From Flavihumibacter fluvii (GTDB taxonomy: Bacteria; Bacteroidota; Bacteroidia; Chitinophagales; Chitinophagaceae), in contig NZ_CP092333.1 of the NCBI RefSeq assembly GCF_018595675.2, positions 1,636,001 through 1,700,000 on the forward strand: 64,000 nucleotides of DNA, written 5' to 3'. This document shows positions 1-64,000 of the stretch, piece after piece. The stretch's first letter is position 1, and the number at the start of each line of letters is the position of its first letter. The notes beneath the pieces are model-generated. The model was not told the origin of the DNA, did no database searches, and saw only the letters and a list, made by a program, of their open reading frames with translations. A program made the translations under genes and the position numbers.

Positions 1-169
1 GCGAATCGTTAATCCCGCTCATAAGTCATTTTACCTGATGCCACACAGACTGCGGATAGATTTCCTTGAACCCATCGAGGTAGGTGAAAACGATACTGTT
101 GAAAGCCTGAAGGAGAAGGTGTTTGTGGTGATGTGGGAGCATTATGTGGCGGTGAACGGTAAACAGTGA
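1..169 (+). CDS. PlsC-like acyltransferase, C-terminal end (partial)
   Basis: The window opens inside this gene. Frame 2 reads 55 residues to the TGA at 167-169. The segment RLRIDFLEPI followed by an acidic stretch and ESLKEKVFVVMWEHY resembles the C-terminus of 1-acyl-sn-glycerol-3-phosphate acyltransferases, which acylate lysophosphatidate at the inner membrane. The catalytic HX4D box would lie upstream and outside the window, so the family call rests on the tail alone. The last residues (VNGKQ) and the stop codon are encoded by a heptamer array (151-185), so the original C-terminus was probably changed when the array arose. Moderately sure of the family, sure that it is a real coding end. 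Confidence 0.55.
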   Translation, partial: RIVNPAHKSFYLMPHRLRIDFLEPIEVGENDTVESLKEKVFVVMWEHYVAVNGKQ

Positions 170-185
170 ACGGTAAACGGTGAAT
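151..185 (+). repeat. Heptamer array, left arm of locus A
   Basis: Five consecutive 7-bp units of the GGTRAAC family. With a=GGTGAAC, b=GGTAAAC and c=AGTGAAC the order is a-b-c-b, then a decayed GGTGAAT. The reverse-complement counterpart is at 622-649 and a four-helix-bundle gene lies between. The array contains the stop codon of the upstream acyltransferase fragment. Positions 151-180 are identical to the reverse complement of 11782-11811. Confidence 0.9.
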
Positions 186-196
186 TGTAACCATAG

Positions 197-565
197 TCAA
201 CGCATATAAGATTCAATTTTTACCTTTTTCAATAATCCATGCAATAATCTTGAAATCCTTTCAAGCTTATTGGACAAATCAATAAGCGTTGCTTCGTCAA
301 AATATCCTATGGATTGTGAAATCATCAACAAAGTATCTAACTCACTTAATGAGCCCATGGAAATGGTCAGAAAATGATGAAATTCCTTTTTTGATTGCCT
401 GCCAGCTCCTTCAGAAATATTTGCCGGAATAGAAACTGCCGCCCTTCGGATTTGAGAAATTATGCCAAACTTTTCTGATGAAGGAAATTGTGCAGTTAGG
501 ATATAAAGTTCCTTAACCAATAGAAAGCTCACCTTCCATACTTCCAGATTTTGATGCGGTTTCAT
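197..565 (-). CDS. Four-helix-bundle protein (23S rRNA IVS / Avd-like)
   Basis: 122 residues from the ATG at 565. The open frame runs further upstream to a GTG inside the heptamer array, but the family normally starts with MKPHxNLxVWK, as here. Family hallmarks are the VWKVSFLLVKELY helix, SQIRRAAVSIPANISEGAGR near residues 43-62, and GSLSELDTLL near 75-85. This is the four-helix-bundle family found in 23S rRNA intervening sequences. Avd of diversity-generating retroelements has the same fold and binds nucleic acid. Biochemical function is unknown for most members. The gene is intact and is framed by inverted heptamer arrays ending 12 bp and starting 57 bp away. No reverse transcriptase or rRNA is nearby, so neither the DGR nor the IVS role applies directly. 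Confidence 0.85.
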   Translation of the reverse strand: MKPHQNLEVWKVSFLLVKELYILTAQFPSSEKFGIISQIRRAAVSIPANISEGAGRQSKKEFHHFLTISMGSLSELDTLLMISQSIGYFDEATLIDLSNKLERISRLLHGLLKKVKIESYMR

Positions 566-621
566 TCCCCAATTTACAAAGCAAGAACACCTCAAAAAAG
601 CGTTAATACACGGAATCCACC

Positions 622-649
622 GTTCACCGTTCACCGTTCACCGTTTACC
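622..649 (-). repeat. Heptamer array, right arm of locus A (inverted)
   Basis: Four units read GTTCACC three times and then GTTTACC on the plus strand, the reverse complement of the GGTRAAC family seen at 151-185. Together the two arms bracket the four-helix-bundle gene in a 499-bp unit. The unit fits between the acyltransferase end and the stop codon of lptD at 656-658. Confidence 0.9.
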
Positions 650-655
650 ATCGGC

Positions 656-3352
656 TTACTGCGTATAAAAATACTTACTCCTGTTTATCTTCAAATCCCG
701 CAACATTCCAGATTTCGGATTGATCGTAATGTTGAATGACCTGTACAGGCCAACAGGAGTAATGTTGATACCCAATTGCCAGCAGTGTAATTCGCGGCTA
801 AGGAACATCGTTAGTTGCTGGAGGTTGGAGCCACGGAAATCATAAAAAGTATTGGCACCCACTTTCCATTTGGGCGTAAGGTTGAAATCACCACTCACAT
901 TAATACTGGAGGTGATCCGGGTGGTGAAACCGGAATAGTCTGTTTTGGGGGTTGTGGAAAAACTTAAGGAATAGGAAAGATTTACAGACCAGGGAATATT
1001 AAAATCGGCAAATTCAGCCGGATTATTACGTACGTAATCGAGCTGCGCCTGCTGCTCTTCCAATGTCATCGGCAACTGCCCGTTATTCGTCAGGTATTCC
1101 TGGGTGGCTGAGGCCTCCTCTTTCTTATCTGATTTTTTGCTCCTGAATGAGGTAGAGATAGCAATATTGCCGGTAACGATCTTTCCCAATTTGAATTTGT
1201 CATGTTCCCATACAAATTCATTTATAGGATAACCATATTGATCCGTTTTATAGGGATTCAGCACGCCACCGGCTGTAATATTCACTTTCTCAAATAATGT
1301 ACTCCGGATATACAGGGAGATTGGTTCCAGTTTCATGGAATCTTTCAGGAAATTATAACTGGTCGACAATCCAAATCCATCCAAAAGCCGCACTTTCTTA
1401 AGGCCACCATCCGTTACCGTATCCGTTTTGGATTTCACCTTCATCTCAAGGTTATTATCCAGGTTGAAACTCATTCCGCCAAATTGCCCTTCCCCATAGG
1501 CGCCATATAGACTGCCCGCATATTTACTGGCGCGGAGGGTCCGCCCGTTTTTATCCACCTGGGTCGTATAGTAGTCTTTGCTGTTCAAATCGGGTTTATA
1601 ACTGGCGGATATGGATGGCCGGACCACATGCCGGATAGCCCTGACCTTGCTATTGGGACCGAATTTGTTGAACAGCCCAAAAATTGCCGTGTTAAGCCCG
1701 ATATTAAAGGAGATATCCCTTGCTGTAAAAAAACCTTTATTGTAAAATGAATCCACTTTTTCGGTAGTTGGATTCCAGGCCCGGGTAAACTGCTTGCCGT
1801 ACCATTTTTCTGAATAAGAAAATCCGGGGGCTACCTGGATCGGTCCCAAAGAAGGTAATGCCAGGGTTATCGGGATATTGTGCTGAGCACCCCACTGCAT
1901 GGTATCGAGTAAGGTGTTGAATGAAACAGTCGTATCATTAAAGGCCACCTGGTTCCTGAATTGGGTATTCAGGCCAATGCCCAGCTTCTCATACCATTTG
2001 GGTTCACCCACAAACTCCTTTTGTTGAAAGGGGTAAAAATTATTCACGGTAAAGGAACCATCTGGCAGCCGAACATGGAATTCCCGGGAAACACTATTCT
2101 GGTCGTGGCCTGCACTCAGGCTCAGGTTGTATTTATTGCTCCAGTTCTTGGTGTAGGTAATGGAGGAGTACAACTGGTTATTAAAATTGACAGAAGGATT
2201 CTGCGAGTTGTACTGGTTATACTGACTGGAACCCGCATTCACACTGGCCTGGAATGAAGTCCCCGGCCGCGCCTTGGCATCCACCATATGGCTCCACTGG
2301 ATATTGAAACTTTTGCTCGTTTCGTATTCCTTTTTGGGATCATTACTCAACATGCGAGTATGCTGGTAAGCCAGGTTCATCCGGCCAGAGTACCGGTACC
2401 GTTTTCGGTAGGTGGGTGTAAGGGTGGCCCGCCAGCCACCGTAGGAATAAATATCACCCCGCACCATCATATCAAACATATCGTTGAGCACTTTATAATA
2501 ACCCAGGCCTTCCAATCCCAATCCAAATTGTTCATTGGCCGTAAACTGCGGGGGTAAAATGCCCGAATGCCGTCCCTGTGCTAAGGGAAAGAACCCAAAG
2601 GGTAAATAAATGGGTACGGGAACACCTTCAAATTCTGCATGGAGCGGACCACTCACAGCCAATTTTTTATTCACCAGTTTCATTTTCTTGGTGCGGAAAG
2701 CAAAGTGTGGTGTATCGAGGTTGCAGGTGGTGAAGCGCCCCTTATAGGCAAAGAAATCGGTGAGGTTGATTTTTTTGATCCGTTCACCATACACATACAT
2801 TTCACCCTGTTGGGTAAACGTGCTTTTGGTGATTCCCTTTTGTGTTTTAAAATTATAGGTGATGGAATCCGCATCCATATTACTTTCCCCCTGCACAAAA
2901 TGGGGCTTGCCGACCTGCCTGCCCAATGTATCCAGTGTATAGGTGGCCACCACCATCTGGGTGGGCTGGTCCAGCTCTATCTTATATGCCGTGAGGTCGA
3001 GGTCCTGGTATTTGGTGGTCGCAGTATTGTAAAGTGTGATTTTTTTGGTGGTCATATCCAGCACCATGGAATCAGAAGCGGAATAAGCAACCGGACCATC
3101 CAATGAATCTTTTGAAACTTTAACATTTAAGGTATCGGTCCTTTGGTAGGTCCGGATTGTTGTATCTGTGGGCTTTACTGGTATGGTATCTGCGCGAATA
3201 GGGATTGTATCAGCCTGAACAGTTGTTAACTGCTTGTAAAAAAAGGGCGAATCGTAATAATTCGCTGAAGATAAGAGCGTTAAAGTGCAAAGGAGCAGCG
3301 TAAAAAGCCCAATCGAACTGTATTTTAAACTAAATTTGCCGCCGTGATTCAT
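656..3352 (-). CDS. lptD: LptD-like LPS assembly outer-membrane protein
   Basis: About 898 residues if started at the ATG at 3352, which gives a clean signal peptide (SIGLFTLLLCTLTLLSS). The frame stays open to 3418, but that start overlaps the divergent amidase and adds no export signal. The N-terminal third has the LptA/OstA-like jellyroll (MYVYGERIKKINLTDFFAYKG). It is followed by the region with PHFAFRTKKMKL and the proline-rich VPVPIYLPFGFFPL seen in LptD proteins, then a long aromatic beta-barrel. LptD inserts lipopolysaccharide in the outer leaflet of the outer membrane together with LptE. It sits next to MCE and OstA-like genes that are also concerned with lipid transport. Convergent with the heptamer-flanked element. 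Confidence 0.8.
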   Translation of the reverse strand: MNHGGKFSLKYSSIGLFTLLLCTLTLLSSANYYDSPFFYKQLTTVQADTIPIRADTIPVKPTDTTIRTYQRTDTLNVKVSKDSLDGPVAYSASDSMVLDMTTKKITLYNTATTKYQDLDLTAYKIELDQPTQMVVATYTLDTLGRQVGKPHFVQGESNMDADSITYNFKTQKGITKSTFTQQGEMYVYGERIKKINLTDFFAYKGRFTTCNLDTPHFAFRTKKMKLVNKKLAVSGPLHAEFEGVPVPIYLPFGFFPLAQGRHSGILPPQFTANEQFGLGLEGLGYYKVLNDMFDMMVRGDIYSYGGWRATLTPTYRKRYRYSGRMNLAYQHTRMLSNDPKKEYETSKSFNIQWSHMVDAKARPGTSFQASVNAGSSQYNQYNSQNPSVNFNNQLYSSITYTKNWSNKYNLSLSAGHDQNSVSREFHVRLPDGSFTVNNFYPFQQKEFVGEPKWYEKLGIGLNTQFRNQVAFNDTTVSFNTLLDTMQWGAQHNIPITLALPSLGPIQVAPGFSYSEKWYGKQFTRAWNPTTEKVDSFYNKGFFTARDISFNIGLNTAIFGLFNKFGPNSKVRAIRHVVRPSISASYKPDLNSKDYYTTQVDKNGRTLRASKYAGSLYGAYGEGQFGGMSFNLDNNLEMKVKSKTDTVTDGGLKKVRLLDGFGLSTSYNFLKDSMKLEPISLYIRSTLFEKVNITAGGVLNPYKTDQYGYPINEFVWEHDKFKLGKIVTGNIAISTSFRSKKSDKKEEASATQEYLTNNGQLPMTLEEQQAQLDYVRNNPAEFADFNIPWSVNLSYSLSFSTTPKTDYSGFTTRITSSINVSGDFNLTPKWKVGANTFYDFRGSNLQQLTMFLSRELHCWQLGINITPVGLYRSFNITINPKSGMLRDLKINRSKYFYTQ

Positions 3353-3367
3353 ATTATTGAATGGGGG

Positions 3368-3375
3368 CAAAAATA
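3368..3375 (-). promoter_or_regulatory. Candidate -7 box for lptD
   Basis: On the minus strand this reads TATTTTTG, an exact match to the Bacteroidota TAnnTTTG -7 element, 15 bp upstream of the chosen lptD ATG (3352). No clear TTG -33 element is visible at the usual spacing. It supports the shorter lptD start, since the longer frame would begin upstream of this box. Confidence 0.4.
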
Positions 3376-3435
3376 GTGATTCGGACTTTAATACGTTGTG
3401 AAGAAACTTAAATGCCATTAATCAAAGGATATCTT

Positions 3436-4416
3436 ATGTTGAAAAAGCTGAAGACTAATCTACCTATACTCTTTGCTGCGGGCTGTTTGCTAATCTTATC
3501 ACAATCCATTTTTGCGCAGAAGAATGTCATTCGCACGGTGATCATCGATCCGGGTCATGGTGGCATTGATCCCGGAGCCAGGGGGTTGATTTCAACTGAA
3601 GCTGAAGTGGCTTTGCAGATCAGCCTTAAACTGGGTAAGGCTTTTGAAAAGGAGTTTCCAAATATCAAATTAATTTATACCCGCACTACCGATGATTTAC
3701 CAGGCGGCGCAACCAATGTGCGGCAAGGCCTGGTGAATCGTGCCAATATGGCCAACGAAGCCAAAGGCGATCTTTTTATAGCCATCCACTTGAATGCAAC
3801 CGGACAAAAAGCAGGCGGATGGTATGCAAAAAAAATTGTGGGCTACAAACCTAAAGTGGTTTATACGGGTACAGGTAAACGCCGCAGAAAAAAGAATATA
3901 CAACAACCTATTTATGAATCCTACTATGTAAAGAACACCCGTGTGGGAACGGAAACCTATATCTGGGCGGCCGACAGAAGCGATGAGAAGAGCGAAAATG
4001 TGGTATTAGGAGGTGAAGAAGGCGGAGAAGATGAGCCGGTTGATGATCCTGGTAATGTTCTCGACCTGAATTCCCCCGAGGCAAAGATCAGGGCCCAGTT
4101 GTATACCAAATATTTCTTCCGGAATTCAGCCCTGCTGGCCTCTATGGTGGAAGATGAGTTTGGGAAAGCGGGCCGGCAGAGTTTCGGCGTAAAACAAAGG
4201 AACAATAAAGGCATTTGGGTGTTACAGGCCACAGGGATGCCCAGTATCCTGGTGGAAACCGGTTTCATAACCAATAAGGAAGAAGAGGAATACCTCAATA
4301 GTGAACAGGGCCAGGAAGAGGTGGTTGAAAATATTATGGGAGCCTTCAGGCGTTATAAGCAGGAACTGGAAGCCAGCCGGCACAATACCAATACCAAGGC
4401 ACCTGCCGGAAAATAA
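3436..4416 (+). CDS. N-acetylmuramoyl-L-alanine amidase (Amidase_3)
   Basis: 326 residues from the ATG at 3436, which opens directly into a signal peptide ending at SIFAQ. The frame extends upstream to 3412 but that overlaps the opposite lptD frame. Zinc amidase motifs are present in order: VIIDPGHGGIDPGARG (first His), the early Glu in STEAEVAL, FIAIHLNA (second His) and ILVETGFITN (catalytic Glu). A long, charged insert between the second His and the C-terminal lobe (around residues 125-215, rich in Lys then Glu/Gly) is typical of larger Bacteroidota AmiC-like enzymes and could be regulatory. It cleaves the amide between muramic acid and the stem peptide in the periplasm. It is followed by the MCE gene after 45 bp. 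Confidence 0.9.
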   Translation: MLKKLKTNLPILFAAGCLLILSQSIFAQKNVIRTVIIDPGHGGIDPGARGLISTEAEVALQISLKLGKAFEKEFPNIKLIYTRTTDDLPGGATNVRQGLVNRANMANEAKGDLFIAIHLNATGQKAGGWYAKKIVGYKPKVVYTGTGKRRRKKNIQQPIYESYYVKNTRVGTETYIWAADRSDEKSENVVLGGEEGGEDEPVDDPGNVLDLNSPEAKIRAQLYTKYFFRNSALLASMVEDEFGKAGRQSFGVKQRNNKGIWVLQATGMPSILVETGFITNKEEEEYLNSEQGQEEVVENIMGAFRRYKQELEASRHNTNTKAPAGK

Positions 4417-4461
4417 TTTTATACATTTGAGCTGACCTTATCAACATTAAAAATCAACCGG

Positions 4462-5460
4462 ATGAAAATTTCTAATGAAACCAAGATCGGCATTCTCGCA
4501 GTTGTATCCATAACCATATTAATCCTTGGCTTCAATTTCCTGAAAGGCAAAAACCTCTTCGAAAAAAATGATAAGATCTATGCTATTTTCCCAAAGGTGA
4601 CCGGGCTACTGGGCTCCAACCCGGTTCTGGTCAATGGCCTGCAGGTGGGCATGGTATCCAATATCCATGAACGCAGCCGCAACCTGTCTGATGGTATTGT
4701 GGTAACCATTAACCTGGCCCGCGATGTAGATATCCCTAAAAACTCTGTAGCAGTGATCAGTTCTGAATTATTGGGAACTGCCTCCCTGGTCATAGAACCG
4801 GGTGATGCGGCCGAATTCCTGCAGGACGGCGACACTTTACGCAGTCGGGTAAAAGCAGGTTTGCTGGATGATGTGTCAGCCAGCCTTAACCCCGCTTTAA
4901 AATCGCTGGACGGCACATTGCAGTCTATGGATTCCCTCATCCAGGTGGCTGGCACCTATTTTGATCCTGCCACCAAAAACAATTTCCAAAAGATCTTTGC
5001 CAACCTGGGTGCTGCATCTGCATCCCTCAATACCCTCATTGCTTCACAAAACAGCAGCCTCAATAAAACACTTTCGCATGTGAACAGTATCACAGGCAAT
5101 CTAGACAGCAATAAAAGCAAGATCAACAATACCCTCTCCAACCTCGAAACCACCAGCAGTAAACTGGCTGACCTGAAACTGGAGGAGACTATCTCCAATT
5201 TAAATAAAACCGTTGCCGGGCTAAATGGTGTTCTGGAGAAAGCCAATCAAAAGGATGGAACAATCGGGCTGCTGCTGAATGATAAAAAATTATACAATAA
5301 CCTGGAAAATACTTCCCGCAGCCTGAATATCCTGCTCGACGACCTTCGGGTGCATCCTAAACGATATGTCAACGTTTCTGTATTCGGCAAGAAAGACAAA
5401 TCCACTCCCCTGACGGCCCCCCTTGCGCAGGATTCCACTGTAAAAGTCCCCAACCCATAA
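4462..5460 (+). CDS. MCE/MlaD-family lipid transport protein
   Basis: 332 residues. One N-terminal membrane anchor (about residues 8-27) is followed by a single MCE domain (about 38-115, with VNGLQVGMVSNI and SSELLGTASLVIEPGD). The C-terminal 200 residues are helical and rich in Asn/Ser/Leu. MCE proteins anchored in the inner membrane form hexameric rings that carry phospholipid between membranes. The MlaE/MlaF ABC partners are not in this window, so its permease is either encoded elsewhere or this copy works alone. It sits 3 bp before the OstA-like gene, so the two are probably co-transcribed and linked to outer-membrane lipid homeostasis. Confidence 0.85.
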   Translation: MKISNETKIGILAVVSITILILGFNFLKGKNLFEKNDKIYAIFPKVTGLLGSNPVLVNGLQVGMVSNIHERSRNLSDGIVVTINLARDVDIPKNSVAVISSELLGTASLVIEPGDAAEFLQDGDTLRSRVKAGLLDDVSASLNPALKSLDGTLQSMDSLIQVAGTYFDPATKNNFQKIFANLGAASASLNTLIASQNSSLNKTLSHVNSITGNLDSNKSKINNTLSNLETTSSKLADLKLEETISNLNKTVAGLNGVLEKANQKDGTIGLLLNDKKLYNNLENTSRSLNILLDDLRVHPKRYVNVSVFGKKDKSTPLTAPLAQDSTVKVPNP

Positions 5461-5463
5461 ATA

Positions 5464-7134
5464 ATGAGGATTACCGGTTTTGTGCTGTTGTTATTTGCGG
5501 TGTTGCTTTCACCATCCCTGCTCCGGGGGCAGGTTACCCTGATGGCATCAAACGATACCAGCCAGGTCGTACTGATCAAACACGCCGACCGTTTACGCTA
5601 TGAAAAGAAGGATTCCGCTACTGAATTGCAGATGCTGGCCGGACATGTTTTCCTGCAACAGGAGAATACCAGATTCTATTGCGACAGCGCCATTATAGAC
5701 CGTAAGACCGGTATCGTAGAGGCCTTCGGTAAAGTGCATATCAACGATGCCGATAGCATCCATACCTATTCAGATTACCTGATATATTATTCCGATACAC
5801 GAAAAGCCTTCCTGAAAAAAAATGTAAAACTCACAGATGGCAAAGGCGTGCTAACCACTAACGATCTGGAATATGATACCGATACCAAGATCGGCATTTA
5901 TACCAATGGGGGTAAAGTGGTGCGGGACAAGACCGTGCTCACGAGCCAGGAAGCCACGTATTACGGCGACATGAAGGATGTTTATTTTAAGCACAATGTG
6001 AAGATGCGCGATCCGCAATATGACCTTGATACCGATTCCCTGTTGTACAATACCGATTCGCAGATCGCTACTTTTATTACGCAAACCCATATCAAAGCCG
6101 ATTCTGGGCGCAGGGATGTTGTAACCTCAGAAGGTTATTACGACCTTAAAAATAAAAATGCCAAATTTGGCCGCAGGCCCATTATAAAAGACGGCAGCAC
6201 CGTGGTTACCGGTGAAGAGGTTGGATTTGATGATGTAACGGGCGAAAGTTATGCCCGTGGAAATGCCGTGTTCCGCGATACAGCACAGGGTATCTCGATC
6301 CTGGCCAATGACCTTAAAGCTTCTAAGAAATCCAATACCATCCAGGCGACCCAGCATCCCCTGATGATCATACAACAGGAAAAAGATTCCATCTATGTTA
6401 CTGCGGATACCCTGTATTCAGCCCGGTTGACAGATATGAAGGGATTTCAGCGGACCTTCCTGCCCGGGGATAACCAGGGCGAAGTCAGTGACAGCCTCCG
6501 CGTTGATAGTTCAACGCAACCAATAACGATCGATGCAACGGATACCACTAATCGAAACAGGTATATCCAGGCCTACCACCATGTGCGTATCTTCTCCGAT
6601 TCCCTTCAGGCGGTTTGTGACAGTCTCTTTTATTCCGGGGTTGATTCCGTTTTCCGTTTGTTCCAGAACCCAATTGCCTGGGCCAATGGCAGCCAGGTGA
6701 CCGGCGATACGCTTTACCTCTACACCCTTAATAAGAAACCCAAAAGGATACAGGTGTATGAAAATGCCCTGGTGATCAATCAAACCCATGAAGGATATTT
6801 TAACCAGTTGAAAGGCAATACCATCAACGGTTATTTTATTGATGGCAATATGGATTATATAAGGGCCAATGGTTCTGCAGAAAGTATTTATTATGCGCAG
6901 GATGAAGACAGTGCCTATGCCGGTGTGAACCGGTCCACAGCCAATATCATAGATATGTATTTTAGCAGGCAGGAGCTTAACCGCGTAGTCTTCCGCAGTG
7001 AGGTCAATGGCAAAATGTCGCCTTTCAGACAGGTAAACCATGATGAAATGCGCCTGCGTGGGTTTATGTGGCAGGATAACAGGCGACCGAAGACTAAATT
7101 TGAATTGTTCGAAGATCCTACACCAGCAGAATAA
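5464..7134 (+). CDS. OstA/LptA-like periplasmic protein
   Basis: 556 residues with a signal peptide (MRITGFVLLLFAVLLSPSLL, cleavage near residue 22). The mature part is a repetitive beta-rich jellyroll of the OstA-like class: ADRLRYEKKDSATELQMLAGHVFLQQ, then DSAIIDRKTGIVEAFGKVHI, and further repeats of the LptA type. It is longer than classical LptA (about 180 residues), as is usual in Bacteroidota. LptA proteins form the periplasmic bridge for lipopolysaccharide towards LptD, which is encoded 2 kb away on the other strand. Its start lies 3 bp after the MCE gene. Confidence 0.8.
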   Translation: MRITGFVLLLFAVLLSPSLLRGQVTLMASNDTSQVVLIKHADRLRYEKKDSATELQMLAGHVFLQQENTRFYCDSAIIDRKTGIVEAFGKVHINDADSIHTYSDYLIYYSDTRKAFLKKNVKLTDGKGVLTTNDLEYDTDTKIGIYTNGGKVVRDKTVLTSQEATYYGDMKDVYFKHNVKMRDPQYDLDTDSLLYNTDSQIATFITQTHIKADSGRRDVVTSEGYYDLKNKNAKFGRRPIIKDGSTVVTGEEVGFDDVTGESYARGNAVFRDTAQGISILANDLKASKKSNTIQATQHPLMIIQQEKDSIYVTADTLYSARLTDMKGFQRTFLPGDNQGEVSDSLRVDSSTQPITIDATDTTNRNRYIQAYHHVRIFSDSLQAVCDSLFYSGVDSVFRLFQNPIAWANGSQVTGDTLYLYTLNKKPKRIQVYENALVINQTHEGYFNQLKGNTINGYFIDGNMDYIRANGSAESIYYAQDEDSAYAGVNRSTANIIDMYFSRQELNRVVFRSEVNGKMSPFRQVNHDEMRLRGFMWQDNRRPKTKFELFEDPTPAE

Positions 7135-7140
7135 TTCTTT

Positions 7141-8325
7141 ATGGCAGCATTACCCCAAATCCGGCGCATCATCCGTAATACGGTGATCAGCCCGATACAG
7201 GAATTTATAAAAGACAGTCGTGCTGTAGGCATCACCCTGCTGGCCTGTACCCTTGTTTCCCTCCTGCTCGCCAATTCCAGCTGGTCTGCGGACTACCTTG
7301 AACTGGTGGAAAAGGAAATACAATTTCCAGTTGGCTTACAATTACCACATACCCTATTGCATTGGATCAATGATGGACTAATGGCATTGTTTTTCTTTTT
7401 GGTGGGTATGGAGATCAAAAGGGAATTGCTGATTGGTGAATTATCTTCCATCAAAAAAGCCAGTCTCCCTATCGCAGCAGCTATTGGTGGTATGTTGATG
7501 CCAGCCCTGATCTATTCGCTGTTCAATTATAACACCCCCTACCATTCCGGTTGGGGAATTCCCATGGCTACCGATATTGCCTTTTCATTGGGCGTTGCTT
7601 CCCTGCTGGGTTCCCGGGTTCCGGTGAGCCTCAAGATATTCCTGATGGCCCTGGCCATTATTGATGACCTGGGGGCGATATTAGTGATCGCTGTATTTTA
7701 TGGCGGCGCTATCCAATGGGTTTATTTACTGGCAGCTTCAGGTGTTGTTCTCTTATTGCTTACGCTGAATAAATTTAAGCTCCATACCTGGTGGGTGACG
7801 ATCCTGGGCGGATTACTGCTTTGGTACTGCATTTTTAATTCAGGCATCCATGCCACCATCGCCGGGGTTGTTATTGCCTTCCTGGTGCCGCTGGATCGTT
7901 TAAACCATTACGAGCACAGCTTGCATGATATCGTCAATTTCATCATACTCCCCTTGTTTGCCCTCGCTAACACAGCCATCATCATCCCAGGCAACCTGCT
8001 GGAATCTTTGACCTCATCATTGAGTTGGGGTGTACTGGCTGGATTGGTCATCGGGAAACCGTTAGGCATCACACTCTTTTCCTGGGCCACCATCAAATTG
8101 GGCTGGGGTGACCAACCTGCGGGAACCTCAATTATGCAGTTATTGGGGATTGGCGCCCTTGCCGGCATAGGCTTCACCATGTCGATCTTCATTACGATGC
8201 TGGCATTCACTGATGCCGAACACCAGGACATCGCCAAACTGGCCATCCTGATCGGTGCTGTAATATCCATTATAGCAGGCCTCGCCCTGCTCCAATTTGG
8301 CACCCGCCAGGTGCATAAGGAATAA
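7141..8325 (+). CDS. nhaA: Na+/H+ antiporter NhaA
   Basis: 394 residues, close to E. coli NhaA (388). It has about 12 hydrophobic segments. Diagnostic motifs are GMEIKRELLIGELSS, MATDIAFSLGVASLLG (the Asp matching E. coli D133) and ALAIIDDLGAILVIA (the paired Asp matching D163/D164 that bind sodium). The protein exchanges internal sodium for external protons at the inner membrane. It begins 6 bp after the OstA-like stop, so it may be carried on the same transcript although the functions differ. Confidence 0.95.
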   Translation: MAALPQIRRIIRNTVISPIQEFIKDSRAVGITLLACTLVSLLLANSSWSADYLELVEKEIQFPVGLQLPHTLLHWINDGLMALFFFLVGMEIKRELLIGELSSIKKASLPIAAAIGGMLMPALIYSLFNYNTPYHSGWGIPMATDIAFSLGVASLLGSRVPVSLKIFLMALAIIDDLGAILVIAVFYGGAIQWVYLLAASGVVLLLLTLNKFKLHTWWVTILGGLLLWYCIFNSGIHATIAGVVIAFLVPLDRLNHYEHSLHDIVNFIILPLFALANTAIIIPGNLLESLTSSLSWGVLAGLVIGKPLGITLFSWATIKLGWGDQPAGTSIMQLLGIGALAGIGFTMSIFITMLAFTDAEHQDIAKLAILIGAVISIIAGLALLQFGTRQVHKE

Positions 8326-8428
8326 CGCAAATTTTACCTGGGTTGGTTCCAGTCAGTATCCAGGCGGGGATATATTCAGGATGGGCAAATTGTGCCGCAA
8401 CTACTCCAAATCCAGTAATTTTAAGTAT

Positions 8429-8722
8429 ATGATACGCCACACAGTTGTCTTTAAATTAAAGTACCCAAAAGGATCAAAAGAAGAAAGTGAATTCCTGCTG
8501 GCAGCAGCAAAACTCTCAGCCATACCCGGCGTTTTGAAATTTGAATCCTTACGCCAGACCAGTTTGAAAAATGAATTTGATTTCGGCTTATCCATGGAAT
8601 TTGATGCCCAGCAGGACTATGACACCTATAACCTACATCCTGATCACACCGCCTTTATCCAAAACTATTGGCTGAATGGCGTCGACAAATTCCTTGAAAT
8701 TGATTATGTGCCTTTGAAATAG
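8429..8722 (+). CDS. Dabb (stress-responsive A/B barrel) protein
   Basis: 97 residues from the ATG at 8429. The open frame begins at 8297, but only the short form matches the family, which starts MIRHTVVFKLK. The N-terminal HTVVFKLKYP strand, the GVLKFESLRQTS segment and the closing HTAFIQNYWLNGVDKFLEIDYV are typical of dimeric alpha/beta-barrel Dabb proteins. Functions in this family vary (stress proteins, small cyclases, monooxygenase-like folds) and nothing here picks one. It stands alone downstream of nhaA, about 100 bp away. Confidence 0.75.
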   Translation: MIRHTVVFKLKYPKGSKEESEFLLAAAKLSAIPGVLKFESLRQTSLKNEFDFGLSMEFDAQQDYDTYNLHPDHTAFIQNYWLNGVDKFLEIDYVPLK

Positions 8723-8758
8723 TATTCCGTCCAAACCGGTAACTCCCATGTGTTCGGA

Positions 8759-9127
8759 TTACCAGTCTGTCTGGACCTGAGCGACCGTTTTATTTACGTT
8801 TTTTTCCAGGAAAGCTGCAAATTCCTGATCTGTCAGTTTCTCTTTATGTTCCTTTAATGCAGTCCAGAGTTTTATGAAAGTATCCACTCCCCCTGCGTTA
8901 TAAATATGCTTGCCAGCGACATGCAGCCGGCATTGTTACCAACCATAGTTTTTGGCATACATATTATCATAACGATTTTCAAAGTCTGCCAGTGTAGTAT
9001 ACACATATCCAGCTGTTCCGGCTGCCACCACCATTTCCAGAAATGCCTCCAATGCCCCGGGGCTAAAATGAAGAAGCTAACCGCCAGGAAATTTAAGTAT
9101 GTTTCATACTCGCCTGTACCATACTTT
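8759..9127 (-). pseudogene. Decayed C-terminal gene remnant
   Basis: Minus-strand coding remains with no full frame. Reading leftwards from 9127 gives EKYGTGEYETYLNFLAVSFFILA. The frame then shifts at the CCCCGGGG run (9055-9062) into GALEAFLEMVVAAGTAGY and on to YAKNYGW. An in-frame TAA follows at 8936-8938, after which the same frame resumes with HVAGKHIYNAGG and ends with EKNVNKTVAQVQTDW and TAA at 8759-8761. Two lesions in about 120 codons and no start mean it is not expressed as a whole protein. I do not recognise the family. It abuts the stop of the neighbouring transporter gene, so the missing 5' part was probably deleted. Confidence 0.6.
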
Positions 9128-10366
9128 TCAACTAAAGAAAATATAGGCAATAATGATAGCCGCGATCACCCCGATAAAATCGGCGATCATGCCAGCCCAG
9201 ATAGAGTACCGCACTTTTCGGATACCCACGCTCCCGAAGTACAGGGCGATGATATAAAAAGTGGTATCGGCAGACCCCTGGAAAATACTGGCTGCCAGTC
9301 CGGGGAATGAATCAGGTCCCAGTGCCGGGTTCTTGAAGATATCGAGCATCATGCCGCGCGCGCCACTTCCACTGAAAGGTTTCATAATGGCAACCGGTAA
9401 TGCAGGAACGAAAGCGGTATCAAAACCCAGGGTCCGGATCACCCATGCCATGCCATTGATCACATAATCCAGTGCACCTGAATCACGGAAGACCCTGATG
9501 GCCACCAGCATGCCTACCAGGTAAGGAATTATTTTCAGCACTACGTCAAATCCCGATTTTGCACCTTCTATAAATGCATCGAACACATTTACTTTTTTCC
9601 AGGCACCCCCTACTATAAAGGAAAGGATGATGACCATCAAGAGCAGGTTACCAACAATAGTGGTGAATGTTTCTTTTTGCGTGGGTGAAAGCTGGTTGAT
9701 ATACAACAATAACAAAGCAACCACTGCCAGTGCTGAAAATACCCACACAAACAAAACAGCATCCCATCTGATCTTCTGCCAGATACTGACAACTGCAACA
9801 CTGGCCAGGGTGGTCACCAATGTGCCCAGCACACAGGGTATAAAAATCGCAGCAGGTGAACTGCTGTTTGCAGATATCCTGTAAGCTATAATGGTCAGTG
9901 GAATAATTGTGAGGCCGGACGTATGCAACACCAAAAACATGATCTGCGCATTGGTGGCTTCCTCCTTTTTAGGGTTCAGTGTCTGCAGGCTCTCCATGGC
10001 TTTCAGCCCGAATGGCGTTGCGGCATTATCCAGTCCCAGCAGGTTGGCAGAGAAATTCATCACCATCTGGCCCATAGCCGGATGGCCTTCAGGAACACCC
10101 GGAAAGATCCTTTTCATCAGGGGGTTGACAAAGCGCGCCAGGAATCGTACCGCTCCTGCCTTTTCAGCTATATTCAATAAACCAAGGAAAAAAACCATAG
10201 TGCCAGCCAGTGGAAAGGCCACATCCAATACGGATGATTTGGCCGAATCAAATACCCCATCCGCGAGTTTTTTGAAGATCTCTATATCGCCGAAAAAGAT
10301 CAGCTTGACCAGGGCAACCACGAAGGCAATTACAAAAAAAGCGATCCAGACGATGTTGAGGGCCAT
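9128..10366 (-). CDS. Fused SpmA/SpmB-like Gate-domain membrane protein
   Basis: 412 residues with about ten hydrophobic segments and two nucleoside-recognition (Gate) domains, one in each half. The first half (to about residue 215) carries MNFSANLLGLDNAATPFGLKAM, typical of spore maturation protein A. The second half carries IPYLVGMLVAIRVFRDSGALDY and PFSGSGARGMMLDIF, typical of SpmB. In Bacillus these are two genes needed for spore-core dehydration. Here they are fused, as is common in non-sporulating Bacteroidota, where the transported substrate is unknown. The start at 10366 lies 13 bp from an octamer array that fills the divergent space before ychF. Confidence 0.8.
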   Translation of the reverse strand: MALNIVWIAFFVIAFVVALVKLIFFGDIEIFKKLADGVFDSAKSSVLDVAFPLAGTMVFFLGLLNIAEKAGAVRFLARFVNPLMKRIFPGVPEGHPAMGQMVMNFSANLLGLDNAATPFGLKAMESLQTLNPKKEEATNAQIMFLVLHTSGLTIIPLTIIAYRISANSSSPAAIFIPCVLGTLVTTLASVAVVSIWQKIRWDAVLFVWVFSALAVVALLLLYINQLSPTQKETFTTIVGNLLLMVIILSFIVGGAWKKVNVFDAFIEGAKSGFDVVLKIIPYLVGMLVAIRVFRDSGALDYVINGMAWVIRTLGFDTAFVPALPVAIMKPFSGSGARGMMLDIFKNPALGPDSFPGLAASIFQGSADTTFYIIALYFGSVGIRKVRYSIWAGMIADFIGVIAAIIIAYIFFS

Positions 10367-10378
10367 GGGAAGAATGTT

Positions 10379-10418
10379 AGGTCAATAGGTGAATAGGTGA
10401 ATAGGTGAATAAGTCAAT
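10379..10418 (+). repeat. Octamer array, left arm of locus C
   Basis: Five consecutive 8-bp units: AGGTCAAT, three exact AGGTGAAT, then AAGTCAAT. The inverted partner is at 10474-10505. The spacer (10419-10473) holds a small palindrome (AAAGAT-AA-ATCTTT near 10438) and no gene. Same head-to-head design as the heptamer loci but with a unit one base longer. Confidence 0.9.
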
Positions 10419-10473
10419 GAAAATCAGTATTAGAGGGAAAGATAAATCTTTTCAGGAATTCATCCATTCCCCC

Positions 10474-10505
10474 ATTCACCTATTCACCTATTCACTTATT
10501 GCCTA
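10474..10505 (-). repeat. Octamer array, right arm of locus C (inverted)
   Basis: Units read ATTCACCT, ATTCACCT, ATTCACTT and a decayed ATTGCCTA on the plus strand, the reverse complement of 10379-10418. The arm runs into the candidate ychF -7 box (10504-10511), so the array lies where the -33 element of ychF would be. Confidence 0.85.
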
Positions 10506-10511
10506 TCTTTG
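10504..10511 (+). promoter_or_regulatory. Candidate -7 box for ychF
   Basis: TATCTTTG is an exact TAnnTTTG match, 42 bp upstream of the ychF ATG, a common arrangement in Bacteroidota. The upstream -33 region is occupied by the octamer array and contains no TTG at normal spacing. Confidence 0.55.
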
Positions 10512-10553
10512 CGGCCCGAAACCAACATTTCATATCATAAATTTATTATATCC

Positions 10554-11654
10554 ATGGGATTACAAGCAGGGATCGTAGGGTTACCGAATGTGGGCAAATC
10601 AACCTTATTCAATGCAGTGAGCATCAGCGCAAAGGCGCAGGCCAGCAATTACCGGTTCTGTACGATTGAACCAAACGTTGGACTGGTTGATGTTCCCGAT
10701 CCCCGGATCGATAAACTGGCCGAACTGGTGAAGCCTAACCGTACCGTACCCACGCAGATCGAGATCGTGGATATTGCCGGACTCGTAAAGGGTGCCAGCA
10801 AGGGCGAAGGGCTGGGCAATAAATTCCTGGCTAATATCCGGGAAGTGGATGCCATTGTACATGTGATCCGTTGTTTCGAGGACGAGAACATTTTACGTGA
10901 TGAAGGTCCCATCAACCCGGTGAACGATAAAGGCATCATTGACACCGAGCTGCAATTGAAAGACCTTGATAGCGTAGAAAAGAAATTACAGCGTACCGAG
11001 AAACTACTCCGCACCGGTGATGCCAAAGTAAAAGCAGAGTATGAAGTGCTGAAGGCATGTTATGACCACCTGGAAGCCGGGCGAAATATCCGTGAACTGA
11101 ACCTCAGCAAGGAAGACCGATCAGCTATTGCTGACCTTTTCCTGCTCACCGAAAAACCGGTGCTGTATGTGGCCAATGTGGATGAACCATCCATGCACAC
11201 CGGCAATAAATTCTCTGAGGCATTAAAAGCAGCTGTAGCCGCTGAAGGCGCAGAAGTGATCGTGATGAACAATACCATCGAACAACAAATCGCAGAGCTG
11301 GAAGATCCTGATGATCGTGCGTTGTTCATGGAAGAGTACAAAATGACTGAGCCTGCGCTGAATAAACTCATCCGCGCAGCTTACGAATTATTGAAGCTGC
11401 AAACCTATTTCACAGCCGGTGTGCAGGAAGTGCGTGCCTGGACGATCCACGAGGGCTGGAAAGCGCCACAGGCCGCCAGTGTGATCCATACCGATTTTGA
11501 GAAAGGATTCATTAAGGCCGAAGTAATCAGCTACAATGATTTTGTTCAATATGGTTCTGAGTCTGCCTGCCGTGAAGTCGGCAAACTTCGGATCGAAGGA
11601 AAGGAATATGTAGTGAAGGATGGGGACGTGATGCATTTCAGGTTTAATGTGTAG
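10554..11654 (+). CDS. ychF: Redox-regulated ATPase YchF (Obg family)
   Basis: 366 residues from the ATG at 10554. The longer frame from 10509 adds sequence not found in the family and starts over the promoter box. P-loop [14 protein letters not shown] at residues 8-21, switch region [20 protein letters not shown], and a C-terminal TGS domain ending [17 protein letters not shown]. YchF/OLA1 proteins prefer ATP over GTP and bind ribosomes; they take part in translation and oxidative-stress responses. Length matches the family (363-366). The gene ends 3 bp before heptamer locus D, which carries its terminator. Confidence 0.95.
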
Positions 11655-11657
11655 AAT

Positions 11658-11685
11658 GGTAAACGGAGAACGGTAAACAGTGAAC
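11658..11685 (+). repeat. Heptamer array, left arm of locus D
   Basis: Units in order: GGTAAAC, GGAGAAC, GGTAAAC, AGTGAAC, followed by a decayed GGTGGGT. The array starts 3 bp after the ychF stop. Its inverted partner is at 11784-11811. The AGTGAAC variant sits at the matching position in both arms. Confidence 0.9.
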
Positions 11686-11709
11686 GGTGGGTGCAATTGA
11701 TGTACGAAA

Positions 11710-11759
11710 CCTAATAAAAAAGAAGCTACTGAATATTCAGTAGCTTCTTTTTTATTAGG
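11710..11759. terminator. Perfect 50-bp palindromic bidirectional terminator
   Basis: The sequence 11710-11734 is the exact reverse complement of 11735-11759 (25-bp arms, centre GAATATTC). The stem GAAGCTACTGAATA is flanked by A-run and T-run on the two sides, giving a U-tract for transcripts in either direction. It lies between convergent ychF (plus) and the fasciclin gene (minus) and is nested inside heptamer locus D. Confidence 0.9.
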
Positions 11760-11783
11760 AACCAGGTTTTCAGGAAGCCTCCC

Positions 11784-11811
11784 GTTTACCGTTCACTGTT
11801 TACCGTTCACC
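11784..11811 (-). repeat. Heptamer array, right arm of locus D (inverted)
   Basis: Units read GTTTACC, GTTCACT, GTTTACC, GTTCACC on the plus strand. The reverse complement has the order a-b-c-b and is identical over 30 bp to the left arm of locus A (151-180), 11.6 kb away. Ends 9 bp before the fasciclin stop codon. Confidence 0.9.
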
Positions 11812-11820
11812 CTCCTTCTC

Positions 11821-12927
11821 CTACGGCATAAACGGCAGCAACACCTGGTCAATCTTATGGTACACTCCATTCACAGAATGTTTATCGGCAGCTACAATAT
11901 TAGAAAATGTCGGGTTCACGTATCCTTTAACGGCTGCACCACCACTTACACTGGCAGTTGCTGCAATCACCAGTGGTGGTGTAGGATTCGGGTAATTTAC
12001 CACATTTAAAAATGATTTGACTGGACCAGGCGTAGCCGGGAAATTCACCGAGAACGCCCTGGAAAAAGTAATTGTAGATGGTGGCGCAAAATCAGCAATA
12101 TGCACATGATAAGCCACCAGTCCGATCAGCGTTTCTACCGGAATCAACTGGATCATAGAAATATCATTTGACGGAAAGCCCAGGAAAGACAATGCAGCTT
12201 TGAACGCATTATCATTGGGTGCAAAAACGGTAAAATTAGCAACCGGATTGGCCAGCAACTGTGAAAACTTCGATCCTTCAGGCATACCCAGGTCTGCCCG
12301 CGTAATAGCAGCCACCAGGTAAGTGAGATCAGGTTCAGCTGCGATGTCCTGCAACAAGACCTTTTGTGGTGGGGCCACCAACGCAAACACATTATGAATT
12401 ACACCATTTGAAGCAGCGATGTCGGCTTGTTTAATCGGAATATTATTCACAAAAGCTGAAGTTCCCCTTCTTGATGGAAATGTATTCATCTTCACAATCG
12501 CTGGTGCACCTGGTAGTTGCAGCAGCGTAGGCATTTCAACATTAGGGAATGTTTCCGGAATGGCCGTGGAAGGAATTTTCTGGGGAATGACATGATAGCT
12601 TAAAATGGCCGCAAGTTGCTCTGCCGGCAAAGCATTGATAACGCCTTCACTGATTCCCGACAAAGCAAATGCATCATTATCCGGCGCAAACAAGGTTAAG
12701 GTTGCTTTCGGATTTCCCAATGCTTCAAGCATGCCCGCTTTTGATGCAGCCAGCTTTAGCAGGGAATAATCCGCATCCGTATTTATGATATCGGCTATCG
12801 TTGCCCCTGGCGGTGGTGTAGTATCAATTTCCTCCACTTCAGGAATTTTATTGCAGGCTGTGATCTGGCTAAATACCGCAAGGGTAATCAGCACCAGCCC
12901 CGTATATTTTTTGATATATGTTAGCAT
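11821..12927 (-). CDS. Lipoprotein with two fasciclin (FAS1) domains
   Basis: 368 residues from the ATG at 12927. The frame stays open to 12981 but that start overlaps the upstream receptor gene. A signal peptide ends in the lipobox QITAC, with Cys25 as the lipidation site. Two FAS1 domains follow, about residues 45-190 (with ATLTLFAPDNDAFALSG) and about 205-365 (with NFTVFAPNDNAFKAAL and VAYHVHIADF). FAS1 domains mediate adhesion or binding of extracellular polymers. The gene starts 10 bp after the TonB-dependent receptor stop, so the pair is one operon. By analogy with SusC/SusD it may be a surface ligand-capture partner of the receptor; that is inference. Confidence 0.85.
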   Translation of the reverse strand: MLTYIKKYTGLVLITLAVFSQITACNKIPEVEEIDTTPPPGATIADIINTDADYSLLKLAASKAGMLEALGNPKATLTLFAPDNDAFALSGISEGVINALPAEQLAAILSYHVIPQKIPSTAIPETFPNVEMPTLLQLPGAPAIVKMNTFPSRRGTSAFVNNIPIKQADIAASNGVIHNVFALVAPPQKVLLQDIAAEPDLTYLVAAITRADLGMPEGSKFSQLLANPVANFTVFAPNDNAFKAALSFLGFPSNDISMIQLIPVETLIGLVAYHVHIADFAPPSTITFSRAFSVNFPATPGPVKSFLNVVNYPNPTPPLVIAATASVSGGAAVKGYVNPTFSNIVAADKHSVNGVYHKIDQVLLPFMP

Positions 12928-12937
12928 GTTAGTTGTT

Positions 12938-15694
12938 TTAGTAGATATTATATCCGAATGATACATAGTACAATCCACCAACGAAGCTGTTACCCACAGC
13001 GTTGAAGTAGTACTCGTTCAGGATATTGTTTCCCCCGATTTTGATGATGGATTTGATCTTCGGAATCTTGTAGCTCACCTGCGCATCCAGGGTATGGATG
13101 GCATTTACAGTACCATTGGCAAAGTCTCCTTCATAGAAAAACGTATCCTGCCAACGATAATTGACACTAAATCCGGCCCGCTTTTTTTCACCAAGGGCAC
13201 TGTTAGATACACCAAGATTGAACCTGTATTTTGGAGCATTGAAAAATGCTACGAAATTGGCCGGCACATCTTTAAGTACATCAGAAGAAAAATTCGTGTT
13301 GATCATATACGTACGATACACCCTGTATTCAAGGCCTAAGCCAAATCCGTAGGTCTTAACCTTCTCTTCAATATTTAAAGGCACGGAGAAAGGCTGGTCA
13401 TTGGCAGGATTAGGCGGCGCACTGCTGCTTGCTTTCTGGAAAACTGTGGTCCGTGCCAGGAAATCATTATACTGGCCATAATAACCATATACATCAAGCA
13501 GTAAACGACTGTTCATGTGCAAGCCCTTATAACCCAGCTCAAAGGAAGAAACTGACTCAGGTTTGAAGGTCTTGAAATTATACACAGAACCTGCGGTACC
13601 GTTTGCATTCAGGGTATAAGGTGCATTCTTGTCGAAATTATAATAGGACTGGAAGCTCTTGTCCCCGCCGATCAGCTGGACGCCACCGCCAATGGTGAGG
13701 TCGATCCATTGTTGCTGGGTGGAAGGGAACCGGTAGGCTGTCTGGTAAGACAAACGGACATTGCTGTTCTTGGCAACTGTTACAACTGCTGTTGCCCTTG
13801 GGGTAAAGCGACCCTCGAAATTCTGGTTCTTATCATAACGGCCGGAAAAGGTCAGTTTCAGTTTGTCTTCGAAAAACCGCCTTGTAGCTTGTAAATAAGC
13901 ACCTATCTCGTAAATATGGATCGGTCCGGCGGAATCTGTAAATAATGTTCCTTCTGAATTCAGGTTATACATTTTGTAATTCGCACCTACCAATATATCT
14001 GCCACTTTCGCGGTGAGGTGGGAGAAATTGTATTGCGCTTCATTCTGGTACATGCTCGACTTCTCAATAAAAAGGCCTCCGCCATCGGCGATGGAGATGC
14101 CCCTTACCTTATCGAAAATTTGCTTAAACGCATCCGTGCCTGCTGCAGGACGGCCTACATCAGCAACCTGGCGTGCCTGTGTATGCGCATCCAGGTCGCC
14201 CATACCGCCCAATTTACCGGCAAGGTAGGCCTGGCTATATTCTACCAGCCAGTCGGTTGGCTTTGGAGTAGCCTGCCCGTTCGTAAAGGTGATGGTTGGC
14301 TTCCAGGCCTCATTGGTCAACCTGGTGGTTACAGTTGCATTAAATGACTCCCCGGCGTCTTCACGGGTCGTATAGGCACGGAAGAACCAGTGCTTGCCGT
14401 TTAACTCAAACTTATATTGGCCCATTTTGAAATTCTTGAAAGAATACCGGTCACTACCTGTATAAATGGTATTTCCGGTTCCCCAGTTTCCGGCGAATAC
14501 GGCTTCCAGTTTATCGGAGAACTTATAATGTATCGCACCACCCAATTTAAAATTCAGGGTGGTAGGGTCGATAATATCTTTTTCATCATAACCGGTACGG
14601 GATACATTGATAGGCGATCCCATCAGGGTATTGATATAAGGTTGCAGGAAATAAGCCTGCTGGCCGATGCCTTGCAATACAGCACGGATATCAGCGGTGG
14701 TCTCATCGCCATACACATTAATTCCATCATAATTTGGATCTGTAGCGCGTGAACCCGGAATTACTTTCTGGGTAGGGCTAAGGCGGTCGTAGTTCCGCTT
14801 ATCCGCCGCCAGCCAATCCTTCGCCTGGATATACTCTGCGTTGATCTTATAAGCAAAGCGATTATTTACATTCTGCGCCCAGCGCACAGCAATGTTATGG
14901 TAAGAGGATGCATCACGGTAACGGCCATCCGCATTCATGACCCCTTCTTTCACCTGGAAAGACAGCCCCGTGTACTTGAACGGGTTTTTGCTGGATACCA
15001 GCAGGGTTCCGTTCATACCACCCGGACCATACAATGCTGATGAAGCACCTGGCAGGAGTTCCATATTATCCACATCAAGTTCAGATAAACCAATAATTGC
15101 ACCCACAGAAAAATTGAGTCCGGGTGCCTGGTTATCCATGCCATCCACCAATTGGTTGAAACGGGTATTACCGCTTCCACCAAATCCACGCGTGGTTGGC
15201 GTTTTAAAATTCAGGGATGAAGTCACCACGTCAACACCCTTTAAATTTGAAACAATGTCGTAGTAAGATGCAGCAGGTGCAATTCGAATGGCAGACGCAT
15301 TTACCCTTTCAACAGATACCGGCGATTCAAGGATCCTTTCCGGCACCCGGCTGGCAGAAACCACGATTTCCGTTCCCATTGTTGAAGCAGGTATTGCACT
15401 GATCTCAATTTTTTGGCTGGCATCGGTCACCACAATTTCCTGGGTTTCGAAACCAACTGATGAAATAATTAAAGTAAATGGAGGCTTTTGTGTGGTCGAC
15501 AAAGTGAAATTCCCTTTGTCATTGGTGAAAGTACCTGTGTTGGTACCCTTAATTGTTACAGATACTGAAGGGACGGCTTCTTTGTTCGTGCTGTTTTTTA
15601 CACTTCCGGTAATCGTAGTTGTTTGGGCAATAGCAGCAATCGAAAAGAAAACGGCCAACAGCATGCAAGCAATTTTGCTGTAGGTTTTTCTCAT
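12938..15694 (-). CDS. TonB-dependent outer-membrane receptor
   Basis: 918 residues. Signal peptide (residues 1-23, ending AIAQ), a CarboxypepD_reg-like beta domain (about 27-110, with TNKEAVPSVSVTIKGTNTGTFTNDKGNF), a plug domain (about 125-245, with PVSVERVNASAIRIAPAASY and ALYGPGGMNG) and a 22-strand barrel ending in an aromatic residue (YYVSFGYNIY). It imports a ligand through the outer membrane using TonB/ExbBD energy, none of which are nearby. The CarboxypepD-like N-domain is typical of Bacteroidota. No SusD homologue follows; instead there is a FAS1 lipoprotein. The substrate cannot be read from sequence. Confidence 0.9.
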   Translation of the reverse strand: MRKTYSKIACMLLAVFFSIAAIAQTTTITGSVKNSTNKEAVPSVSVTIKGTNTGTFTNDKGNFTLSTTQKPPFTLIISSVGFETQEIVVTDASQKIEISAIPASTMGTEIVVSASRVPERILESPVSVERVNASAIRIAPAASYYDIVSNLKGVDVVTSSLNFKTPTTRGFGGSGNTRFNQLVDGMDNQAPGLNFSVGAIIGLSELDVDNMELLPGASSALYGPGGMNGTLLVSSKNPFKYTGLSFQVKEGVMNADGRYRDASSYHNIAVRWAQNVNNRFAYKINAEYIQAKDWLAADKRNYDRLSPTQKVIPGSRATDPNYDGINVYGDETTADIRAVLQGIGQQAYFLQPYINTLMGSPINVSRTGYDEKDIIDPTTLNFKLGGAIHYKFSDKLEAVFAGNWGTGNTIYTGSDRYSFKNFKMGQYKFELNGKHWFFRAYTTREDAGESFNATVTTRLTNEAWKPTITFTNGQATPKPTDWLVEYSQAYLAGKLGGMGDLDAHTQARQVADVGRPAAGTDAFKQIFDKVRGISIADGGGLFIEKSSMYQNEAQYNFSHLTAKVADILVGANYKMYNLNSEGTLFTDSAGPIHIYEIGAYLQATRRFFEDKLKLTFSGRYDKNQNFEGRFTPRATAVVTVAKNSNVRLSYQTAYRFPSTQQQWIDLTIGGGVQLIGGDKSFQSYYNFDKNAPYTLNANGTAGSVYNFKTFKPESVSSFELGYKGLHMNSRLLLDVYGYYGQYNDFLARTTVFQKASSSAPPNPANDQPFSVPLNIEEKVKTYGFGLGLEYRVYRTYMINTNFSSDVLKDVPANFVAFFNAPKYRFNLGVSNSALGEKKRAGFSVNYRWQDTFFYEGDFANGTVNAIHTLDAQVSYKIPKIKSIIKIGGNNILNEYYFNAVGNSFVGGLYYVSFGYNIY

Positions 15695-15807
15695 ACCTCT
15701 TGGGTTTTAGGTTTTATTCGTTGGCAAAATAAGATTTTCTTCCATCTATCCACTTTTTTTACCGTCCGAGTTGGCTACATTACATTTTGCGTTGGTAACT
15801 TAGCGCC

Positions 15808-16737
15808 ATGGCACCAATTCAATTCAGCGGTCAGACCGCATTCTACAAAGGTAAAGTCCGCGATGTCTACACTATCAAAGATCGTTTGCTGGTGATGATC
15901 GCATCAGACCGCATTTCTGCTTTTGATGTTATCCTTCCCGAACCCATTCCTTATAAAGGACAAGTATTAAACCAGATTGCTGCTTTCATGCTGCAGAGTA
16001 CCAGTGATATTTGTCCGAATTGGTTATTATCGGTTCCGGCTCCGAACGTATCAATCGGACAGAAATGTACGCCTTTTAAAATAGAAATGGTTGTGCGTGG
16101 CAACCTTACCGGGCATGCCTGGCGCACCTATAATAGTGGTAAACGGGTATTGTGCGGCGTTCCCCTTCCGGAAGGCATGAAAGAGAACGACTATTTCCCC
16201 GCACCCATCATTACACCATCCACCAAGGCATCTGAGGGTCATGATGAGGACATCTCCAGGGAAGACATTATAGCGAAAGGATTAGCCAGTGCAGCAGACT
16301 GGACCGTCCTTGAAGATTATACACTGAAATTATTTGCGCGTGGCAAAGAGATCGCGGCCAAACAGGGACTGATCCTGGTGGATACCAAATATGAATTTGG
16401 CAAGATCGGTGATACCATTTACCTTATGGATGAAATCCATACGCCCGATTCATCCCGCTATTTTTATGCGGATGGATTTGATGCCCGCCAGTCCGCCGGT
16501 GAAAAACAAAAACAATTGAGTAAGGAGTTCGTACGCGAATGGCTGATCGCCAATAATTTCATGGGTAAGGAAGGACAGACTGTTCCGCACATGAGTGCAG
16601 AATGGATCACGACCATCAGCAACCGCTATATCGAACTATACGAACACGTCATTGGAAAGAAATTCATTCCGGAACGCCTGAGCAATGAGGAAACAGTAAG
16701 GAGAGTGGAAGTTGCACTGGCGGAACTGGAGAAATAG
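15808..16737 (+). CDS. purC: SAICAR synthetase PurC
   Basis: 309 residues. It joins aspartate to CAIR with ATP in purine synthesis. Diagnostic segments are [30 protein letters not shown] near the N-terminus, the [15 protein letters not shown] segment, [12 protein letters not shown] and [18 protein letters not shown]. This is the longer form common in Bacteroidota and eukaryotes (about 300 residues) rather than the 237-residue E. coli form. The stop codon TAG (16735-16737) overlaps the first two bases of heptamer locus E. Other pur genes are not in the window. Confidence 0.95.
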
Positions 16738-16763
16738 TGAACGGTAAACGGTGAACGGTAAAC
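16736..16763 (+). repeat. Heptamer array, left arm of locus E
   Basis: Units AGTGAAC, GGTAAAC, GGTGAAC, GGTAAAC (c-b-a-b), then a decayed GGTACAT. The array begins inside the purC stop codon. The inverted partner is at 16789-16816 with only 25 bp between, so a transcript can fold into a long hairpin with a few mismatches. It could act as a purC terminator stem, although there is no T-run. Confidence 0.9.
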
Positions 16764-16788
16764 GGTACATTGCGACACAAATGCCCCC

Positions 16789-16816
16789 GTTCACCGTTCA
16801 CCGTTCACCGCTCACC
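16789..16816 (-). repeat. Heptamer array, right arm of locus E (inverted)
   Basis: Three exact GTTCACC units followed by GCTCACC on the plus strand, the reverse complement of the GGTRAAC family. Ends 14 bp before the ATG of the ABA4-like gene. Confidence 0.9.
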
Positions 16817-16830
16817 CAAAATCACCTGTC

Positions 16831-17265
16831 ATGCAACCCGAATCCCTCTTTTCCCTCGCCTCAACCTTAGCGCTGGTCAGCTGGATATTGCTGCTGGCCT
16901 TTCACAAAACCATGTGGATCGCGAAAGTACTAACGGGCACCACCATTGCTTTTTTTGGAATCCTGTACACCTGGCTGATCGCAACGAACCTGGGGAGTTT
17001 CTCTGCAGATAGTTTTAATTCCCTGGATAATGTGGCCAACCTTTTCCATAGCCGCGAAGCGCTGCTGGCAGGCTGGATCCATTACCTGGCCTTCGATTTA
17101 TTTACCGGCATTTATATTGTGACCGATGCCCGTAAGCAGGGTATCCCGATATGGCCCCTCCTGCCCTGCCTTTTTTTTACTTTTATGTTCGGACCATTCG
17201 GATTGTTGCTGTACCTGCTGCTACGCTGGTTTAAAAGCGGATCCTGGTTCGCCAATACAGAATAA
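16831..17265 (+). CDS. ABA4-like (DUF4281) membrane protein
   Basis: 144 residues with four hydrophobic helices. The segments AGWIHYLAFDLFTGIYIVTDARKQGI and FGPFGLLLYLLLRW are characteristic of the ABA4-like family, named after the Arabidopsis protein needed for neoxanthin synthesis. In bacteria the role is not settled. It is followed after 3 bp by another polytopic membrane gene, so the two are probably co-expressed. No carotenoid genes are in the window. Confidence 0.8.
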   Translation: MQPESLFSLASTLALVSWILLLAFHKTMWIAKVLTGTTIAFFGILYTWLIATNLGSFSADSFNSLDNVANLFHSREALLAGWIHYLAFDLFTGIYIVTDARKQGIPIWPLLPCLFFTFMFGPFGLLLYLLLRWFKSGSWFANTE

Positions 17266-17268
17266 ATT

Positions 17269-18072
17269 ATGGCCAACCTTAGCGCCCAGTCCCTTCCTTT
17301 CTGGAAAAGCCTGCAGATCCAATTGAAAAGCAGGAACAAACTGTTGTATTATGTTACACTATTTAGCTTAACTGGTGCAGCCATTTGTTTCATCTTAATA
17401 TTCCTGACCAGCCAGGAAGTGCGGGGCGTGAATGCCTATATAAAACCCTTCAAATTTTTTGCCTCAATTGCAGTAACCAGCTTTACCCTTGCATGGGTAA
17501 TGGTTTACCTTAAAAACCAAAAGGCGGTCCGGGTTTATAGCCGCATGCTGGCCATTACCATGTTCATTGAATTAGTCATCATTACCGGCCAGGCAGCCCT
17601 GGGCCACATTTCCCATTTCGCCACCGAACCTTTACCGGATGTAATCTTATTCCAGGTAATGGGATTGGCCATTACGACGTTTACACTTTGGACCGGTTGG
17701 ATCTGCATCTGTTTCTTCCGGCAAAAGGAATGGCCCATCTGGATGAGCGAGGGGTATTTATGGGGTATCCGGCTGGGGTTATTGTTCTTCGTGGTGTTTG
17801 CCCTGGAAGGATTTTATATGGTGGTCATCAACCAGCATACAATTGGTGCGCCAGACGGGCAACCTGGTTTCCCTCTCACCAATTGGAGCCGGCAAAATGG
17901 CGACCTGCGTATCCCCCATTTTTTTGGCTTGCATACCCTGCAGTTATTTCCGCTTCTCGGCTACTATATCTTCCCGAAAAAAAACACCATGATCATCATG
18001 GCCATTACCTGGTTCACTTTTATTGTACTCCTTCTCTGGCAGGCCATTAAAGGGTTTCCAATTATTCCGTAG
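17269..18072 (+). CDS. Conserved polytopic membrane protein, unknown function
   Basis: 267 residues with about seven hydrophobic segments after a short polar N-terminus. Notable conserved-looking polar motifs are YIKPFKFFASIA, RVYSRMLAITMFIELVIITGQAALGHISHF and DLRIPHFFGLHTLQLFPLLGYY, which place several His and Arg residues in or next to membrane helices. That pattern resembles heme- or metal-binding membrane proteins but I cannot assign a family. It starts 3 bp after the ABA4-like gene and ends 9 bp before the YCF48-like gene. Confidence 0.7.
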   Translation: MANLSAQSLPFWKSLQIQLKSRNKLLYYVTLFSLTGAAICFILIFLTSQEVRGVNAYIKPFKFFASIAVTSFTLAWVMVYLKNQKAVRVYSRMLAITMFIELVIITGQAALGHISHFATEPLPDVILFQVMGLAITTFTLWTGWICICFFRQKEWPIWMSEGYLWGIRLGLLFFVVFALEGFYMVVINQHTIGAPDGQPGFPLTNWSRQNGDLRIPHFFGLHTLQLFPLLGYYIFPKKNTMIIMAITWFTFIVLLLWQAIKGFPIIP

Positions 18073-18081
18073 TTTTCGGAA

Positions 18082-19119
18082 ATGAATTCACGACACTTTG
18101 CCGTTTTCGTCTATTGCTTTTTGTTAGTGCAACCATTTATGGCAGGTGCGCAACGGATCGATACACTGGAATCAAGGCCCGGCGTAAGTTTCCGGGGTCT
18201 CTCCGTTGTCAATAACCGGTTGCTTTGGGTAAGTGGCAGTAAAGGCACTGTAGGCCGTTCTACCAATGCTGGCAAAAGTTTCCAATGGTTCCCGGTCAAA
18301 GGACATGAAACCCGCGACTTCAGGGATATTGAAGCTTTCGACGCAGTAACCGCCGTAATCATGGCGGTAGACTCCCCCGGGCTCATCCTGCGCACGCATG
18401 ATGGCGGTGCCACCTGGCAGGAAGTATACAAGGATACCCGTTCGGGTATTTTCCTGGATGCAATGGACTTCTGGAAAGACAAACAGGGCATGGCTATCGG
18501 CGACCCTGTGGGTGGCCGGACAGTCCTGGTGACCAGCAATGATGAAGGCCAACACTGGACGGCTATTCCACCGGAAATCCTGCCCCAGCCAGATTCCGCC
18601 GAAGCCTGTTTTGCATCCAGCGGGACCAATATCCAGCTGTTATCGAAAAAAAACTATGTTTTTGTCACGGGCGGATTCAGGTCCCGGGCATACCGCTATC
18701 GTGGTGACCATGACCAATGGGTGGACCTGCCACTGGTTCAAAAAGGCAATAGCACCGGCGCCAACTCGCTGGCCATAAAAGGATCTGGCCGCAAAAAAAA
18801 TCCACGGCACATGGTCGTAGTAGGCGGCGATTTTACGCGTGATACCATCCGGACAGGCAATGCTGCGATTACTGGCGATGGTGGAAAAACCTGGAAGATA
18901 CCGGAAGAGCCACCTTTTGGTTACCGGTCTTCTGCCGTTTATATACGAGGAAACAGACTGATTGCCTGTGGAACATCCGGGGTAGATATTTCGGATGATG
19001 GCGGCCGCCATTGGTGCAATATCAGCAAACTGGGCTTCCATGTGGTACAGGTGGCCAAGGATGGCAGGGCAGTCTACCTGGCAGGTGGTAAGGGCCGCCT
19101 GGCAAAGCTGGCCTGGTAA
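18082..19119 (+). CDS. YCF48-like beta-propeller protein, exported
   Basis: 345 residues with a signal peptide (to about residue 23, ending AGAQ). The mature protein is built of propeller blades with Asp-box-like turns: STNAGKSFQWFPV, THDGGATWQEV, SNDEGQHWTAI, TGDGGKTWKI and SDDGGRHWCNI. These repeats match the YCF48/sialidase-like propeller class, named for a photosystem II assembly factor. In Bacteroidota these are often labelled 'oxidoreductase' without evidence. A scaffolding or binding role outside the cytoplasm is the most that can be inferred. Close spacing suggests it shares a transcript with the preceding two membrane genes. Confidence 0.8.
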   Translation: MNSRHFAVFVYCFLLVQPFMAGAQRIDTLESRPGVSFRGLSVVNNRLLWVSGSKGTVGRSTNAGKSFQWFPVKGHETRDFRDIEAFDAVTAVIMAVDSPGLILRTHDGGATWQEVYKDTRSGIFLDAMDFWKDKQGMAIGDPVGGRTVLVTSNDEGQHWTAIPPEILPQPDSAEACFASSGTNIQLLSKKNYVFVTGGFRSRAYRYRGDHDQWVDLPLVQKGNSTGANSLAIKGSGRKKNPRHMVVVGGDFTRDTIRTGNAAITGDGGKTWKIPEEPPFGYRSSAVYIRGNRLIACGTSGVDISDDGGRHWCNISKLGFHVVQVAKDGRAVYLAGGKGRLAKLAW

Positions 19120-19144
19120 AGTCCGTTGTTCGCAGAGATTGCCG

Positions 19145-19152
19145 TAAATTTG
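19145..19152 (+). promoter_or_regulatory. Candidate -7 box for hscB
   Basis: TAAATTTG matches TAnnTTTG exactly, with TTG at 19126-19128, 16 bp upstream, as a possible -33 element. It lies only 6 bp before the hscB ATG, so a transcript from here would be nearly leaderless. It supports the ATG at 19159 over an upstream TTG start. Confidence 0.4.
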
Positions 19153-19158
19153 AGGGGC

Positions 19159-19695
19159 ATGAATTATTTTGAACTATTTGAAATACCGGTGGGTTTCAAG
19201 GTGGATCAAAAGGGACTAAAACAACAGTTTTATGCCCTGAGCCGGAAATACCACCCCGATTTCTATACACAGTCCGGGGACGAAGAACAAGCCGACATGC
19301 TGGAGAAGTCATCGATGGTCAACAAGGCCTACCAGACTTTTTTGCAGGAAGATGCCACCATCCAGTATTTGCTAACATTGAAAGGACTGGTGGAACCGGA
19401 AGAGAAATTCCAACTCAATCCTTCGTTCCTGGGAGAGGTTATGGAGATCAATGAGCAGCTGATGGAATTGGAAATGGACCCTGGTGAAGCTGAACTGGCC
19501 GAAGTGGAAGCCACAACCAACGAATTATTAAAAAGAATATACCATGACGTGGAAGGGACTATGGCAGGCTATCAGGAAGGTATTACTCCCGAAAAAGCGC
19601 TGTTGCCAGTAAAAGATTACTACTACCAGAAAAAATACTTGCAACGAATTTTGGACAAAATAGCCTCGCTCCGTAATATTGCACCCCGCACGTGA
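19159..19695 (+). CDS. hscB: Fe-S cluster co-chaperone HscB (J-domain)
   Basis: 178 residues from the ATG at 19159. The open frame from the TTG at 19126 would add a stretch that family members lack. J-domain at residues 1-75 with the HPD triad in SRKYHPDFYT, followed by the C-terminal three-helix HSCB domain (about 90-170, with NPSFLGEVMEINEQLMELE). HscB delivers the IscU scaffold to the Hsp70 HscA in iron-sulphur cluster assembly. The isc genes and hscA are not nearby. It is followed 10 bp later by tRNA-Leu. Confidence 0.85.
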   Translation: MNYFELFEIPVGFKVDQKGLKQQFYALSRKYHPDFYTQSGDEEQADMLEKSSMVNKAYQTFLQEDATIQYLLTLKGLVEPEEKFQLNPSFLGEVMEINEQLMELEMDPGEAELAEVEATTNELLKRIYHDVEGTMAGYQEGITPEKALLPVKDYYYQKKYLQRILDKIASLRNIAPRT

Positions 19696-19705
19696 ATGCG
19701 GACTA

Positions 19706-19789
19706 GCCCAGATGGCGGAATTGGTAGACGCGCTAGACTCAAAATCTGGTTATCGCAAGGTAGTGCAGGTTCGATTCCTGTTCTGGGCA
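19706..19789 (+). tRNA. tRNA-Leu (anticodon CAA)
   Basis: 84 nt with the long variable arm of class II tRNAs. The acceptor stem pairs GCCCAGA (19706-19712) with TCTGGGC (19782-19788), discriminator A at 19789. The D-loop has GGTAGACGC, the anticodon loop is CTCAAAA giving CAA, and the T-arm is GGTTCGATTCC. The genome does not encode the CCA end here (CAC follows). Reads UUG codons. Confidence 0.95.
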
Positions 19790-19803
19790 CACCCAAAAAA
19801 TAC

Positions 19804-19845
19804 AACCCCTTAATTATTGAATAATTAAGGGGTTATTTTTTTACT
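19804..19845 (+). terminator. Intrinsic terminator after tRNA-Leu
   Basis: Stem AACCCCTTAATTATT (19804-19818) with its exact reverse complement at 19820-19834, followed by TATTTTTTTAC. It ends the hscB/tRNA transcript. Confidence 0.85.
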
Positions 19846-19944
19846 AAGGGGACTGCCCCAGGCCAATTTATGTGACGGTTTATACGCATTCCCGGGACGG
19901 GACCGATGCATTTCCTGGGATGAATGTCCATTTTACCTCGAAAA

Positions 19945-20029
19945 CACCTCTTTGCCTCCTCTTTGGGTCCTCTTTGGGTCCTCGGAATGACCTCCGGGGC
20001 CGAGGAGCCAAAGAGGACCCAAAGAGGTG
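19945..20029. repeat. Inverted 11-bp array downstream of tRNA-Leu
   Basis: The left arm (19945-19985) has CCTCTTTG, then CCTCTTTGGGT twice in tandem, then CCTCGG. The right arm (20000-20029) is its reverse complement with one mismatch in the stem. The spacer is 14 bp. The arms can form a stem of about 30 bp. The design copies the heptamer loci with a different unit. The rest of the 300-bp gap between the terminator and the next gene (20143) holds nothing else I can recognise: no integrase and no tRNA fragment. Confidence 0.85.
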
Positions 20030-20142
20030 GCATCAAGGCAGCAAACAGGAAAAACAGTGGCAGATTGGAACAGATGTGGCTATTTACCGCATAATGGCCG
20101 GACTTAAGGGACTTTCTTATTTTTACCGGAATACACCATTCT

Positions 20143-21597
20143 ATGTTTCAAAAAGCAGGTAAAGCCGGGATCTTGTTGCTGTTGTCCTTTTTTATCCTCG
20201 CGCTGGTGGTCCTGGCCTGCCTGAACTTTCCTCAATCCGATGATTACATGCTCTTCCTGCTAAATTCCAAATATGGTTTTTGGGGTTTGCAGGAATGGAT
20301 CTACCACAATAATACCGGCCGTTATTTTTCATCATTTGCGGGTGCTGTCTTCCAGCAAAAAAATTTCCTGTATGAACATTATGCCATCCATTCGGTAGTA
20401 TTGATCCTGGGTAATGTGGCAGCCTTTTATGTTCTTTTGCGTACCATTTGCCATCGCTTATTTAATTACCGACCGGGGCGGGTTACCCTGCTCATCTATT
20501 CAGCCCTTTTATTTTTAACCAGCCTCAACATTTGTCCGGACGCACGTGCGGATCTCTATTGGTTCTCTTCTTCTGTGACCTATCGGCTGCCTTTCATTTT
20601 AAGCTTATTCCTGGTTTCGGTATTTATCCACCTGATCCTCGACGGATATACCAGGGAGCTCGTCATTATCCTGGTCCTTATATTGATGATCATGGGATCT
20701 AATGAGTTGTCTGCGGCTACCACGGGCATATCGATCCTGTACTTTTTATTCAGCCGAAAAAAAACAATAGCATTGAGTGCCAGGAAAAGCTGGATAATTG
20801 CCGTAGCAGTGGCACTTTGCCTGGCAATTGTTTTTCTCGGTCCGGGTGCTGCCAATCGCCGGAACAATTACCTGGAACCCGAATTGCTGACCACTTTCCC
20901 ATCTTTTATTTATTGGATAAGCGTCGCCTTCTGGAATATATGTAAATCGCCCCTGTTCTTATTTCTTTGTATGGACATTTTTTTCCTGGGGATTACCTTC
21001 AGGCCGGAGTATAATTTCAAAGCCACCCTTTCGAATAAAACCCTGTTTGGATTTCTGGCAATTCAATGCCTGGCCCTGGGTATAGTCGTTCATTTTGTCC
21101 ATGGAAGCCTTGCCGCGCGTACCCTGAACGTATTTGCGTCCAGCTTTTTTCTGTGGGCCCTTGTTGGCGTTTGGAAGATCGCAGCAGTAAATAGTATCAA
21201 CTGGGATGCCCGGTTTTTAAAGGCCTTTAATAACTATAAATACCTGGTCTACGGAACGCTCCTGCTTTTTTCACAATTTTCCGCAGACATTTCGCAGTCT
21301 TTATTCTCGGGATATTACCTGCATAAGGCTTACCAGGAAAGGATGGCCAGGTTAGCAACCGGTGCAGGAAATGGCCAAAAAGAAGTGCAGATACCCAGTT
21401 ATGCGGAACGGCTTCGGGACTATTCTGTACCGGGAAACAAGAAATTGTTGCAGCAAATGATGTCAGTTCCCCCAAAGTTACTTTATGATTTTGATCCACA
21501 GGAAGAAACTATGAACTACCGGCATTTATGCAACTATTTCCACTTAGATAAAATAACCGTGGATGGACAGGATTATTTAAAGATTGATATCAGGTAA
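20143..21597 (+). CDS. Polytopic membrane protein, DUF6056-like
   Basis: 484 residues with about eleven hydrophobic segments. The N-terminal layout resembles GT-C fold glycosyltransferases and the DUF6056 family: a first helix followed by an acidic loop (NFPQSDDYMLFLL), then YHNNTGRYFSSFAGAVF and later DARADLYWFSSSVTYRLPF. GT-C enzymes move sugars from lipid carriers on the outer face of the inner membrane, with an Asp in the first external loop as catalytic base. Assignment is tentative. The C-terminal 110 residues are soluble. It stands alone and converges on the DUF4239 gene with only 3 bp between the two stop codons. Confidence 0.55.
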   Translation: MFQKAGKAGILLLLSFFILALVVLACLNFPQSDDYMLFLLNSKYGFWGLQEWIYHNNTGRYFSSFAGAVFQQKNFLYEHYAIHSVVLILGNVAAFYVLLRTICHRLFNYRPGRVTLLIYSALLFLTSLNICPDARADLYWFSSSVTYRLPFILSLFLVSVFIHLILDGYTRELVIILVLILMIMGSNELSAATTGISILYFLFSRKKTIALSARKSWIIAVAVALCLAIVFLGPGAANRRNNYLEPELLTTFPSFIYWISVAFWNICKSPLFLFLCMDIFFLGITFRPEYNFKATLSNKTLFGFLAIQCLALGIVVHFVHGSLAARTLNVFASSFFLWALVGVWKIAAVNSINWDARFLKAFNNYKYLVYGTLLLFSQFSADISQSLFSGYYLHKAYQERMARLATGAGNGQKEVQIPSYAERLRDYSVPGNKKLLQQMMSVPPKLLYDFDPQEETMNYRHLCNYFHLDKITVDGQDYLKIDIR

Positions 21598-21600
21598 CAG

Positions 21601-22398
21601 CTATTTACCAGGAGGCAATTCCCTGGCAGACATTGTTGCCTGTAAATTGATGAGGGGTTGTTGGGAAACTTTGAAAAATCCATCATTCGGGTGATCAAGG
21701 TATGCGAGGATAATAAACATGACAGAAAATGCCAGGGCCAGGATGACCGTGGACAATGATCTCTTAGAATGTACGATGGCGGTCTGGTAACCAATTGAAA
21801 ACATACCCAAAAAAAGAATTGCATACAGCCCTATCCATAAACCAGTGGGGGTTCTGGACTGTACTCCCCTGGCTACCCGCATATCATGTATATCAATTAT
21901 TCCATTTAATGACTCAATAAATAATGCATCCACATTAGAATAAAAATCTTTGCGGGAACTCACAACAGCTATATTCCAGAGCTCAACATGGATCAGTTCT
22001 GATTTTTTTACTGCCTTTAAAATCATGTCTTTATCACCAGATTCAATAGAAGATACACGAAGGTCAATATATTCATTAAGTAAGTTTACGGCCTTCCCCC
22101 TGTAAGGTTCTTGCAGGAAATCTGATCGCAGCCATACCTTTCTAATGGCAAGGGATTCGCTGCGCACCAGTTCTTTACGGGCCTCGTAGCGGTTAAACAG
22201 GATTCCAAAAATGAAGGCAAGCATAAAGGAAAGCAAACCCAATATAGCTCCTGAAATAATAGACACCGGGGATTCCTTTTCTGCTTCAATACGTTTGACA
22301 ACGGAAAACCCCATTTTATATCCAAATTCAATGAACAACAACACAATTATAATAGTTGCTATTGCAACAACCCATACCGGAATGTCCTGGATATACAT
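21601..22398 (-). CDS. DUF4239 (bestrophin-like) membrane protein
   Basis: 265 residues from the ATG at 22398. The frame is open to 22482 and ATGs at 22482 and 22476 are alternatives, but the short form starts just before the first helix. Two helices near the N-terminus (about 6-25 and 45-70) and two near the C-terminus (about 195-240) surround a cytoplasmic helical region with NRYEARKELVRSESLAIRKVWLRSDFL. That matches DUF4239, which is distantly related to bestrophin anion channels. Function is unknown in bacteria. Divergent from the DszB-like gene across a 235-bp AT-rich gap with no clear operator. Confidence 0.7.
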   Translation of the reverse strand: MYIQDIPVWVVAIATIIIVLLFIEFGYKMGFSVVKRIEAEKESPVSIISGAILGLLSFMLAFIFGILFNRYEARKELVRSESLAIRKVWLRSDFLQEPYRGKAVNLLNEYIDLRVSSIESGDKDMILKAVKKSELIHVELWNIAVVSSRKDFYSNVDALFIESLNGIIDIHDMRVARGVQSRTPTGLWIGLYAILFLGMFSIGYQTAIVHSKRSLSTVILALAFSVMFIILAYLDHPNDGFFKVSQQPLINLQATMSARELPPGK

Positions 22399-22633
22399 GC
22401 TCAGATTACTTTGTTTTTCAACTTTTGTGGTATAATCCCAACTGGTAAAGGTTGAATTTGACAGATATAAATACATTGACAATAATCATTCTATCTAATG
22501 ATTGGGATCATTATCCGTCCACCTATTTTGATTCAACTTAGGACAGCATTTATTCAAATTTATCCAGGCGGCCGGGCCTGATTATTCAATAACAATCCAT
22601 TTCTACCGGTCGGGTGATGGTAAAAAAAAAAAT

Positions 22634-23824
22634 ATGGGAACCGAAGCATTAAAAACGACCACATTTGAAAACACAAAATTAAATACCATTCCATTGAATT
22701 GGAAAGAGGTATACTATACCAATTGCCCGTTGGTATCCGCCAGCAATGTTGACCAGGAATTGGGCTGGACGAGGGAAGAGTTTAAGAAAATTGGTGTGAA
22801 GTACAGCTTCATGCGCTCGGTTCGCGAAAACGATTGGTATCCGCACTATATCCACAACCTTGATAACCTGATCCGCTTTGGGGGCTTGTTCCCGCCTATA
22901 CATGTCCAGGCAGATATCCGCAGGACCAGGTTATTGGGGGTTACCCACGCACCGCACGAGGGTGGCTGTATGATGGTTCGTTCCAGGGATAATGTCTACC
23001 GGATGACCGAACTGAAAGGTAAAAAAATCGGGCTGTCAAAAAGTTTGAACCAGATTAAAAATGACTGGTGGCGTATCCAGGAAGAGCAGGGAATTGAACT
23101 GATGCTAAGAATGAACGGCATGACCCGGGCAGATGTAGAGATCGTTGAATTTCCCTATGCAGATGATTGGTACAACAACCCTGCAATGCTGGACCCCATG
23201 GAAAACCCCTCTGAATTATGGTTGAAGCGGAACCACAAATATGACCTGGCTTTTCGTCCGCTTGAAACTGCGCTGTTGAATGGCGTAGTAGATGCGATTT
23301 ACACCCAGAGCAAACCCTTCCAGCATCTCCAGGAGGCAACAGGAAAAATGAAAGCCATCGAGGACCTGTCCAGGTATCCGGACTGGACTTTACAGGTAGC
23401 TAATATTCCCGCAGCTATTACCTGTTCGGATGTGATGGCGCAGGAACACCCGGAGTTGGTAGTCACCTTTATGAAAGGCATGATAAAAGTAGGGCGCTGG
23501 GCTAATGAACATAAGCATGCAGCCGCAGCTATTCTTGACAAGCAGACCTTCTACCTCGACGTGGAGGATACATACGAAGGCATCAAGCATATCGATATGG
23601 TACCCAACTTATCGCCACAAAACATGGCTTCTGTTGAAATTGGAAAGGACTTTATGCTTAGCCATGGCTATATTAAGAATGACTTCGATGTACATAAATG
23701 GGCAGCGCCGGAATTCCTTGAGCAGGCAGCCCGTGAATTACTGGAAGAAGAATGGAAGAAAAGAACCACCTCTAAGCTCCCCGAAACAGCTGCAACGCTG
23801 GCATCAGGATCCCGGCTTGGGTAA
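22634..23824 (+). CDS. DszB-like sulfinate desulfinase family protein
   Basis: 396 residues, no signal peptide, two-lobed periplasmic-binding-protein fold of the ABC solute-binding/DszB class. It aligns by eye with DszB (2'-hydroxybiphenyl-2-sulfinate desulfinase of Rhodococcus, 365 residues). YTNCPLVSAS matches the segment around catalytic Cys27. His71 and Arg81, in HYIHNLDNLIRFGGLFPP, keep the exact 10-residue spacing of DszB His60 and Arg70. RRTRLLGVTHAP and the closing WAAPEFLEQA also match. The Cys here is residue 31. The natural substrate need not be a biphenyl sulfinate. DszA and DszC flavin monooxygenases are absent from the window. A hairpin follows, then AI-2E and rhodanese genes on the same strand. 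Confidence 0.65.
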   Translation: MGTEALKTTTFENTKLNTIPLNWKEVYYTNCPLVSASNVDQELGWTREEFKKIGVKYSFMRSVRENDWYPHYIHNLDNLIRFGGLFPPIHVQADIRRTRLLGVTHAPHEGGCMMVRSRDNVYRMTELKGKKIGLSKSLNQIKNDWWRIQEEQGIELMLRMNGMTRADVEIVEFPYADDWYNNPAMLDPMENPSELWLKRNHKYDLAFRPLETALLNGVVDAIYTQSKPFQHLQEATGKMKAIEDLSRYPDWTLQVANIPAAITCSDVMAQEHPELVVTFMKGMIKVGRWANEHKHAAAAILDKQTFYLDVEDTYEGIKHIDMVPNLSPQNMASVEIGKDFMLSHGYIKNDFDVHKWAAPEFLEQAARELLEEEWKKRTTSKLPETAATLASGSRLG

Positions 23825-23848
23825 ATTGTATAAAAAATTTAATGCCTT

Positions 23849-23890
23849 GAATAGATAGAACGCTATGTAAAAATCGGGTTCTATCTATTC
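23849..23890 (+). terminator. Hairpin after the DszB-like gene
   Basis: GAATAGATAGAAC (23849-23861) pairs with its exact reverse complement at 23878-23890 across a 16-nt loop. The following bases are ATCTATATTT, so the T-tract is weak. It could end the DszB-like transcript or act as a 5' structure of the AI-2E mRNA, whose likely start is 25 bp on. Confidence 0.55.
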
Positions 23891-23915
23891 ATCTATATTT
23901 AAGAACCTCCTCCAA

Positions 23916-24983
23916 TTGAGCAAACAATTATCAAGTAATTCTATTTACGACACTGCAATCAGGCTGATTATTCTTTTAGTAATCATCGTATGGTGCCTGA
24001 TGATCATGTACCCTTTTGCCAGCATCATGTTGTGGAGCTTCATACTGGCACTTGCATTATTTCCCCTCCATAAGAAACTGTCGAATAAAATAGGTGGAAA
24101 ACCTAAACTGGCGGCGGTAATCATCATTTTATCCATCCTGGTCATTGTCATCCTTCCAACAGGTTTGTTGGTATATTCCCTTATTGATGAAGTTAAGGCG
24201 CTTAAGTCTGGTTATGATAATGGAACCCTGGCTATTCCCCCGCCTGCAGAAAACGTAAAAGCATGGCCGATCATTGGAAAAAAAATATATGAAACCTGGC
24301 AAACAGCATCAGTTAACCTGGATCAAATCCTCCTTAAATATAAAGACCAGCTTTTCGACATTGGCAGCAAAATAGCAAAGGGAATTTTCAGTGCAGCCGG
24401 AGGTGTAATCCAGGTAATTATATCGCTGTTTATTGCAGGGATACTGTTGGTGATTGGAGGCGCCGGCGAAGCTATCCGCAAATTTTTCAGGAAGGTTGCC
24501 GGCAACAAAGGTGATGAATTTGCTGAACTCACCGCTAAGACAGTTCGAAATGTTGTAAAAGGGATTATTGGGGAAGCCCTTATCCTGGCCCTGTTGAACG
24601 GAATATTGTTCCTGCTTGCCGGTATTCCCTATGCCGGCATATGGACCTTCCTGGTATTTGTATTAGCTATGCTTCAAATGCCGGTATTCTTTGTAACAAT
24701 ACCCATCATGGTGTATTTTTTTGCAGTGAAAGAACCAATGACGGCAATTCTATGGACCATATCCCTATTGTTGGTTAGCCTGTCAGACAACATACTCACA
24801 CCCATTATGCTTGGCAAAGATGCGCCGGTACCTATGGTGGTGGTATTCATCGGAGTAATTGGTGGCTTCCTGTTGTCTGGCTTTATCGGGCTCTTTACCG
24901 GAGCGATCGTGATGTCGTTGGGTTATACCTTATTTGTTGACTGGATCAATTCGAATGAAACGGAAACCACTATAAAAAATTAA
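23916..24983 (+). CDS. AI-2E family transporter
   Basis: 355 residues from a TTG at 23916; no ATG is available before the first helix, so a TTG start is likely. About eight hydrophobic segments are arranged as in the AI-2E transporter (UPF0118/PerM) family. There are three at the N-terminus with LHKKLSNKIGGKPKLAAVIIILSIL, a central soluble region, then GIIGEALILALLNGILFLLAGIPYAGIWTFLVF and a C-terminal DNILTPIMLGKDAPVPMVVVFIGVIGGF. Members export AI-2 (TqsA) or act as sodium/proton antiporters. The substrate here is unknown. The rhodanese gene follows 4 bp later, then DUF202 and MarC, so it is the first gene of a membrane/stress set. Confidence 0.85.
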   Translation: MSKQLSSNSIYDTAIRLIILLVIIVWCLMIMYPFASIMLWSFILALALFPLHKKLSNKIGGKPKLAAVIIILSILVIVILPTGLLVYSLIDEVKALKSGYDNGTLAIPPPAENVKAWPIIGKKIYETWQTASVNLDQILLKYKDQLFDIGSKIAKGIFSAAGGVIQVIISLFIAGILLVIGGAGEAIRKFFRKVAGNKGDEFAELTAKTVRNVVKGIIGEALILALLNGILFLLAGIPYAGIWTFLVFVLAMLQMPVFFVTIPIMVYFFAVKEPMTAILWTISLLLVSLSDNILTPIMLGKDAPVPMVVVFIGVIGGFLLSGFIGLFTGAIVMSLGYTLFVDWINSNETETTIKN

Positions 24984-24987
24984 TATT

Positions 24988-25503
24988 ATGGAACCCGATA
25001 CAATTATTCCAAAAGATAAACAAACTACTCCAGGGCTTTACCTGACAGCAAGGGAAGCTTACGAGAAATGGAAAACTGACCCTGGGAAAGTTAAGATCAT
25101 TGATGTCCGTACACCCGAAGAATATCTCTTTGTCGGCCATCCGACCATGGCATGGAAAATACCAATTGCTATACAGTCCTATGAGTGGGATGCAGAAAAG
25201 GGACAGTTCCCGATGAAGCCACTTCCTGATTTTGCAACCCGGGTTAAAGAGATTGCTACACCTGATGATACGCTCCTGCTCATGTGCAGGTCCGGTGGCC
25301 GGAGTGCAATTGCGGTTAATATGCTCGCCAAAGCGGGGTTTTCCCATTTGTACAATATCATTGATGGTATGGAGGGCGATGCGGTAAACGATCCTGCGAG
25401 TGTATTCAATGGCCAGAGGATGAGGAACGGCTGGAAGAACTCAGGCTGCCCCTGGACCTTTAAGCTCACTCCTGAGCAAATGGTGCTGCCTGCCTTACCA
25501 TAA
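24988..25503 (+). CDS. Rhodanese-domain protein, cytoplasmic
   Basis: 171 residues, single rhodanese domain. KIIDVRTPEEYLFVGH is the first signature. The active-site loop LLLMCRSGGRSA has the sulphur-carrying Cys at residue 100 and the CRSGGR pattern of persulfide-forming rhodaneses. A C-terminal stretch (GMEGDAVND to the end) is typical of the heme/thiosulfate-linked subgroup. It transfers sulfane sulphur between a donor and a thiol. No signal peptide. Its position beside a DszB-like gene and near a CoA-disulfide reductase with its own rhodanese domain points to sulphur handling in this block. Confidence 0.9.
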   Translation: MEPDTIIPKDKQTTPGLYLTAREAYEKWKTDPGKVKIIDVRTPEEYLFVGHPTMAWKIPIAIQSYEWDAEKGQFPMKPLPDFATRVKEIATPDDTLLLMCRSGGRSAIAVNMLAKAGFSHLYNIIDGMEGDAVNDPASVFNGQRMRNGWKNSGCPWTFKLTPEQMVLPALP

Positions 25504-25537
25504 CTTCATATCAGCAACCAGAAAAAAGAGACCGGAA

Positions 25538-25954
25538 ATGACAAATGAAAAAACAAATCCTGCAAAAGACAGCACTGCTATGGCAGTAGACCGGACAGTG
25601 ATGGCCGCAGACCGCTCACTGATGGCCTGGGTGCGTACCGGACTTTCACTGATCAGTTTTGGATTCACCATATACAAATTCCTGGATTATTCCCGGGAAC
25701 AGCTTATTGCAACAGGCAAATCACTGCCTGGTATATCGAGCCCAAAACTGGTTGGCCTTTACATGATAGGAATGGGTATACTTTGCTTAATATTCGGGAT
25801 CATTGAAAACCATTCAACCATCCAGGAAATAAGGGAAAGCTATACAGTCAGGCGCAAACGGTATGCGCTTCTAATGGCCGGGATGGTAACGGTCTTCGGA
25901 CTAATTATTTTCCTGGGGATCATATTTAGTGTTAGAGGAATTGGAACAGCTTAA
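25538..25954 (+). CDS. DUF202 (YidH-like) membrane protein
   Basis: 138 residues. The N-terminal DRTVMAADRSLMAWVRTGLSLISFGFTIYKF is the DUF202 signature, with the first helix at about residues 32-50. Two more helices follow near 66-85 and 108-132. These are small inner-membrane proteins of unknown function, often near stress or transport genes. Lies between the rhodanese gene (34 bp) and marC-like gene (39 bp). Confidence 0.85.
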   Translation: MTNEKTNPAKDSTAMAVDRTVMAADRSLMAWVRTGLSLISFGFTIYKFLDYSREQLIATGKSLPGISSPKLVGLYMIGMGILCLIFGIIENHSTIQEIRESYTVRRKRYALLMAGMVTVFGLIIFLGIIFSVRGIGTA

Positions 25955-25993
25955 TATTATATGAAATAATTTTTAAAAAAAAACAATACGACC

Positions 25994-26605
25994 ATGCCAC
26001 AAACCATGCAAATCTTCACATTCCTGTTCCTGATGCTCGGGCCCTTTAAGATCATCGGGCCCTTTGCAAGTATTACACAAAACGCAACCCCAGCCTTCAC
26101 CCGCCAACTGGCCATACGTGCAATATTTTTCTCCAGCCTTGCCCTCCTGCTGGCGGGATTCATTGGAGAGACTATCCTGAATAAGTACGGAATTCCGTTA
26201 CCGATATTAGCGTTGGCCGGAGGGATCATACTATTCCTGGTAGCCATCCTGAATGTCATCAAGCAATTTTCACCGCCGGAAGAACATCCCGGCCAGGATG
26301 TACCAACCCCTACCCTTAATAAGGCTTTGAACCCCCTTGCTTTCCCAACAATTGTAACGCCTTATGGGATCGCTGCGGTCATTGTATTTTTGGCGCTCGC
26401 CCCGGATCTTACCACTAAACTAACTATTGGTGCAATAGTGTTGGGGATCATGGTGCTGAACCTGGTAGTGATGTTATTAACCCGGCATATTGGCAAATAC
26501 CTCATGCTCTTGCTTGCGATTCTGGGCGCAATTCTTGGTGTTATCCAGGTTGCATTGGGATTGATGATCATCTTTAACCAGCTTCGGGAGCTCTTAAAAG
26601 CATAA
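25994..26605 (+). CDS. MarC-family integral membrane protein
   Basis: 203 residues with six hydrophobic helices. MLGPFKIIGPFASITQNATPAFTRQLAIRA and NPLAFPTIVTPYGIAAVIVFLALA carry the MarC/UPF0056 signature. Once linked to multiple antibiotic resistance in E. coli, the family has no proven transport activity. Same orientation and close spacing with DUF202 upstream and DUF2490 downstream (7 bp), so likely one transcript. Confidence 0.85.
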   Translation: MPQTMQIFTFLFLMLGPFKIIGPFASITQNATPAFTRQLAIRAIFFSSLALLLAGFIGETILNKYGIPLPILALAGGIILFLVAILNVIKQFSPPEEHPGQDVPTPTLNKALNPLAFPTIVTPYGIAAVIVFLALAPDLTTKLTIGAIVLGIMVLNLVVMLLTRHIGKYLMLLLAILGAILGVIQVALGLMIIFNQLRELLKA

Positions 26606-26612
26606 GGATGTA

Positions 26613-27422
26613 TTGGTGTACTTGCTAGTCTTTGTTTTGGCCCGGAAATTTCCAAAAAGAAGGAATGCAGAAAAAATATATTTCTTGCTAAAACTACTAC
26701 GCCTGTTTTATTTGGGCTTTTTTGCCAGCCTGTTTGGAGGTAATTCCTGCACTGCACAAAACTCATCGTTTGAGTTCTGGCCCGAAACTGACATATGGTA
26801 CCGGTTAAATCCCTCCTGGCGGTTTTCAGCATTTATTCCCATTACGAAATACAACGAGAGTAAGGATCGGGATTTAAATATTTACCTGCAGGCAGATTAT
26901 GCCTGGGGAAAAACAAAACGTTTCACCCTCAGAAGGTTGATGGACGATATCAAGGCACAGCAGATGAAAGGCTGGCTGGCACGGGGTGGATTTATGGAAG
27001 GATGGAGCCTTGGTGAGAATGCCGGTGAATATACTGAGGATATGCTTTTTGCTGAAATTCACAGGCGGTCACCGATTAAAGGAGGTATATTAATATCCAA
27101 TCGTTTCCGGACTGACTTTCGCTGGGTAGGCCAGGAACCTGTATTCTCCTACAGGTTACGTTACCGGATCATGATTGAGAAAGAATATTTTGCCGGGCGG
27201 AGCTCAATCATCCCTTACGTGAATGCAGAACCCTACTGGGATTCGCGTTATTCAACGATCAACCGCGTCCGCCTGATTGGAGGTGCGACTGTTGTATGGG
27301 GCTCGCGCTTTGCTTATGAAGGCAATCTTACTTACCAGTACGATGAACATTACAATACAGAAAATCTCTATGCCCTGAACATTATATTGCATATATTCTT
27401 TGAAGCAAAACATGCCAAATAA
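26613..27422 (+). CDS. DUF2490 outer-membrane protein (copy 1)
   Basis: Up to 269 residues from a TTG at 26613. A TTG at 26685 would give a more compact signal peptide (KLLRLFYLGFFASLFGGNSCTAQ), and no in-frame ATG exists, so the start is uncertain. The mature part has the DUF2490 pattern: an opening FEFWPETDIWYRLNPSWRFSAFIPI, then amphipathic strands (LRYRIMIEKEYF, ILISNRFRTDFRWV) and an aromatic C-terminal strand. It is predicted to be a small outer-membrane barrel of unknown cargo. A second DUF2490 protein is encoded at 41210-41971 in the arylsulfatase operon. Confidence 0.75.
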   Translation: MVYLLVFVLARKFPKRRNAEKIYFLLKLLRLFYLGFFASLFGGNSCTAQNSSFEFWPETDIWYRLNPSWRFSAFIPITKYNESKDRDLNIYLQADYAWGKTKRFTLRRLMDDIKAQQMKGWLARGGFMEGWSLGENAGEYTEDMLFAEIHRRSPIKGGILISNRFRTDFRWVGQEPVFSYRLRYRIMIEKEYFAGRSSIIPYVNAEPYWDSRYSTINRVRLIGGATVVWGSRFAYEGNLTYQYDEHYNTENLYALNIILHIFFEAKHAK

Positions 27423-27480
27423 AACAATTGAAAATATTCTGTAACCACTAGTGGCCATGCTGCTGATTCCACTTTTAGCC

Positions 27481-29190
27481 TTATACCTGGACAATACCCT
27501 GATTAAATAAATAATTGTGTGCCAGCGAAAGCATACCACCTGAAATAGTCTTCGCGCTGAATCCATTTTGTAAAAGTATTCGTGTGGCTATATAAGCACG
27601 CTGCCCTGAACGGCAAATCACATTAATTTCTTTATCCTTTGGAAGTTCTCCGAGTCTTGCCCGCAGTTCACCCATCGGAATATGAACGGCGTTTTCCACT
27701 TGCTCAACTGCAAGTTCAAATGTTTCCCTGACATCTAACATGAACCCTTTTTTAGCTTCAGGCCAATGTGTCAACGGCATATCATTCCTTAATATATCCG
27801 CTGCAACCATTCCAGCAAAGTTGACAGGATCTTTAGCACTGCCATAAGGAGGTGCGTAGCAAAGCTCTGCCTCTTCCAGATCATAGATTGTTCCCCCCAT
27901 TTGAAGCATGGCAGCTATAACATCTATTCGCTTCTCCACCAAATCCAAACCTAAAGCCTGTGCACCAAGGAGTTTACCATCAGATTTCCTGAAAATCACT
28001 TTCATCGCAATGGGTTTGGCCCCGGGGTAATAACCTGCATGTGAGTTCGGATAGATGTATATCTTTTCGTAATCCGTCAGGCCAAGGCGGTTCAGTGTTT
28101 TTTCACTTACCCCTGTCCATGCTACTGTTGCCCCAAATACCCCGATAACAGAAGTTCCCTGGGTGCCGCGGAATGTGGAATTTCTTCCGGCAATCACATC
28201 GGCGGCTATGCGACCCTGGCGGTTAGCCGGACCAGCTAAAGCAACCAGGCTCCACTCTCCTGTAACGAAATCTTTTACTTCAACAGCATCGCCTACGGCA
28301 AAAATATCCGGGTTGCTGGTGATCATCTGGTTGTTCACTCGTATGCCACCGCGTTGACCAATCTCCAGGCCGGCCATTTTTGCCAGTGTGGTATCGGGAC
28401 GAACACCAAGTGCGAGTATGACAACATCAGCAGGGAAAATTTTGCCTGATTTTGTTTCAACATCTATCGCTCCTTTTGCCCCCTGTTTAAATCCAGCAAC
28501 ACCATCTGCCAGCGCTAATTTCACACCGTGTTTCCTGAGGTACCCTGCAACCACATCGGCATGTTCTTTATCAATCATGGGTAACACCTGGTCGATCATT
28601 TCCACCAGGGTTACTTCAAACCCCCTGTGAACGAGATTCTCTACCATCTCCAGGCCGATGAAACCGCCGCCTATTACAACTGCCCGGGTCTTTGGCCGTA
28701 TGGTTTGAAATCCTGAATATTTGTCCATCCCAGTCAAAAATTCACTGCCTTTTGTAAGCCATTCATTGACCGCATGGGCATCAGGAACAGTTCTCACATG
28801 GAAAATTCCGGGAAGGTCTATTCCCGGCAAAGGAGGCCGGACTGAAACTGCTCCTGGAGATAACACGAGTTTGTCGTACGTCTCGATTGTTTCTTCTCCG
28901 GTAACCGTATTACGGAAGGTGATGGTTTTTTTATTTGGTGATATCGCGGTGGCCTCACAATTAACGCGGGCATCCACGTTAAATTGATCCTTGAACAACT
29001 TAACATTTGCCACTAACAGGCTGGATTCCTTTTCTATCACACCACCAATATGGTAGGGAAGTCCACAGTTTGCATAAGAAACATAAGGGCCACGTTCCAC
29101 CATAATGATTTCTGCTTTTTCATCCAGCCTGCGAAGCCGGGCTGCACATGAGGCACCACCTGCTACGCCACCAACAATAATTACTTTCAT
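27481..29190 (-). CDS. CoA-disulfide reductase with C-terminal rhodanese domain
   Basis: 569 residues. The N-terminal FAD domain starts KVIIVGGVAGGASCAARLRRLD. The single redox Cys, Cys42 in SYANCGLPY, is the hallmark of CoA-disulfide reductases, which form a mixed disulfide with CoA rather than an internal pair. An NAD(P)H domain (AVVIGGGFIGLEMVENL) and a dimerisation domain follow. The last 110 residues are a rhodanese domain with the loop ICRSGQRA and Cys526. Such fusions reduce CoA disulfide, CoA persulfide or polysulfide. It lies downstream of the aquaporin operon on the same strand, with a 210-bp gap containing a palindrome. Confidence 0.9.
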   Translation of the reverse strand: MKVIIVGGVAGGASCAARLRRLDEKAEIIMVERGPYVSYANCGLPYHIGGVIEKESSLLVANVKLFKDQFNVDARVNCEATAISPNKKTITFRNTVTGEETIETYDKLVLSPGAVSVRPPLPGIDLPGIFHVRTVPDAHAVNEWLTKGSEFLTGMDKYSGFQTIRPKTRAVVIGGGFIGLEMVENLVHRGFEVTLVEMIDQVLPMIDKEHADVVAGYLRKHGVKLALADGVAGFKQGAKGAIDVETKSGKIFPADVVILALGVRPDTTLAKMAGLEIGQRGGIRVNNQMITSNPDIFAVGDAVEVKDFVTGEWSLVALAGPANRQGRIAADVIAGRNSTFRGTQGTSVIGVFGATVAWTGVSEKTLNRLGLTDYEKIYIYPNSHAGYYPGAKPIAMKVIFRKSDGKLLGAQALGLDLVEKRIDVIAAMLQMGGTIYDLEEAELCYAPPYGSAKDPVNFAGMVAADILRNDMPLTHWPEAKKGFMLDVRETFELAVEQVENAVHIPMGELRARLGELPKDKEINVICRSGQRAYIATRILLQNGFSAKTISGGMLSLAHNYLFNQGIVQV

Positions 29191-29350
29191 AGTATTATAA
29201 TTTTTTGATTATACATAAAAATTGAGCGCCTCCCTTATTTTCAGGAGCAGCAGAAAGTTACCTTCCGGTTATTCTTATTGCACTTATAAAATTGGAATTA
29301 AAATGGAATAAGGGTTATAAGGCAAATCAAGCAGCAATATGATTTTTATC

Positions 29351-29383
29351 CATTTTGTTTGTGAATAATTCACGAACAAAATG
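29351..29383. promoter_or_regulatory. 33-bp near-perfect palindrome between aquaporin and reductase genes
   Basis: CATTTTGTTTGTGAA (29351-29365) and TTCACGAACAAAATG (29369-29383) are reverse complements with one mismatch, separated by TAA. It starts 17 bp past the aquaporin stop on the minus strand. There is no clean U-tract on either side, so it could be an operator (the core TTTGTGAA-TAA-TTCACGAA is a plausible dimer site) or an mRNA stem ending the operon. No regulator is encoded nearby. Confidence 0.5.
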
Positions 29384-29400
29384 AAGTTTTGATGCTGCGG

Positions 29401-30213
29401 TTAAACTTCCGGATTGCCGGAAGCAATTGGTTCAACCTTTTGATCGGTTGAGCTCATCCTCCGGAATAATCCATCCCGGTCACTATCGAAATGATACAAT
29501 TTTGCTACAGTTATTTTCTTTGCCAAGAAACTAAAAACCAGCGCTGATAATAATGCGCCGGCAAGCGGACCAACCAGGTAGATCCACCAATCCTGCCATA
29601 CACCGGAAATAACGGCAGGTCCAAAACTACGTGCAGGGTTAGTACTGGTTCCGGAGATCCCCGCTTCCAGGGGCACCATGATCGAATACAGTATCGGGGA
29701 AATAAACGGAGTATAGGGTCGGAGATGCCTGAAACCAATGAAAATAGCCAACAACGAAACCAGGGTAAAGGTGGTAATCACTTCCCCCAGTACAACCGTA
29801 GAAAGCGCATAGCCAGGGCCGGGAGTTGTGACCCCGAAGGAGATACTGCGGCCCAACTGGCCCCAAAGCAATAGTGGCAGACAACCAACTACAGCACCCA
29901 TCATTTGTGCGGTAATATAGATACGTACGGTGCGTGCATTAACCTTACGGAAGAGCCAGAACACCATCGTTACCGCCGGATTGATATGTGCCCCACTTTC
30001 CCTGCCCAGGCGTGTGAGCGAGATCAGGGAACCTGTACCGCCAAAGAGGAAACCAGTAATCACCCTTCGAACGGTCACACTCGGTATTAAGGTTTCCATT
30101 GGGCTACCTACCCCAAACATGAAAATCACCAGCGAAAGGCCAATAAGCAATAATAAGGCAACACCCAGAAATTCTGCCCAGAATAGCCGCCATGGAAATT
30201 TTTCTTGTTTCAT
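29401..30213 (-). CDS. Aquaporin / MIP-family channel
   Basis: 270 residues with six helices and both half-helix NPA motifs: GAHINPAVT (NPA at 78-80) and TSTNPARSFGPA (192-194). The Arg after the second NPA completes the selectivity filter. It conducts water or small neutral solutes such as glycerol through the inner membrane; which one cannot be told from sequence. The loop RESGAHINPAV is normal for bacterial MIPs. Its start overlaps the stop of the glucose dehydrogenase gene by 4 bp, so translation is coupled. Being in an operon with glycosidases and a sugar dehydrogenase suggests a link to osmotic or polyol balance. Confidence 0.9.
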   Translation of the reverse strand: MKQEKFPWRLFWAEFLGVALLLLIGLSLVIFMFGVGSPMETLIPSVTVRRVITGFLFGGTGSLISLTRLGRESGAHINPAVTMVFWLFRKVNARTVRIYITAQMMGAVVGCLPLLLWGQLGRSISFGVTTPGPGYALSTVVLGEVITTFTLVSLLAIFIGFRHLRPYTPFISPILYSIMVPLEAGISGTSTNPARSFGPAVISGVWQDWWIYLVGPLAGALLSALVFSFLAKKITVAKLYHFDSDRDGLFRRMSSTDQKVEPIASGNPEV

Positions 30214-31259
30214 ATTTCAGAAAATTGAATGACAACCTTGATATCATCAGGCTTCCTTTTCAGGGCACTCATGAAATTCTCAGGTTTTTCACGTCGGGTA
30301 ATAATCTTTGACAACCAGGAGCGGTCGGCACGTGCGAGTGCTTGCCCGGCTTTATACCAATGCCGTTTATTCGCATTGACACTTCCGAAGATCACGTTAT
30401 TCCGCAATACCGCAGCGGAGGCAATATCGGCAACCAAAGCTGACGTAGAGGAGCCGCCATGTCCAATCCCTGCAAGACAAATAATTCCATTGGCACCGAT
30501 CTTCCGGATAGCATCGGCTATGACCTGGCCAACCCCGGTACATTCTATGATCGCATCAGGTTCAAATTCCAGATCAATTACAGCACCAGAATGGTAAGTC
30601 GCGCCAAGTGCCCGCACCAGGTCAGGTTTGGCCCCGGATTCAGCCCGGTCCAGTACATGAACTTCTAATCCAAACTGTTTTGCAAACAGTGCAGCAAGCA
30701 GGCCGATCGGCCCAGCCCCTGTTATTAAAATGGACTTAGGTTCCCAATAAGAGCGCCTTCCGATAAAATTAATCTGTTCCAGGGCTTTTGCAACCACTGT
30801 TGCAGGCTCAAGCAAAACACCCAATATGCCCAGCGAAGGGTCGACTTTTATAGCATATTCCGGTTCAACCCGCCAGCGTTCTGACATGAATCCATGGATT
30901 TCTTTGATTCCGCGCTCGGTGTAAAGGCCGTTACTACACATATCCCACTCGCCCACTGAGCAATTCGGACAAGGAACCGGATCGGGGCGACGAACAATGC
31001 TAACAACCAGGTCGCCTTTTTTGAATCCGCCCGATGGGCCGGGATCTATTACGCGGCCAAGGGATTCGTGCCCCAACACAAGATGCTGCTGACCGGGTGG
31101 TGCCCAGCCATACTTGCCTTCCACGATTTCGACATCAGTACCGCAAACACCCACTGCAACAGCTTCTACGAGCACCGATCCCACATTGATATGCGGTTCC
31201 GGAATATCCATGAGTTTTGCTGTTCCGGGTTTCTTAGGTTCAACCGTGATTGCTTTCAT
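30210..31259 (-). CDS. Zinc-dependent glucose 1-dehydrogenase-like MDR
   Basis: 349 residues, medium-chain dehydrogenase fold. Catalytic zinc ligands appear in GVCGTDVEI (Cys39) and GHESLGRV (His64-Glu65). A structural-zinc loop (PCPNCSVGEWDMC) is present. The layout ERGIKEIHGFMSERWRVEPEYAIKV and the Rossmann core SILITGAGPIGLLAALFAKQFG match archaeal-type glucose dehydrogenases, which oxidise beta-glucose or galactose C1 with NAD(P). The start overlaps the end of the GH13 gene by 20 bp and the stop overlaps the aquaporin start. It may act on sugar released by the neighbouring glycosidases; substrate is inferred only. Confidence 0.8.
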   Translation of the reverse strand: MKAITVEPKKPGTAKLMDIPEPHINVGSVLVEAVAVGVCGTDVEIVEGKYGWAPPGQQHLVLGHESLGRVIDPGPSGGFKKGDLVVSIVRRPDPVPCPNCSVGEWDMCSNGLYTERGIKEIHGFMSERWRVEPEYAIKVDPSLGILGVLLEPATVVAKALEQINFIGRRSYWEPKSILITGAGPIGLLAALFAKQFGLEVHVLDRAESGAKPDLVRALGATYHSGAVIDLEFEPDAIIECTGVGQVIADAIRKIGANGIICLAGIGHGGSSTSALVADIASAAVLRNNVIFGSVNANKRHWYKAGQALARADRSWLSKIITRREKPENFMSALKRKPDDIKVVIQFSEI

Positions 31260-32739
31260 TCGTATAATTTTTTATTTCGAAAATATGGTACTGCCATGGT
31301 TGCAGATCCAGGTATAGTCCGCCGGCCAGCATATCGTTTCCATCACGATCGTAACTGGCTTCACCCATCAGGTCCTGCAATCTCCATTGGCCAACGGCCA
31401 GTTCAGGAATGGGTATATGTAAGTAGCACTGTCCATCGTGCGGAGCATAGTTAACGGCAACCAACATACGCTTACCATCATTTCCTTCCCAAGAGAAAGC
31501 GATAAAGGAATCCCAGCTGCCATTGCCATCCCAGGCTGGTGTGCATTCAAGCAGGCGCCATTGTCCATCGCGAAAAACAGGATCCCGCATTACATGAAGA
31601 AGCCGGGCATAAAAACTTTGCAGTTCAGTGTCAACTGGCTCCTTCGGGCCACGGACCAAATGTGGTGAGATACGTTTTTTCTTTCCCTCAAATTGGCCCT
31701 GGTGAAAAAATCGTAAACCCGGTGAGAAAAAAGTAATTATGGCTGCGGCTTCATGATTTTTGTTTTCGAAGGTTGCAGCGGCGCGTGGTTCATCATGGTT
31801 TTCCAGGAACCGGGCCAATTTATCCTGGTAGTCTAGTCCCGCATAAAAGTGTTCACGCACGGGTCTTGCATGGCCTTCAGTTAACCGGTCATACAACCGT
31901 TTATCGTAAGTGTAATCAAATCCCTGTTGCTGCAGCTCCCATTCCATTTCCCAGTATACTTCAGCCATAAAGCAAAAACCGGGGGACTGTTCCCGGACTG
32001 CCTTAGTAATGATGGGCCAGAAAGGTTGGGCCTTGCGGCCCCAGGTCCTTTCGAAAATATGGGGCAGGACAAGCATGGACATATCACACCTGACTCCGTC
32101 GCACTGGCGGGAGATGCGCAGCAGTTCATTACCCATTGCTTCTACTGTCGCGGGATTACTGTAATCCAGCTGAACTGTATCAGGCCAACCCGCAAAATAA
32201 GGATCGCGGCCGTAGGCGAGGATCATATCGCCATTCTTTCGTTTTACCCGTGTATAATTCTGGGGAGATTTTTCAAGGTCTTCTTCTGTTCCGGCCACAA
32301 AATATTCGGGATGTGCTTCCACCCAGGGATGGTCGGGCCCCATATGGTTGGGCACAAAATCGAGCATCAGTTTCAGGCCCCGTTGTTGCAGCCTGGCACG
32401 GAGCCGTTTCAGGGCCTCATCCCCACCAATCCCCGGATGCACTTTATAATCTACGATCGCAAATCCTGAACCACCAATATCCTGTTCCTGCAGGTCTGGC
32501 AAGGTGGCTTCGAAGTCGCGGCGGAAATCGGGGTTTTCCAGGGATACCTTCCGTGCAAGTACACCAGTGGTCCACACACTAAGGTACCATACCCAGTCAA
32601 ATCCCATTGCCGCCAGGCCATCCAGTTCACTGTCCGGAATATCATCGAGCGTAGCTGTACGGCCAATTTCATTGGATAAATCGGTTAGTCTTACCCGTGT
32701 GTTGATCTGGTAAAGCGATGGATACTTTGGTGGTTGCAT
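31240..32739 (-). CDS. GH13 alpha-amylase family protein, cytoplasmic
   Basis: 499 residues, no signal peptide. (beta/alpha)8 barrel with the four GH13 regions: DFVPNHMG (near 128-134), GVRCDMSML with the nucleophile Asp219, FMAEVYW with the acid Glu260, and FLENHDEPR with the stabilising Asp316. A small C-terminal beta domain follows (from about 400). Region II carries RCDM in place of the usual RxDxxxH pattern, and there is no extended starch-binding part, so it probably acts on short alpha-glucosides, possibly by transfer. It starts 3 bp after the GH63-like stop and overlaps the glucose dehydrogenase start. Confidence 0.85.
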   Translation of the reverse strand: MQPPKYPSLYQINTRVRLTDLSNEIGRTATLDDIPDSELDGLAAMGFDWVWYLSVWTTGVLARKVSLENPDFRRDFEATLPDLQEQDIGGSGFAIVDYKVHPGIGGDEALKRLRARLQQRGLKLMLDFVPNHMGPDHPWVEAHPEYFVAGTEEDLEKSPQNYTRVKRKNGDMILAYGRDPYFAGWPDTVQLDYSNPATVEAMGNELLRISRQCDGVRCDMSMLVLPHIFERTWGRKAQPFWPIITKAVREQSPGFCFMAEVYWEMEWELQQQGFDYTYDKRLYDRLTEGHARPVREHFYAGLDYQDKLARFLENHDEPRAAATFENKNHEAAAIITFFSPGLRFFHQGQFEGKKKRISPHLVRGPKEPVDTELQSFYARLLHVMRDPVFRDGQWRLLECTPAWDGNGSWDSFIAFSWEGNDGKRMLVAVNYAPHDGQCYLHIPIPELAVGQWRLQDLMGEASYDRDGNDMLAGGLYLDLQPWQYHIFEIKNYTNESNHG

Positions 32740-32742
32740 AAT

Positions 32743-35481
32743 TTATTTTTTGTCGGCCTGAACAGGTCCGTGGTTGTCCTGAAAAATCTGATCCTTGCTA
32801 TATTTGAGGGCATCTTCCATTGAGGTTTCTGCAAAGAGGTGCATGACCCGGGCGATAACTCCGGTCCAACCGGTCTGGTGGCTTGCGCCAACACCTGCAC
32901 CGGTATCGCCATGAAAATACTCGTGGAATAAGATTAAATCCTTCCAATATGGATCTTCCTGGAATGTCTGGTTGTTTCCAAATACCGGCCTGTGACCATT
33001 TTCATCGCGCAGGAAAATGGCGGTAAGCCTGCGGGTGATATCCTCGGCCACCTGGTACAAATTCATGATTATCCCGGATCCGGTGGGGCATTCGACCTGG
33101 AACTCATTTCCATAATACATGTAATAATTCATCAGTGCGCGGATGATGATGATGTTAACAGGCATCCATACAGGCCCGCGCCAGTTAGAATTTCCCCCGA
33201 ACATATTATTATCTGATTCCCCGGGTAAATAAGACACTTTAAATTCCTGGCCATCTATATTCAATACGAAAGGATGATCACTGTGGATCTTAGATAGCGC
33301 CCGGATACCGTAAGGACTTAAAAACTCTTTCTCATCCAGCATGATGGCCAATACCCTTTTGAAATTCTGTTCATTCAGCACCGAGGCCAAACGCCGGCCA
33401 CCCTGCCCTTCCTGTGCAGGATCATGAACAAAAGCCGTTAATTCCGGCCTTGAAGCCAGGAATTTTGAAATAAAGCCAGCGACTTCAGGATACTTCTTCG
33501 ACATGTCCCTTTCAAAAACTGTAACCGCACACAATGGAAGCAAACCCACCATCGAACGCACTTTCATCCGATGGCTGCTGCCATCAGGCAGGCGTAACAC
33601 GTCATAGAAAAAACCGTCGGCCTCATCCCACATCCCGCCATCTTCGTCAGGACGGATCATTGATGAGGAGATTAATAAAAAGTGCTCAAAGAATTTCTTG
33701 GTGATGTCAATATAAGCAGGGTTTTCCATGGCCAGCTGTGTGCCCATCTCGATCATGTTCTGGCTGAAAAGTGCCATCCAGGCTGTACCATCGGCCTGCT
33801 CCAGGTATCCACCTGTTGGCAGGGCTGAACTCCGGTCGAATACACCAATATTATCCAATCCAAGGAAACCACCTTCAAATACATTGCTTCCGGCACGGTC
33901 TTTCCTGTTCACCCACCAGTTGAAGTTGAGTAGAAGTTTATGGAAACATCGTTCCAGCCATAAGATATCCCCTTTGCCGTTTTTTGCTTTATCCAGGAAA
34001 TAACTGAATATTACTGACCAGGCATGCACTGGTGGGTTGACGTCCCCAAAATTCCATTCGTATGCTGGCACCTGACCATTGGGATGCTGGTATTCCGTAC
34101 CCAGTATTAAATCCAGTTGCCCCTTCCCAAAGTCCTCGTCCACCAACATCAGTGGCAGCACATGAAAAGCCAGGTCCCAAGCCGCATACCATGGATATTC
34201 CCATTTGTCCGGCATGGAAATAATGTCTTCATTTTCCATATGGCTCCACTGCTTGTTACGGATAGATGGCTGGTTCAGTTTGGATGGGAAAACACCATGC
34301 TCCATAAGCCATTTGCGCACATCGTAGTAGAAAAACTGTTTAGACCATAACATTCCTGCCAGGGCCTGACGCATCACATTGGTGGCATCTGGCCCGAGTT
34401 TGGCAGGAATGACCTTTTTATAAAACTCATCAGCTTCCGCAATGCGTGTATTGAAAATTTTGTCGAATTCTTCTCCGAATATATCTTTCAATTCCTGCTT
34501 ACGGGAAGGGTCACCCGAAGAGGTTATATTGGTAAGGCGCAAACGCAGGATTTTGGATTTACCAGCTGCTACGTTGACAAAATAATGGGCGGCGGCTTTT
34601 GTTCCGGTCTTCGCGGGATTTACAGCGTTCCAGCGACCATCAACGATATAGTTATTGAATCCATCCTTCACATAAGGTGTCAGGTTGGGTTCACCGAAAA
34701 GCTTTTCAGCATTCGTTTCATTATTGGTAAACAGCAGGTCACCGGCCCTCTCGGCAGCGAAAACAAATTCACCCAATTGCTTATGTGTAGCCGAGATCAA
34801 ACCTGATGACCCGTCAAGTCTCAATTGTTTAAGTACCGGGCGGGTTTCGCCAGGCTGGTCATGCCATGTATTTCGAAACCAGAGGGTTGGTAAGATGGTT
34901 AAATAAGCATCTTGCTGTCCACGATTTTCAATAGTTATCCTGATCAGGATGTCCCCGGCTGAGGCCTTGGCATATTCAACGAACACATCAAAATAACGGT
35001 TATTCTTAAAGATGCCTGTATCGATTAGTTCATACTCAGGTTCACTGCGGCTACGATTATGGTTTACGGTAATTAGGTCATAATAAGGAAAGGCATTCTG
35101 TGGATACTTATACAGGTATTTCATATAAGCATGCGTTGGGGTAGAATCGAGATAGAAATAGCATTCTTTTACGTCCTCACCATGGTTACCCTCCGAATTG
35201 CTTAAACCGAACAGCCTTTCTTTAATGATGGAATCTTTGCCATTCCACAAGGCAAGGGCAAAGCAAAGCAATTGTTTATCATCGGAAATACCGGCCAAAC
35301 CGTCTTCACCCCAGCGATAAGCGCGGGAACGGGCATGGTCATGCGTAAAATAATTCCAGGCATCGCCATTATCGCTGTAGTCTTCCCGAACAGTTCCCCA
35401 CTGACGTTCACTTAAATATGGACCCCATTTTTTCCAGGGGATTCTATTCTCCCGGGCTTCCTGTAATCTTTTATTTTCCAT
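32743..35481 (-). CDS. GH63-like (alpha/alpha)6 glucosidase, copy 1
   Basis: 912 residues from the ATG at 35481. The frame extends to 35583, but alignment with the paralogue at 38487-41198, which starts at the equivalent Met, fixes this start. No signal peptide. The N-terminal beta domain opens with PWKKWGPYLSERQWGTVREDYS. The C-terminal (alpha/alpha)6 barrel includes MPDKWEYPWYAAWDLAFH, NVFEGGFLGLDNIGVFDRS and MFGGNSNWRGPVWMPVNII, typical of GH63/MGH1-like proteins. Family members hydrolyse glucosylglycerate, mannosylglycerate or oligosaccharide glucose. It is followed after 3 bp by the GH13 gene. Preceding this operon is the terminator of the sorbosone dehydrogenase operon. Confidence 0.8.
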   Translation of the reverse strand: MENKRLQEARENRIPWKKWGPYLSERQWGTVREDYSDNGDAWNYFTHDHARSRAYRWGEDGLAGISDDKQLLCFALALWNGKDSIIKERLFGLSNSEGNHGEDVKECYFYLDSTPTHAYMKYLYKYPQNAFPYYDLITVNHNRSRSEPEYELIDTGIFKNNRYFDVFVEYAKASAGDILIRITIENRGQQDAYLTILPTLWFRNTWHDQPGETRPVLKQLRLDGSSGLISATHKQLGEFVFAAERAGDLLFTNNETNAEKLFGEPNLTPYVKDGFNNYIVDGRWNAVNPAKTGTKAAAHYFVNVAAGKSKILRLRLTNITSSGDPSRKQELKDIFGEEFDKIFNTRIAEADEFYKKVIPAKLGPDATNVMRQALAGMLWSKQFFYYDVRKWLMEHGVFPSKLNQPSIRNKQWSHMENEDIISMPDKWEYPWYAAWDLAFHVLPLMLVDEDFGKGQLDLILGTEYQHPNGQVPAYEWNFGDVNPPVHAWSVIFSYFLDKAKNGKGDILWLERCFHKLLLNFNWWVNRKDRAGSNVFEGGFLGLDNIGVFDRSSALPTGGYLEQADGTAWMALFSQNMIEMGTQLAMENPAYIDITKKFFEHFLLISSSMIRPDEDGGMWDEADGFFYDVLRLPDGSSHRMKVRSMVGLLPLCAVTVFERDMSKKYPEVAGFISKFLASRPELTAFVHDPAQEGQGGRRLASVLNEQNFKRVLAIMLDEKEFLSPYGIRALSKIHSDHPFVLNIDGQEFKVSYLPGESDNNMFGGNSNWRGPVWMPVNIIIIRALMNYYMYYGNEFQVECPTGSGIIMNLYQVAEDITRRLTAIFLRDENGHRPVFGNNQTFQEDPYWKDLILFHEYFHGDTGAGVGASHQTGWTGVIARVMHLFAETSMEDALKYSKDQIFQDNHGPVQADKK

Positions 35482-35675
35482 GATCATTCTTTCAAAAAGA
35501 TAACATCCATACCAATTACCAAAGGAATACCCCAAGAAGTTAATCTCATCAATTGATGGATGTAATTTTCGATTATGGGGCAATCCATCATTAAGAATAC
35601 TGCCGGTTAAAGATAAGTCCCTTGCAAACCTTTTATAACTGAGTATGATCAGGCCGGGGAATGACTTATATCAAA

Positions 35676-35700
35676 AAAGGGCAATCAGTGATTGCCCTTT
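35676..35700 (-). terminator. Intrinsic terminator of the arylsulfatase-sorbosone dehydrogenase operon
   Basis: AAAGGGCAATCA and TGATTGCCCTTT are perfect reverse complements around a single G, followed on the minus strand by TTT and GATAT. It lies 21 bp past the sorbosone dehydrogenase stop and separates the two glycosidase operons. Confidence 0.85.
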
Positions 35701-35720
35701 AATTTCATACAATATGGATA

Positions 35721-36977
35721 TTATCCTTTCTTATAACTGATCTTAAATATCCTGCCACCGGTATCATCCGTAACATACAGGGAGCCATCCGGACCTTCTG
35801 CCAACCCGCAGGGTTTGTGCAGTTCCTTTTCCAGCATGATATTGTCGGCGAAGATTTCCCAGGAACCCGAGGGCTGGCCATTCTTCATCGGTACAAAAGC
35901 CACCAGGTAACCTTTCTTTAATTGGGCCGAGCGACTATGAAAGGCAATGAAAGCGCCATTTTTGTATTTTGCCGGAAACTGGTTACCGGTATAGAATAAT
36001 AAGCCATTGGGTGCAAGGTGAGCCGGGAATGCCATGGTGGGATCCTGGTACTTCGTTGCCGCTGGTTTCTTACCATCACCACCATACTCAGGCGCCAGTA
36101 CTTTCTTTTTCAGGATGGGATCATAATACACATAGGGCCAGCCACCATTAGATCCTTTGGTCACTTTGTACATGGTTTCCGCTGGTGTCAGTCCACCTTG
36201 TTCTTCAGTATAATACTCAGGAAAAAGTTCATGTAACTGGCCACGGTTATGTTCCATGATATAGAGGGCATTCACCTGGCTGTTCCAATCCAGTCCAACT
36301 ACATTCTTGAATCCGGTAGCATAATGCACAGCATCCCCAAGGCGCTGGTCAAGTTTTGTAGTATTAAATTGCCAGATACCACCCACTGAATCTAACAGCG
36401 GGCAAGGATTCGGTGCCTGTTTGGATTTGGAATCCAAAAGGCAGGCATTAGCATAGGAACCAACGTTCACATAAATATGTCCCTTGCCATCTGTCGTGAT
36501 CGATTTCGAATTATCGCGGTCGTGGTCAACCAGCCCGGTGATGATTTTCTCCGGTTGGTCGGGTTGAAGTACTTCACCGTTCTGGTCCAGCGCATAACGG
36601 TATACGGCACTATTGGATGAAGCATATAAATAATTATCCCGGATGCAGATTCCGGTACCCGGGTAATCACCAAACAGGCGTTGCTGGTCAACCAATCCAT
36701 CGTGATTGGTATCCTTCAGGTAAATAATCCCCTTACCATCATTCAACCAGCCAAGTTTGATGTAGATACCACCCTGTTTTGTTATGGCAATATGGCGGGC
36801 ACCGGCTACACCATCGGCAACTATTGTAGCTGAGAATCCTGCTGGCAGTCGCAGTTTCGCGTCAACCGGTGATGCCATTAATTGGATGGCTTTTTTCTTT
36901 TCGGCCTGTGCATTTGAAACCGTGGAAACCAAAATAGTCATTATAAAAAATCCTGATGCAATCGCTATTTTCTTCAT
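35721..36977 (-). CDS. Sorbosone/glucose dehydrogenase-like beta-propeller, exported
   Basis: 418 residues from the ATG at 36977 (the frame runs to 37007). Signal peptide ending VSNAQA. Six-bladed propeller of the PQQ-dependent sugar/L-sorbosone dehydrogenase class, with LRLPAGFSATIVADGVAGARHIAI, a KDTNHDGLVD calcium-type loop, HYATGFKNVVGLDW, GGWPYVYYD and the closing GLAEGPDGSLYVTDDTGGRIFKI. It would oxidise a sugar or sugar aldehyde in the periplasm if PQQ is supplied; PQQ synthesis genes are not in the window. Last gene of the operon beginning at the arylsulfatase, ended by a hairpin terminator. Confidence 0.8.
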   Translation of the reverse strand: MKKIAIASGFFIMTILVSTVSNAQAEKKKAIQLMASPVDAKLRLPAGFSATIVADGVAGARHIAITKQGGIYIKLGWLNDGKGIIYLKDTNHDGLVDQQRLFGDYPGTGICIRDNYLYASSNSAVYRYALDQNGEVLQPDQPEKIITGLVDHDRDNSKSITTDGKGHIYVNVGSYANACLLDSKSKQAPNPCPLLDSVGGIWQFNTTKLDQRLGDAVHYATGFKNVVGLDWNSQVNALYIMEHNRGQLHELFPEYYTEEQGGLTPAETMYKVTKGSNGGWPYVYYDPILKKKVLAPEYGGDGKKPAATKYQDPTMAFPAHLAPNGLLFYTGNQFPAKYKNGAFIAFHSRSAQLKKGYLVAFVPMKNGQPSGSWEIFADNIMLEKELHKPCGLAEGPDGSLYVTDDTGGRIFKISYKKG

Positions 36978-37032
36978 ATCTAATTTGAGTATGGACAAAT
37001 ATAGCAAGCGTGCAGTTCATTGCACCAGATTT

Positions 37033-38466
37033 TTACCCTATCAACGCTTCAATCTCAGGTAATTTCCATGTTTTATCGAACCAGGGCTCCAGGGGCCCAT
37101 AAAGACGGAATAATGTATTCCAGCCTTTGCCCGGTAATGTTTGTATCCAGTTGTTTTCCATGCCTGCCGGTGCTTTAGGTCCAAAGTAAACATCAACAGA
37201 TCCATCCTGGTTAAGCATTAAATTTTTATTTTGACTTGTAACCATCGGGAATTCCTGGTCAGTCTGCAGCATGGAACGGGTTTGGTTGTCATATAAGATC
37301 ACCGACCAGAAATCTTTTACAGGAACATTGGGCAGCACATGCAAGCGGTAGTTTTTGCCACCGTCCAATGGATTGCCATCGGCGTCCACAATACCAACGG
37401 CATATTGGGAGCCCTGCCCGACCATCTTCGCTTCCATGGCAGGAGTTACGCCTGTGGCATAGAAATAGAAAAATGCAGCGGCATCCAGGTAACGCACACC
37501 GGGTTGTGACTCAAACTTATAGCCACCTAACCATTGGCGCCAGGTACTGTCAGGATAATAAAAAGCTTCAGGAATCCGACTCTGGTAGGTTAAGGTTCGG
37601 GCAGTGGCATCACCTACTAAAGCTGCCTCAGTAAGTATTTTTTTCATGCGCTCGTCAGGTGCGAATGGTTTGCCTTTTTCGATGCCGATTGCAGCAAAAA
37701 AGCCCAGGGTTACCGGGTCAATTGATTCAACAGGTTCATTTTGAACCACCACGTTTAGGTATTCCCAAAAAGAATAGTCTGCGGGTGCGATAGTGCTGAA
37801 ATCTTTGCCTGAAACATTTACAAAAGTATTTGCCTTTGGGTTTGCTGACTCAGCAAGCGGGTAAATCTTTGTCAGGCTTTTTAGCTTTTCAATCGAAGGA
37901 GCGATATTTCCATTCACCGGGAAATTGCGCCAAACGAGAATAGACTCATAAGTAGGGACCCGCACAACGTAGTAACCATTTGGGACTTCGCCATTATAAC
38001 CGGGAGGCAGGAGCAGGTACTTGCCACCTTGTCCCTTGTCGGGTCCAACGATGCCAATGTCCGTAACATACCGGAACCAGAAATCGTCAATCATCCCCAG
38101 GGTCATTGGTGGCACCTCTGCCACCAGTGGACCATCATGAAGATTAATCCAAATCCAGGTATATGCGGTGTTTGCGTTGGCTGTCAGGAACAGGGAACGG
38201 GAATCCATCATGGATTCGAAGGTGGGAATAGTAAAATTGGGTGGTCCAAGTTTCGTCAAACCTTCCCTCAGACCCATTACATTAACTGCCGGAAGAGCCA
38301 GTAAATAGGCCTGTACGGCCCTCTGGAAATCAAGGTTATCATACAGTATGCTGACTGATGCTTTGTCAGGAAAACCATCAAAAAACTTAAGCGTACCCAG
38401 TCGCGTTTGCACTATGTCCGGTATTGCTATCCCTTCTGGAATATCCGTTGTCATTTTCATTGTCAC
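37033..38466 (-). CDS. DUF1254/DUF1214 protein
   Basis: 477 residues, no signal peptide; any of the Met at 1, 3 or 5 could be the start. DUF1254 covers about residues 35-180 (TANANTAYTWIWINLHDGPLVAEVPPM then LLLPPGYNGEVPNGYYVVRVPT). DUF1214 lies near the C-terminus (DFWSVILYDNQTRSMLQTDQEFPMV and NWIQTLPGKGWNTLFRLYGPLEPWFDKTWKLPEIE). The tandem is common in proteobacteria and patchy in Bacteroidota; biochemical role unknown. It is 20 bp downstream of the second GH63-like gene and is often found near arylsulfatase genes, as it is here. Confidence 0.85.
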   Translation of the reverse strand: MTMKMTTDIPEGIAIPDIVQTRLGTLKFFDGFPDKASVSILYDNLDFQRAVQAYLLALPAVNVMGLREGLTKLGPPNFTIPTFESMMDSRSLFLTANANTAYTWIWINLHDGPLVAEVPPMTLGMIDDFWFRYVTDIGIVGPDKGQGGKYLLLPPGYNGEVPNGYYVVRVPTYESILVWRNFPVNGNIAPSIEKLKSLTKIYPLAESANPKANTFVNVSGKDFSTIAPADYSFWEYLNVVVQNEPVESIDPVTLGFFAAIGIEKGKPFAPDERMKKILTEAALVGDATARTLTYQSRIPEAFYYPDSTWRQWLGGYKFESQPGVRYLDAAAFFYFYATGVTPAMEAKMVGQGSQYAVGIVDADGNPLDGGKNYRLHVLPNVPVKDFWSVILYDNQTRSMLQTDQEFPMVTSQNKNLMLNQDGSVDVYFGPKAPAGMENNWIQTLPGKGWNTLFRLYGPLEPWFDKTWKLPEIEALIG

Positions 38467-38486
38467 TGTCTTTTAATTTCCAGATT

Positions 38487-41198
38487 TCATTTCTGAACAA
38501 ATGCGGCGGCCTTGCCAGCGTTAAGCGCCTGGTCTGGATCCAATACTCCATACAACTGGATAATTTTTGCTATTACACCGGTCCAGCCTGTCTGGTGGCT
38601 GGCGCCAAGCCCGGCACCATTGTCACCATGGAAGTACTCATAAAAGAGGATGAGGTCACGCCAGTTTGGATCAGACTGGAATTTTTCAGTTCCACCATAG
38701 ACTGGTCGCTTGCCGGTTTCATCCCGCAAAAAAGTACTGGTGAGCCGGTCGCCGATTTCCTTAGAGACTTCAAACAGGTTCATCATTTTACCAGATCCGG
38801 TCGGGCATTCAATCTTGAAGTTGTCGCCATAGTACATGTAGTAATTCAGCAACGCACGGATGATCATGACATTCACCGGCATCCATACGGGCCCACGCCA
38901 GTTAGAATTGCCACCGAACATTCCGGTGTTTGATTCCGCCGGCAGGTAATCTACCCGGTATTCCTGGCCTTGTACATTTAAAATGAAAGGATGGTCCTTA
39001 TGGAACTTCGAAATGGACCGGATGCCATGCGCGCCGAAGAATTCATTCTCATCCAGCATCTTTTCAAGTATACGCCGCAGGTGGTCTTCGTTTAACAGGG
39101 CAAGGATACCCCGGTCACCTACCCCTAAGTGGCCTTCACCTGTAGGATGAATAGTTGATTTAAGCTCAGGCATCCTTCGCAGGCGTTCGTTTATAGCGTA
39201 CATAGCCCGGGGTAAATTTTCCCGTTGAATGGGTTCAATTACAGTAGTGGCACAGAGCGGTAATAGTCCAACCATTGAACGGACTTTAAGCCTATGTGCG
39301 CTGCCATCTGGCAGCCGGAGCAGGTCATAGTAGAATCCGTCTTCTTCATCCCACATACCGTCTTCCCCAGGCTGGTTCATAGCCGAAGCGATAAAAAAGA
39401 AATGTTCAATGAACTTGAAAACCATGGGTTCATAACTGTGATCTTGTGTGGCGATTTCGGCTGCGAGTTCAAGCATATTCTGGCTGAAAAGTGCCATCCA
39501 GGCTGTGCCATCGGCCTGTTCGAGGCTACCACCGGTTGGTAACGGTGCACTACGATCGAATACCCCAATATTATCAAGGCCAAGAAAGCCGCCTTCGAAT
39601 ACATTCTTACCAAACCGGTCCTTACGGTTTATCCACCAGGTAAAATTGAGTAATAATTTATTGAATGTCAGCTTCAGGAATTCCATGCCTGCCTCACCAC
39701 TTAAAGACTTCTCTGTGCGGTGCAGGAATAATGTTGCAAAAGCATGCACAGGTGGATTCACATCACTGAAATTCCATTCATAGGCAGGCATCTGGCCGTT
39801 AGGGTGCATGTATGAACCCCGCAGCATCAGTTCCATTTGGGTCTTTGCAAAATCAGGATCCACTATTGAAAGTGGTAAGGTATGAAAAGCGAGGTCCCAG
39901 GCTGCATACCATGGATATTCCCATTTGTCGGGCATGGAAATAACATCCTCGTTCAGCATATGGTACCATTCAGAATTCCTCGCGTTTTTATATCCTTTAT
40001 GCAGTGGATTGGAATTGTGTTCGTCCAACCAGTTATCGCCATCAAAAAAGAAGAATTGCTTACTCCAAAGCATACCTGCAAGTGCCTGGCGCATTACATT
40101 AGCCTTGTCCTCCCCTACTGATGGAGGAGTGACGGACTTATAAAATGCATTGGCTTCATTTAACCGGTCTGCAAAAACCTTTTCAAAATTATTTCCAAAT
40201 GGGGTATCCATTTGTTCTGCCCCGTTTTTGGTCAACCGTAACCTTATTACAGCTGTCTGGCCGGCACCAACACTAAAGTTGTAATGGGCTGAAGCCTTCG
40301 TTCCCTGCTTTTCAGGGTTCACGGCTTCCTGCTTGCCATTTACCACAAAGTCGTTTATGCCATCCTTTACATGCAAGCTTTCATTAGGGGTTCCCGGGAA
40401 AAGTTTTTCGTGGTTCGTTTCATTTTCTGTGAATAAAAGTGGAACGTCACCATCGCAAGCCAATATGAATTCACCCAACTTCTTATGACTGGCTGAAATA
40501 GTGCTAATACCCGGCTTTGTATTAACCTGGCTGAGTTTCGGTTTTTCTGCTGCCCTATTAGTATCAGCAATCCAGGCCGACCAATCGTTCCTGTACCAGA
40601 GCGTAGGCAACAGGTGCAATTCAGCAGCTTCTGGTCCCCGGTTGATGGCACTGATCTTCACCAGAATGTCTTCCGGTCCGGCTTTGGCATATTCGACGAA
40701 GACATCGAAGTACCGGTCTTCATTAAATACACCGGTATCAAGCAATTCATATTCCATCTCTTCACGGGACCGGCGGGCATTCTCTTGTTCTAGTTGAACA
40801 TAAGGATAAGCCGCCTGCGGATATTTGTATAACATCTTCATGTAAGAATGCGTCGGCGTGCTGTCAATGTAGAAATAGTATTCCTTTACATCCTCACCAT
40901 GATTACCCTGGCTGTTGGTCAAACCAAACATACGCTCCTTAAGAATCGGGTCTTTGCCATTCCACAAGGCCAGCGAAAAACAGAGCCGCTGTTTGTCGTC
41001 AGAAATGCCGGCAATACCATCTTCACCCCAACGGTATGCACGTGAGCGGGAATGGTCGTGGGTAAAAAAGTTCCAGGCATCGCCATTTTCGCTATAATCT
41101 TCACGCACAGTACCCCACTGGCGTTCACTTAAGTATGGTCCCCATTTTTTCCAGGGGAGCTTATTATCTCTTGCTTCCAGTAGCCGTTGCTTTTCCAT
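38487..41198 (-). CDS. GH63-like (alpha/alpha)6 glucosidase, copy 2
   Basis: 903 residues. Same architecture as 32743-35481 and clearly paralogous: long stretches match, for example KKWGPYLSERQWGTVREDYS, MPDKWEYPWYAAWDLAFH, FEGGFLGLDNIGVFDRS and MFGGNSNWRGPVWMPVN. The middle, from about residue 165 to 330, is more divergent and includes a ten-residue insert near DTNRAAEKPK. No signal peptide. Two copies 3 kb apart in separate operons suggest an older duplication with divergence in specificity. It lies 11 bp after the DUF2490 gene and 20 bp before the DUF1254 gene. Confidence 0.8.
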   Translation of the reverse strand: MEKQRLLEARDNKLPWKKWGPYLSERQWGTVREDYSENGDAWNFFTHDHSRSRAYRWGEDGIAGISDDKQRLCFSLALWNGKDPILKERMFGLTNSQGNHGEDVKEYYFYIDSTPTHSYMKMLYKYPQAAYPYVQLEQENARRSREEMEYELLDTGVFNEDRYFDVFVEYAKAGPEDILVKISAINRGPEAAELHLLPTLWYRNDWSAWIADTNRAAEKPKLSQVNTKPGISTISASHKKLGEFILACDGDVPLLFTENETNHEKLFPGTPNESLHVKDGINDFVVNGKQEAVNPEKQGTKASAHYNFSVGAGQTAVIRLRLTKNGAEQMDTPFGNNFEKVFADRLNEANAFYKSVTPPSVGEDKANVMRQALAGMLWSKQFFFFDGDNWLDEHNSNPLHKGYKNARNSEWYHMLNEDVISMPDKWEYPWYAAWDLAFHTLPLSIVDPDFAKTQMELMLRGSYMHPNGQMPAYEWNFSDVNPPVHAFATLFLHRTEKSLSGEAGMEFLKLTFNKLLLNFTWWINRKDRFGKNVFEGGFLGLDNIGVFDRSAPLPTGGSLEQADGTAWMALFSQNMLELAAEIATQDHSYEPMVFKFIEHFFFIASAMNQPGEDGMWDEEDGFYYDLLRLPDGSAHRLKVRSMVGLLPLCATTVIEPIQRENLPRAMYAINERLRRMPELKSTIHPTGEGHLGVGDRGILALLNEDHLRRILEKMLDENEFFGAHGIRSISKFHKDHPFILNVQGQEYRVDYLPAESNTGMFGGNSNWRGPVWMPVNVMIIRALLNYYMYYGDNFKIECPTGSGKMMNLFEVSKEIGDRLTSTFLRDETGKRPVYGGTEKFQSDPNWRDLILFYEYFHGDNGAGLGASHQTGWTGVIAKIIQLYGVLDPDQALNAGKAAAFVQK

Positions 41199-41209
41199 TA
41201 TAGATAAGT

Positions 41210-41971
41210 TTATTGTGATTCCGATTTTTTGTGTTGCTTTTTAGCTTTTCTTGCCATGTATATTTTTAAGGTCATTCCAAAAGCATCAACTGACTGGATC
41301 TCCGGCTGGTGTTCAAACTGGTGGTTCCAGAAGACCTCATAATTCACATGTTTTAATACCTTCAATTCAACTCCAAGTTGCGTTTTAAAACGGTTGACAG
41401 CACTATTGCCGACATTGGCAAAGTATTCTACAAACCCATAAGCAGTGAATGTCAGGTATTCTGTTTGCAGGTCTTTTTCCACATTTAACCGCGGCCGGTA
41501 CCGGGAATTGAATTCACCATTACTGATCCGCCAGTCGAACCGGTTTTTCCAGGTGAGCAACATGGTCCACGGTAAGTAGAACCTGGCATTTGCCTCTGTA
41601 ACTATCATACTCTCCTTGAATGGGTCTTCTGAACTTTCTGGCGTGGCACTATATTGATAACCGGCTCTCAGGTACATAAATCTGCCTGGAAGACTATCAG
41701 CATGAGCGTAGCTGGGGTGGATTTTTTTTACCACGGGAAATGTGAAATAGTCTACAAACAGGCCGATTGCGCCATCGGAATAGGATGACTCTTCGCGTTT
41801 TGTACCGCTAATTGTTCCATACAGACGAAACTTTGGATTAATGGAATAATAAGCATCAGTCGCAGGCCAGACTTCCTGGGCCTTTTGTGAAAGCTGGGCC
41901 ATTGCGTCTTGTGCTAATCCTGCACCCAGCAGGACCAGGCAAATTCTTATAAAAAATTTCTGGTTTGGCAT
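41210..41971 (-). CDS. DUF2490 outer-membrane protein (copy 2)
   Basis: 253 residues with a signal peptide ending DAMAQ. It has the DUF2490 opening EVWPATDAYYSINPKFRLYGTISGT, then amphipathic strands such as FMYLRAGYQYS, WKNRFDWRISNGEFNSRYRPRLNVE and a final FGMTLKIYMA strand. Probably a small outer-membrane barrel of unknown function. It resembles the protein at 26613-27422 in its opening and closing strands but is otherwise diverged. It is in an operon with NTF2-like and glycine-zipper genes upstream, and GH63-like downstream. Confidence 0.75.
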   Translation of the reverse strand: MPNQKFFIRICLVLLGAGLAQDAMAQLSQKAQEVWPATDAYYSINPKFRLYGTISGTKREESSYSDGAIGLFVDYFTFPVVKKIHPSYAHADSLPGRFMYLRAGYQYSATPESSEDPFKESMIVTEANARFYLPWTMLLTWKNRFDWRISNGEFNSRYRPRLNVEKDLQTEYLTFTAYGFVEYFANVGNSAVNRFKTQLGVELKVLKHVNYEVFWNHQFEHQPEIQSVDAFGMTLKIYMARKAKKQHKKSESQ

Positions 41972-42008
41972 AGACTCGGCATTCTTACGCCTGGTTCAAT
42001 AACATTTA

Positions 42009-42512
42009 TTATTCATTGGGTGGTGTCATCGTATATCCCAGCTGCCGCAAGACATCTGCTTCATTGTAAAACGTCCTGCTCAACACTATTTTCCCGTTTT
42101 CAATTTTATAAACAGCATTGACCCAGGCATGTACGGGCCCCCGACCATCCTTATATTTAATGGTAATTTCGGCCCAGTTGGAAACCCAGTTACCCGGCTC
42201 AGCTTCTTCACCTTCATTTACTGATACTGCAATATTTTGAAAGCGCGTATATTTTACGGATTCATAAAGTGTATCTGAGGTGTATTTGAAGCCCTTAATA
42301 GCTTCCTCTTTGTTGACTGAATCGCCATAAGAAGGGCCAAATCCTTTGTAATTATCAGCCAGCAGGGACTCCATGGTTACGGCATCCTTGGTTTCCACGG
42401 CATTCAGGAACTTTTTAGCCAGGGCAAGGTTTTCTGTTTTTATTTTATCAGAAGGATTAGAACAGGAATACAGGCAGGTAATTATAGCTGCGAAAAAGAA
42501 AAGCTGCTTCAT
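42009..42512 (-). CDS. NTF2-like (SnoaL-type) lipoprotein
   Basis: 167 residues. Lipobox CLYSC gives lipidation at Cys17. The mature part opens with a helix (ALAKKFLNAVETKDAVTMESLLADNYKGFGPSYGD) and has the cone-shaped NTF2 fold pattern ending ENGKIVLSRTFYNEADVLRQLGY. Such domains bind small molecules or act as enzymes, but no catalytic pair stands out. Its place between a glycine-zipper gene and a DUF2490 gene suggests an envelope role. Confidence 0.7.
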   Translation of the reverse strand: MKQLFFFAAIITCLYSCSNPSDKIKTENLALAKKFLNAVETKDAVTMESLLADNYKGFGPSYGDSVNKEEAIKGFKYTSDTLYESVKYTRFQNIAVSVNEGEEAEPGNWVSNWAEITIKYKDGRGPVHAWVNAVYKIENGKIVLSRTFYNEADVLRQLGYTMTPPNE

Positions 42513-42539
42513 AAATGAAAATATTTTATAGTTGTCGGT

Positions 42540-43097
42540 TTATTTAATGGTGTACCCTTTCCCTTCAATACAAGCCGAAAAAGCTTTCTGGAAGCTATTT
42601 CTCATGTCCTGCTCTGTTTTTGCAACTGCTGCCTCTGCCTGCTGGTTTTGCTGGGCCTGCGCCTGTTTACCGGCCCGCCTTCCGGCCACACCGCCGGCAA
42701 CAGCGCCGATAGCTGCGCCCTTACCCGCGTCACCGGCAATAGCACCAATGGCCACACCCACTGCTGCACCTTTAGCTGCGCCAACAACAGCCCCACCGGT
42801 TGGACCGGTTTGAGGCGGTGGCGCTTCTACTTTAGGCAGGTTCAACGGATCAATGCCAGATTGTTCTACAGCCCAATTATAACAAGCAAACTCATCCTGT
42901 TTTTGCTGGTCCTTGCTTTGTCCCTTAGAAGGAAATACATATAATTTCATCGTGTTTGAAATCTGGTTATACGTCATCTTAGACGTATCGGGTACAGTTG
43001 GTGCTGGTTGCTGGGCCATTGCATTTTGAACCACCAGCAGAAAGAGAGCTGCTGCAATACCCCGGAAAAACCTGTTCTTAAAATACCTTGTTTTCAT
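42540..43097 (-). CDS. Glycine-zipper (YMGG-like) envelope protein
   Basis: 185 residues with a signal peptide ending NAMAQ. A polar region includes QDEFACYNWAVEQSGIDP, the usual lead of YMGG-like glycine-zipper proteins. Residues 98-140 are Gly/Ala-rich with GxxxGxxxG spacing (VGAAKGAAVGVAIGAIAG and GAIAGDAGKGAAIGAVAGG), able to pack in a membrane or oligomer. The tail has FQKAFSACIEGKGY, so two Cys residues may form a disulphide. It is not a known toxin. 27 bp after the arylsulfatase stop and 27 bp before the NTF2-like gene. Confidence 0.75.
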   Translation of the reverse strand: MKTRYFKNRFFRGIAAALFLLVVQNAMAQQPAPTVPDTSKMTYNQISNTMKLYVFPSKGQSKDQQKQDEFACYNWAVEQSGIDPLNLPKVEAPPPQTGPTGGAVVGAAKGAAVGVAIGAIAGDAGKGAAIGAVAGGVAGRRAGKQAQAQQNQQAEAAVAKTEQDMRNSFQKAFSACIEGKGYTIK

Positions 43098-43124
43098 CTT
43101 AATTATTTTACTATAACAATTGAA

Positions 43125-45512
43125 TTATTTCTTAACCTCGATTGATACTTTGCCCAATTTGCCATTGAACTTAGAAGAAGGACCATAGTCTGCCACATGT
43201 GTACCATCATCAACTCCTATATCTGCCAGGTCATCAACAGAGAATATTCCTGGCTGGGTTTTTTCAAATCTGCCCTCAGCGATTTTTGTACCATTTGCGC
43301 TAATGGTTGCTATTCCTCCTTTTCCAGGCCCGCCACCATCATATTTAAAGTCGTATACTAACTGGTATTTTCCAGCAGGAAGTCCCTGTGGTGCCATAAC
43401 CGTCATTGACTGCAAACCGAGGTAATTATAGGTAAAGGCTGGTTTTCCATTTTTCAAATAAAAAGCCAAACCGCCAAAACGGCCACCCTGGCAAACAAGA
43501 ACACCATTCCCATTGGCTTTCACTTCCACATCTGCTGTTATGGTGTAAGATCTATTTCTCAGGTCTATAAAAATATCAACCCCCATTCCTTTCATACCCG
43601 CGCCGTAGGTAACTGAAGTTCGCTCACCCATGACTGTTGGCCTGCCCATTAATGCCGCATTAGTTCTTTCCAAAAGGCGGTCATCCAGTGGTAAAACATG
43701 ATATGTTTCCGCTTCTTTCATAAACAATTCCTGCATGGCTTTAAGCTTGTCGGGGTTTTTCGCAGACAAATCATTAGCCAGGCTATAATCTTCATTCGTA
43801 TTGAATAATTCCCATTTATCCGTTTGTAAAGTATTAAGTGGCTTCATTTTCCACGCCGGCCTGTGAATCGTGCGGGCGAACCAGCCATCCTGGTATATTC
43901 CCCGGTTGCCAAACATTTCAAAGTATTGCACTTTATGTTGCTCGGCAGCGTCCGCACTATTAAAAGTATACGCCAGGCTTTTACCCTCGATGGGATCCTG
44001 TTTTATCCCATTTACCATAGTTGGGGCAGGTACTTTGGCAATTTCAAAAACGGTAGGGGCAATATCAATTACATGACCAAACTGTGAGCGCATTTCCCCT
44101 TTGGCTTTTATACCCTGTGGCCATTGGATGATCATACCGTTGCGTGTACCACCAAAATCGGAGGCCACCTGCTTGGTATAGGAAAATGGTGCATCCATGG
44201 CTACGGCCCAACCGGCTGCGAAATGGGGATAAGTGCTTGCCGAACCCCATTCATCATAATGCTTTAACATATCCGGAACTGTTTCCTGTATCGCATTGAA
44301 ATAGGTCATTTCACTGTACATACCATTCATTTGTCCTTCGGCGCTTGCACCATTATCACCGGCAATGAATATGATAACCGTATTATCCAATTGTCCCAAT
44401 TCTTCGATGGCTGAAATTAGCCTTCCAGCTTCGAAGTCAGTTTGTTCTGCAAAACCGGCATACACTTCCATCTGGCGGGTAAATAATTTCTTTTCATCAG
44501 CGGAGAGTTTATCCCAGTCTTTTATATCTGTTGGTTTGGGGGCCAGCTTGGTATTTTGGGGAACCAGCCCCAGTTTTTTCTGGCGGTCAAGGGTCTGCTG
44601 ACGAAGAACATCCCAACCCTGGTCAAATTTTCCTTTGTATTTGTCGGCCCATTCTTTGGGAACATGGTGTGGTGCATGGGTTGCCCCCGGTGCGTAATAC
44701 ATAAAGAATGGCTTCTGGGGACTTAAGGCTTGCTGGAAATTAACCCAAGATATGGCCTGATCGGTCATGTCAGTGGTAAAATGATACTTCGGATCCCCGG
44801 GAGTTTCAACGATGGTTAGTCCATCATAAATCAATGGTGCCCATTGATTGGTTTCCCCGCCAATGAAGCCATAAAATTTTTCAAATCCTGAACGGGTTGG
44901 CCAGCGATCCTGGGGACCAGAGTTGGATATTTCCCATGGTGGGGTTTCGTGGTATTTTCCAAAAGCCGCCGTATTGTAGCCATTCTGGCGCAATACTTCA
45001 GCCATGGGCGTAATGGTTTGAGGCCTTACCCCTGTATTACCCGGAAAAGTGGTAGCAGCTTCCGTAATGGCACCCATATTGTTACTGTGGTGGTTATACC
45101 CGGTCAACAATGCCACCCTTGTAGGTGAACACAATGCTGTAGTATGAAAACGGTTATATTTCAAACCATTTGCGGCAAGTTTATTCATATTTGGTGTGGC
45201 AACGGGTCCGCCAAAAGTTTCAGACACGCCAAAACCCATATCATCAATCAAAATAACCAAAACATTAGGAGCACCTTTAGGGGCTTTCACTTCAAAGCGC
45301 TCAGGTGCCTTGGCATTACGGGCATCCAGCTCAGTATAGGTCTGGCGTGTAGGTTCTTTTATGGGAAGAACCGAACGGTCAGGTTCACCCGAAGGTGCTT
45401 CCGGGGCAGTTACAGCTGGTTTTTTTTGATTACAACTCACGGCCACGATTAACAGAACTGTAAGCAGCAGGAATAAGCCAATTGGCCTGATGTGTTTTAA
45501 ATTATTTATCAT
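43125..45512 (-). CDS. Arylsulfatase (formylglycine type), lipoprotein
   Basis: 795 residues. Lipobox VAVSC (Cys27). The alkaline-phosphatase-like core begins NVLVILIDDMGFG (metal Asp90-Asp91). The formylglycine signature CSPTRVALLTG has Cys128 followed by Ser-Pro-Thr-Arg, and further ligands are in FIAGDNGASAEG. The C-terminal 150 residues form a beta domain often present in large bacterial arylsulfatases. The enzyme hydrolyses sulfate esters after its Cys is oxidised by FGE; no FGE or anaerobic maturase gene is visible here. It is the first gene of the operon ending at the sorbosone dehydrogenase, and supplies sulfate near other sulphur-related genes. Confidence 0.9.
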   Translation of the reverse strand: MINNLKHIRPIGLFLLLTVLLIVAVSCNQKKPAVTAPEAPSGEPDRSVLPIKEPTRQTYTELDARNAKAPERFEVKAPKGAPNVLVILIDDMGFGVSETFGGPVATPNMNKLAANGLKYNRFHTTALCSPTRVALLTGYNHHSNNMGAITEAATTFPGNTGVRPQTITPMAEVLRQNGYNTAAFGKYHETPPWEISNSGPQDRWPTRSGFEKFYGFIGGETNQWAPLIYDGLTIVETPGDPKYHFTTDMTDQAISWVNFQQALSPQKPFFMYYAPGATHAPHHVPKEWADKYKGKFDQGWDVLRQQTLDRQKKLGLVPQNTKLAPKPTDIKDWDKLSADEKKLFTRQMEVYAGFAEQTDFEAGRLISAIEELGQLDNTVIIFIAGDNGASAEGQMNGMYSEMTYFNAIQETVPDMLKHYDEWGSASTYPHFAAGWAVAMDAPFSYTKQVASDFGGTRNGMIIQWPQGIKAKGEMRSQFGHVIDIAPTVFEIAKVPAPTMVNGIKQDPIEGKSLAYTFNSADAAEQHKVQYFEMFGNRGIYQDGWFARTIHRPAWKMKPLNTLQTDKWELFNTNEDYSLANDLSAKNPDKLKAMQELFMKEAETYHVLPLDDRLLERTNAALMGRPTVMGERTSVTYGAGMKGMGVDIFIDLRNRSYTITADVEVKANGNGVLVCQGGRFGGLAFYLKNGKPAFTYNYLGLQSMTVMAPQGLPAGKYQLVYDFKYDGGGPGKGGIATISANGTKIAEGRFEKTQPGIFSVDDLADIGVDDGTHVADYGPSSKFNGKLGKVSIEVKK

Positions 45513-45686
45513 ACTTATCTATGGTTACATATCAATAAGAAATACACTAAGTGATTATTTTGCTAAAAGTATGCAGGAACAGCACCCATTTGTATGATTT
45601 TCATCAGTTATTAAGATGATATCCCTCAAAGGTCCTATCTTAAGGGATTAACTCCGTTTGATTTACGCTGATAATTTTTTAATATA

Positions 45687-47489
45687 ATGAACAAACGAAT
45701 GGTCTTGCTGGTGGTGATTTTTTCACTGATCCTCCCCGTATTAAAAGCTGAAAAAATAGCCCGGCAATGGTCTGTATTTGAAACCTCTTTTGAAACGGGT
45801 AAAGTATACGCAAATCCTTTTACAGAAATTGAAGTTAACGTGGTTTTTAAAAAAGGTACCAGTCAATGGGTGGTGCCAGCTTTCTGGGCAGGTGGACGCC
45901 GCTGGACAGTTCGCTTCGCACCTCCGGCCATTGGCGACTACAGGTATCATATAGAATGCTCAGACAAACTGAATACTGACCTGAATGGAAAAGAACAGGC
46001 ATTAAAGGTCATTCCCTATAAGGGCGACAACCAACTGTTGCAGCATGGTTTCCTGACAACCAGTAACAACAACAGGCATTTTGTACATGCCGACGGAACA
46101 CCTTTTTTCTGGCTGGGCGATACCTGGTGGAAGGGACTCAGTAAGAGAATATCCATAGAAGGTTTCAGCAAACTGGCAGATGACCGAAAGGCCAAGGGAT
46201 TCACTGTTGTTCAGATCATTGCCGGTCCTTATCCGGATGAACCACCATTCGACCCGCGGTGGTCTAATGAAGGCGGAATGCCCTATGATACAGGTTTCCT
46301 GCACATCAACCCGGCCTACTTCGACCAGGCTGACCGCCGGATAAAATTGTTGGTGGATAAAGGGATAGTCCCGGCCATCCTTGGAGGCTGGGGTTGGCAT
46401 ATGCCGGATATTGGGGTGGAAAAAATGAACCGGCACTGGCGCTATCTCATTGCCAGGTATGGCGCCTACCCCGCTGCCTGGATCGTTGGCGGGGAAGCCG
46501 GTGGGGATGAATGGACCGCTGTTGCGCGGTATGTCAGGAATACAGATCCTTATAGAAGGTTGGTGACCCTGCATCCTTATCCAGGTTCCGGCCGGAGCAA
46601 TTTATCGGATGATACAGTACTCACCTTTGATATGACCCAGACCGGCCATGGTGGCTTTTTTGGGGAGAATTCACCTTATGGCGCCTGGCAGGCAACAGCA
46701 GCAAATACAGTTTCCAAAGTGATGTCCGCTTACTCAAAAACACCGGCCATGCCCGTCCTGGTGGGCGAGGTAACTTATGAAGGCCATATGCTGACCAATG
46801 GCGCGGAAGTACAACGGCAGGTTTTTTGGTCTTCCATGTTGTCTGGTGCAGCCGGACATACTTACGGTGCGGGCGGCATCTGGCAGATGAATTCCGAAAC
46901 AGAACGAGGTGCAGAATATGAATTCACGACCTGGTATGAAGCGATGAAGCTACCTGGTGCCACACAACTTGGCATAGGCAGGAAGTTGTTGGAAGAATAC
47001 CCCTGGGGAAATTTTCAACCACATCCGGAATGGGTCGATCCGCATAGCACAACCTTGTTTGAACCACATGCTGATTGGTATGATGATTCGAAAGAGTATG
47101 CAGCCCGGGGAAACCGCTGGGATTTTCCCTATGCCGCCGGTATCCCGGGTGAGGTCAGGATCATCTATATGCCTGGCCACTATTATGATTGGTCAGCCCC
47201 TGCCATTAAAAAACTGGAACGTGATATTCCTTACCAGGCGTTCCTGGTCAATCCGGTCAATGGAAAACGATATGACCTGGGGATCATCATCAATCGCGGA
47301 CCATCTGCTACACCATACAAAAAACAGTTCACCGGATGGAAATACGAGCCCCTGGTCATGCATGAGAATCCGCACATTTTACCTGCAGTAATCATTCCTG
47401 AAGTAACCATATTGACTGGCGACGAATACAAGGTTCCGAGATTACCGGCACCCCAGGATTGGATATTAGTGCTGGAAAGGGTGAAATAG
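45687..47489 (+). CDS. DUF5060/DUF4038 apiosidase-like glycoside hydrolase, secreted
   Basis: 600 residues, signal peptide to about residue 21. The N-terminal DUF5060 beta domain (about 25-105, EIEVNVVFKKGTSQW and GDYRYHIECSD) leads into the DUF4038 TIM barrel (about 120-480, with GTPFFWLGDTWWKGLSK, FTVVQIIAGPYPDEPPFDP and AAWIVGGEAGGDEW). A short C-terminal beta domain follows. Related proteins hydrolyse apiose or other pentose residues in plant polymers. GGEAGGDEW and PVLVGEVTYEG hold the likely catalytic acids. It is divergent from the arylsulfatase gene with a 174-bp gap; no SusCD pair is next to it. Confidence 0.8.
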   Translation: MNKRMVLLVVIFSLILPVLKAEKIARQWSVFETSFETGKVYANPFTEIEVNVVFKKGTSQWVVPAFWAGGRRWTVRFAPPAIGDYRYHIECSDKLNTDLNGKEQALKVIPYKGDNQLLQHGFLTTSNNNRHFVHADGTPFFWLGDTWWKGLSKRISIEGFSKLADDRKAKGFTVVQIIAGPYPDEPPFDPRWSNEGGMPYDTGFLHINPAYFDQADRRIKLLVDKGIVPAILGGWGWHMPDIGVEKMNRHWRYLIARYGAYPAAWIVGGEAGGDEWTAVARYVRNTDPYRRLVTLHPYPGSGRSNLSDDTVLTFDMTQTGHGGFFGENSPYGAWQATAANTVSKVMSAYSKTPAMPVLVGEVTYEGHMLTNGAEVQRQVFWSSMLSGAAGHTYGAGGIWQMNSETERGAEYEFTTWYEAMKLPGATQLGIGRKLLEEYPWGNFQPHPEWVDPHSTTLFEPHADWYDDSKEYAARGNRWDFPYAAGIPGEVRIIYMPGHYYDWSAPAIKKLERDIPYQAFLVNPVNGKRYDLGIIINRGPSATPYKKQFTGWKYEPLVMHENPHILPAVIIPEVTILTGDEYKVPRLPAPQDWILVLERVK

Positions 47490-47492
47490 TAA

Positions 47493-47939
47493 TTATTTCT
47501 CTTCATTATAAATAGGATCACTAAGGTCTTTCACCTCTTTATCTATATCATGGTCAATATGGCAGCCATTGCATTTTTTGGTAAGGACACGATACCCGGC
47601 GATGGCCGCCGGAAAATCATTTTCCTGCAATGCCTTCCGGATAATTTTAATAGACGGCAGTAGTCGCTTTTCATATGACTTTTCAAATGAAGTGGTCAAC
47701 TTCCGGTGACGATCAAATTGGGTAGCTATTACCTGCAGGCTGCTATCCATACCCTCCAGCAACCAGGAGGAATAATCTGCATCTCCCTTTCGCAGATGGA
47801 TACCCAGGTTGTCGTGGTACATAGACATATCCTGCATATTCTGGTCAAGGTCTTTGATATTGGTCTCCACGCTGTTTTTACAATGGGAAAAAAGTATGGC
47901 AAAACATATGAGACAAAGTATTATGGATAGCAATTTCAT
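47493..47939 (-). CDS. CXXCH heme-motif lipoprotein (cytochrome c-like)
   Basis: 148 residues. Lipobox LFSHC (Cys20). The body is predicted to be helical. A single heme-attachment motif, CNGCH at residues 123-127 (TKKCNGCHIDHD), sits near the C-terminus, as in cytochrome c' and related four-helix cytochromes. A small helical cytochrome on the periplasmic or surface leaflet is the best reading; partner unknown. Convergent with the apiosidase-like gene, 3 bp between the stops. Confidence 0.7.
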   Translation of the reverse strand: MKLLSIILCLICFAILFSHCKNSVETNIKDLDQNMQDMSMYHDNLGIHLRKGDADYSSWLLEGMDSSLQVIATQFDRHRKLTTSFEKSYEKRLLPSIKIIRKALQENDFPAAIAGYRVLTKKCNGCHIDHDIDKEVKDLSDPIYNEEK

Positions 47940-48060
47940 GTGTTAATCATCTTTCAATACAATGTATTACGTTAAACTAGGGAGATCAAATCGAATGCTG
48001 TCACCAGCCTTTTTGCCAGGCAATAAAAATAACTGCGCTGATAACACTTTGCATTGCAAA

Positions 48061-48804
48061 TTATTCATTTAAATATTTATTAGGAATATTGGGCGGTGTG
48101 TAATCTACGCCATATGCTGCTTTTAACAACAAGGATACTACTTCATAAATCTGTTGCTCCGTTCTTTGGAATTGGCGCAGCAGTCCCATCATCGCATAGC
48201 TGATCGGGTTAATCGCCGGAATAAATGTCTCCCAAGAATAGCCCTTACCCCATATAATTCCATTTATTGTTAAAGACAGGTCAGCATTTTTAGAGATAAG
48301 GAAATTCATCACGTCAATACATTTATTGGCGTCCTGGTTTACCGTGTGAAAAATCGGAGTTTGCCCGCCAAAACCATTTTCATCGAAACCTGCCTTTGCA
48401 TCAATATCAGCACCGTGTTGTACAAGCATTTCAGCACAGGCCAGGTGGTTATATTCGGCACTTATATGTAATAGGCTGGCTTCGTAAATAGGGGTGAATG
48501 TGCAGTCAAGAGAATAGTGCTTTGTCAATAATGCCTTATTCGAAACCAGTAAATTGTCTAGAGTAGCAGCATCATCCGACAAAACAGCCAACAATGCTTT
48601 ATCTTCAAATTCTACTCCATTTTCAACAAAGGTTTTAATACAGTCCTTAAAGGCAGGACCCCGGGTATACATATTGATCAGGTCATCGATTATGGGTTTC
48701 CCATTATAAACCAGGCTAGGATCAATTCCATTTTCGAAACATTCCTTTATTCCAGCTACAGAATGCAGCTCAAAGGCGGTCATTAATTTTTGCAGGTTAT
48801 CCAT
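48061..48804 (-). CDS. Ankyrin-repeat protein
   Basis: 247 residues, no signal peptide. Clear ankyrin units are at about residues 108-140 (ASLLHISAEYNHLACAEMLVQHGADIDAKAG) and 145-180 (GGQTPIFHTVNQDANKCIDVMNFLISKNADL), with weaker ones before and a degenerate tail. Ankyrin repeats bind proteins. There is no enzymatic or toxin domain. No partner gene is obvious: the pseudogene upstream and the cytochrome downstream are unrelated. Confidence 0.8.
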   Translation of the reverse strand: MDNLQKLMTAFELHSVAGIKECFENGIDPSLVYNGKPIIDDLINMYTRGPAFKDCIKTFVENGVEFEDKALLAVLSDDAATLDNLLVSNKALLTKHYSLDCTFTPIYEASLLHISAEYNHLACAEMLVQHGADIDAKAGFDENGFGGQTPIFHTVNQDANKCIDVMNFLISKNADLSLTINGIIWGKGYSWETFIPAINPISYAMMGLLRQFQRTEQQIYEVVSLLLKAAYGVDYTPPNIPNKYLNE

Positions 48805-48887
48805 GGTTCTAAATTCTTACTATAAAAAGCCGGATAATATTGAAAAAAATCCTTGGGATGCGTATTCACTGCTGCATGCCCTCAAAT

Positions 48888-49455
48888 TCAGACCTTTAGT
48901 GAACCACGGAACGCCCTTGCAGCGTAGTATGAGGGCGCACTGTTGTGGTAAACGAATACATTCCCGTAGCGGAAATCAGCAAAAAAGGGCACCACCAAGT
49001 TTCCTGATCTCTGCAGGTGTTCTCACCCGGCTCGATGTTTTCGTATCGAACTTTCCAAGTTTCTGCAACTCCCGGTATTCATCTTCTGATAAAAGTTCAA
49101 TGCCCATTTCAGTAGCCATATCAACAGCGTTATTTCCTGGCCTATTTTCTGTCCTTGATGCCATTCCTTCACGGTCGTAACAAATACTTCTGCGGCTTTG
49201 AGGGCTTTCCGCCGAGCAATCATAAAAAATGAATTCGCCCGTCTTTTTATCATGACCAACAACATCCGGTTAACCGCCAGTTCTTTCCATTTCATGGAGT
49301 GACCAAAGTTTTTCAACATTGGCTTCCAGCTTTACTTGCACAGTAGCCCATTCAATACCGATATGACGGTTCATGTTTTTCCCAAAACGAACCTTTAATA
49401 CCCGGAATAGCTCTTCTCTATGTTCCGGTTGCAACTCCTTCTTAATTTTTGCCAT
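48888..49455 (-). pseudogene. DUF4256 gene broken by one stop and one insertion
   Basis: Reading from the ATG at 49455: MAKIKKELQPEHREELFRVL and NRHIGIEWATVQVKLEANVEKLWSL match the start of DUF4256 proteins, ending MERTGG. A TAA at 49270-49272 stands where the family has GEP, consistent with GAA changed to TAA. The same frame then continues VVGHDKKTGEFIFYDCS and on to KLGGALFC. There a single extra T (near 48978) creates TGA. Skipping it restores DFRYGNVFVYHNSAPSYYAARAFRGSLKV and the natural TGA at 48888-48890. Every conserved segment is still legible, so decay is recent. The function of DUF4256 is unknown. Confidence 0.8.
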
Positions 49456-49541
49456 AATGCTTTATTAAAAGCTGGTCAGGAAATATGTAAATGGTTATAG
49501 GCCATGCCGGGCAGTGAACCAATTAATTACAGAAACATCAA

Positions 49542-50507
49542 TTACACATTTGCTGCCCGCCAGATGAACCAGGCGTTCAATGCCAGGTAAACCAATAGTA
49601 TCAACACCGCCATTAGCTTATCAAAACGTTGCGCCTGCGCAATCCTGTTGGTCTTCACCAGCTTCATCGTAAAGGTTGTGGCCGTGATCACCACAAAGAT
49701 GAAGAACAGGGTCAGGCCATGCAAGGTATCCACCAGTGTAAAGGATGAAGATTCCGGTAGCGAGGAATCAATGATATATTTGTTACCGATCACCGCAAAC
49801 AGCGATCCTACACTCAGTCCGAAGCGCGAATCCAATCCATCATAATGTATATAAAAGCAGATATAGGCGATCAGGAAAGCAATATACATGCCCAGGAACA
49901 TCTTCCAGAACAACCCTGTGGCATCGCGGGAAATGGTTACCCGCACCCTGAAATTGCTGTATTCCATATGCTGCTTCGACAACGACTCATCCCCAAATGC
50001 GGTCTCATACTGTTTCACCCCGGTGAGCAGCACACAACTGTCGATTTTCCAGCCACTTAAGGCAAAGCGGGGATCATAATGCCTGCCTGCCGTATCCGCC
50101 TTAAATACCAGTGAATTTGCATCATACTGTGAATTTTCTATTGAGAGGCGCAGCTTCTGTTTGTCGAAAGGGAAATTATCGATCCGCCAGGAATCTTTCA
50201 TTACACACTGCAGTTTCATCATCAGGTTAACCCGGCCATCGGAAGTATCCACCGTAGCAAATGACTTACTAACGCTTTTGGCTTGCGGTATCTCCAGGTT
50301 ATCTACAAAATTGAAGTCCTTGTTCTTGTATTTCAACCACAACCAGCAATTCACCACATATTCTTTTTGCTTGAAATCGATATCATGGATACTGGTGATG
50401 TAAATGCCTGCTGTAACTGTATCCGGTGGTGCGTCCTGCGCATAGTTCAAAAAAGGGAAACATAACAGTAAAAGGATGCATATAGCTATGGTGATTCGTT
50501 TTCTCAT
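49542..50507 (-). CDS. Pentameric ligand-gated ion channel homologue
   Basis: 321 residues. Signal peptide to about residue 23. A beta-sandwich extracellular domain (about 30-195) includes the Pro-loop NFPFDKQKL (residues 111-119), the signature of the Cys-loop receptor superfamily; the flanking Cys pair is absent, as in other prokaryotic members. Four transmembrane helices follow at about 199-220, 228-246, 255-281 and 298-316, with a short loop between M3 and M4. GLIC and ELIC are known relatives and open to protons or primary amines. The ligand of this one is unknown. Monocistronic. Confidence 0.8.
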   Translation of the reverse strand: MRKRITIAICILLLLCFPFLNYAQDAPPDTVTAGIYITSIHDIDFKQKEYVVNCWLWLKYKNKDFNFVDNLEIPQAKSVSKSFATVDTSDGRVNLMMKLQCVMKDSWRIDNFPFDKQKLRLSIENSQYDANSLVFKADTAGRHYDPRFALSGWKIDSCVLLTGVKQYETAFGDESLSKQHMEYSNFRVRVTISRDATGLFWKMFLGMYIAFLIAYICFYIHYDGLDSRFGLSVGSLFAVIGNKYIIDSSLPESSSFTLVDTLHGLTLFFIFVVITATTFTMKLVKTNRIAQAQRFDKLMAVLILLVYLALNAWFIWRAANV

Positions 50508-50691
50508 ACAAATGGATTTGGAGCCATGAAATTAACGGTTCCATCCCGGGAAACACCAGACCAGATCGGTTTTTAATTATTTGTACCTTTCCTGTCGCAA
50601 TTCCCCCTTCTTTTGTCGTTCTTGCACATCTGAATATATAAAAAGCCTTCGCAATTTTGTAGTAATACTTTTAATAATTAAACGTGTTGAT

Positions 50692-51117
50692 ATGGAAACC
50701 TTATCCTCAAATTCAATTACCATCTCCACCACAGTGAATGCCCCGGTCGATAAAGTCTGGAACTGCTTCAATACCCCCGCCCATATTACCCAATGGTGCT
50801 TTGCTTCTGAAGACTGGCATGCACCCGCTGCTTCCAGCGATTTTGTAATTGGTGGTAAAAGCAATATCCGTATGGAAGCCAAAGATGGTAGCTTCGGGTT
50901 TGATTTTGGATGGACCTTTGATAATATCATTCCCTTGAAACTGGTTGCATACACCATGGAAGATGGCCGTAAAGCAGCAGTTACTTTCCAGGAAACCGAT
51001 GCCGGCGTTACAGTTACTGAACAGTTTGACCCGGAACAGGAGAACCCGCACGATATGCAGCGCGCCGGTTGGCAATCCATCCTGGACAACTTCAGGAAAT
51101 ATGTTGAATCGCATTAA
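50692..51117 (+). CDS. SRPBCC (AHSA1-like) protein
   Basis: 141 residues from the ATG at 50692 (the open frame begins at 50581, but the upstream part is not family-like). The START-like helix-grip fold is shown by ITISTTVNAPVDKVWNCFNTPAHITQWCFASEDWHAP and FDFGWTFDNIIPLKLVAYTMEDGR, ending in the long C-terminal helix GWQSILDNFRKYVES. AHSA1-like proteins bind hydrophobic small molecules. It leads a three-gene set with VOC and DUF1801 genes. Confidence 0.85.
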   Translation: METLSSNSITISTTVNAPVDKVWNCFNTPAHITQWCFASEDWHAPAASSDFVIGGKSNIRMEAKDGSFGFDFGWTFDNIIPLKLVAYTMEDGRKAAVTFQETDAGVTVTEQFDPEQENPHDMQRAGWQSILDNFRKYVESH

Positions 51118-51138
51118 AAGACCATAAATTCTTACCAA

Positions 51139-51570
51139 ATGGCACTGCAAAAAATTACGCCCTTCCTCTGGTTTGAGAACCAGGCTGCTGAAGCTGCACA
51201 ATTTTATACCACTGTATTCCCCAACAGCAAACTCATCAGCACAAATCCGATGGTTACAACATTTGAACTGGAGGGGCTGCAGATCTCGGCCATCAATGGC
51301 GGACCGATGTTCAAACTCACCGAGGCTTTTTCCTTTACCATCAATTGCGAAACCCAGGAAGAGATCGATTACTATTGGGATAAATTGTCGGAAGGCGGTG
51401 AAGAATCCATGTGCGGCTGGCTAAAGGATAAATACGGACTATCCTGGCAGGTGGTACCAACCGTCTTGTCACAACTCATGAATGATGCAGAAAAAGCGCC
51501 TAAAGCCATGCGGGCTTTCATGAAAATGAAAAAGTTCAACATTGAAGAATTAATGAATGCAGCATTATGA
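51139..51570 (+). CDS. VOC-family (PhnB-like) protein
   Basis: 143 residues. Starts with LQKITPFLWFENQAAEAAQFYTTVFPNSK and continues FELEGLQISAINGGPMFKLTEAFSFTINC, the pattern of PhnB/3-demethylubiquinone-methyltransferase-like VOC proteins. The metal-binding residues common in active VOC enzymes are not clearly all present, so it may be a binding protein. Followed, with a 4-bp overlap (ATGA), by DUF1801. Confidence 0.85.
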   Translation: MALQKITPFLWFENQAAEAAQFYTTVFPNSKLISTNPMVTTFELEGLQISAINGGPMFKLTEAFSFTINCETQEEIDYYWDKLSEGGEESMCGWLKDKYGLSWQVVPTVLSQLMNDAEKAPKAMRAFMKMKKFNIEELMNAAL

Positions 51571-51923
51571 AAACAGCCGAAAATATTGACGAATACATCG
51601 CCGGATTCCCAAAGGATATCCAGGTCTTGTTGCAACAGATGCGCAAAACCATCCATGAAGCAGCACCCGAAGCAACCGAGAAGATCAGTTATGGAATGCC
51701 GACCTTTTTCCTGAATGGCAACCTCGTTCATTTCGCAGCCTTCAAGGCGCATATCGGGTTTTACCCGGTGCCTTCCGGCATTGAAAAATTCAAAAAAGAA
51801 TTATCCGTGTACAAAGGCGCAAAGGGTTCTGTTCAGTTTCCACTAGACCAGCCCCTGCCTCTCGCGCTGGTCGCAAAAATCGTGAAATTCAGGGTACAGG
51901 AAAACAGGAAGCACTCAAAATAG
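51567..51923 (+). CDS. DUF1801 (YdhG-like) protein
   Basis: 118 residues. IDEYIAGFPKDIQVLLQQMRKTIHEAAPEATEKISYGMPTFFLNGNLVHFAAFKAHIGFYP is the DUF1801 signature. The family is related to the frataxin-like fold of Fra/YdhG proteins. Small cytoplasmic protein, role unknown. Coupled to the VOC gene; this trio (SRPBCC, VOC, DUF1801) recurs together in Bacteroidota. Confidence 0.85.
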   Translation: MKTAENIDEYIAGFPKDIQVLLQQMRKTIHEAAPEATEKISYGMPTFFLNGNLVHFAAFKAHIGFYPVPSGIEKFKKELSVYKGAKGSVQFPLDQPLPLALVAKIVKFRVQENRKHSK

Positions 51924-51927
51924 GCAA

Positions 51928-52875
51928 CTATTCACTGAAATGAAGGTTCTTCGAGGTGTAGATCACATCCTGGTCATCGATCAGTATGGCTTCGATATTC
52001 TTTATCTGGTTGATCATGTCAAGTCCGGCTTTTATGCCCATAATTGTTACCGGTGTAGCCATTGCATCAGCTATTTCAGCATTAGGTGTTATGATCGTTA
52101 CACTCTTTATTCCCCTTACCGGTAACCCGGTCTTCGGATCAATGGTGTGCGAATATTTCACACCATTTACCATGATGAATTTTTCATAATTGCCTGAAGT
52201 GGCCACTGCAACATCCGTAACATTCATATATGAAAATATTTTGCCGGAATGGTTAGGGTCTACAATACCAATCGTCCAGGGCTCACCGTTAGGTTGCGTT
52301 CCCCAGGCTGTGAGATCGCCTGACGCATTTACAATGCCACTTTTCACACCGGCGGCCTTCATCACCTGTTTGGCCATCTCGGCCGCGTACCCTTTACCAA
52401 TACCGCCAAATCCAATGCGCATGCCTTTATGTTTCAGGAAAACAGAAAAAGCCCGATCATCCAAAATGATATTCCTGTAATTGATCAGCCGCACCATCCT
52501 TTTGGCAGTTTTTGCATCAGGGAGGGCCGTCATGGCCGAATCAAAATTCCAAAGTTTTTTATCTACAGATCCATAAGTGATGTCAAATGCACCCTGGGTA
52601 AGGTCAGATATCCTGATAGATCTTTGTATCAGGCGGAAAGTTTCTTCACTCACTTTCACCGGTGAGATACCAGCTGCCGCATTTACCTGGTTGGTCTCGC
52701 TGTCTTCGGCATAGGTGGTCAATAATTTTTCGATACGTTGTATTTCTGCAATGCCTTTATCGATACAGTTATGTGCCCAGGCCTCATCCTCAGCCACCAC
52801 ACTGAGCTCAAACTGGTTCCCCATCAACCGGAGCGCCTTTTTAAAAACAGTTGGAGTAGTAATGGCTGGGTGCAT
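51928..52875 (-). CDS. apbE: FAD:protein FMN transferase ApbE
   Basis: 315 residues. Motifs GIGKGYAAEMAKQVM, IVNASGDLTAWGTQP, SHTIDPKTGLPV and NAEIADAMATPVTIMG are the FAD-binding and metal sites of ApbE. It attaches FMN to a Thr of a target such as NqrB/C or a urocanate-reductase-type protein; no target gene is nearby. The usual signal peptide or lipobox is missing: the protein starts directly at MHPAITTPTVFKK, and no in-frame extension is seen. Either it acts in the cytoplasm or its N-terminus has been lost. Stands alone and converges on the DUF1801 gene. Confidence 0.85.
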   Translation of the reverse strand: MHPAITTPTVFKKALRLMGNQFELSVVAEDEAWAHNCIDKGIAEIQRIEKLLTTYAEDSETNQVNAAAGISPVKVSEETFRLIQRSIRISDLTQGAFDITYGSVDKKLWNFDSAMTALPDAKTAKRMVRLINYRNIILDDRAFSVFLKHKGMRIGFGGIGKGYAAEMAKQVMKAAGVKSGIVNASGDLTAWGTQPNGEPWTIGIVDPNHSGKIFSYMNVTDVAVATSGNYEKFIMVNGVKYSHTIDPKTGLPVRGIKSVTIITPNAEIADAMATPVTIMGIKAGLDMINQIKNIEAILIDDQDVIYTSKNLHFSE

Positions 52876-53005
52876 TTCAAATATAAACGGGTGAATAACC
52901 TTATCAAGCTAAAGTAGAGAATTGTACCAAAGTCAAAAGTTAAGGTTAGTGCAATTACATCGATTAACTTCCGATTAACCGGCAATTTACTGCAGTAAAA
53001 TAAAA

Positions 53006-53039
53006 AACCATCCATTCCGGTTTCCTGGAATGGATGGTT
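53006..53039 (-). terminator. Intrinsic terminator of the Gfo/Idh end of the catabolic run
   Basis: AACCATCCATTCC (53006-53018) pairs with its exact reverse complement at 53027-53039. On the minus strand it is followed by TTTTTA, giving a U-tract 24 bp past the Gfo/Idh stop. Confidence 0.85.
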
Positions 53040-53062
53040 GACATTTTATTAATTGAGATTCC

Positions 53063-54508
53063 TTACAAGCTCCAGCCTTCGCGGTACTTGCGTTTTACAA
53101 ACTGGTTGGCTTCATCGAAGTTGGTGATCTTCATATTCGGACCATCCCACAGCAACTTGATAAAACGGCCAGGATATTCCGTTTCATTGCCAACTTTCTT
53201 TTCAATATCATAGCTGCGGATCGCCAGGTTGCCCATCAGGACACTTTCAGTAAGCGGACCGGCGATATCAAAATGTGAGCTCAGGTTCTTCGCCTTATCA
53301 CTACCATAACCTGCAATTGCTGCTTCTACCCAGGCCGCATAGTGGCCATCTTCACCTCCTGGTACACGGGCAAGTGTTTTAGGCACTTTCACCTCTTTGG
53401 TCTTTGACTTGGGGAGCAATTGCGGATCAACACCATATGTTCCGCACATCATTTTTCCTTTTGTTCCCAGGAACAATACGCCATTTCCACCATCGCCCAT
53501 CACTTCATTGGCGCCTAATTCAGCCGGACGGCTGGGTTGGATACCACCATCCATCCAATGCAATTCCACATCGGGTTTGCCATTCTTGCCTTTAAAAGTT
53601 AAAGTGATATGCGAAGCGATAGGACCACTTTCAGGATAATATGCTTTGTTCCAGTTCTCTATGTATTTGGTAGCAACACTGCATTCGGCGCTGGTTGGAT
53701 ATCCAAGACCCATAACTGCAAATGCGGGTGCCATAATATGGCAAGCCATATCACCTAATGCTCCGGTACCATAATCCCACCACCCGCGCCAGTTAAACGG
53801 CAGGATACCTTCGAAATAATCACGTTTTGGGGCAGTACCTAACCATAGATCAAAATCGAGTCCGGCGGGAATGGGTGATACAGTCGATGGACGGCCAACG
53901 CCCTGTGGCCATATCGGCCGGTCGGTATAACAATAGATGGTATGAACATCTCCCAATATTCCTGCATTGTACCATTCCTGCAACTGGCGTACACCATCAC
54001 CAGAAGAACCCTGGTTACCCATTTGCGTCACCACTTTATATTTATGCGCTGCTTCAGTAAGCATACGGGCTTCGTAGATATCGTGCGTTAACGGCTTCTG
54101 AACATACACGTGCTTATTCAATGACATGGCAGCCATAGCAGCTACGGCATGTGTGTGGTCAGGCGTTGATACGGACACCGCATCAATGCTTTTACCTTCT
54201 TTGGCCAGCATCTCGCGGAAATCTTTATAGAATTTTGCTTTCGGGAACCGCTTGCGGCTCTCTACTGCCTGGCGCTCATCAACATCACATAATACAGCGA
54301 TATCGGCTTTGCCACTTTTATAAAAATTGTGGAGATCACTCTCACCTTTTCCACCGGCACCAATACCGGCAACGATCAAACGATCACTGGGTGCAATAAA
54401 ACCACGACCCAGAACATGGCGGGGTACAATCATAAATCCGGCCGCTGTCAACGCCGAGTTGCGGATGAAATTCCGCCTTGAACCTGAAACGACAGTTTTC
54501 TTTTTCAT
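53063..54508 (-). CDS. Gfo/Idh/MocA-family oxidoreductase, Tat-type signal
   Basis: 481 residues. N-terminal SRRNFIRNSALTAAGFMIVP is a twin-arginine signal. The Rossmann motif VAGIGAGGKGESDLHNF, then HVYVQKPLTHDIYEARML (the conserved Lys-Pro of the family), and a C-terminal alpha/beta domain with HLEWMD-like LHWMDGGIQPSRP. Enzymes of this family oxidise sugars, inositols or glycosides with NAD(P); exported ones carry a bound cofactor. The gene starts 49 bp after the GH20 stop and ends the minus-strand carbohydrate run. Confidence 0.85.
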   Translation of the reverse strand: MKKKTVVSGSRRNFIRNSALTAAGFMIVPRHVLGRGFIAPSDRLIVAGIGAGGKGESDLHNFYKSGKADIAVLCDVDERQAVESRKRFPKAKFYKDFREMLAKEGKSIDAVSVSTPDHTHAVAAMAAMSLNKHVYVQKPLTHDIYEARMLTEAAHKYKVVTQMGNQGSSGDGVRQLQEWYNAGILGDVHTIYCYTDRPIWPQGVGRPSTVSPIPAGLDFDLWLGTAPKRDYFEGILPFNWRGWWDYGTGALGDMACHIMAPAFAVMGLGYPTSAECSVATKYIENWNKAYYPESGPIASHITLTFKGKNGKPDVELHWMDGGIQPSRPAELGANEVMGDGGNGVLFLGTKGKMMCGTYGVDPQLLPKSKTKEVKVPKTLARVPGGEDGHYAAWVEAAIAGYGSDKAKNLSSHFDIAGPLTESVLMGNLAIRSYDIEKKVGNETEYPGRFIKLLWDGPNMKITNFDEANQFVKRKYREGWSL

Positions 54509-54557
54509 TTACATGTATTTTTTTAGTATATATCAGAGCAATATTCAGGGCATTAAG

Positions 54558-56600
54558 CTAGTGAAAAACCTTGAATAAAGAAGCGGTTTCCACCAATTCT
54601 TCAATAGCAGTGACCACCTGCAATTCACACCTTCCCCCCTGTTCTTTGGCCTGCTTTGTAATTTGAAGGCAATTGGCTTTCCAATCCTTTGGCGGGGATT
54701 TTTTTGCAACGATATATTGCAGGGCTTCAAGGCCGATGGTGGCGATCTGTGCCAGGTTTGCTGATAAATTTTCAGCTTCCTGCAATACTGGTGATTGCCT
54801 GATCAGGGCCCGGAATGCTGTATCATTATTTTTCCAGAGTTCCATTTGATTTTTCAGTCCCGGTACCATTTTCGGATCCTTCGCCTTGCAATACCTGCTT
54901 ACATTATTGCGGAAAAGCCGCGCCACTTTCTGGTCAGGTGTAGCCACATCGGCAATTTTTGTATACGGTGAAAACACGGTGTACATCGTATCGCCTTCAT
55001 TCCTTTCATAGATCTTCAAAGGCTCAATCACATCCACCAAAACTTCCAGGGCATGCGTATTATAGCCATTCGCCAGCCTGCGCATCAGCATTCCCTTGTT
55101 CTTCAGTTGCGTAGTACCCAAACCTTCCAGGTAGAGGTCGATCTTTTCTAAACGCTGGTACATATCCTCTACATTGGTGACCGATTGTGGTGACCACAAA
55201 CGTTCCGCTATGGCGGCAGTCCTGGGCCAGATGCGTGAATCTACAGTTTCCGGAGTAACATGTTCCGTCCACATGGTAGCTTCCCCGCCAACGATGAATT
55301 GTTGCTGGGATTTGGTGAGTGGTGTATTTGCGGGTACCGGGTCTGTGAGGTAGTGAAAATCGGTAGGTTGTATGAGGTCGATATAATACCCGGTGGACAG
55401 TAATCCGGTATAGCCTTGTTTTGCTGCTTCCACCAGTGACTCTGTGCCGCGCCAGGATTGTATCATGATATCGTGTGGCACGCCAGGTCGCAGGATCTCA
55501 TCCCAGCCCATCATTTTCTTCCCGTTCTTCTTCAGGATAGGCAGCAACCTGCTGATGAATTCAGTTTCCAGCTCACGATAAGTGGTCATGCCTTTTTGCT
55601 GCATATAAGCTTTGATCGCAGGATTACGGTCCCAGTCCTTGCCTGTATTTTCATCGCCGCCTATGTGGAAATATTCATCGGGAAATAATGCTGCCATTTC
55701 AGTGAACAGGCTATCTAAAAATGTATAGGTAGATGGTTTGGTGACATCCAGTGCAGGGTCGAAAACACCATAATAGCGCTGCAATTCATACTCGCGCGGC
55801 ACACTGGCCAAATGCGGGTAAGCCTTTAACATGGCGGTACAATGTCCGGGTACATCAAACTCCGGAACGATCCTGATGCCGCGCTGGTCGGCATATGCAA
55901 TAATTTCTTTGATAGCATCCTGTGTATAGAAGTTCCCTTCGGCCCCAACTGTTGTCAACCGCGGATAGACTTTTGATTCTATCCCAAACATTTGGTCTTC
56001 GGTGAGGTGCAGATGGAATACGTTCAGCTTCACCGAAGCCATCGCATCAAGGGTTCGCTTCACTACATCCATCGGCATCCAGTGCAAAGTGATATCAAGC
56101 AGTAACCCACGCCACGGAAACCGGGGCTCATCATCAATCACAACACCGGGAAAATAATAGCCATCCTGGTGCACACTCAGTAATTGCTGCAGGGTTTCCA
56201 ATCCGCGTATTGCGCCAAGGTCAGTTGCAGCAGTGATCTTCACCTGCCTGGCACTGGTTTGCAAACGATAGCTTTCATCTTCCTGCAAATTGAGGATGGC
56301 CGGCCTTTTCACTTCAATCAGCAGCGTTGCGTTATGGCTGGAATCTTTGTTGTTGAGGTTTCCTTGTTTGAAGAAGAAACCCATGCGATTATCCAGCCTG
56401 CGCAATGCCCTCGTGGCTTCCTGGTATACACGGTTACCCGGATGGCCAACGATGCCAATGGTAAATTGTTTGTTCACCGCACAGTAGTCCGCATGCCGTT
56501 GGATTGACTTTGGCACCGGCATCAGGTTATAGGAATTGTCCTGTGCAACCAGTTGTAGCAAGGTTATACTGAAAATGATGGACAACAGTGTCTTTCGCAT
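54558..56600 (-). CDS. GH20 beta-N-acetylhexosaminidase, secreted
   Basis: 680 residues with a signal peptide ending LVAQ. GH20b N-terminal domain (about 30-155) and TIM barrel (about 160-500) with FPWRGLLLDITLHWMP, VKLNVFHLHLTEDQ and the catalytic Asp-Glu pair in HIGGDENTGKDW. An extra helical C-terminal domain follows (from about 545). It removes terminal GlcNAc or GalNAc by substrate-assisted catalysis. DITLHWMP replaces the more common DxSRHF, which is a normal variant in this clade. It lies between the DapA-like and Gfo/Idh genes, so the run probably handles amino-sugar-containing glycans. Confidence 0.9.
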   Translation of the reverse strand: MRKTLLSIIFSITLLQLVAQDNSYNLMPVPKSIQRHADYCAVNKQFTIGIVGHPGNRVYQEATRALRRLDNRMGFFFKQGNLNNKDSSHNATLLIEVKRPAILNLQEDESYRLQTSARQVKITAATDLGAIRGLETLQQLLSVHQDGYYFPGVVIDDEPRFPWRGLLLDITLHWMPMDVVKRTLDAMASVKLNVFHLHLTEDQMFGIESKVYPRLTTVGAEGNFYTQDAIKEIIAYADQRGIRIVPEFDVPGHCTAMLKAYPHLASVPREYELQRYYGVFDPALDVTKPSTYTFLDSLFTEMAALFPDEYFHIGGDENTGKDWDRNPAIKAYMQQKGMTTYRELETEFISRLLPILKKNGKKMMGWDEILRPGVPHDIMIQSWRGTESLVEAAKQGYTGLLSTGYYIDLIQPTDFHYLTDPVPANTPLTKSQQQFIVGGEATMWTEHVTPETVDSRIWPRTAAIAERLWSPQSVTNVEDMYQRLEKIDLYLEGLGTTQLKNKGMLMRRLANGYNTHALEVLVDVIEPLKIYERNEGDTMYTVFSPYTKIADVATPDQKVARLFRNNVSRYCKAKDPKMVPGLKNQMELWKNNDTAFRALIRQSPVLQEAENLSANLAQIATIGLEALQYIVAKKSPPKDWKANCLQITKQAKEQGGRCELQVVTAIEELVETASLFKVFH

Positions 56601-56611
56601 GGTTCCCGGAA

Positions 56612-57688
56612 TTAAACTTTAGCCGGACGCATCCCGATCCTGTCACACCAGCCTAAAAACACTTTATAGGTATCATCCAATGCAAGTTTCTGTGCAGTGG
56701 TGAGTGGACTCGTTGCCGTGCGAGCCATGGTTTCAATGGGCAGCCCTCTTTTTTGCAGGAAGTATTTTGCGCTTTGCGGATAATTCTGTCCAATGATATC
56801 TTCTGTCTTGGTCAACTGCGCCTGCAGCCATTTCACATCTTCCTGGCGATCGGGGTTGGTAGAATTCTCACACATCCAGACCATGATATCCGGATAAAAA
56901 TTCCCGCAAATAGCCGACATGCCTTTTGCCCCGGCCTGCAGCGAATACATGGTATTGGCCACACAGGCATCATAAAATTCCAGCCGGTTGGTTTTGATCA
57001 TCGCAATTTTTTCCTTCACCTTTTCGAGGTCGATCGTGGTATCCTTATGATAGATGAACCGGTTGGCATCCAGCATATATTTGAATACTTTTGGTGTAAT
57101 GACCCGTTTATAAGGCGCAGGGCATTCATATGTACCTACCGGGATATTATCAGTTAGTTGAAGGAACTGGTCAAAATTGCGGATCAAAACATCATCGGAT
57201 TCTGTCTTTTCTGCAAAGTGGCTGGTGATCAGGATTACCGCATTGATACCGGTATGGTATATTCGCTTGGTGAACTCCGACTTCTCTTCGGGCGTATCAC
57301 CAAATGAACCGGTTGCAACAACGGACATTGAGCCGTTCACCCGTTTTGACACATGCCTGGCGAGTGATAATCTTTCTTCCGGGTTCAGTTTATACATTTC
57401 ACTGCTGGCACAATTCGCAAAAAAACCTTTCACCCCGGCAGCCAGGTAAAAATCTACCAGCTTCGATAGGCCATCAAAATCAATGGCGCCGTTTTTCTGG
57501 TAAGGAGTGATCATCACCGGTACGAACTTTTTATCGCTTGCAAATGGATTGGGGCTAAAGGATGGCTGACCAATAGATTGCTGGCCGGCGTAAATTTTTT
57601 CACCTATTGAAGTAGATAATGCAACGCCTGCAGTAGCTGCGGCCATTTTCTCGAGGAAGATCCGTCTTGATGATTTTTGTGTTCTCAT
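56612..57688 (-). CDS. DapA-family aldolase/lyase with an export signal
   Basis: 358 residues. The N-terminal SSRRIFLEKMAAATAGVALS is a twin-arginine signal, which is unusual for this family. The barrel then follows the DHDPS/NAL pattern: VPVMITPYQKNGAIDFDGL, FFANCASSEMYKLNPEERL, Tyr187 in VGTYECPAPYKR and the Schiff-base Lys215 in FIYHKDTT. It would cleave or condense a 2-keto acid (such as a sugar-acid or sialic-acid type) outside the cytoplasm. Function by homology only. Its start overlaps the YhcH-like stop by 4 bp, so the two are coupled. Confidence 0.75.
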   Translation of the reverse strand: MRTQKSSRRIFLEKMAAATAGVALSTSIGEKIYAGQQSIGQPSFSPNPFASDKKFVPVMITPYQKNGAIDFDGLSKLVDFYLAAGVKGFFANCASSEMYKLNPEERLSLARHVSKRVNGSMSVVATGSFGDTPEEKSEFTKRIYHTGINAVILITSHFAEKTESDDVLIRNFDQFLQLTDNIPVGTYECPAPYKRVITPKVFKYMLDANRFIYHKDTTIDLEKVKEKIAMIKTNRLEFYDACVANTMYSLQAGAKGMSAICGNFYPDIMVWMCENSTNPDRQEDVKWLQAQLTKTEDIIGQNYPQSAKYFLQKRGLPIETMARTATSPLTTAQKLALDDTYKVFLGWCDRIGMRPAKV

Positions 57689-58275
57689 GATTTTATTTTG
57701 ATCACTATCTTCTTGACCACATCATAGCCTTCCGCTTTAATGGTTGGGCGATGCGCGTCATTGGGAAAAAATAAAAAGAAGGTATTGGGTTCAGTCGTAA
57801 AATAATTTCCGTCTGCTGTATAATTGATTACATCCGGACTATAAGGTTTGGTTACCGTTGCCTTAGAAGCATCAGCAATGCCAATGATCTCTTTGCCTTT
57901 GATGATATACTGCAGGTCAATATATTTCCGGTGCGATTCCCATTTCACCTCCTCCGGTTTGTGTGAGGGGGCTTCTGTTACTGAAGCAAATACATCCTCC
58001 CCAACAATGGGATATTTTCCGGGCGCCAGCTCCTGCAGGTTTTGTGCGGCCAGAAAACCTAAAGCGGCATCCCATAATTCCGGGTTCTTATGGTAGGCTG
58101 TATAAAATGCTTCGGTATTAACGGTAGCATGCAGGTTAAGGCTGAGTCCGTTTCCCCATTCCTTTTTTTTGACCCATTTTTTGATGGCCTTTTTAGAAAC
58201 CGGCTTTTCTGAAGGCTGGGCCATCGCAGCAAAGCTGATCAACACCAGCAGTAAAATATTGCGAATTGATTTCAT
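57685..58275 (-). CDS. YhcH/YjgK/YiaL-family protein, exported
   Basis: 196 residues from the ATG at 58275 (frame open to 58299). A signal peptide (SIRNILLLVLISFAAMAQ) precedes the family domain: EEVKWESHRKYIDLQYIIKGKEIIGIAD and FFLFFPNDAHRPTI hold the metal-binding cupin residues (Glu, His). Cytoplasmic members include EbgC and NanQ, which open or mutarotate sialic acid or galactosides. Export is not typical and matches the exported DapA-like neighbour, to which it is coupled. Confidence 0.8.
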   Translation of the reverse strand: MKSIRNILLLVLISFAAMAQPSEKPVSKKAIKKWVKKKEWGNGLSLNLHATVNTEAFYTAYHKNPELWDAALGFLAAQNLQELAPGKYPIVGEDVFASVTEAPSHKPEEVKWESHRKYIDLQYIIKGKEIIGIADASKATVTKPYSPDVINYTADGNYFTTEPNTFFLFFPNDAHRPTIKAEGYDVVKKIVIKIKS

Positions 58276-58289
58276 GTACTTATTGTATT

Positions 58290-59174
58290 TTAAGGCCAAT
58301 ACACAGGTATCTTTTTTCTCAGGAAGGCAACACTTCTTTCCAGTTGCTCCATGCCATCTACCCCATCTTCGATGGATATCCAGCTATCAAAACCTACTTT
58401 CTTCAGGATTGTAAATATGGCATCATAATCATTTAATCCCTTGCCGATTTCACCATGGCTCAGGCGTTTGGCATAACCTGCAGCACCACCTTCTTCCCTG
58501 CGCAGGTCTTCAATGGTGCCTTCTTTCAGGTAACGGTCGCTGGCATGCATGGTGACCACGCGGTTGGCCACGCGCGACAATAATTCCAGCGGATCCTCAC
58601 CTGCGAGGTAAGTATTGCTGGGATCATAATTCACGCCGAAATTGGGATGTTGTACGGCTTCCACCAACTTACAGAACACATCTGCTTTTTGGGCAAATTC
58701 GGGGTATTCCCAAAAATCATCCTTATAGTGGTTCTCCAGGATAAGTGTGATATTTCTTTCCTGGGCATAAGGCAGGCAGGCATAAATACAATCTGCTGCC
58801 AGTTTCACACCTTCTTCCATACTTAATTCGGGGCGTCTTTGTCCGGATAAGACCCGGCAATAACTGCCACCTAATGCATAGGTCATATCGATCCAGTTTT
58901 TCTCTTTCGCGATTTCATTTTCGCGGAAGGATTTTTCCGGATGCGTAAAATCAGGAGAGCAGCACATCATGGGAATGGTCTTGCCGTGGTCTTCAACCAT
59001 GCTGCGAAAGCGGCTCCAGTTTTTCTGGTCGGCCATTTGTAAAAACCCGGCATACCATTCGAGTCCATCAACATCTAATTTTACAGCGAGTTCTATCCAT
59101 TCTTCTACCTGCATGGTGCCATCTTTGCACAATGCCTGCATGAATGCTTTGGGAAATACGGCCAGTTTTGGCAT
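58290..59174 (-). CDS. Sugar-phosphate isomerase/epimerase-like TIM barrel
   Basis: 294 residues from the ATG at 59174. The frame is open upstream to 59288 but that part overlaps the SDR coding end. AP endonuclease 2/xylose-isomerase-like barrel with LAVFPKAFMQALCKDG, LEWYAGFL, ITLILENHYKDDFW, FGVNYDPSNTYLAGEDPLELL and a final SWISIEDGVDGMEQL, giving the usual metal Glu, Asp, His and Glu ligands. It may interconvert a keto sugar or keto sugar acid. Starts 4 bp after the SDR stop. Confidence 0.8.
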   Translation of the reverse strand: MPKLAVFPKAFMQALCKDGTMQVEEWIELAVKLDVDGLEWYAGFLQMADQKNWSRFRSMVEDHGKTIPMMCCSPDFTHPEKSFRENEIAKEKNWIDMTYALGGSYCRVLSGQRRPELSMEEGVKLAADCIYACLPYAQERNITLILENHYKDDFWEYPEFAQKADVFCKLVEAVQHPNFGVNYDPSNTYLAGEDPLELLSRVANRVVTMHASDRYLKEGTIEDLRREEGGAAGYAKRLSHGEIGKGLNDYDAIFTILKKVGFDSWISIEDGVDGMEQLERSVAFLRKKIPVYWP

Positions 59175-59178
59175 CTTT

Positions 59179-59985
59179 CTATTGGTTATTTTTTGTTTGA
59201 ATCGTAGAGGAATCTTTCGGTGGGTTCCGGCCGATGAACGGATATTGCTCCAGGTCCACGACCTGGCCGCTGACCGGGCCACTTTCATCCGCCAGCCAAT
59301 ACACGGCAGCAGCAGCTATTTCAGCCGGTTTAAGGATCCTTCCGGCAGGGGCATACACCGAAGGCAACTCAGCATACCAGTCGTCAGCAAGGCCATGTTC
59401 CTTTTTTCTCCTTATTTCGGTTTCAGTCAATACCCAGCCCGGATTGATTTGATTGACCCTTACACCATTTTCACGGAACAAGGTATCGCCAAGGTTCCTG
59501 GTGAGTGTCATCAGTGCACCTTTCGAAACACTATATGCCAACAGGTTGGGTTCACCACTGTAAGCATTTACGGAACCGATATTCAATACCGCACCGTGCT
59601 GCATTTCCAGGTACGGTAATGCAGATTTTATGAGGTTGAACGGGGCAATGGTATTAATGGCCAGGATCCGTTCAAAATATTTTGTATCCGTCGTTTGGAT
59701 ATTGGATGAAGCAACAAGTGCAGCATTGTTTACTACAGCATCCAGTTGCCCGAATTTGGTGATGGCTACGGTTACCAGTCTTTCAGCGGCCCCTTCAGCA
59801 CTGATATCTTCAATATGCAGTACCGCTTTTTCTGGTCCCAGAATATCAAGCACCTCCAGTCCCCATTCTTCTTCCAAACCATGTAATACGATCCGTGCCC
59901 CTTCCTGCGCACAACGCAGTGCAATGGCTTTTCCGATGCCTGTTGTACTGCCGGTTACAATTATCACTTTATTTTCCAGGCGCAT
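59179..59985 (-). CDS. SDR-family oxidoreductase
   Basis: 268 residues. NAD(P)-binding motif TGSTTGIGKAIALRC near residue 11 and the catalytic Ser-Tyr-Lys triad in LNIGSVNAYSGEPNLLAYSVSKGAL. The NNAALVASSN segment carries the structural Asn. Substrate unknown; by position it acts on a sugar or sugar acid. Lies 3 bp after the MDR gene stop. Confidence 0.85.
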   Translation of the reverse strand: MRLENKVIIVTGSTTGIGKAIALRCAQEGARIVLHGLEEEWGLEVLDILGPEKAVLHIEDISAEGAAERLVTVAITKFGQLDAVVNNAALVASSNIQTTDTKYFERILAINTIAPFNLIKSALPYLEMQHGAVLNIGSVNAYSGEPNLLAYSVSKGALMTLTRNLGDTLFRENGVRVNQINPGWVLTETEIRRKKEHGLADDWYAELPSVYAPAGRILKPAEIAAAAVYWLADESGPVSGQVVDLEQYPFIGRNPPKDSSTIQTKNNQ

Positions 59986-59988
59986 ATT

Positions 59989-61023
59989 CTATACTGGTTT
60001 TAAAACACTTTTTACGACTTCGCCGGAATGCATTTTTTCAAATGCTTCATGCCATTGAGTGATAGGCCAAACGCCACCTATGATGGGTTTCACATCCAGC
60101 TGGCCACTGGCTAATAAGGAAATCACTTTCTCCCAAACCGGCCAGTTGTGGCTAAAGCTGCCTTGTAAGGTTATGTTTTTTTGCACCAGGGGATCTAATG
60201 AAAAGCCCATAGGCTGCGGTCCCCAGCCAACCTTGGTGATATGCCCGTTTGGCCTTACCAGGTCCAGCGCAAGTTTGAGTGTGAAACTGGTACCTGCAGC
60301 ATCGATCACTACATCTGCACCTAATCCGTCTGCGCGTTTTGCCCATTCTGAAGCATCACCAATGATTGCTTCACATCCATATTTTGCGGCAATGTTTAAC
60401 CGATGCCGGTCTGCCTCCAATCCGGTTACAGCTACCTGAGCACCACAGAGCCTTGCAACTGCTGCGCACAAAATCCCAATTGTACCAGGACCAATAACCA
60501 CAACACGGTCACCGGGCTTGATGGGGGAATTATTGACGACGGCATTATACGCGACACAGCAGGGTTCGGTCAGGCATGCCTGTTCGAAAGGCAGCTGGTC
60601 GGGAACCCGGTGCAGGCATCGTGCGGGCACTTTTACAAATTTGGTCATCGCACCATTTACACCATAACCAAAACCTTTGCGGTCCGGGTCAAGGTTATAG
60701 AGCCCGATACGCGACATTGGGCTCGACATATTCACAACGGCTGCTGTTTCACTCACTACACGGTCACCAATTTTCCATTGGGTGACCCTGCTGCCCATTT
60801 CAACAATATGTCCGCCAAACTCATGACCCAGTACCACAGGGTAATTCACGGTCCAGCTATGGTCGGCTGTCCACTGGTGCAGGTCACTGCCACAAACCCC
60901 AACATTGGCAACTTCTAACAATACATCTTCTTCACCAATTTCCGGCTTCGCAATTTCCCTGATCTCAACAGATCCTTTTATGGAGGAAAAATTAACTACC
61001 GCAGCTGATTGAATGGAAGGCAT
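59989..61023 (-). CDS. Zinc-dependent MDR alcohol/polyol dehydrogenase
   Basis: 344 residues. Catalytic zinc site in VGVCGSDLHQW and LGHEFGGHIV, Rossmann core RVVVIGPGTIGILCAAVARL. The structural-zinc Cys cluster is missing: the segment VVNMSSPMSRIGLYN stands in its place, so this copy probably has one zinc. Sorbitol/threonine-dehydrogenase class; oxidises a secondary alcohol of a polyol or aldonate. Between the HUMPS decarboxylase and the SDR gene. Confidence 0.8.
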   Translation of the reverse strand: MPSIQSAAVVNFSSIKGSVEIREIAKPEIGEEDVLLEVANVGVCGSDLHQWTADHSWTVNYPVVLGHEFGGHIVEMGSRVTQWKIGDRVVSETAAVVNMSSPMSRIGLYNLDPDRKGFGYGVNGAMTKFVKVPARCLHRVPDQLPFEQACLTEPCCVAYNAVVNNSPIKPGDRVVVIGPGTIGILCAAVARLCGAQVAVTGLEADRHRLNIAAKYGCEAIIGDASEWAKRADGLGADVVIDAAGTSFTLKLALDLVRPNGHITKVGWGPQPMGFSLDPLVQKNITLQGSFSHNWPVWEKVISLLASGQLDVKPIIGGVWPITQWHEAFEKMHSGEVVKSVLKPV

Positions 61024-61045
61024 CTTTTATTTTTTTAGATATTAT

Positions 61046-61747
61046 TTATTGAACAGTTACTTCTCCATATGCATGGATGGCGGTACAGATCATCCTTAAG
61101 GAATCTTCCAGGTTGCCGTCGGCAGTCTTGAAAGCATCGGCATCAATGGTAAGCGGCGCCCCCAATACTACGAGTGGCGCACCAAAAGCCGGACATTTAA
61201 TGGCCTGCTCAAGGGTTAATCCGCCTACCGCCTGCACGGGAATTTTCACGGCATTCACCACTTCACGCAACTGGTCCAGCGGACTAGGCATCCGCAATCC
61301 CCGGGCTGCAATGCCACGACGCTCATCATAGCCAATATGGTGGATAATATAATCACAACCCAGGTCCTCCAACCACTTTGCAGCAGCCACCATATCTTCA
61401 CAACCCAGGTTATCGCCCATTACTTTCACACCGAAATCACGGCCCGCATTCACCACGCAACGAATGGTTTCTTCATGCGCACGGGCCATTACTACTACAT
61501 GTGTGGCGCCGGCTTTCGCCATCATTTCCGCTTCCAGGTAACCGCCATCCATGGTCTTGAGGTCGGCAACTATTGGTACATTAGGGAAAGCTTCGCGCAA
61601 GAGGCGCACCCCCCGCAAACCTTCAGCAAGAATTAATGGCGTACCAGCTTCCAGCCAGTCTATACCGGCACGCATCGCCATCGCTGCTGTTTCCAGGGCT
61701 TCGTCAATATTGGTGAGGTCGAGGGAAATTTGAACAATCGGTTTCAT
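61046..61747 (-). CDS. HUMPS/OMPDC-family decarboxylase (KGPDC/HPS-like)
   Basis: 233 residues from the second Met (61747); the frame allows three more residues. Orotidine-monophosphate decarboxylase suprafamily with the signature VADLKTMDGG (Asp-x-Lys-x-x-Asp) that binds the metal and substrate. EAGTPLILAEGLRGVRLLRE and VKVMGDNLGCED match 3-keto-L-gulonate-6-phosphate decarboxylase and hexulose-6-phosphate synthase. Either decarboxylation of a keto-sugar-acid phosphate or formaldehyde fixation is possible; no phosphohexuloisomerase (HPI) gene follows, which favours the former. Confidence 0.8.
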   Translation of the reverse strand: MKPIVQISLDLTNIDEALETAAMAMRAGIDWLEAGTPLILAEGLRGVRLLREAFPNVPIVADLKTMDGGYLEAEMMAKAGATHVVVMARAHEETIRCVVNAGRDFGVKVMGDNLGCEDMVAAAKWLEDLGCDYIIHHIGYDERRGIAARGLRMPSPLDQLREVVNAVKIPVQAVGGLTLEQAIKCPAFGAPLVVLGAPLTIDADAFKTADGNLEDSLRMICTAIHAYGEVTVQ

Positions 61748-61762
61748 ATTCAGCAATTTAAT

Positions 61763-63928
61763 CTATTTGATCACTTTTAGGAAACGGCCCATCCAATATG
61801 GCAAAAGGTATTCATCTCCGGCAAGTTCCGACAACCCGTTTTCGCCCCCATCCAGGTTAAAGGCATTGGAATTGTGCCGGTTGAGGGGCCTTTCACCAGG
61901 TGGCAGAAGGATTTCGGTAGTTTGTTTACGGAAATTATCAGGCAGGAAAACCAGGTCCTTACGGTGTGAATTCTTAACGCGCCAGCGCACCTGGTCCAAC
62001 GGCCACTCCTGCAGGTGCCAACTCACAGACGGAGCGTCATATACACCTGCTGTTGCCAGGGAAATAAGGTTCCATAGAGCATTCCTTTCAGGCTTTTCAA
62101 TTTCCCAATGGTCTTTAATTACCCATTGGTATTGCGCCTTCAATTCGGGTGTGAACGCATAGTTGACCAAAGGCCAGTAAGTTAAAAATGCCATTTCATC
62201 ATCCGAGTGATTCCAGCCACCAGAGCCAAGGTCAATACCCATTCTTATCGTGCCGGGTGTTTCATGAATTTTGGTATAACTCACCAGCATATTCTTCACA
62301 TAACCATGTTCGTTGATGAGACGATATGCTTCAGTTTTGTATTTTTCCTTACCGGTTAATGTATATGCCAGTTGCAGCCCAGCCAATATATGGGCACTAC
62401 CCAATTTCCTATCTTGTACAGATTCAGGAAAGGAATTTATATACTCGGGATTCCATCTTCCCCATAATGTGGGCTTGCCGTCAGCATCCACGAAATAATA
62501 ATTGTTGTCAATGATATGGGTCAGAATCTTATCAATGAAATCAGCTACCCTCTTGTGTTCTGATTCTGTTTCCGCAACCATTTCATGCAATACCGATGCA
62601 ATGAAAATATAACCCACAAATTCATCACTGCTGGTCGTACCCTTCCACTCCCACTCCGGGTCCTGTGAATTACGCCATGCCTCAGGATCTGATACCTTGA
62701 AGCCTTTGCGTTCAAATGTGCGGGATGGGAATCCTTTTAACGGATTGATAGAAATGATCCTTTCAAAAGCTTCAAAGGCTTCCCACGCGTAACGTTTGGC
62801 ATTTTTATCGCCGGTTACGGAATATCGGAAGGCCTGGCTGCCCAGGTAAAAGGCCGACCATAAACCATCATTATCGGTATCGGTCATTTTGGCTGTGGAA
62901 AGATCTCCAGGTGCAGTCAGGGTTACATTCGAAATGAAGCCATAGCGGATATGCCGCTTCCTGATATTATCCTGGAACAGGTTCGCTTTATCCAGTAATG
63001 TATAATTGAGGAATTCAATTTTATTTAATCCGCTTTCAGATAATACATAGGCGTTGCCTTTGCTGTCTGCTGCAAGGCTGATCACCTTATCATCCAGCAG
63101 CCACCTGCGGCTGGCATAGTATCGGTATTGTCCGGATGCCTCTTTCATGAATGCACCAGCCGGTGTTCCTGCCCATAATTTGTTATTGATAATCTGCAGG
63201 CTATTCACGTTCTCCACAGGCAATTTCGTTTGCAAAACAAAACTGGAATCACCGTTCATTAAATTAATACCATAATATCCTTTTGCAGTACTGATCACTA
63301 TTTCATTTTCCCGAAAGGCCATTGCCTGCAGGCCATTGCCTTTGTGCAGGATGGTAAATTGATTTCCTGTAATTGAATATACTGCGCCAGCGCTCAGCGC
63401 ATAAAAATTTCCATTGAACGCCTGGATGCTGGTGATCTTATCTGCTGGCTTTTTTAGTTCCTGCAGTTTTCCATTCCTGAAAATTGCGGCGGCACCTTCT
63501 CCAACTAAGGCTACCCTGCCATCTGCAGCTACAGCTAACTGTTCAAATTTCCCTTTAGGGAATACACCATAAGGAACGCCGGCATAACCATTGGTCAGCC
63601 ATTTGTCTGCATAGAGATAAAATAAATGTCCGGACCCTTCCTGAATAGAAATATCTACAGGAATTTTATCTGCAAGGGGTGTATAACGCTGGTCTTTTAC
63701 TAACCCTTTTTCATCGGTGCGGTATACTCCTTTTGGGGTAAGTACATAGGCAATATCGTTATAATCTACAACGACTTTTTTCAGTGGTGTACCTTTTAAG
63801 GCTTCCGGTAAACTGTATTTAACGGACTTAGCCTGGGTATATGGTTGATCATCTCCAGGTGTTGCTTTTACTTTGAGTGAAGACAATAAAAGTAAAGATG
63901 CTGTGAACAGCAAAGTCGATTTGAACAT
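61763..63928 (-). CDS. Exported two-domain protein: propeller plus (alpha/alpha)6 barrel
   Basis: 721 residues with a signal peptide (residues 1-22, ending KVKA). The first half (about 35-315) has repeated short blades such as VVVDYNDIAYVLTPKGVYRTDEKG, VNSLQIINNKLWAGTPAGAFMKE and SLAADSKGNAYVLSESGLNKI, the pattern of two-component-regulator-type propellers. The second half (about 325-721) is helical and aromatic (SAFYLGSQAFRYSVTGDKNAKRYAWEAFEAFERII; GRWNPEYINSF; GWNHSDDEMAFLTYW), resembling an (alpha/alpha)6 toroid of a glycosidase or lyase. I do not recognise a catalytic residue. First visible gene of the catabolic run. Confidence 0.65.
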   Translation of the reverse strand: MFKSTLLFTASLLLLSSLKVKATPGDDQPYTQAKSVKYSLPEALKGTPLKKVVVDYNDIAYVLTPKGVYRTDEKGLVKDQRYTPLADKIPVDISIQEGSGHLFYLYADKWLTNGYAGVPYGVFPKGKFEQLAVAADGRVALVGEGAAAIFRNGKLQELKKPADKITSIQAFNGNFYALSAGAVYSITGNQFTILHKGNGLQAMAFRENEIVISTAKGYYGINLMNGDSSFVLQTKLPVENVNSLQIINNKLWAGTPAGAFMKEASGQYRYYASRRWLLDDKVISLAADSKGNAYVLSESGLNKIEFLNYTLLDKANLFQDNIRKRHIRYGFISNVTLTAPGDLSTAKMTDTDNDGLWSAFYLGSQAFRYSVTGDKNAKRYAWEAFEAFERIISINPLKGFPSRTFERKGFKVSDPEAWRNSQDPEWEWKGTTSSDEFVGYIFIASVLHEMVAETESEHKRVADFIDKILTHIIDNNYYFVDADGKPTLWGRWNPEYINSFPESVQDRKLGSAHILAGLQLAYTLTGKEKYKTEAYRLINEHGYVKNMLVSYTKIHETPGTIRMGIDLGSGGWNHSDDEMAFLTYWPLVNYAFTPELKAQYQWVIKDHWEIEKPERNALWNLISLATAGVYDAPSVSWHLQEWPLDQVRWRVKNSHRKDLVFLPDNFRKQTTEILLPPGERPLNRHNSNAFNLDGGENGLSELAGDEYLLPYWMGRFLKVIK

Positions 63929-63964
63929 GAGAACTTTAAAATTTAAGTTGAATCGATGGATTAT

Positions 63965-63999
63965 AGCACAACCTGCCAGAAGGCCTGACAGGTTGTGCT
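63965..63999. terminator. Hairpin at the right edge
   Basis: AGCACAACCTG (63965-63975) pairs with its exact reverse complement at 63989-63999 over a 13-nt loop. It is 37 bp upstream of the propeller/barrel start. The window ends here, so its T-tract cannot be checked; it probably ends a neighbouring gene's transcript. Confidence 0.6.
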
Positions 64000-64000
64000 G

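Follow-up and report, generated by a model that had tools for sequence, protein, structure and literature searches.

What is a single small gene doing between two inverted arrays of heptanucleotide repeats? The question arises at the left end of the window, the 64,000-nucleotide stretch of Flavihumibacter fluvii DNA analysed here (G000:C1:1636001-1700000, where G000 denotes this 5.0 Mb genome). A left array of GGTRAAC heptamers occupies positions 150-184 of the plus strand; on the minus strand a right array of GTTYACC heptamers, the reverse complement of the left array, occupies 618-649; and between them, at 197-565 including the stop and also on the minus strand, lies an intact open reading frame of 122 codons counted from its ATG. 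The left-hand neighbour is by Pfam an acyltransferase ORF (PF01553, 2-169). The left array overlaps its 3' codons, and the final codons and stop of this ORF are encoded by the heptamers. On the other side lies lptD (PF19838, 656-3418, minus strand), a junction compared in relatives below. An earlier note on this DNA had described inverted arrays around a complete gene between an acyltransferase gene and lptD, and that description is confirmed at these positions. Because the arrays are inverted, a single strand (RNA or ssDNA) can fold back so that the arrays pair as a long stem and the gene lies in the loop. In an RNA fold of minus strand 140-660 the two arrays pair as a stem (z = -5.65), none of 100 shuffles folding as well as the real RNA, and the ORF is enclosed by complementary, stem-forming ends as in an intervening sequence (IVS) of ribosomal RNA. 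The long stem would be a candidate substrate for RNase III, the enzyme that excises IVSs from their transcripts.

The encoded protein matches PF05635, the 23S rRNA intervening-sequence protein (S23p), with E 6.8e-37 and 126.4 bits against a cut-off of 33.8, and TIGR02436 with 118.5 bits against a cut-off of 24. The bAvd model scores 24.5, under its cut-off of 40, and the PHROGs family described as Avd protein of DGR matches at 2.9e-8. No match came from the PADLOC defence library, nor from a viral scan in which the window protein was the sole query. For an AlphaFold2 model of the protein (pLDDT 96.3), the closest solved fold by Foldseek is 2gsc (E 1.5e-8, TM 0.91), next 2rld (5.8e-4), then Avd alone (4dwl, 0.02) and the DGR reverse transcriptase (RT) complex (8ub7, 0.053), with a TM of 0.76 to each of the latter two. 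Profile scores and fold both place the protein in this four-helix-bundle family. We take S23p to be a pentamer, following the literature on 2gsc, and we know of no catalytic motif for the S23p/Avd four-helix fold. The resemblance of PF05635 to Avd is already published, in the accessible text of PMC10053308. Ten positions are invariant in 50 sequences (W10, E31, Q38, S45, N49, I50, E52, G53, S72 and E75), and dN/dS is 0.05-0.15 in five of seven S23p pairs, dS being saturated in the other two, including the pair from G000 and its congener G150. Judged by these substitution rates, S23p is under purifying selection. Some S23p copies in genome G004 (L291, L305, L308/L311) have stops or are split, decayed beside intact copies.

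The S23p family is best known from ribosomal RNA inserts. PF05635 is found in 112 of 147 genomes of Chitinophagaceae, and genes of this family were scored for inverted arms, a score of 11 or more within 180 bp of the gene being counted. That score was reached by 45 of 48 distinct S23p genes in the family, compared with 22 of 355 other ORFs, an enrichment of the kind that the earlier note had proposed to look for in related genomes; a score of at least 14 was reached by 32 of the 48 and by 6 of the 355. Periodicity differs between S23p genes and other ORFs at periods 7 (mean 16.9 vs 8.9), 14 (15.8 vs 8.7) and 8 (10.6 vs 7.9), while at the other periods from 3 to 13 the difference is below 1. 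The 48 genes are mostly the best match of a genome; a locus cut by a contig end (L067), repeated entries for one gene and a broken copy (L090) were omitted. Among plasmids, 22 matched records gave 16 S23p loci, 14 of them cyanobacterial; nine of the 16 reach the score of 11, and several further loci carry sub-threshold heptamers on one or both sides. Two of the cyanobacterial plasmid units lie among CRISPR genes, one (L116) in a type III-B operon between cas10 and a cmr3-family gene, the other (L109) between cas6 and cas4.

A wider scan of genome contigs covered the best 80 of 574 loci, mostly from Bacteroidota with some from other phyla. Three of the 80 lay at contig ends and were excluded; the score of 11 is reached by 54 of the 77 usable loci and by 39 of 916 swapped flanks, and the best period among the 77 is 7 or 14 in 58 and 8 or 15 in 15. 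Both this set and a set of 30 family loci, each the best match in one of 30 genomes, are biased toward clear family members, since only best matches were kept. Sixteen loci from four of the contig-scan genomes, scored without a control and over slightly wider flanks, include 13 with arms; an Azonexus locus (L178/L324) has a GC-rich match that lacks a heptamer period. Pooling the 48 family genes, 13 of the 16 plasmid loci (minus L104, L108 and L118) and 72 of the 80 contig loci (eight being excluded for contig ends, internal stops or shortness) gives 133 S23p loci, with inverted arms at 105 and no detectable arms at 28. Many loci share flanks, so they were clustered by flank. With one locus for each of the 68 flank clusters, 56 of 68 reach a score of 11, compared with 24 of 666 swapped flank pairs, and the best period is 7 or 14 in 52 and 8 or 15 in 11. 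The joint occurrence of S23p genes and inverted arrays is secure.

The arms have a shared architecture. Purines make up more than half of the upstream arm at 92 of the 105 array-bearing loci, and AG/GG exceed CT/CC there at 98. Of 90 testable loci, 35 have arms whose units follow a mirrored order beyond the shared unit itself (p<=0.05 by unit shuffling); a best-register comparison was dropped, being biased by taking the maximum.

Arrays also occur widely apart from the gene. In the 5.0 Mb of G000, GGTRAACGGTRAAC is found at 34 forward and 28 reverse sites, with 0 and 1 for a reversed-pattern control, and the looser RGTRAAY x3 (at most 2 mismatches) at 128 and 106 sites, with 2 and 0 for the control. 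GGTRAAC arrays are therefore present far above chance. The genome has two PF05635 matches, the second of which (L047) lies between inverted GGTGAAT arrays, a further four-helix-bundle gene bracketed in this way. Among the other GGTRAAC sites listed, most have no gene, and the loops between paired arrays mostly range from a few bases to some tens; the GGTRAA-type array comes first in all 17 of the 17 adjacent opposite pairs within 1 kb among the listed sites. A wide inverted GGTRAAC pair at L048 2938-3816 (G000:C1 ~180937-181815) surrounds about 800 bp and encloses a 191-codon ORF that is not S23p-like by sequence and is possibly cargo.

Gene-less inverted pairs with units of 7 or 8 bp also lie in the window itself. 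The pair at 10378-10500 consists of 8-bp units, AGGTGAAT, nearest to the unit of the second S23p element of the genome; the pairs at 11653-11811 and 16737-16816 are of GGTRAAC. By eye, a terminator-like hairpin resembling an intrinsic terminator, rather than a gene, lies inside the inverted arrays at 11653-11811, as it does at L033 ~1989-2132 and L041 ~2034-2194, and the G150 ortholog of window 11653-11811 also retains such a hairpin. Separately, window 19947-20027 holds inverted tandem arrays whose unit, CCTCTTTGGGT ... ACCCAAAGAGG, is 11 bp long; the sampled genome pieces showed no further inverted pair of period 11, and no S23p element with this particular unit was seen.

For a survey of gene-less arrays, genome pieces were taken at round coordinates and searched for a period 7 or 8 array with an inverted mate, the surroundings of S23p genes being excluded. 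None was found in 30 pieces (511 kb) from 11 S23p-free genomes, and none in nine pieces (180 kb) from two genomes with one S23p gene, together 39 pieces and 691 kb from 13 genomes; some of the S23p-free samples are short (G039 only 6.7 kb). S23p-rich genomes gave 22 gene-less inverted arrays, in 13 of 36 pieces (720 kb, 15 genomes). Counted by genome, arrays occur in 5 of the 15 S23p-rich genomes and in 0 of the 13 others (Fisher p 0.044), a modest contrast at this level. One genome with 11 S23p genes (G119) shows no gene-less inverted arrays in its sampled pieces.

The unit of gene-less arrays tends to be that of the S23p elements in the same genome. In three genomes for which all S23p matches were listed, an S23p arm from the same genome outscores foreign arm sets (22 of the 30 loci L053-L082) for 25 of 35 gene-less arrays, the other 10 being unmatched; the matches comprise 9 of 9 arrays in G004, 4 of 4 in the G000 window and 12 of 22 in G055. 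The protein and the unit also vary together, in a comparison that drew on 101 of the 105 array-bearing loci, with flank clusters defined by blastn. A first result, nearest-neighbour unit sharing among close proteins, was inflated, since the flanks were also alike in 15 of 20 pairs. The effect persists, on fewer loci, with one locus per flank cluster: over 57 loci without shared flanks, protein distance and array 4-mer distance correlate with Mantel r 0.123 (39 of 5000 permutations as high), whereas the composition of nearby control DNA gives r 0.039 (1395 of 5000 as high). For the nine nearest-neighbour pairs with at least 60% protein identity, the unit distance is 0.63, vs 0.856 overall (1 of 5000).

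A repeat known from elsewhere was followed in the same way. TAACTGA arrays are known from Beggiatoaceae, Cyanobacteria and Bacteroidetes, and according to the accessible text of PMC4679880 no mechanism of transfer is evident for them. An exact triple repeat of TAACTGA is present in 18 of 395 Bacteroidota genomes searched, and the array adjoins an S23p gene in two of the 18, upstream with a weaker inverted arm downstream in G284 and downstream only in G464. S23p is present in 15 of the 18, which is not evidential, as 112 of 147 family genomes have S23p anyway.

Whether gene and arrays travel together can be read from sites that are filled in one relative and empty in another. In Nostoc plasmids, the unit lies between operon genes g2 and g3 in L112 and between g3 and g4 in L115, and each plasmid lacks the unit at the place where the other carries it, the genes there being separated by a few bases or joined by a stop-start overlap; in L345 and L346 both places are empty, by gene spacing. 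An operon of conjugative plasmids has an insert of 428 bp in Trichormus (L108) and 414 bp in Scytonema (L107), while the insert-free counterpart of the region is 98.1% identical in Nostoc linckia and 97.7% identical in Aulosira. GTAAT flanks this insert on both sides; as a possible target duplication it is seen at this one site, the other sites showing no clear or consistent length. By eye, Nostoc C052 plasmid pC052_E (L343) has an apparent shortened remnant at the conjugative-operon site. Picosynechococcus PCC 7003 has a unit at the junction of cas10 with cmr3, which is empty in PCC 7002 (93% identity). For L105, L344 and the comparison of L115 with L346, the position of the insert was taken from annotated gene spacing rather than from alignment. 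The g1-g2 gap of the Nostoc operon contains gene-less CAGGAGT-type arrays in L344 (~440-690) and L345 (~440-720), and is short in L346; their unit is that of the adjoining S23p element. From the filled and empty plasmid pairs it follows that gene and arrays are gained or lost together. That they are present or absent as one unit is well supported by these sequence comparisons, and the plasmid pairs bear out the suggestion in the earlier note that the arrays are the ends of a small mobile element.

At the lptD junction itself, 15 genomes of the same genus have an lptD match, of which eight could be classed, two were ambiguous (G155, G153) and five unreadable. An S23p gene with arrays is present in two (G000, and G150 with GGTGAAT units), gene-less inverted arrays in two (G147 and G148, by eye), and a spacing of 0-25 bp or overlapping genes in four (G158, G108, G154 and G008, one overlap by eye). 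The gene is thus no constant, array-less companion of lptD: the genus contains junctions that are filled, gene-less or nearly empty. The junctions of gene-less pairs in the window, compared by eye at 10378 (five relatives), 11653 (two) and 16737 (two), often have arrays in the same place but with other units. At the 10378 junction of G150, the left unit differs from the right one; at the 16737 junction the G150 ortholog has RGTGAAT arrays, and G158 has only 19 bp and no array. Orthologous junctions with arrays of differing units indicate that a position can persist while its units are replaced. Simple transposition does not explain this change of units in place across species.

Much of the distribution reflects descent. 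The 101 array-bearing loci fall into 57 flank clusters when joined on any flank similarity, the largest having 14 and 10 members; as many elements are common by descent, jumps look rare. Eight loci (L053, L055, L056, L059, L061, L062, L071 and L082) share one element position, with both flanks alike and TAAGTN-type units, and L070 and L077 are linked to the L053 position by clustering only. In several Chitinophagaceae genomes the TAAGTN-type position thus appears, from its flanks, to represent a long vertical stay.

We consider it very probable, from the sequence comparisons above, that an S23p gene and its two arrays constitute a mobile element; it looks like one because relatives differ in whether a given site holds the whole package. 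The unit would consist of a single S23p gene with an array of 7- or 8-bp repeats on each side, the two arrays being inverted. The S23p pentamer, of Avd fold, would recognise the array unit of its own element on the strand once folded, and enzymes of the host (polymerase, nuclease, recombination) would copy and insert that strand through an intermediate that may be DNA or RNA; no cutting or joining enzyme has been seen for S23p elements. Gene-less arrays would be non-autonomous copies that depend on S23p acting in trans. Slippage of 7 or 8 nt and copying between arms would let the length and the unit of an array drift, and the arms would stay mirrored because of that copying. The parts of this reading differ in strength. 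Recognition of the arrays by S23p is likely, given the matching of units to proteins. The earlier note had the protein act on the arrays or on their RNA, and the own-genome matches (25 of 35) and the Mantel result support some such relation indirectly; the binding and the chemistry of movement we infer. The reading as a whole, in which S23p elements are small mobile hairpins without a recognisable transposase whose Avd-fold protein recognises its own arrays, is the one we favour with some confidence, and the spread of gene-less arrays through S23p in trans is plausible to a slightly lesser degree.

The most serious rival holds that the arrays are binding sites through which S23p, acting on DNA or on the ends of RNAs, regulates its own gene together with a regulon of gene-less sites. 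The arrays are intergenic, some of them surrounding terminator-like hairpins or lying where genes end, and the match between array unit and S23p protein would be expected of a regulator as well. Paired arrays in Geobacter are called predicted global regulator binding sites in the accessible text of PMC2700814, and MacGregor put forward a post-transcriptional form of regulation for which S1, Csp or Csr proteins are the candidates (PMC4679880, in the part available). A regulator would not, however, account for the joint insertion of gene and arrays between genes that in relatives are a few bases apart or overlapping, nor do the neighbours (cas10/cmr3, nrdB/nrdA, lptD, 23S rRNA) have a common function. 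We regard regulation in place of mobility as unlikely, although regulation and mobility could both be true at once. A more passive origin, in which arrays arise by themselves through replication slippage at intergenic hairpins and S23p accumulates in tolerated places, is compatible with the large number of gene-less arrays and with the available text of PMC4679880, in which heptanucleotide repeats are the commonest class in most surveyed genomes and polymerase slippage is proposed. It leaves unexplained the 56 of 68 flank clusters against 24 of 666 controls, the match to the unit of the same genome, the order seen in 17 of 17 pairs, the absence of arrays from S23p-free samples, and the empty sites that are missing gene and arrays together; it is disfavoured, and we hold it improbable.

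Two further rivals supply an enzyme. The S23p RNA hairpin might be copied by a cellular RT, as Avd works with the RT of a DGR, and the Avd fold of S23p (4dwl, 8ub7), the PHROGs match and the two RVT_1 matches in G000 fit such a route. Those two matches lie about 4 kb apart at G000:C1:3805624-3811021, one with an internal stop; at 3.81 Mb, with the window at 1.64-1.70 Mb, they are more than 2 Mb away, and there is no RT beside the window S23p gene. RVT_1 at E<=0.001 is moreover absent from G150 and G027, both of which have S23p elements and arrays, and copying by RT seems as improbable as slippage. REP/RAYT systems have many short intergenic hairpins and one matching gene per genome. A Y1 (tyrosine, HUH) transposase could similarly be supposed to move the hairpins here, with S23p as a passenger; the layout of many intergenic hairpins for a single gene is that of REPs, and G055, G004 and G027 have Y1_Tnp matches. 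Against this, G000, G150 and G141 have no Y1_Tnp match, and G116, with 15, has no inverted arrays in 100 kb. A Y1 transposase as driver is largely refuted for G000, G150 and G141, and for S23p elements at large such a driver is scarcely credible. RVT_1 and Y1 were accordingly set aside as drivers, being missing in some array-bearing genomes and present in others. The unit has no recognisable transposase, the genome has zero Y1_Tnp matches, and RVT_1 lies at the distance given.

If small mobile hairpins recognised by their own S23p are the right reading, three puzzles converge: the function of S23p, the spread of 23S rRNA IVSs, and the origin of heptamer repeats such as STRR. So far these have been described apart, and the literature, in its accessible portions, leaves function or spread open. 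One joint system would predict which S23p pairs with which repeat family in each genome, and laboratory cyanobacteria offer naturally empty sites. Rewriting of arrays in place, if it also happens, would be a new way of editing intergenic DNA. A broader generalisation is more tentative, and we give it somewhat less than an even chance: a transposase-less class found across phyla, in which an Avd-fold protein reads a unit of 7 or 8 bp, host enzymes copy array hairpins to new sites, and existing arrays are rewritten to the element's own unit, with ribosomal IVSs and the STRR and TAACTGA repeats as special or gene-less members.

Comparison with known systems places the window element nearest to four of them. 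Like REP/RAYT, it pairs numerous short intergenic hairpins with one gene; unlike REP/RAYT, its genome has no Y1_Tnp match, its ends are tandem arrays, and its protein is an Avd-fold bundle. With Avd of DGRs it shares the fold, at the TM of 0.76 noted above for both 4dwl and 8ub7, and it differs in having no RT beside the gene and a bAvd score below cut-off; Avd itself sits with an error-prone RT and with template and variable repeats. Like STRR and other heptamer repeats, the arrays here are intergenic tandem heptamers, hairpin-capable and many per genome. Nostoc STRR, Xanthomonas GGGAATC, Beggiatoaceae TAACTGA and the Geobacter hepta- and octamers are described as tandem and largely intergenic (PMC2670836, PMC4692102, PMC2700814, PMC4679880), often as inverted pairs in Xanthomonas and Geobacter (PMC4692102, PMC2700814), and in Xanthomonas as generally unlinked to mobile elements (PMC4692102), which speaks against the mobile reading. 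The accessible text of those four papers offers regulatory or structural roles and never names S23p as a partner. More widely, the open-access literature, including PMC4990558, PMC4679880, PMC4692102, PMC2700814, PMC2670836, PMC8700078, PMC10053308 and PMC10910872 as far as their text is accessible (most subscription papers and bioRxiv lying outside this scope), does not join non-rRNA S23p to heptamer arrays.

The closest likeness is to the 23S rRNA IVS, where an S23p gene likewise sits in a hairpin of complementary ends. That the family occurs inside such inserts, as the earlier note states, is seen directly in L118, on plasmid AZO_p2 of Azospirillum lipoferum, where an S23p-like frame lies within a 23S rRNA gene (Rfam RF02541 spans 277-3357) and the insert is enclosed by inverted heptamers, read as RGGACRG; L118 stands outside the 133 pooled loci and is the only one among the loci examined that is in 23S rRNA. 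The Coxiella IVS is reported to have three GACAGAT heptamers before S23p, in a number that varies among strains, and its authors consider that S23p is probably not made in Coxiella; IVSs with an S23p ORF are named for Coxiella, Leptospira, Xanthomonas and Brucella (PMC4990558, accessible text). The window element differs from these: its neighbours are protein genes, and it is part of families, spread across the genome, of gene-less arrays that share its unit. It is counted as a new kind because a defining feature of each nearest kind tested fails: it is not in rRNA, has no Y1 transposase and has no RT beside it. On a stricter judgement it could be called a variant of the IVS. Seen from the S23p elements at large, the ribosomal IVS looks like one special member among them.
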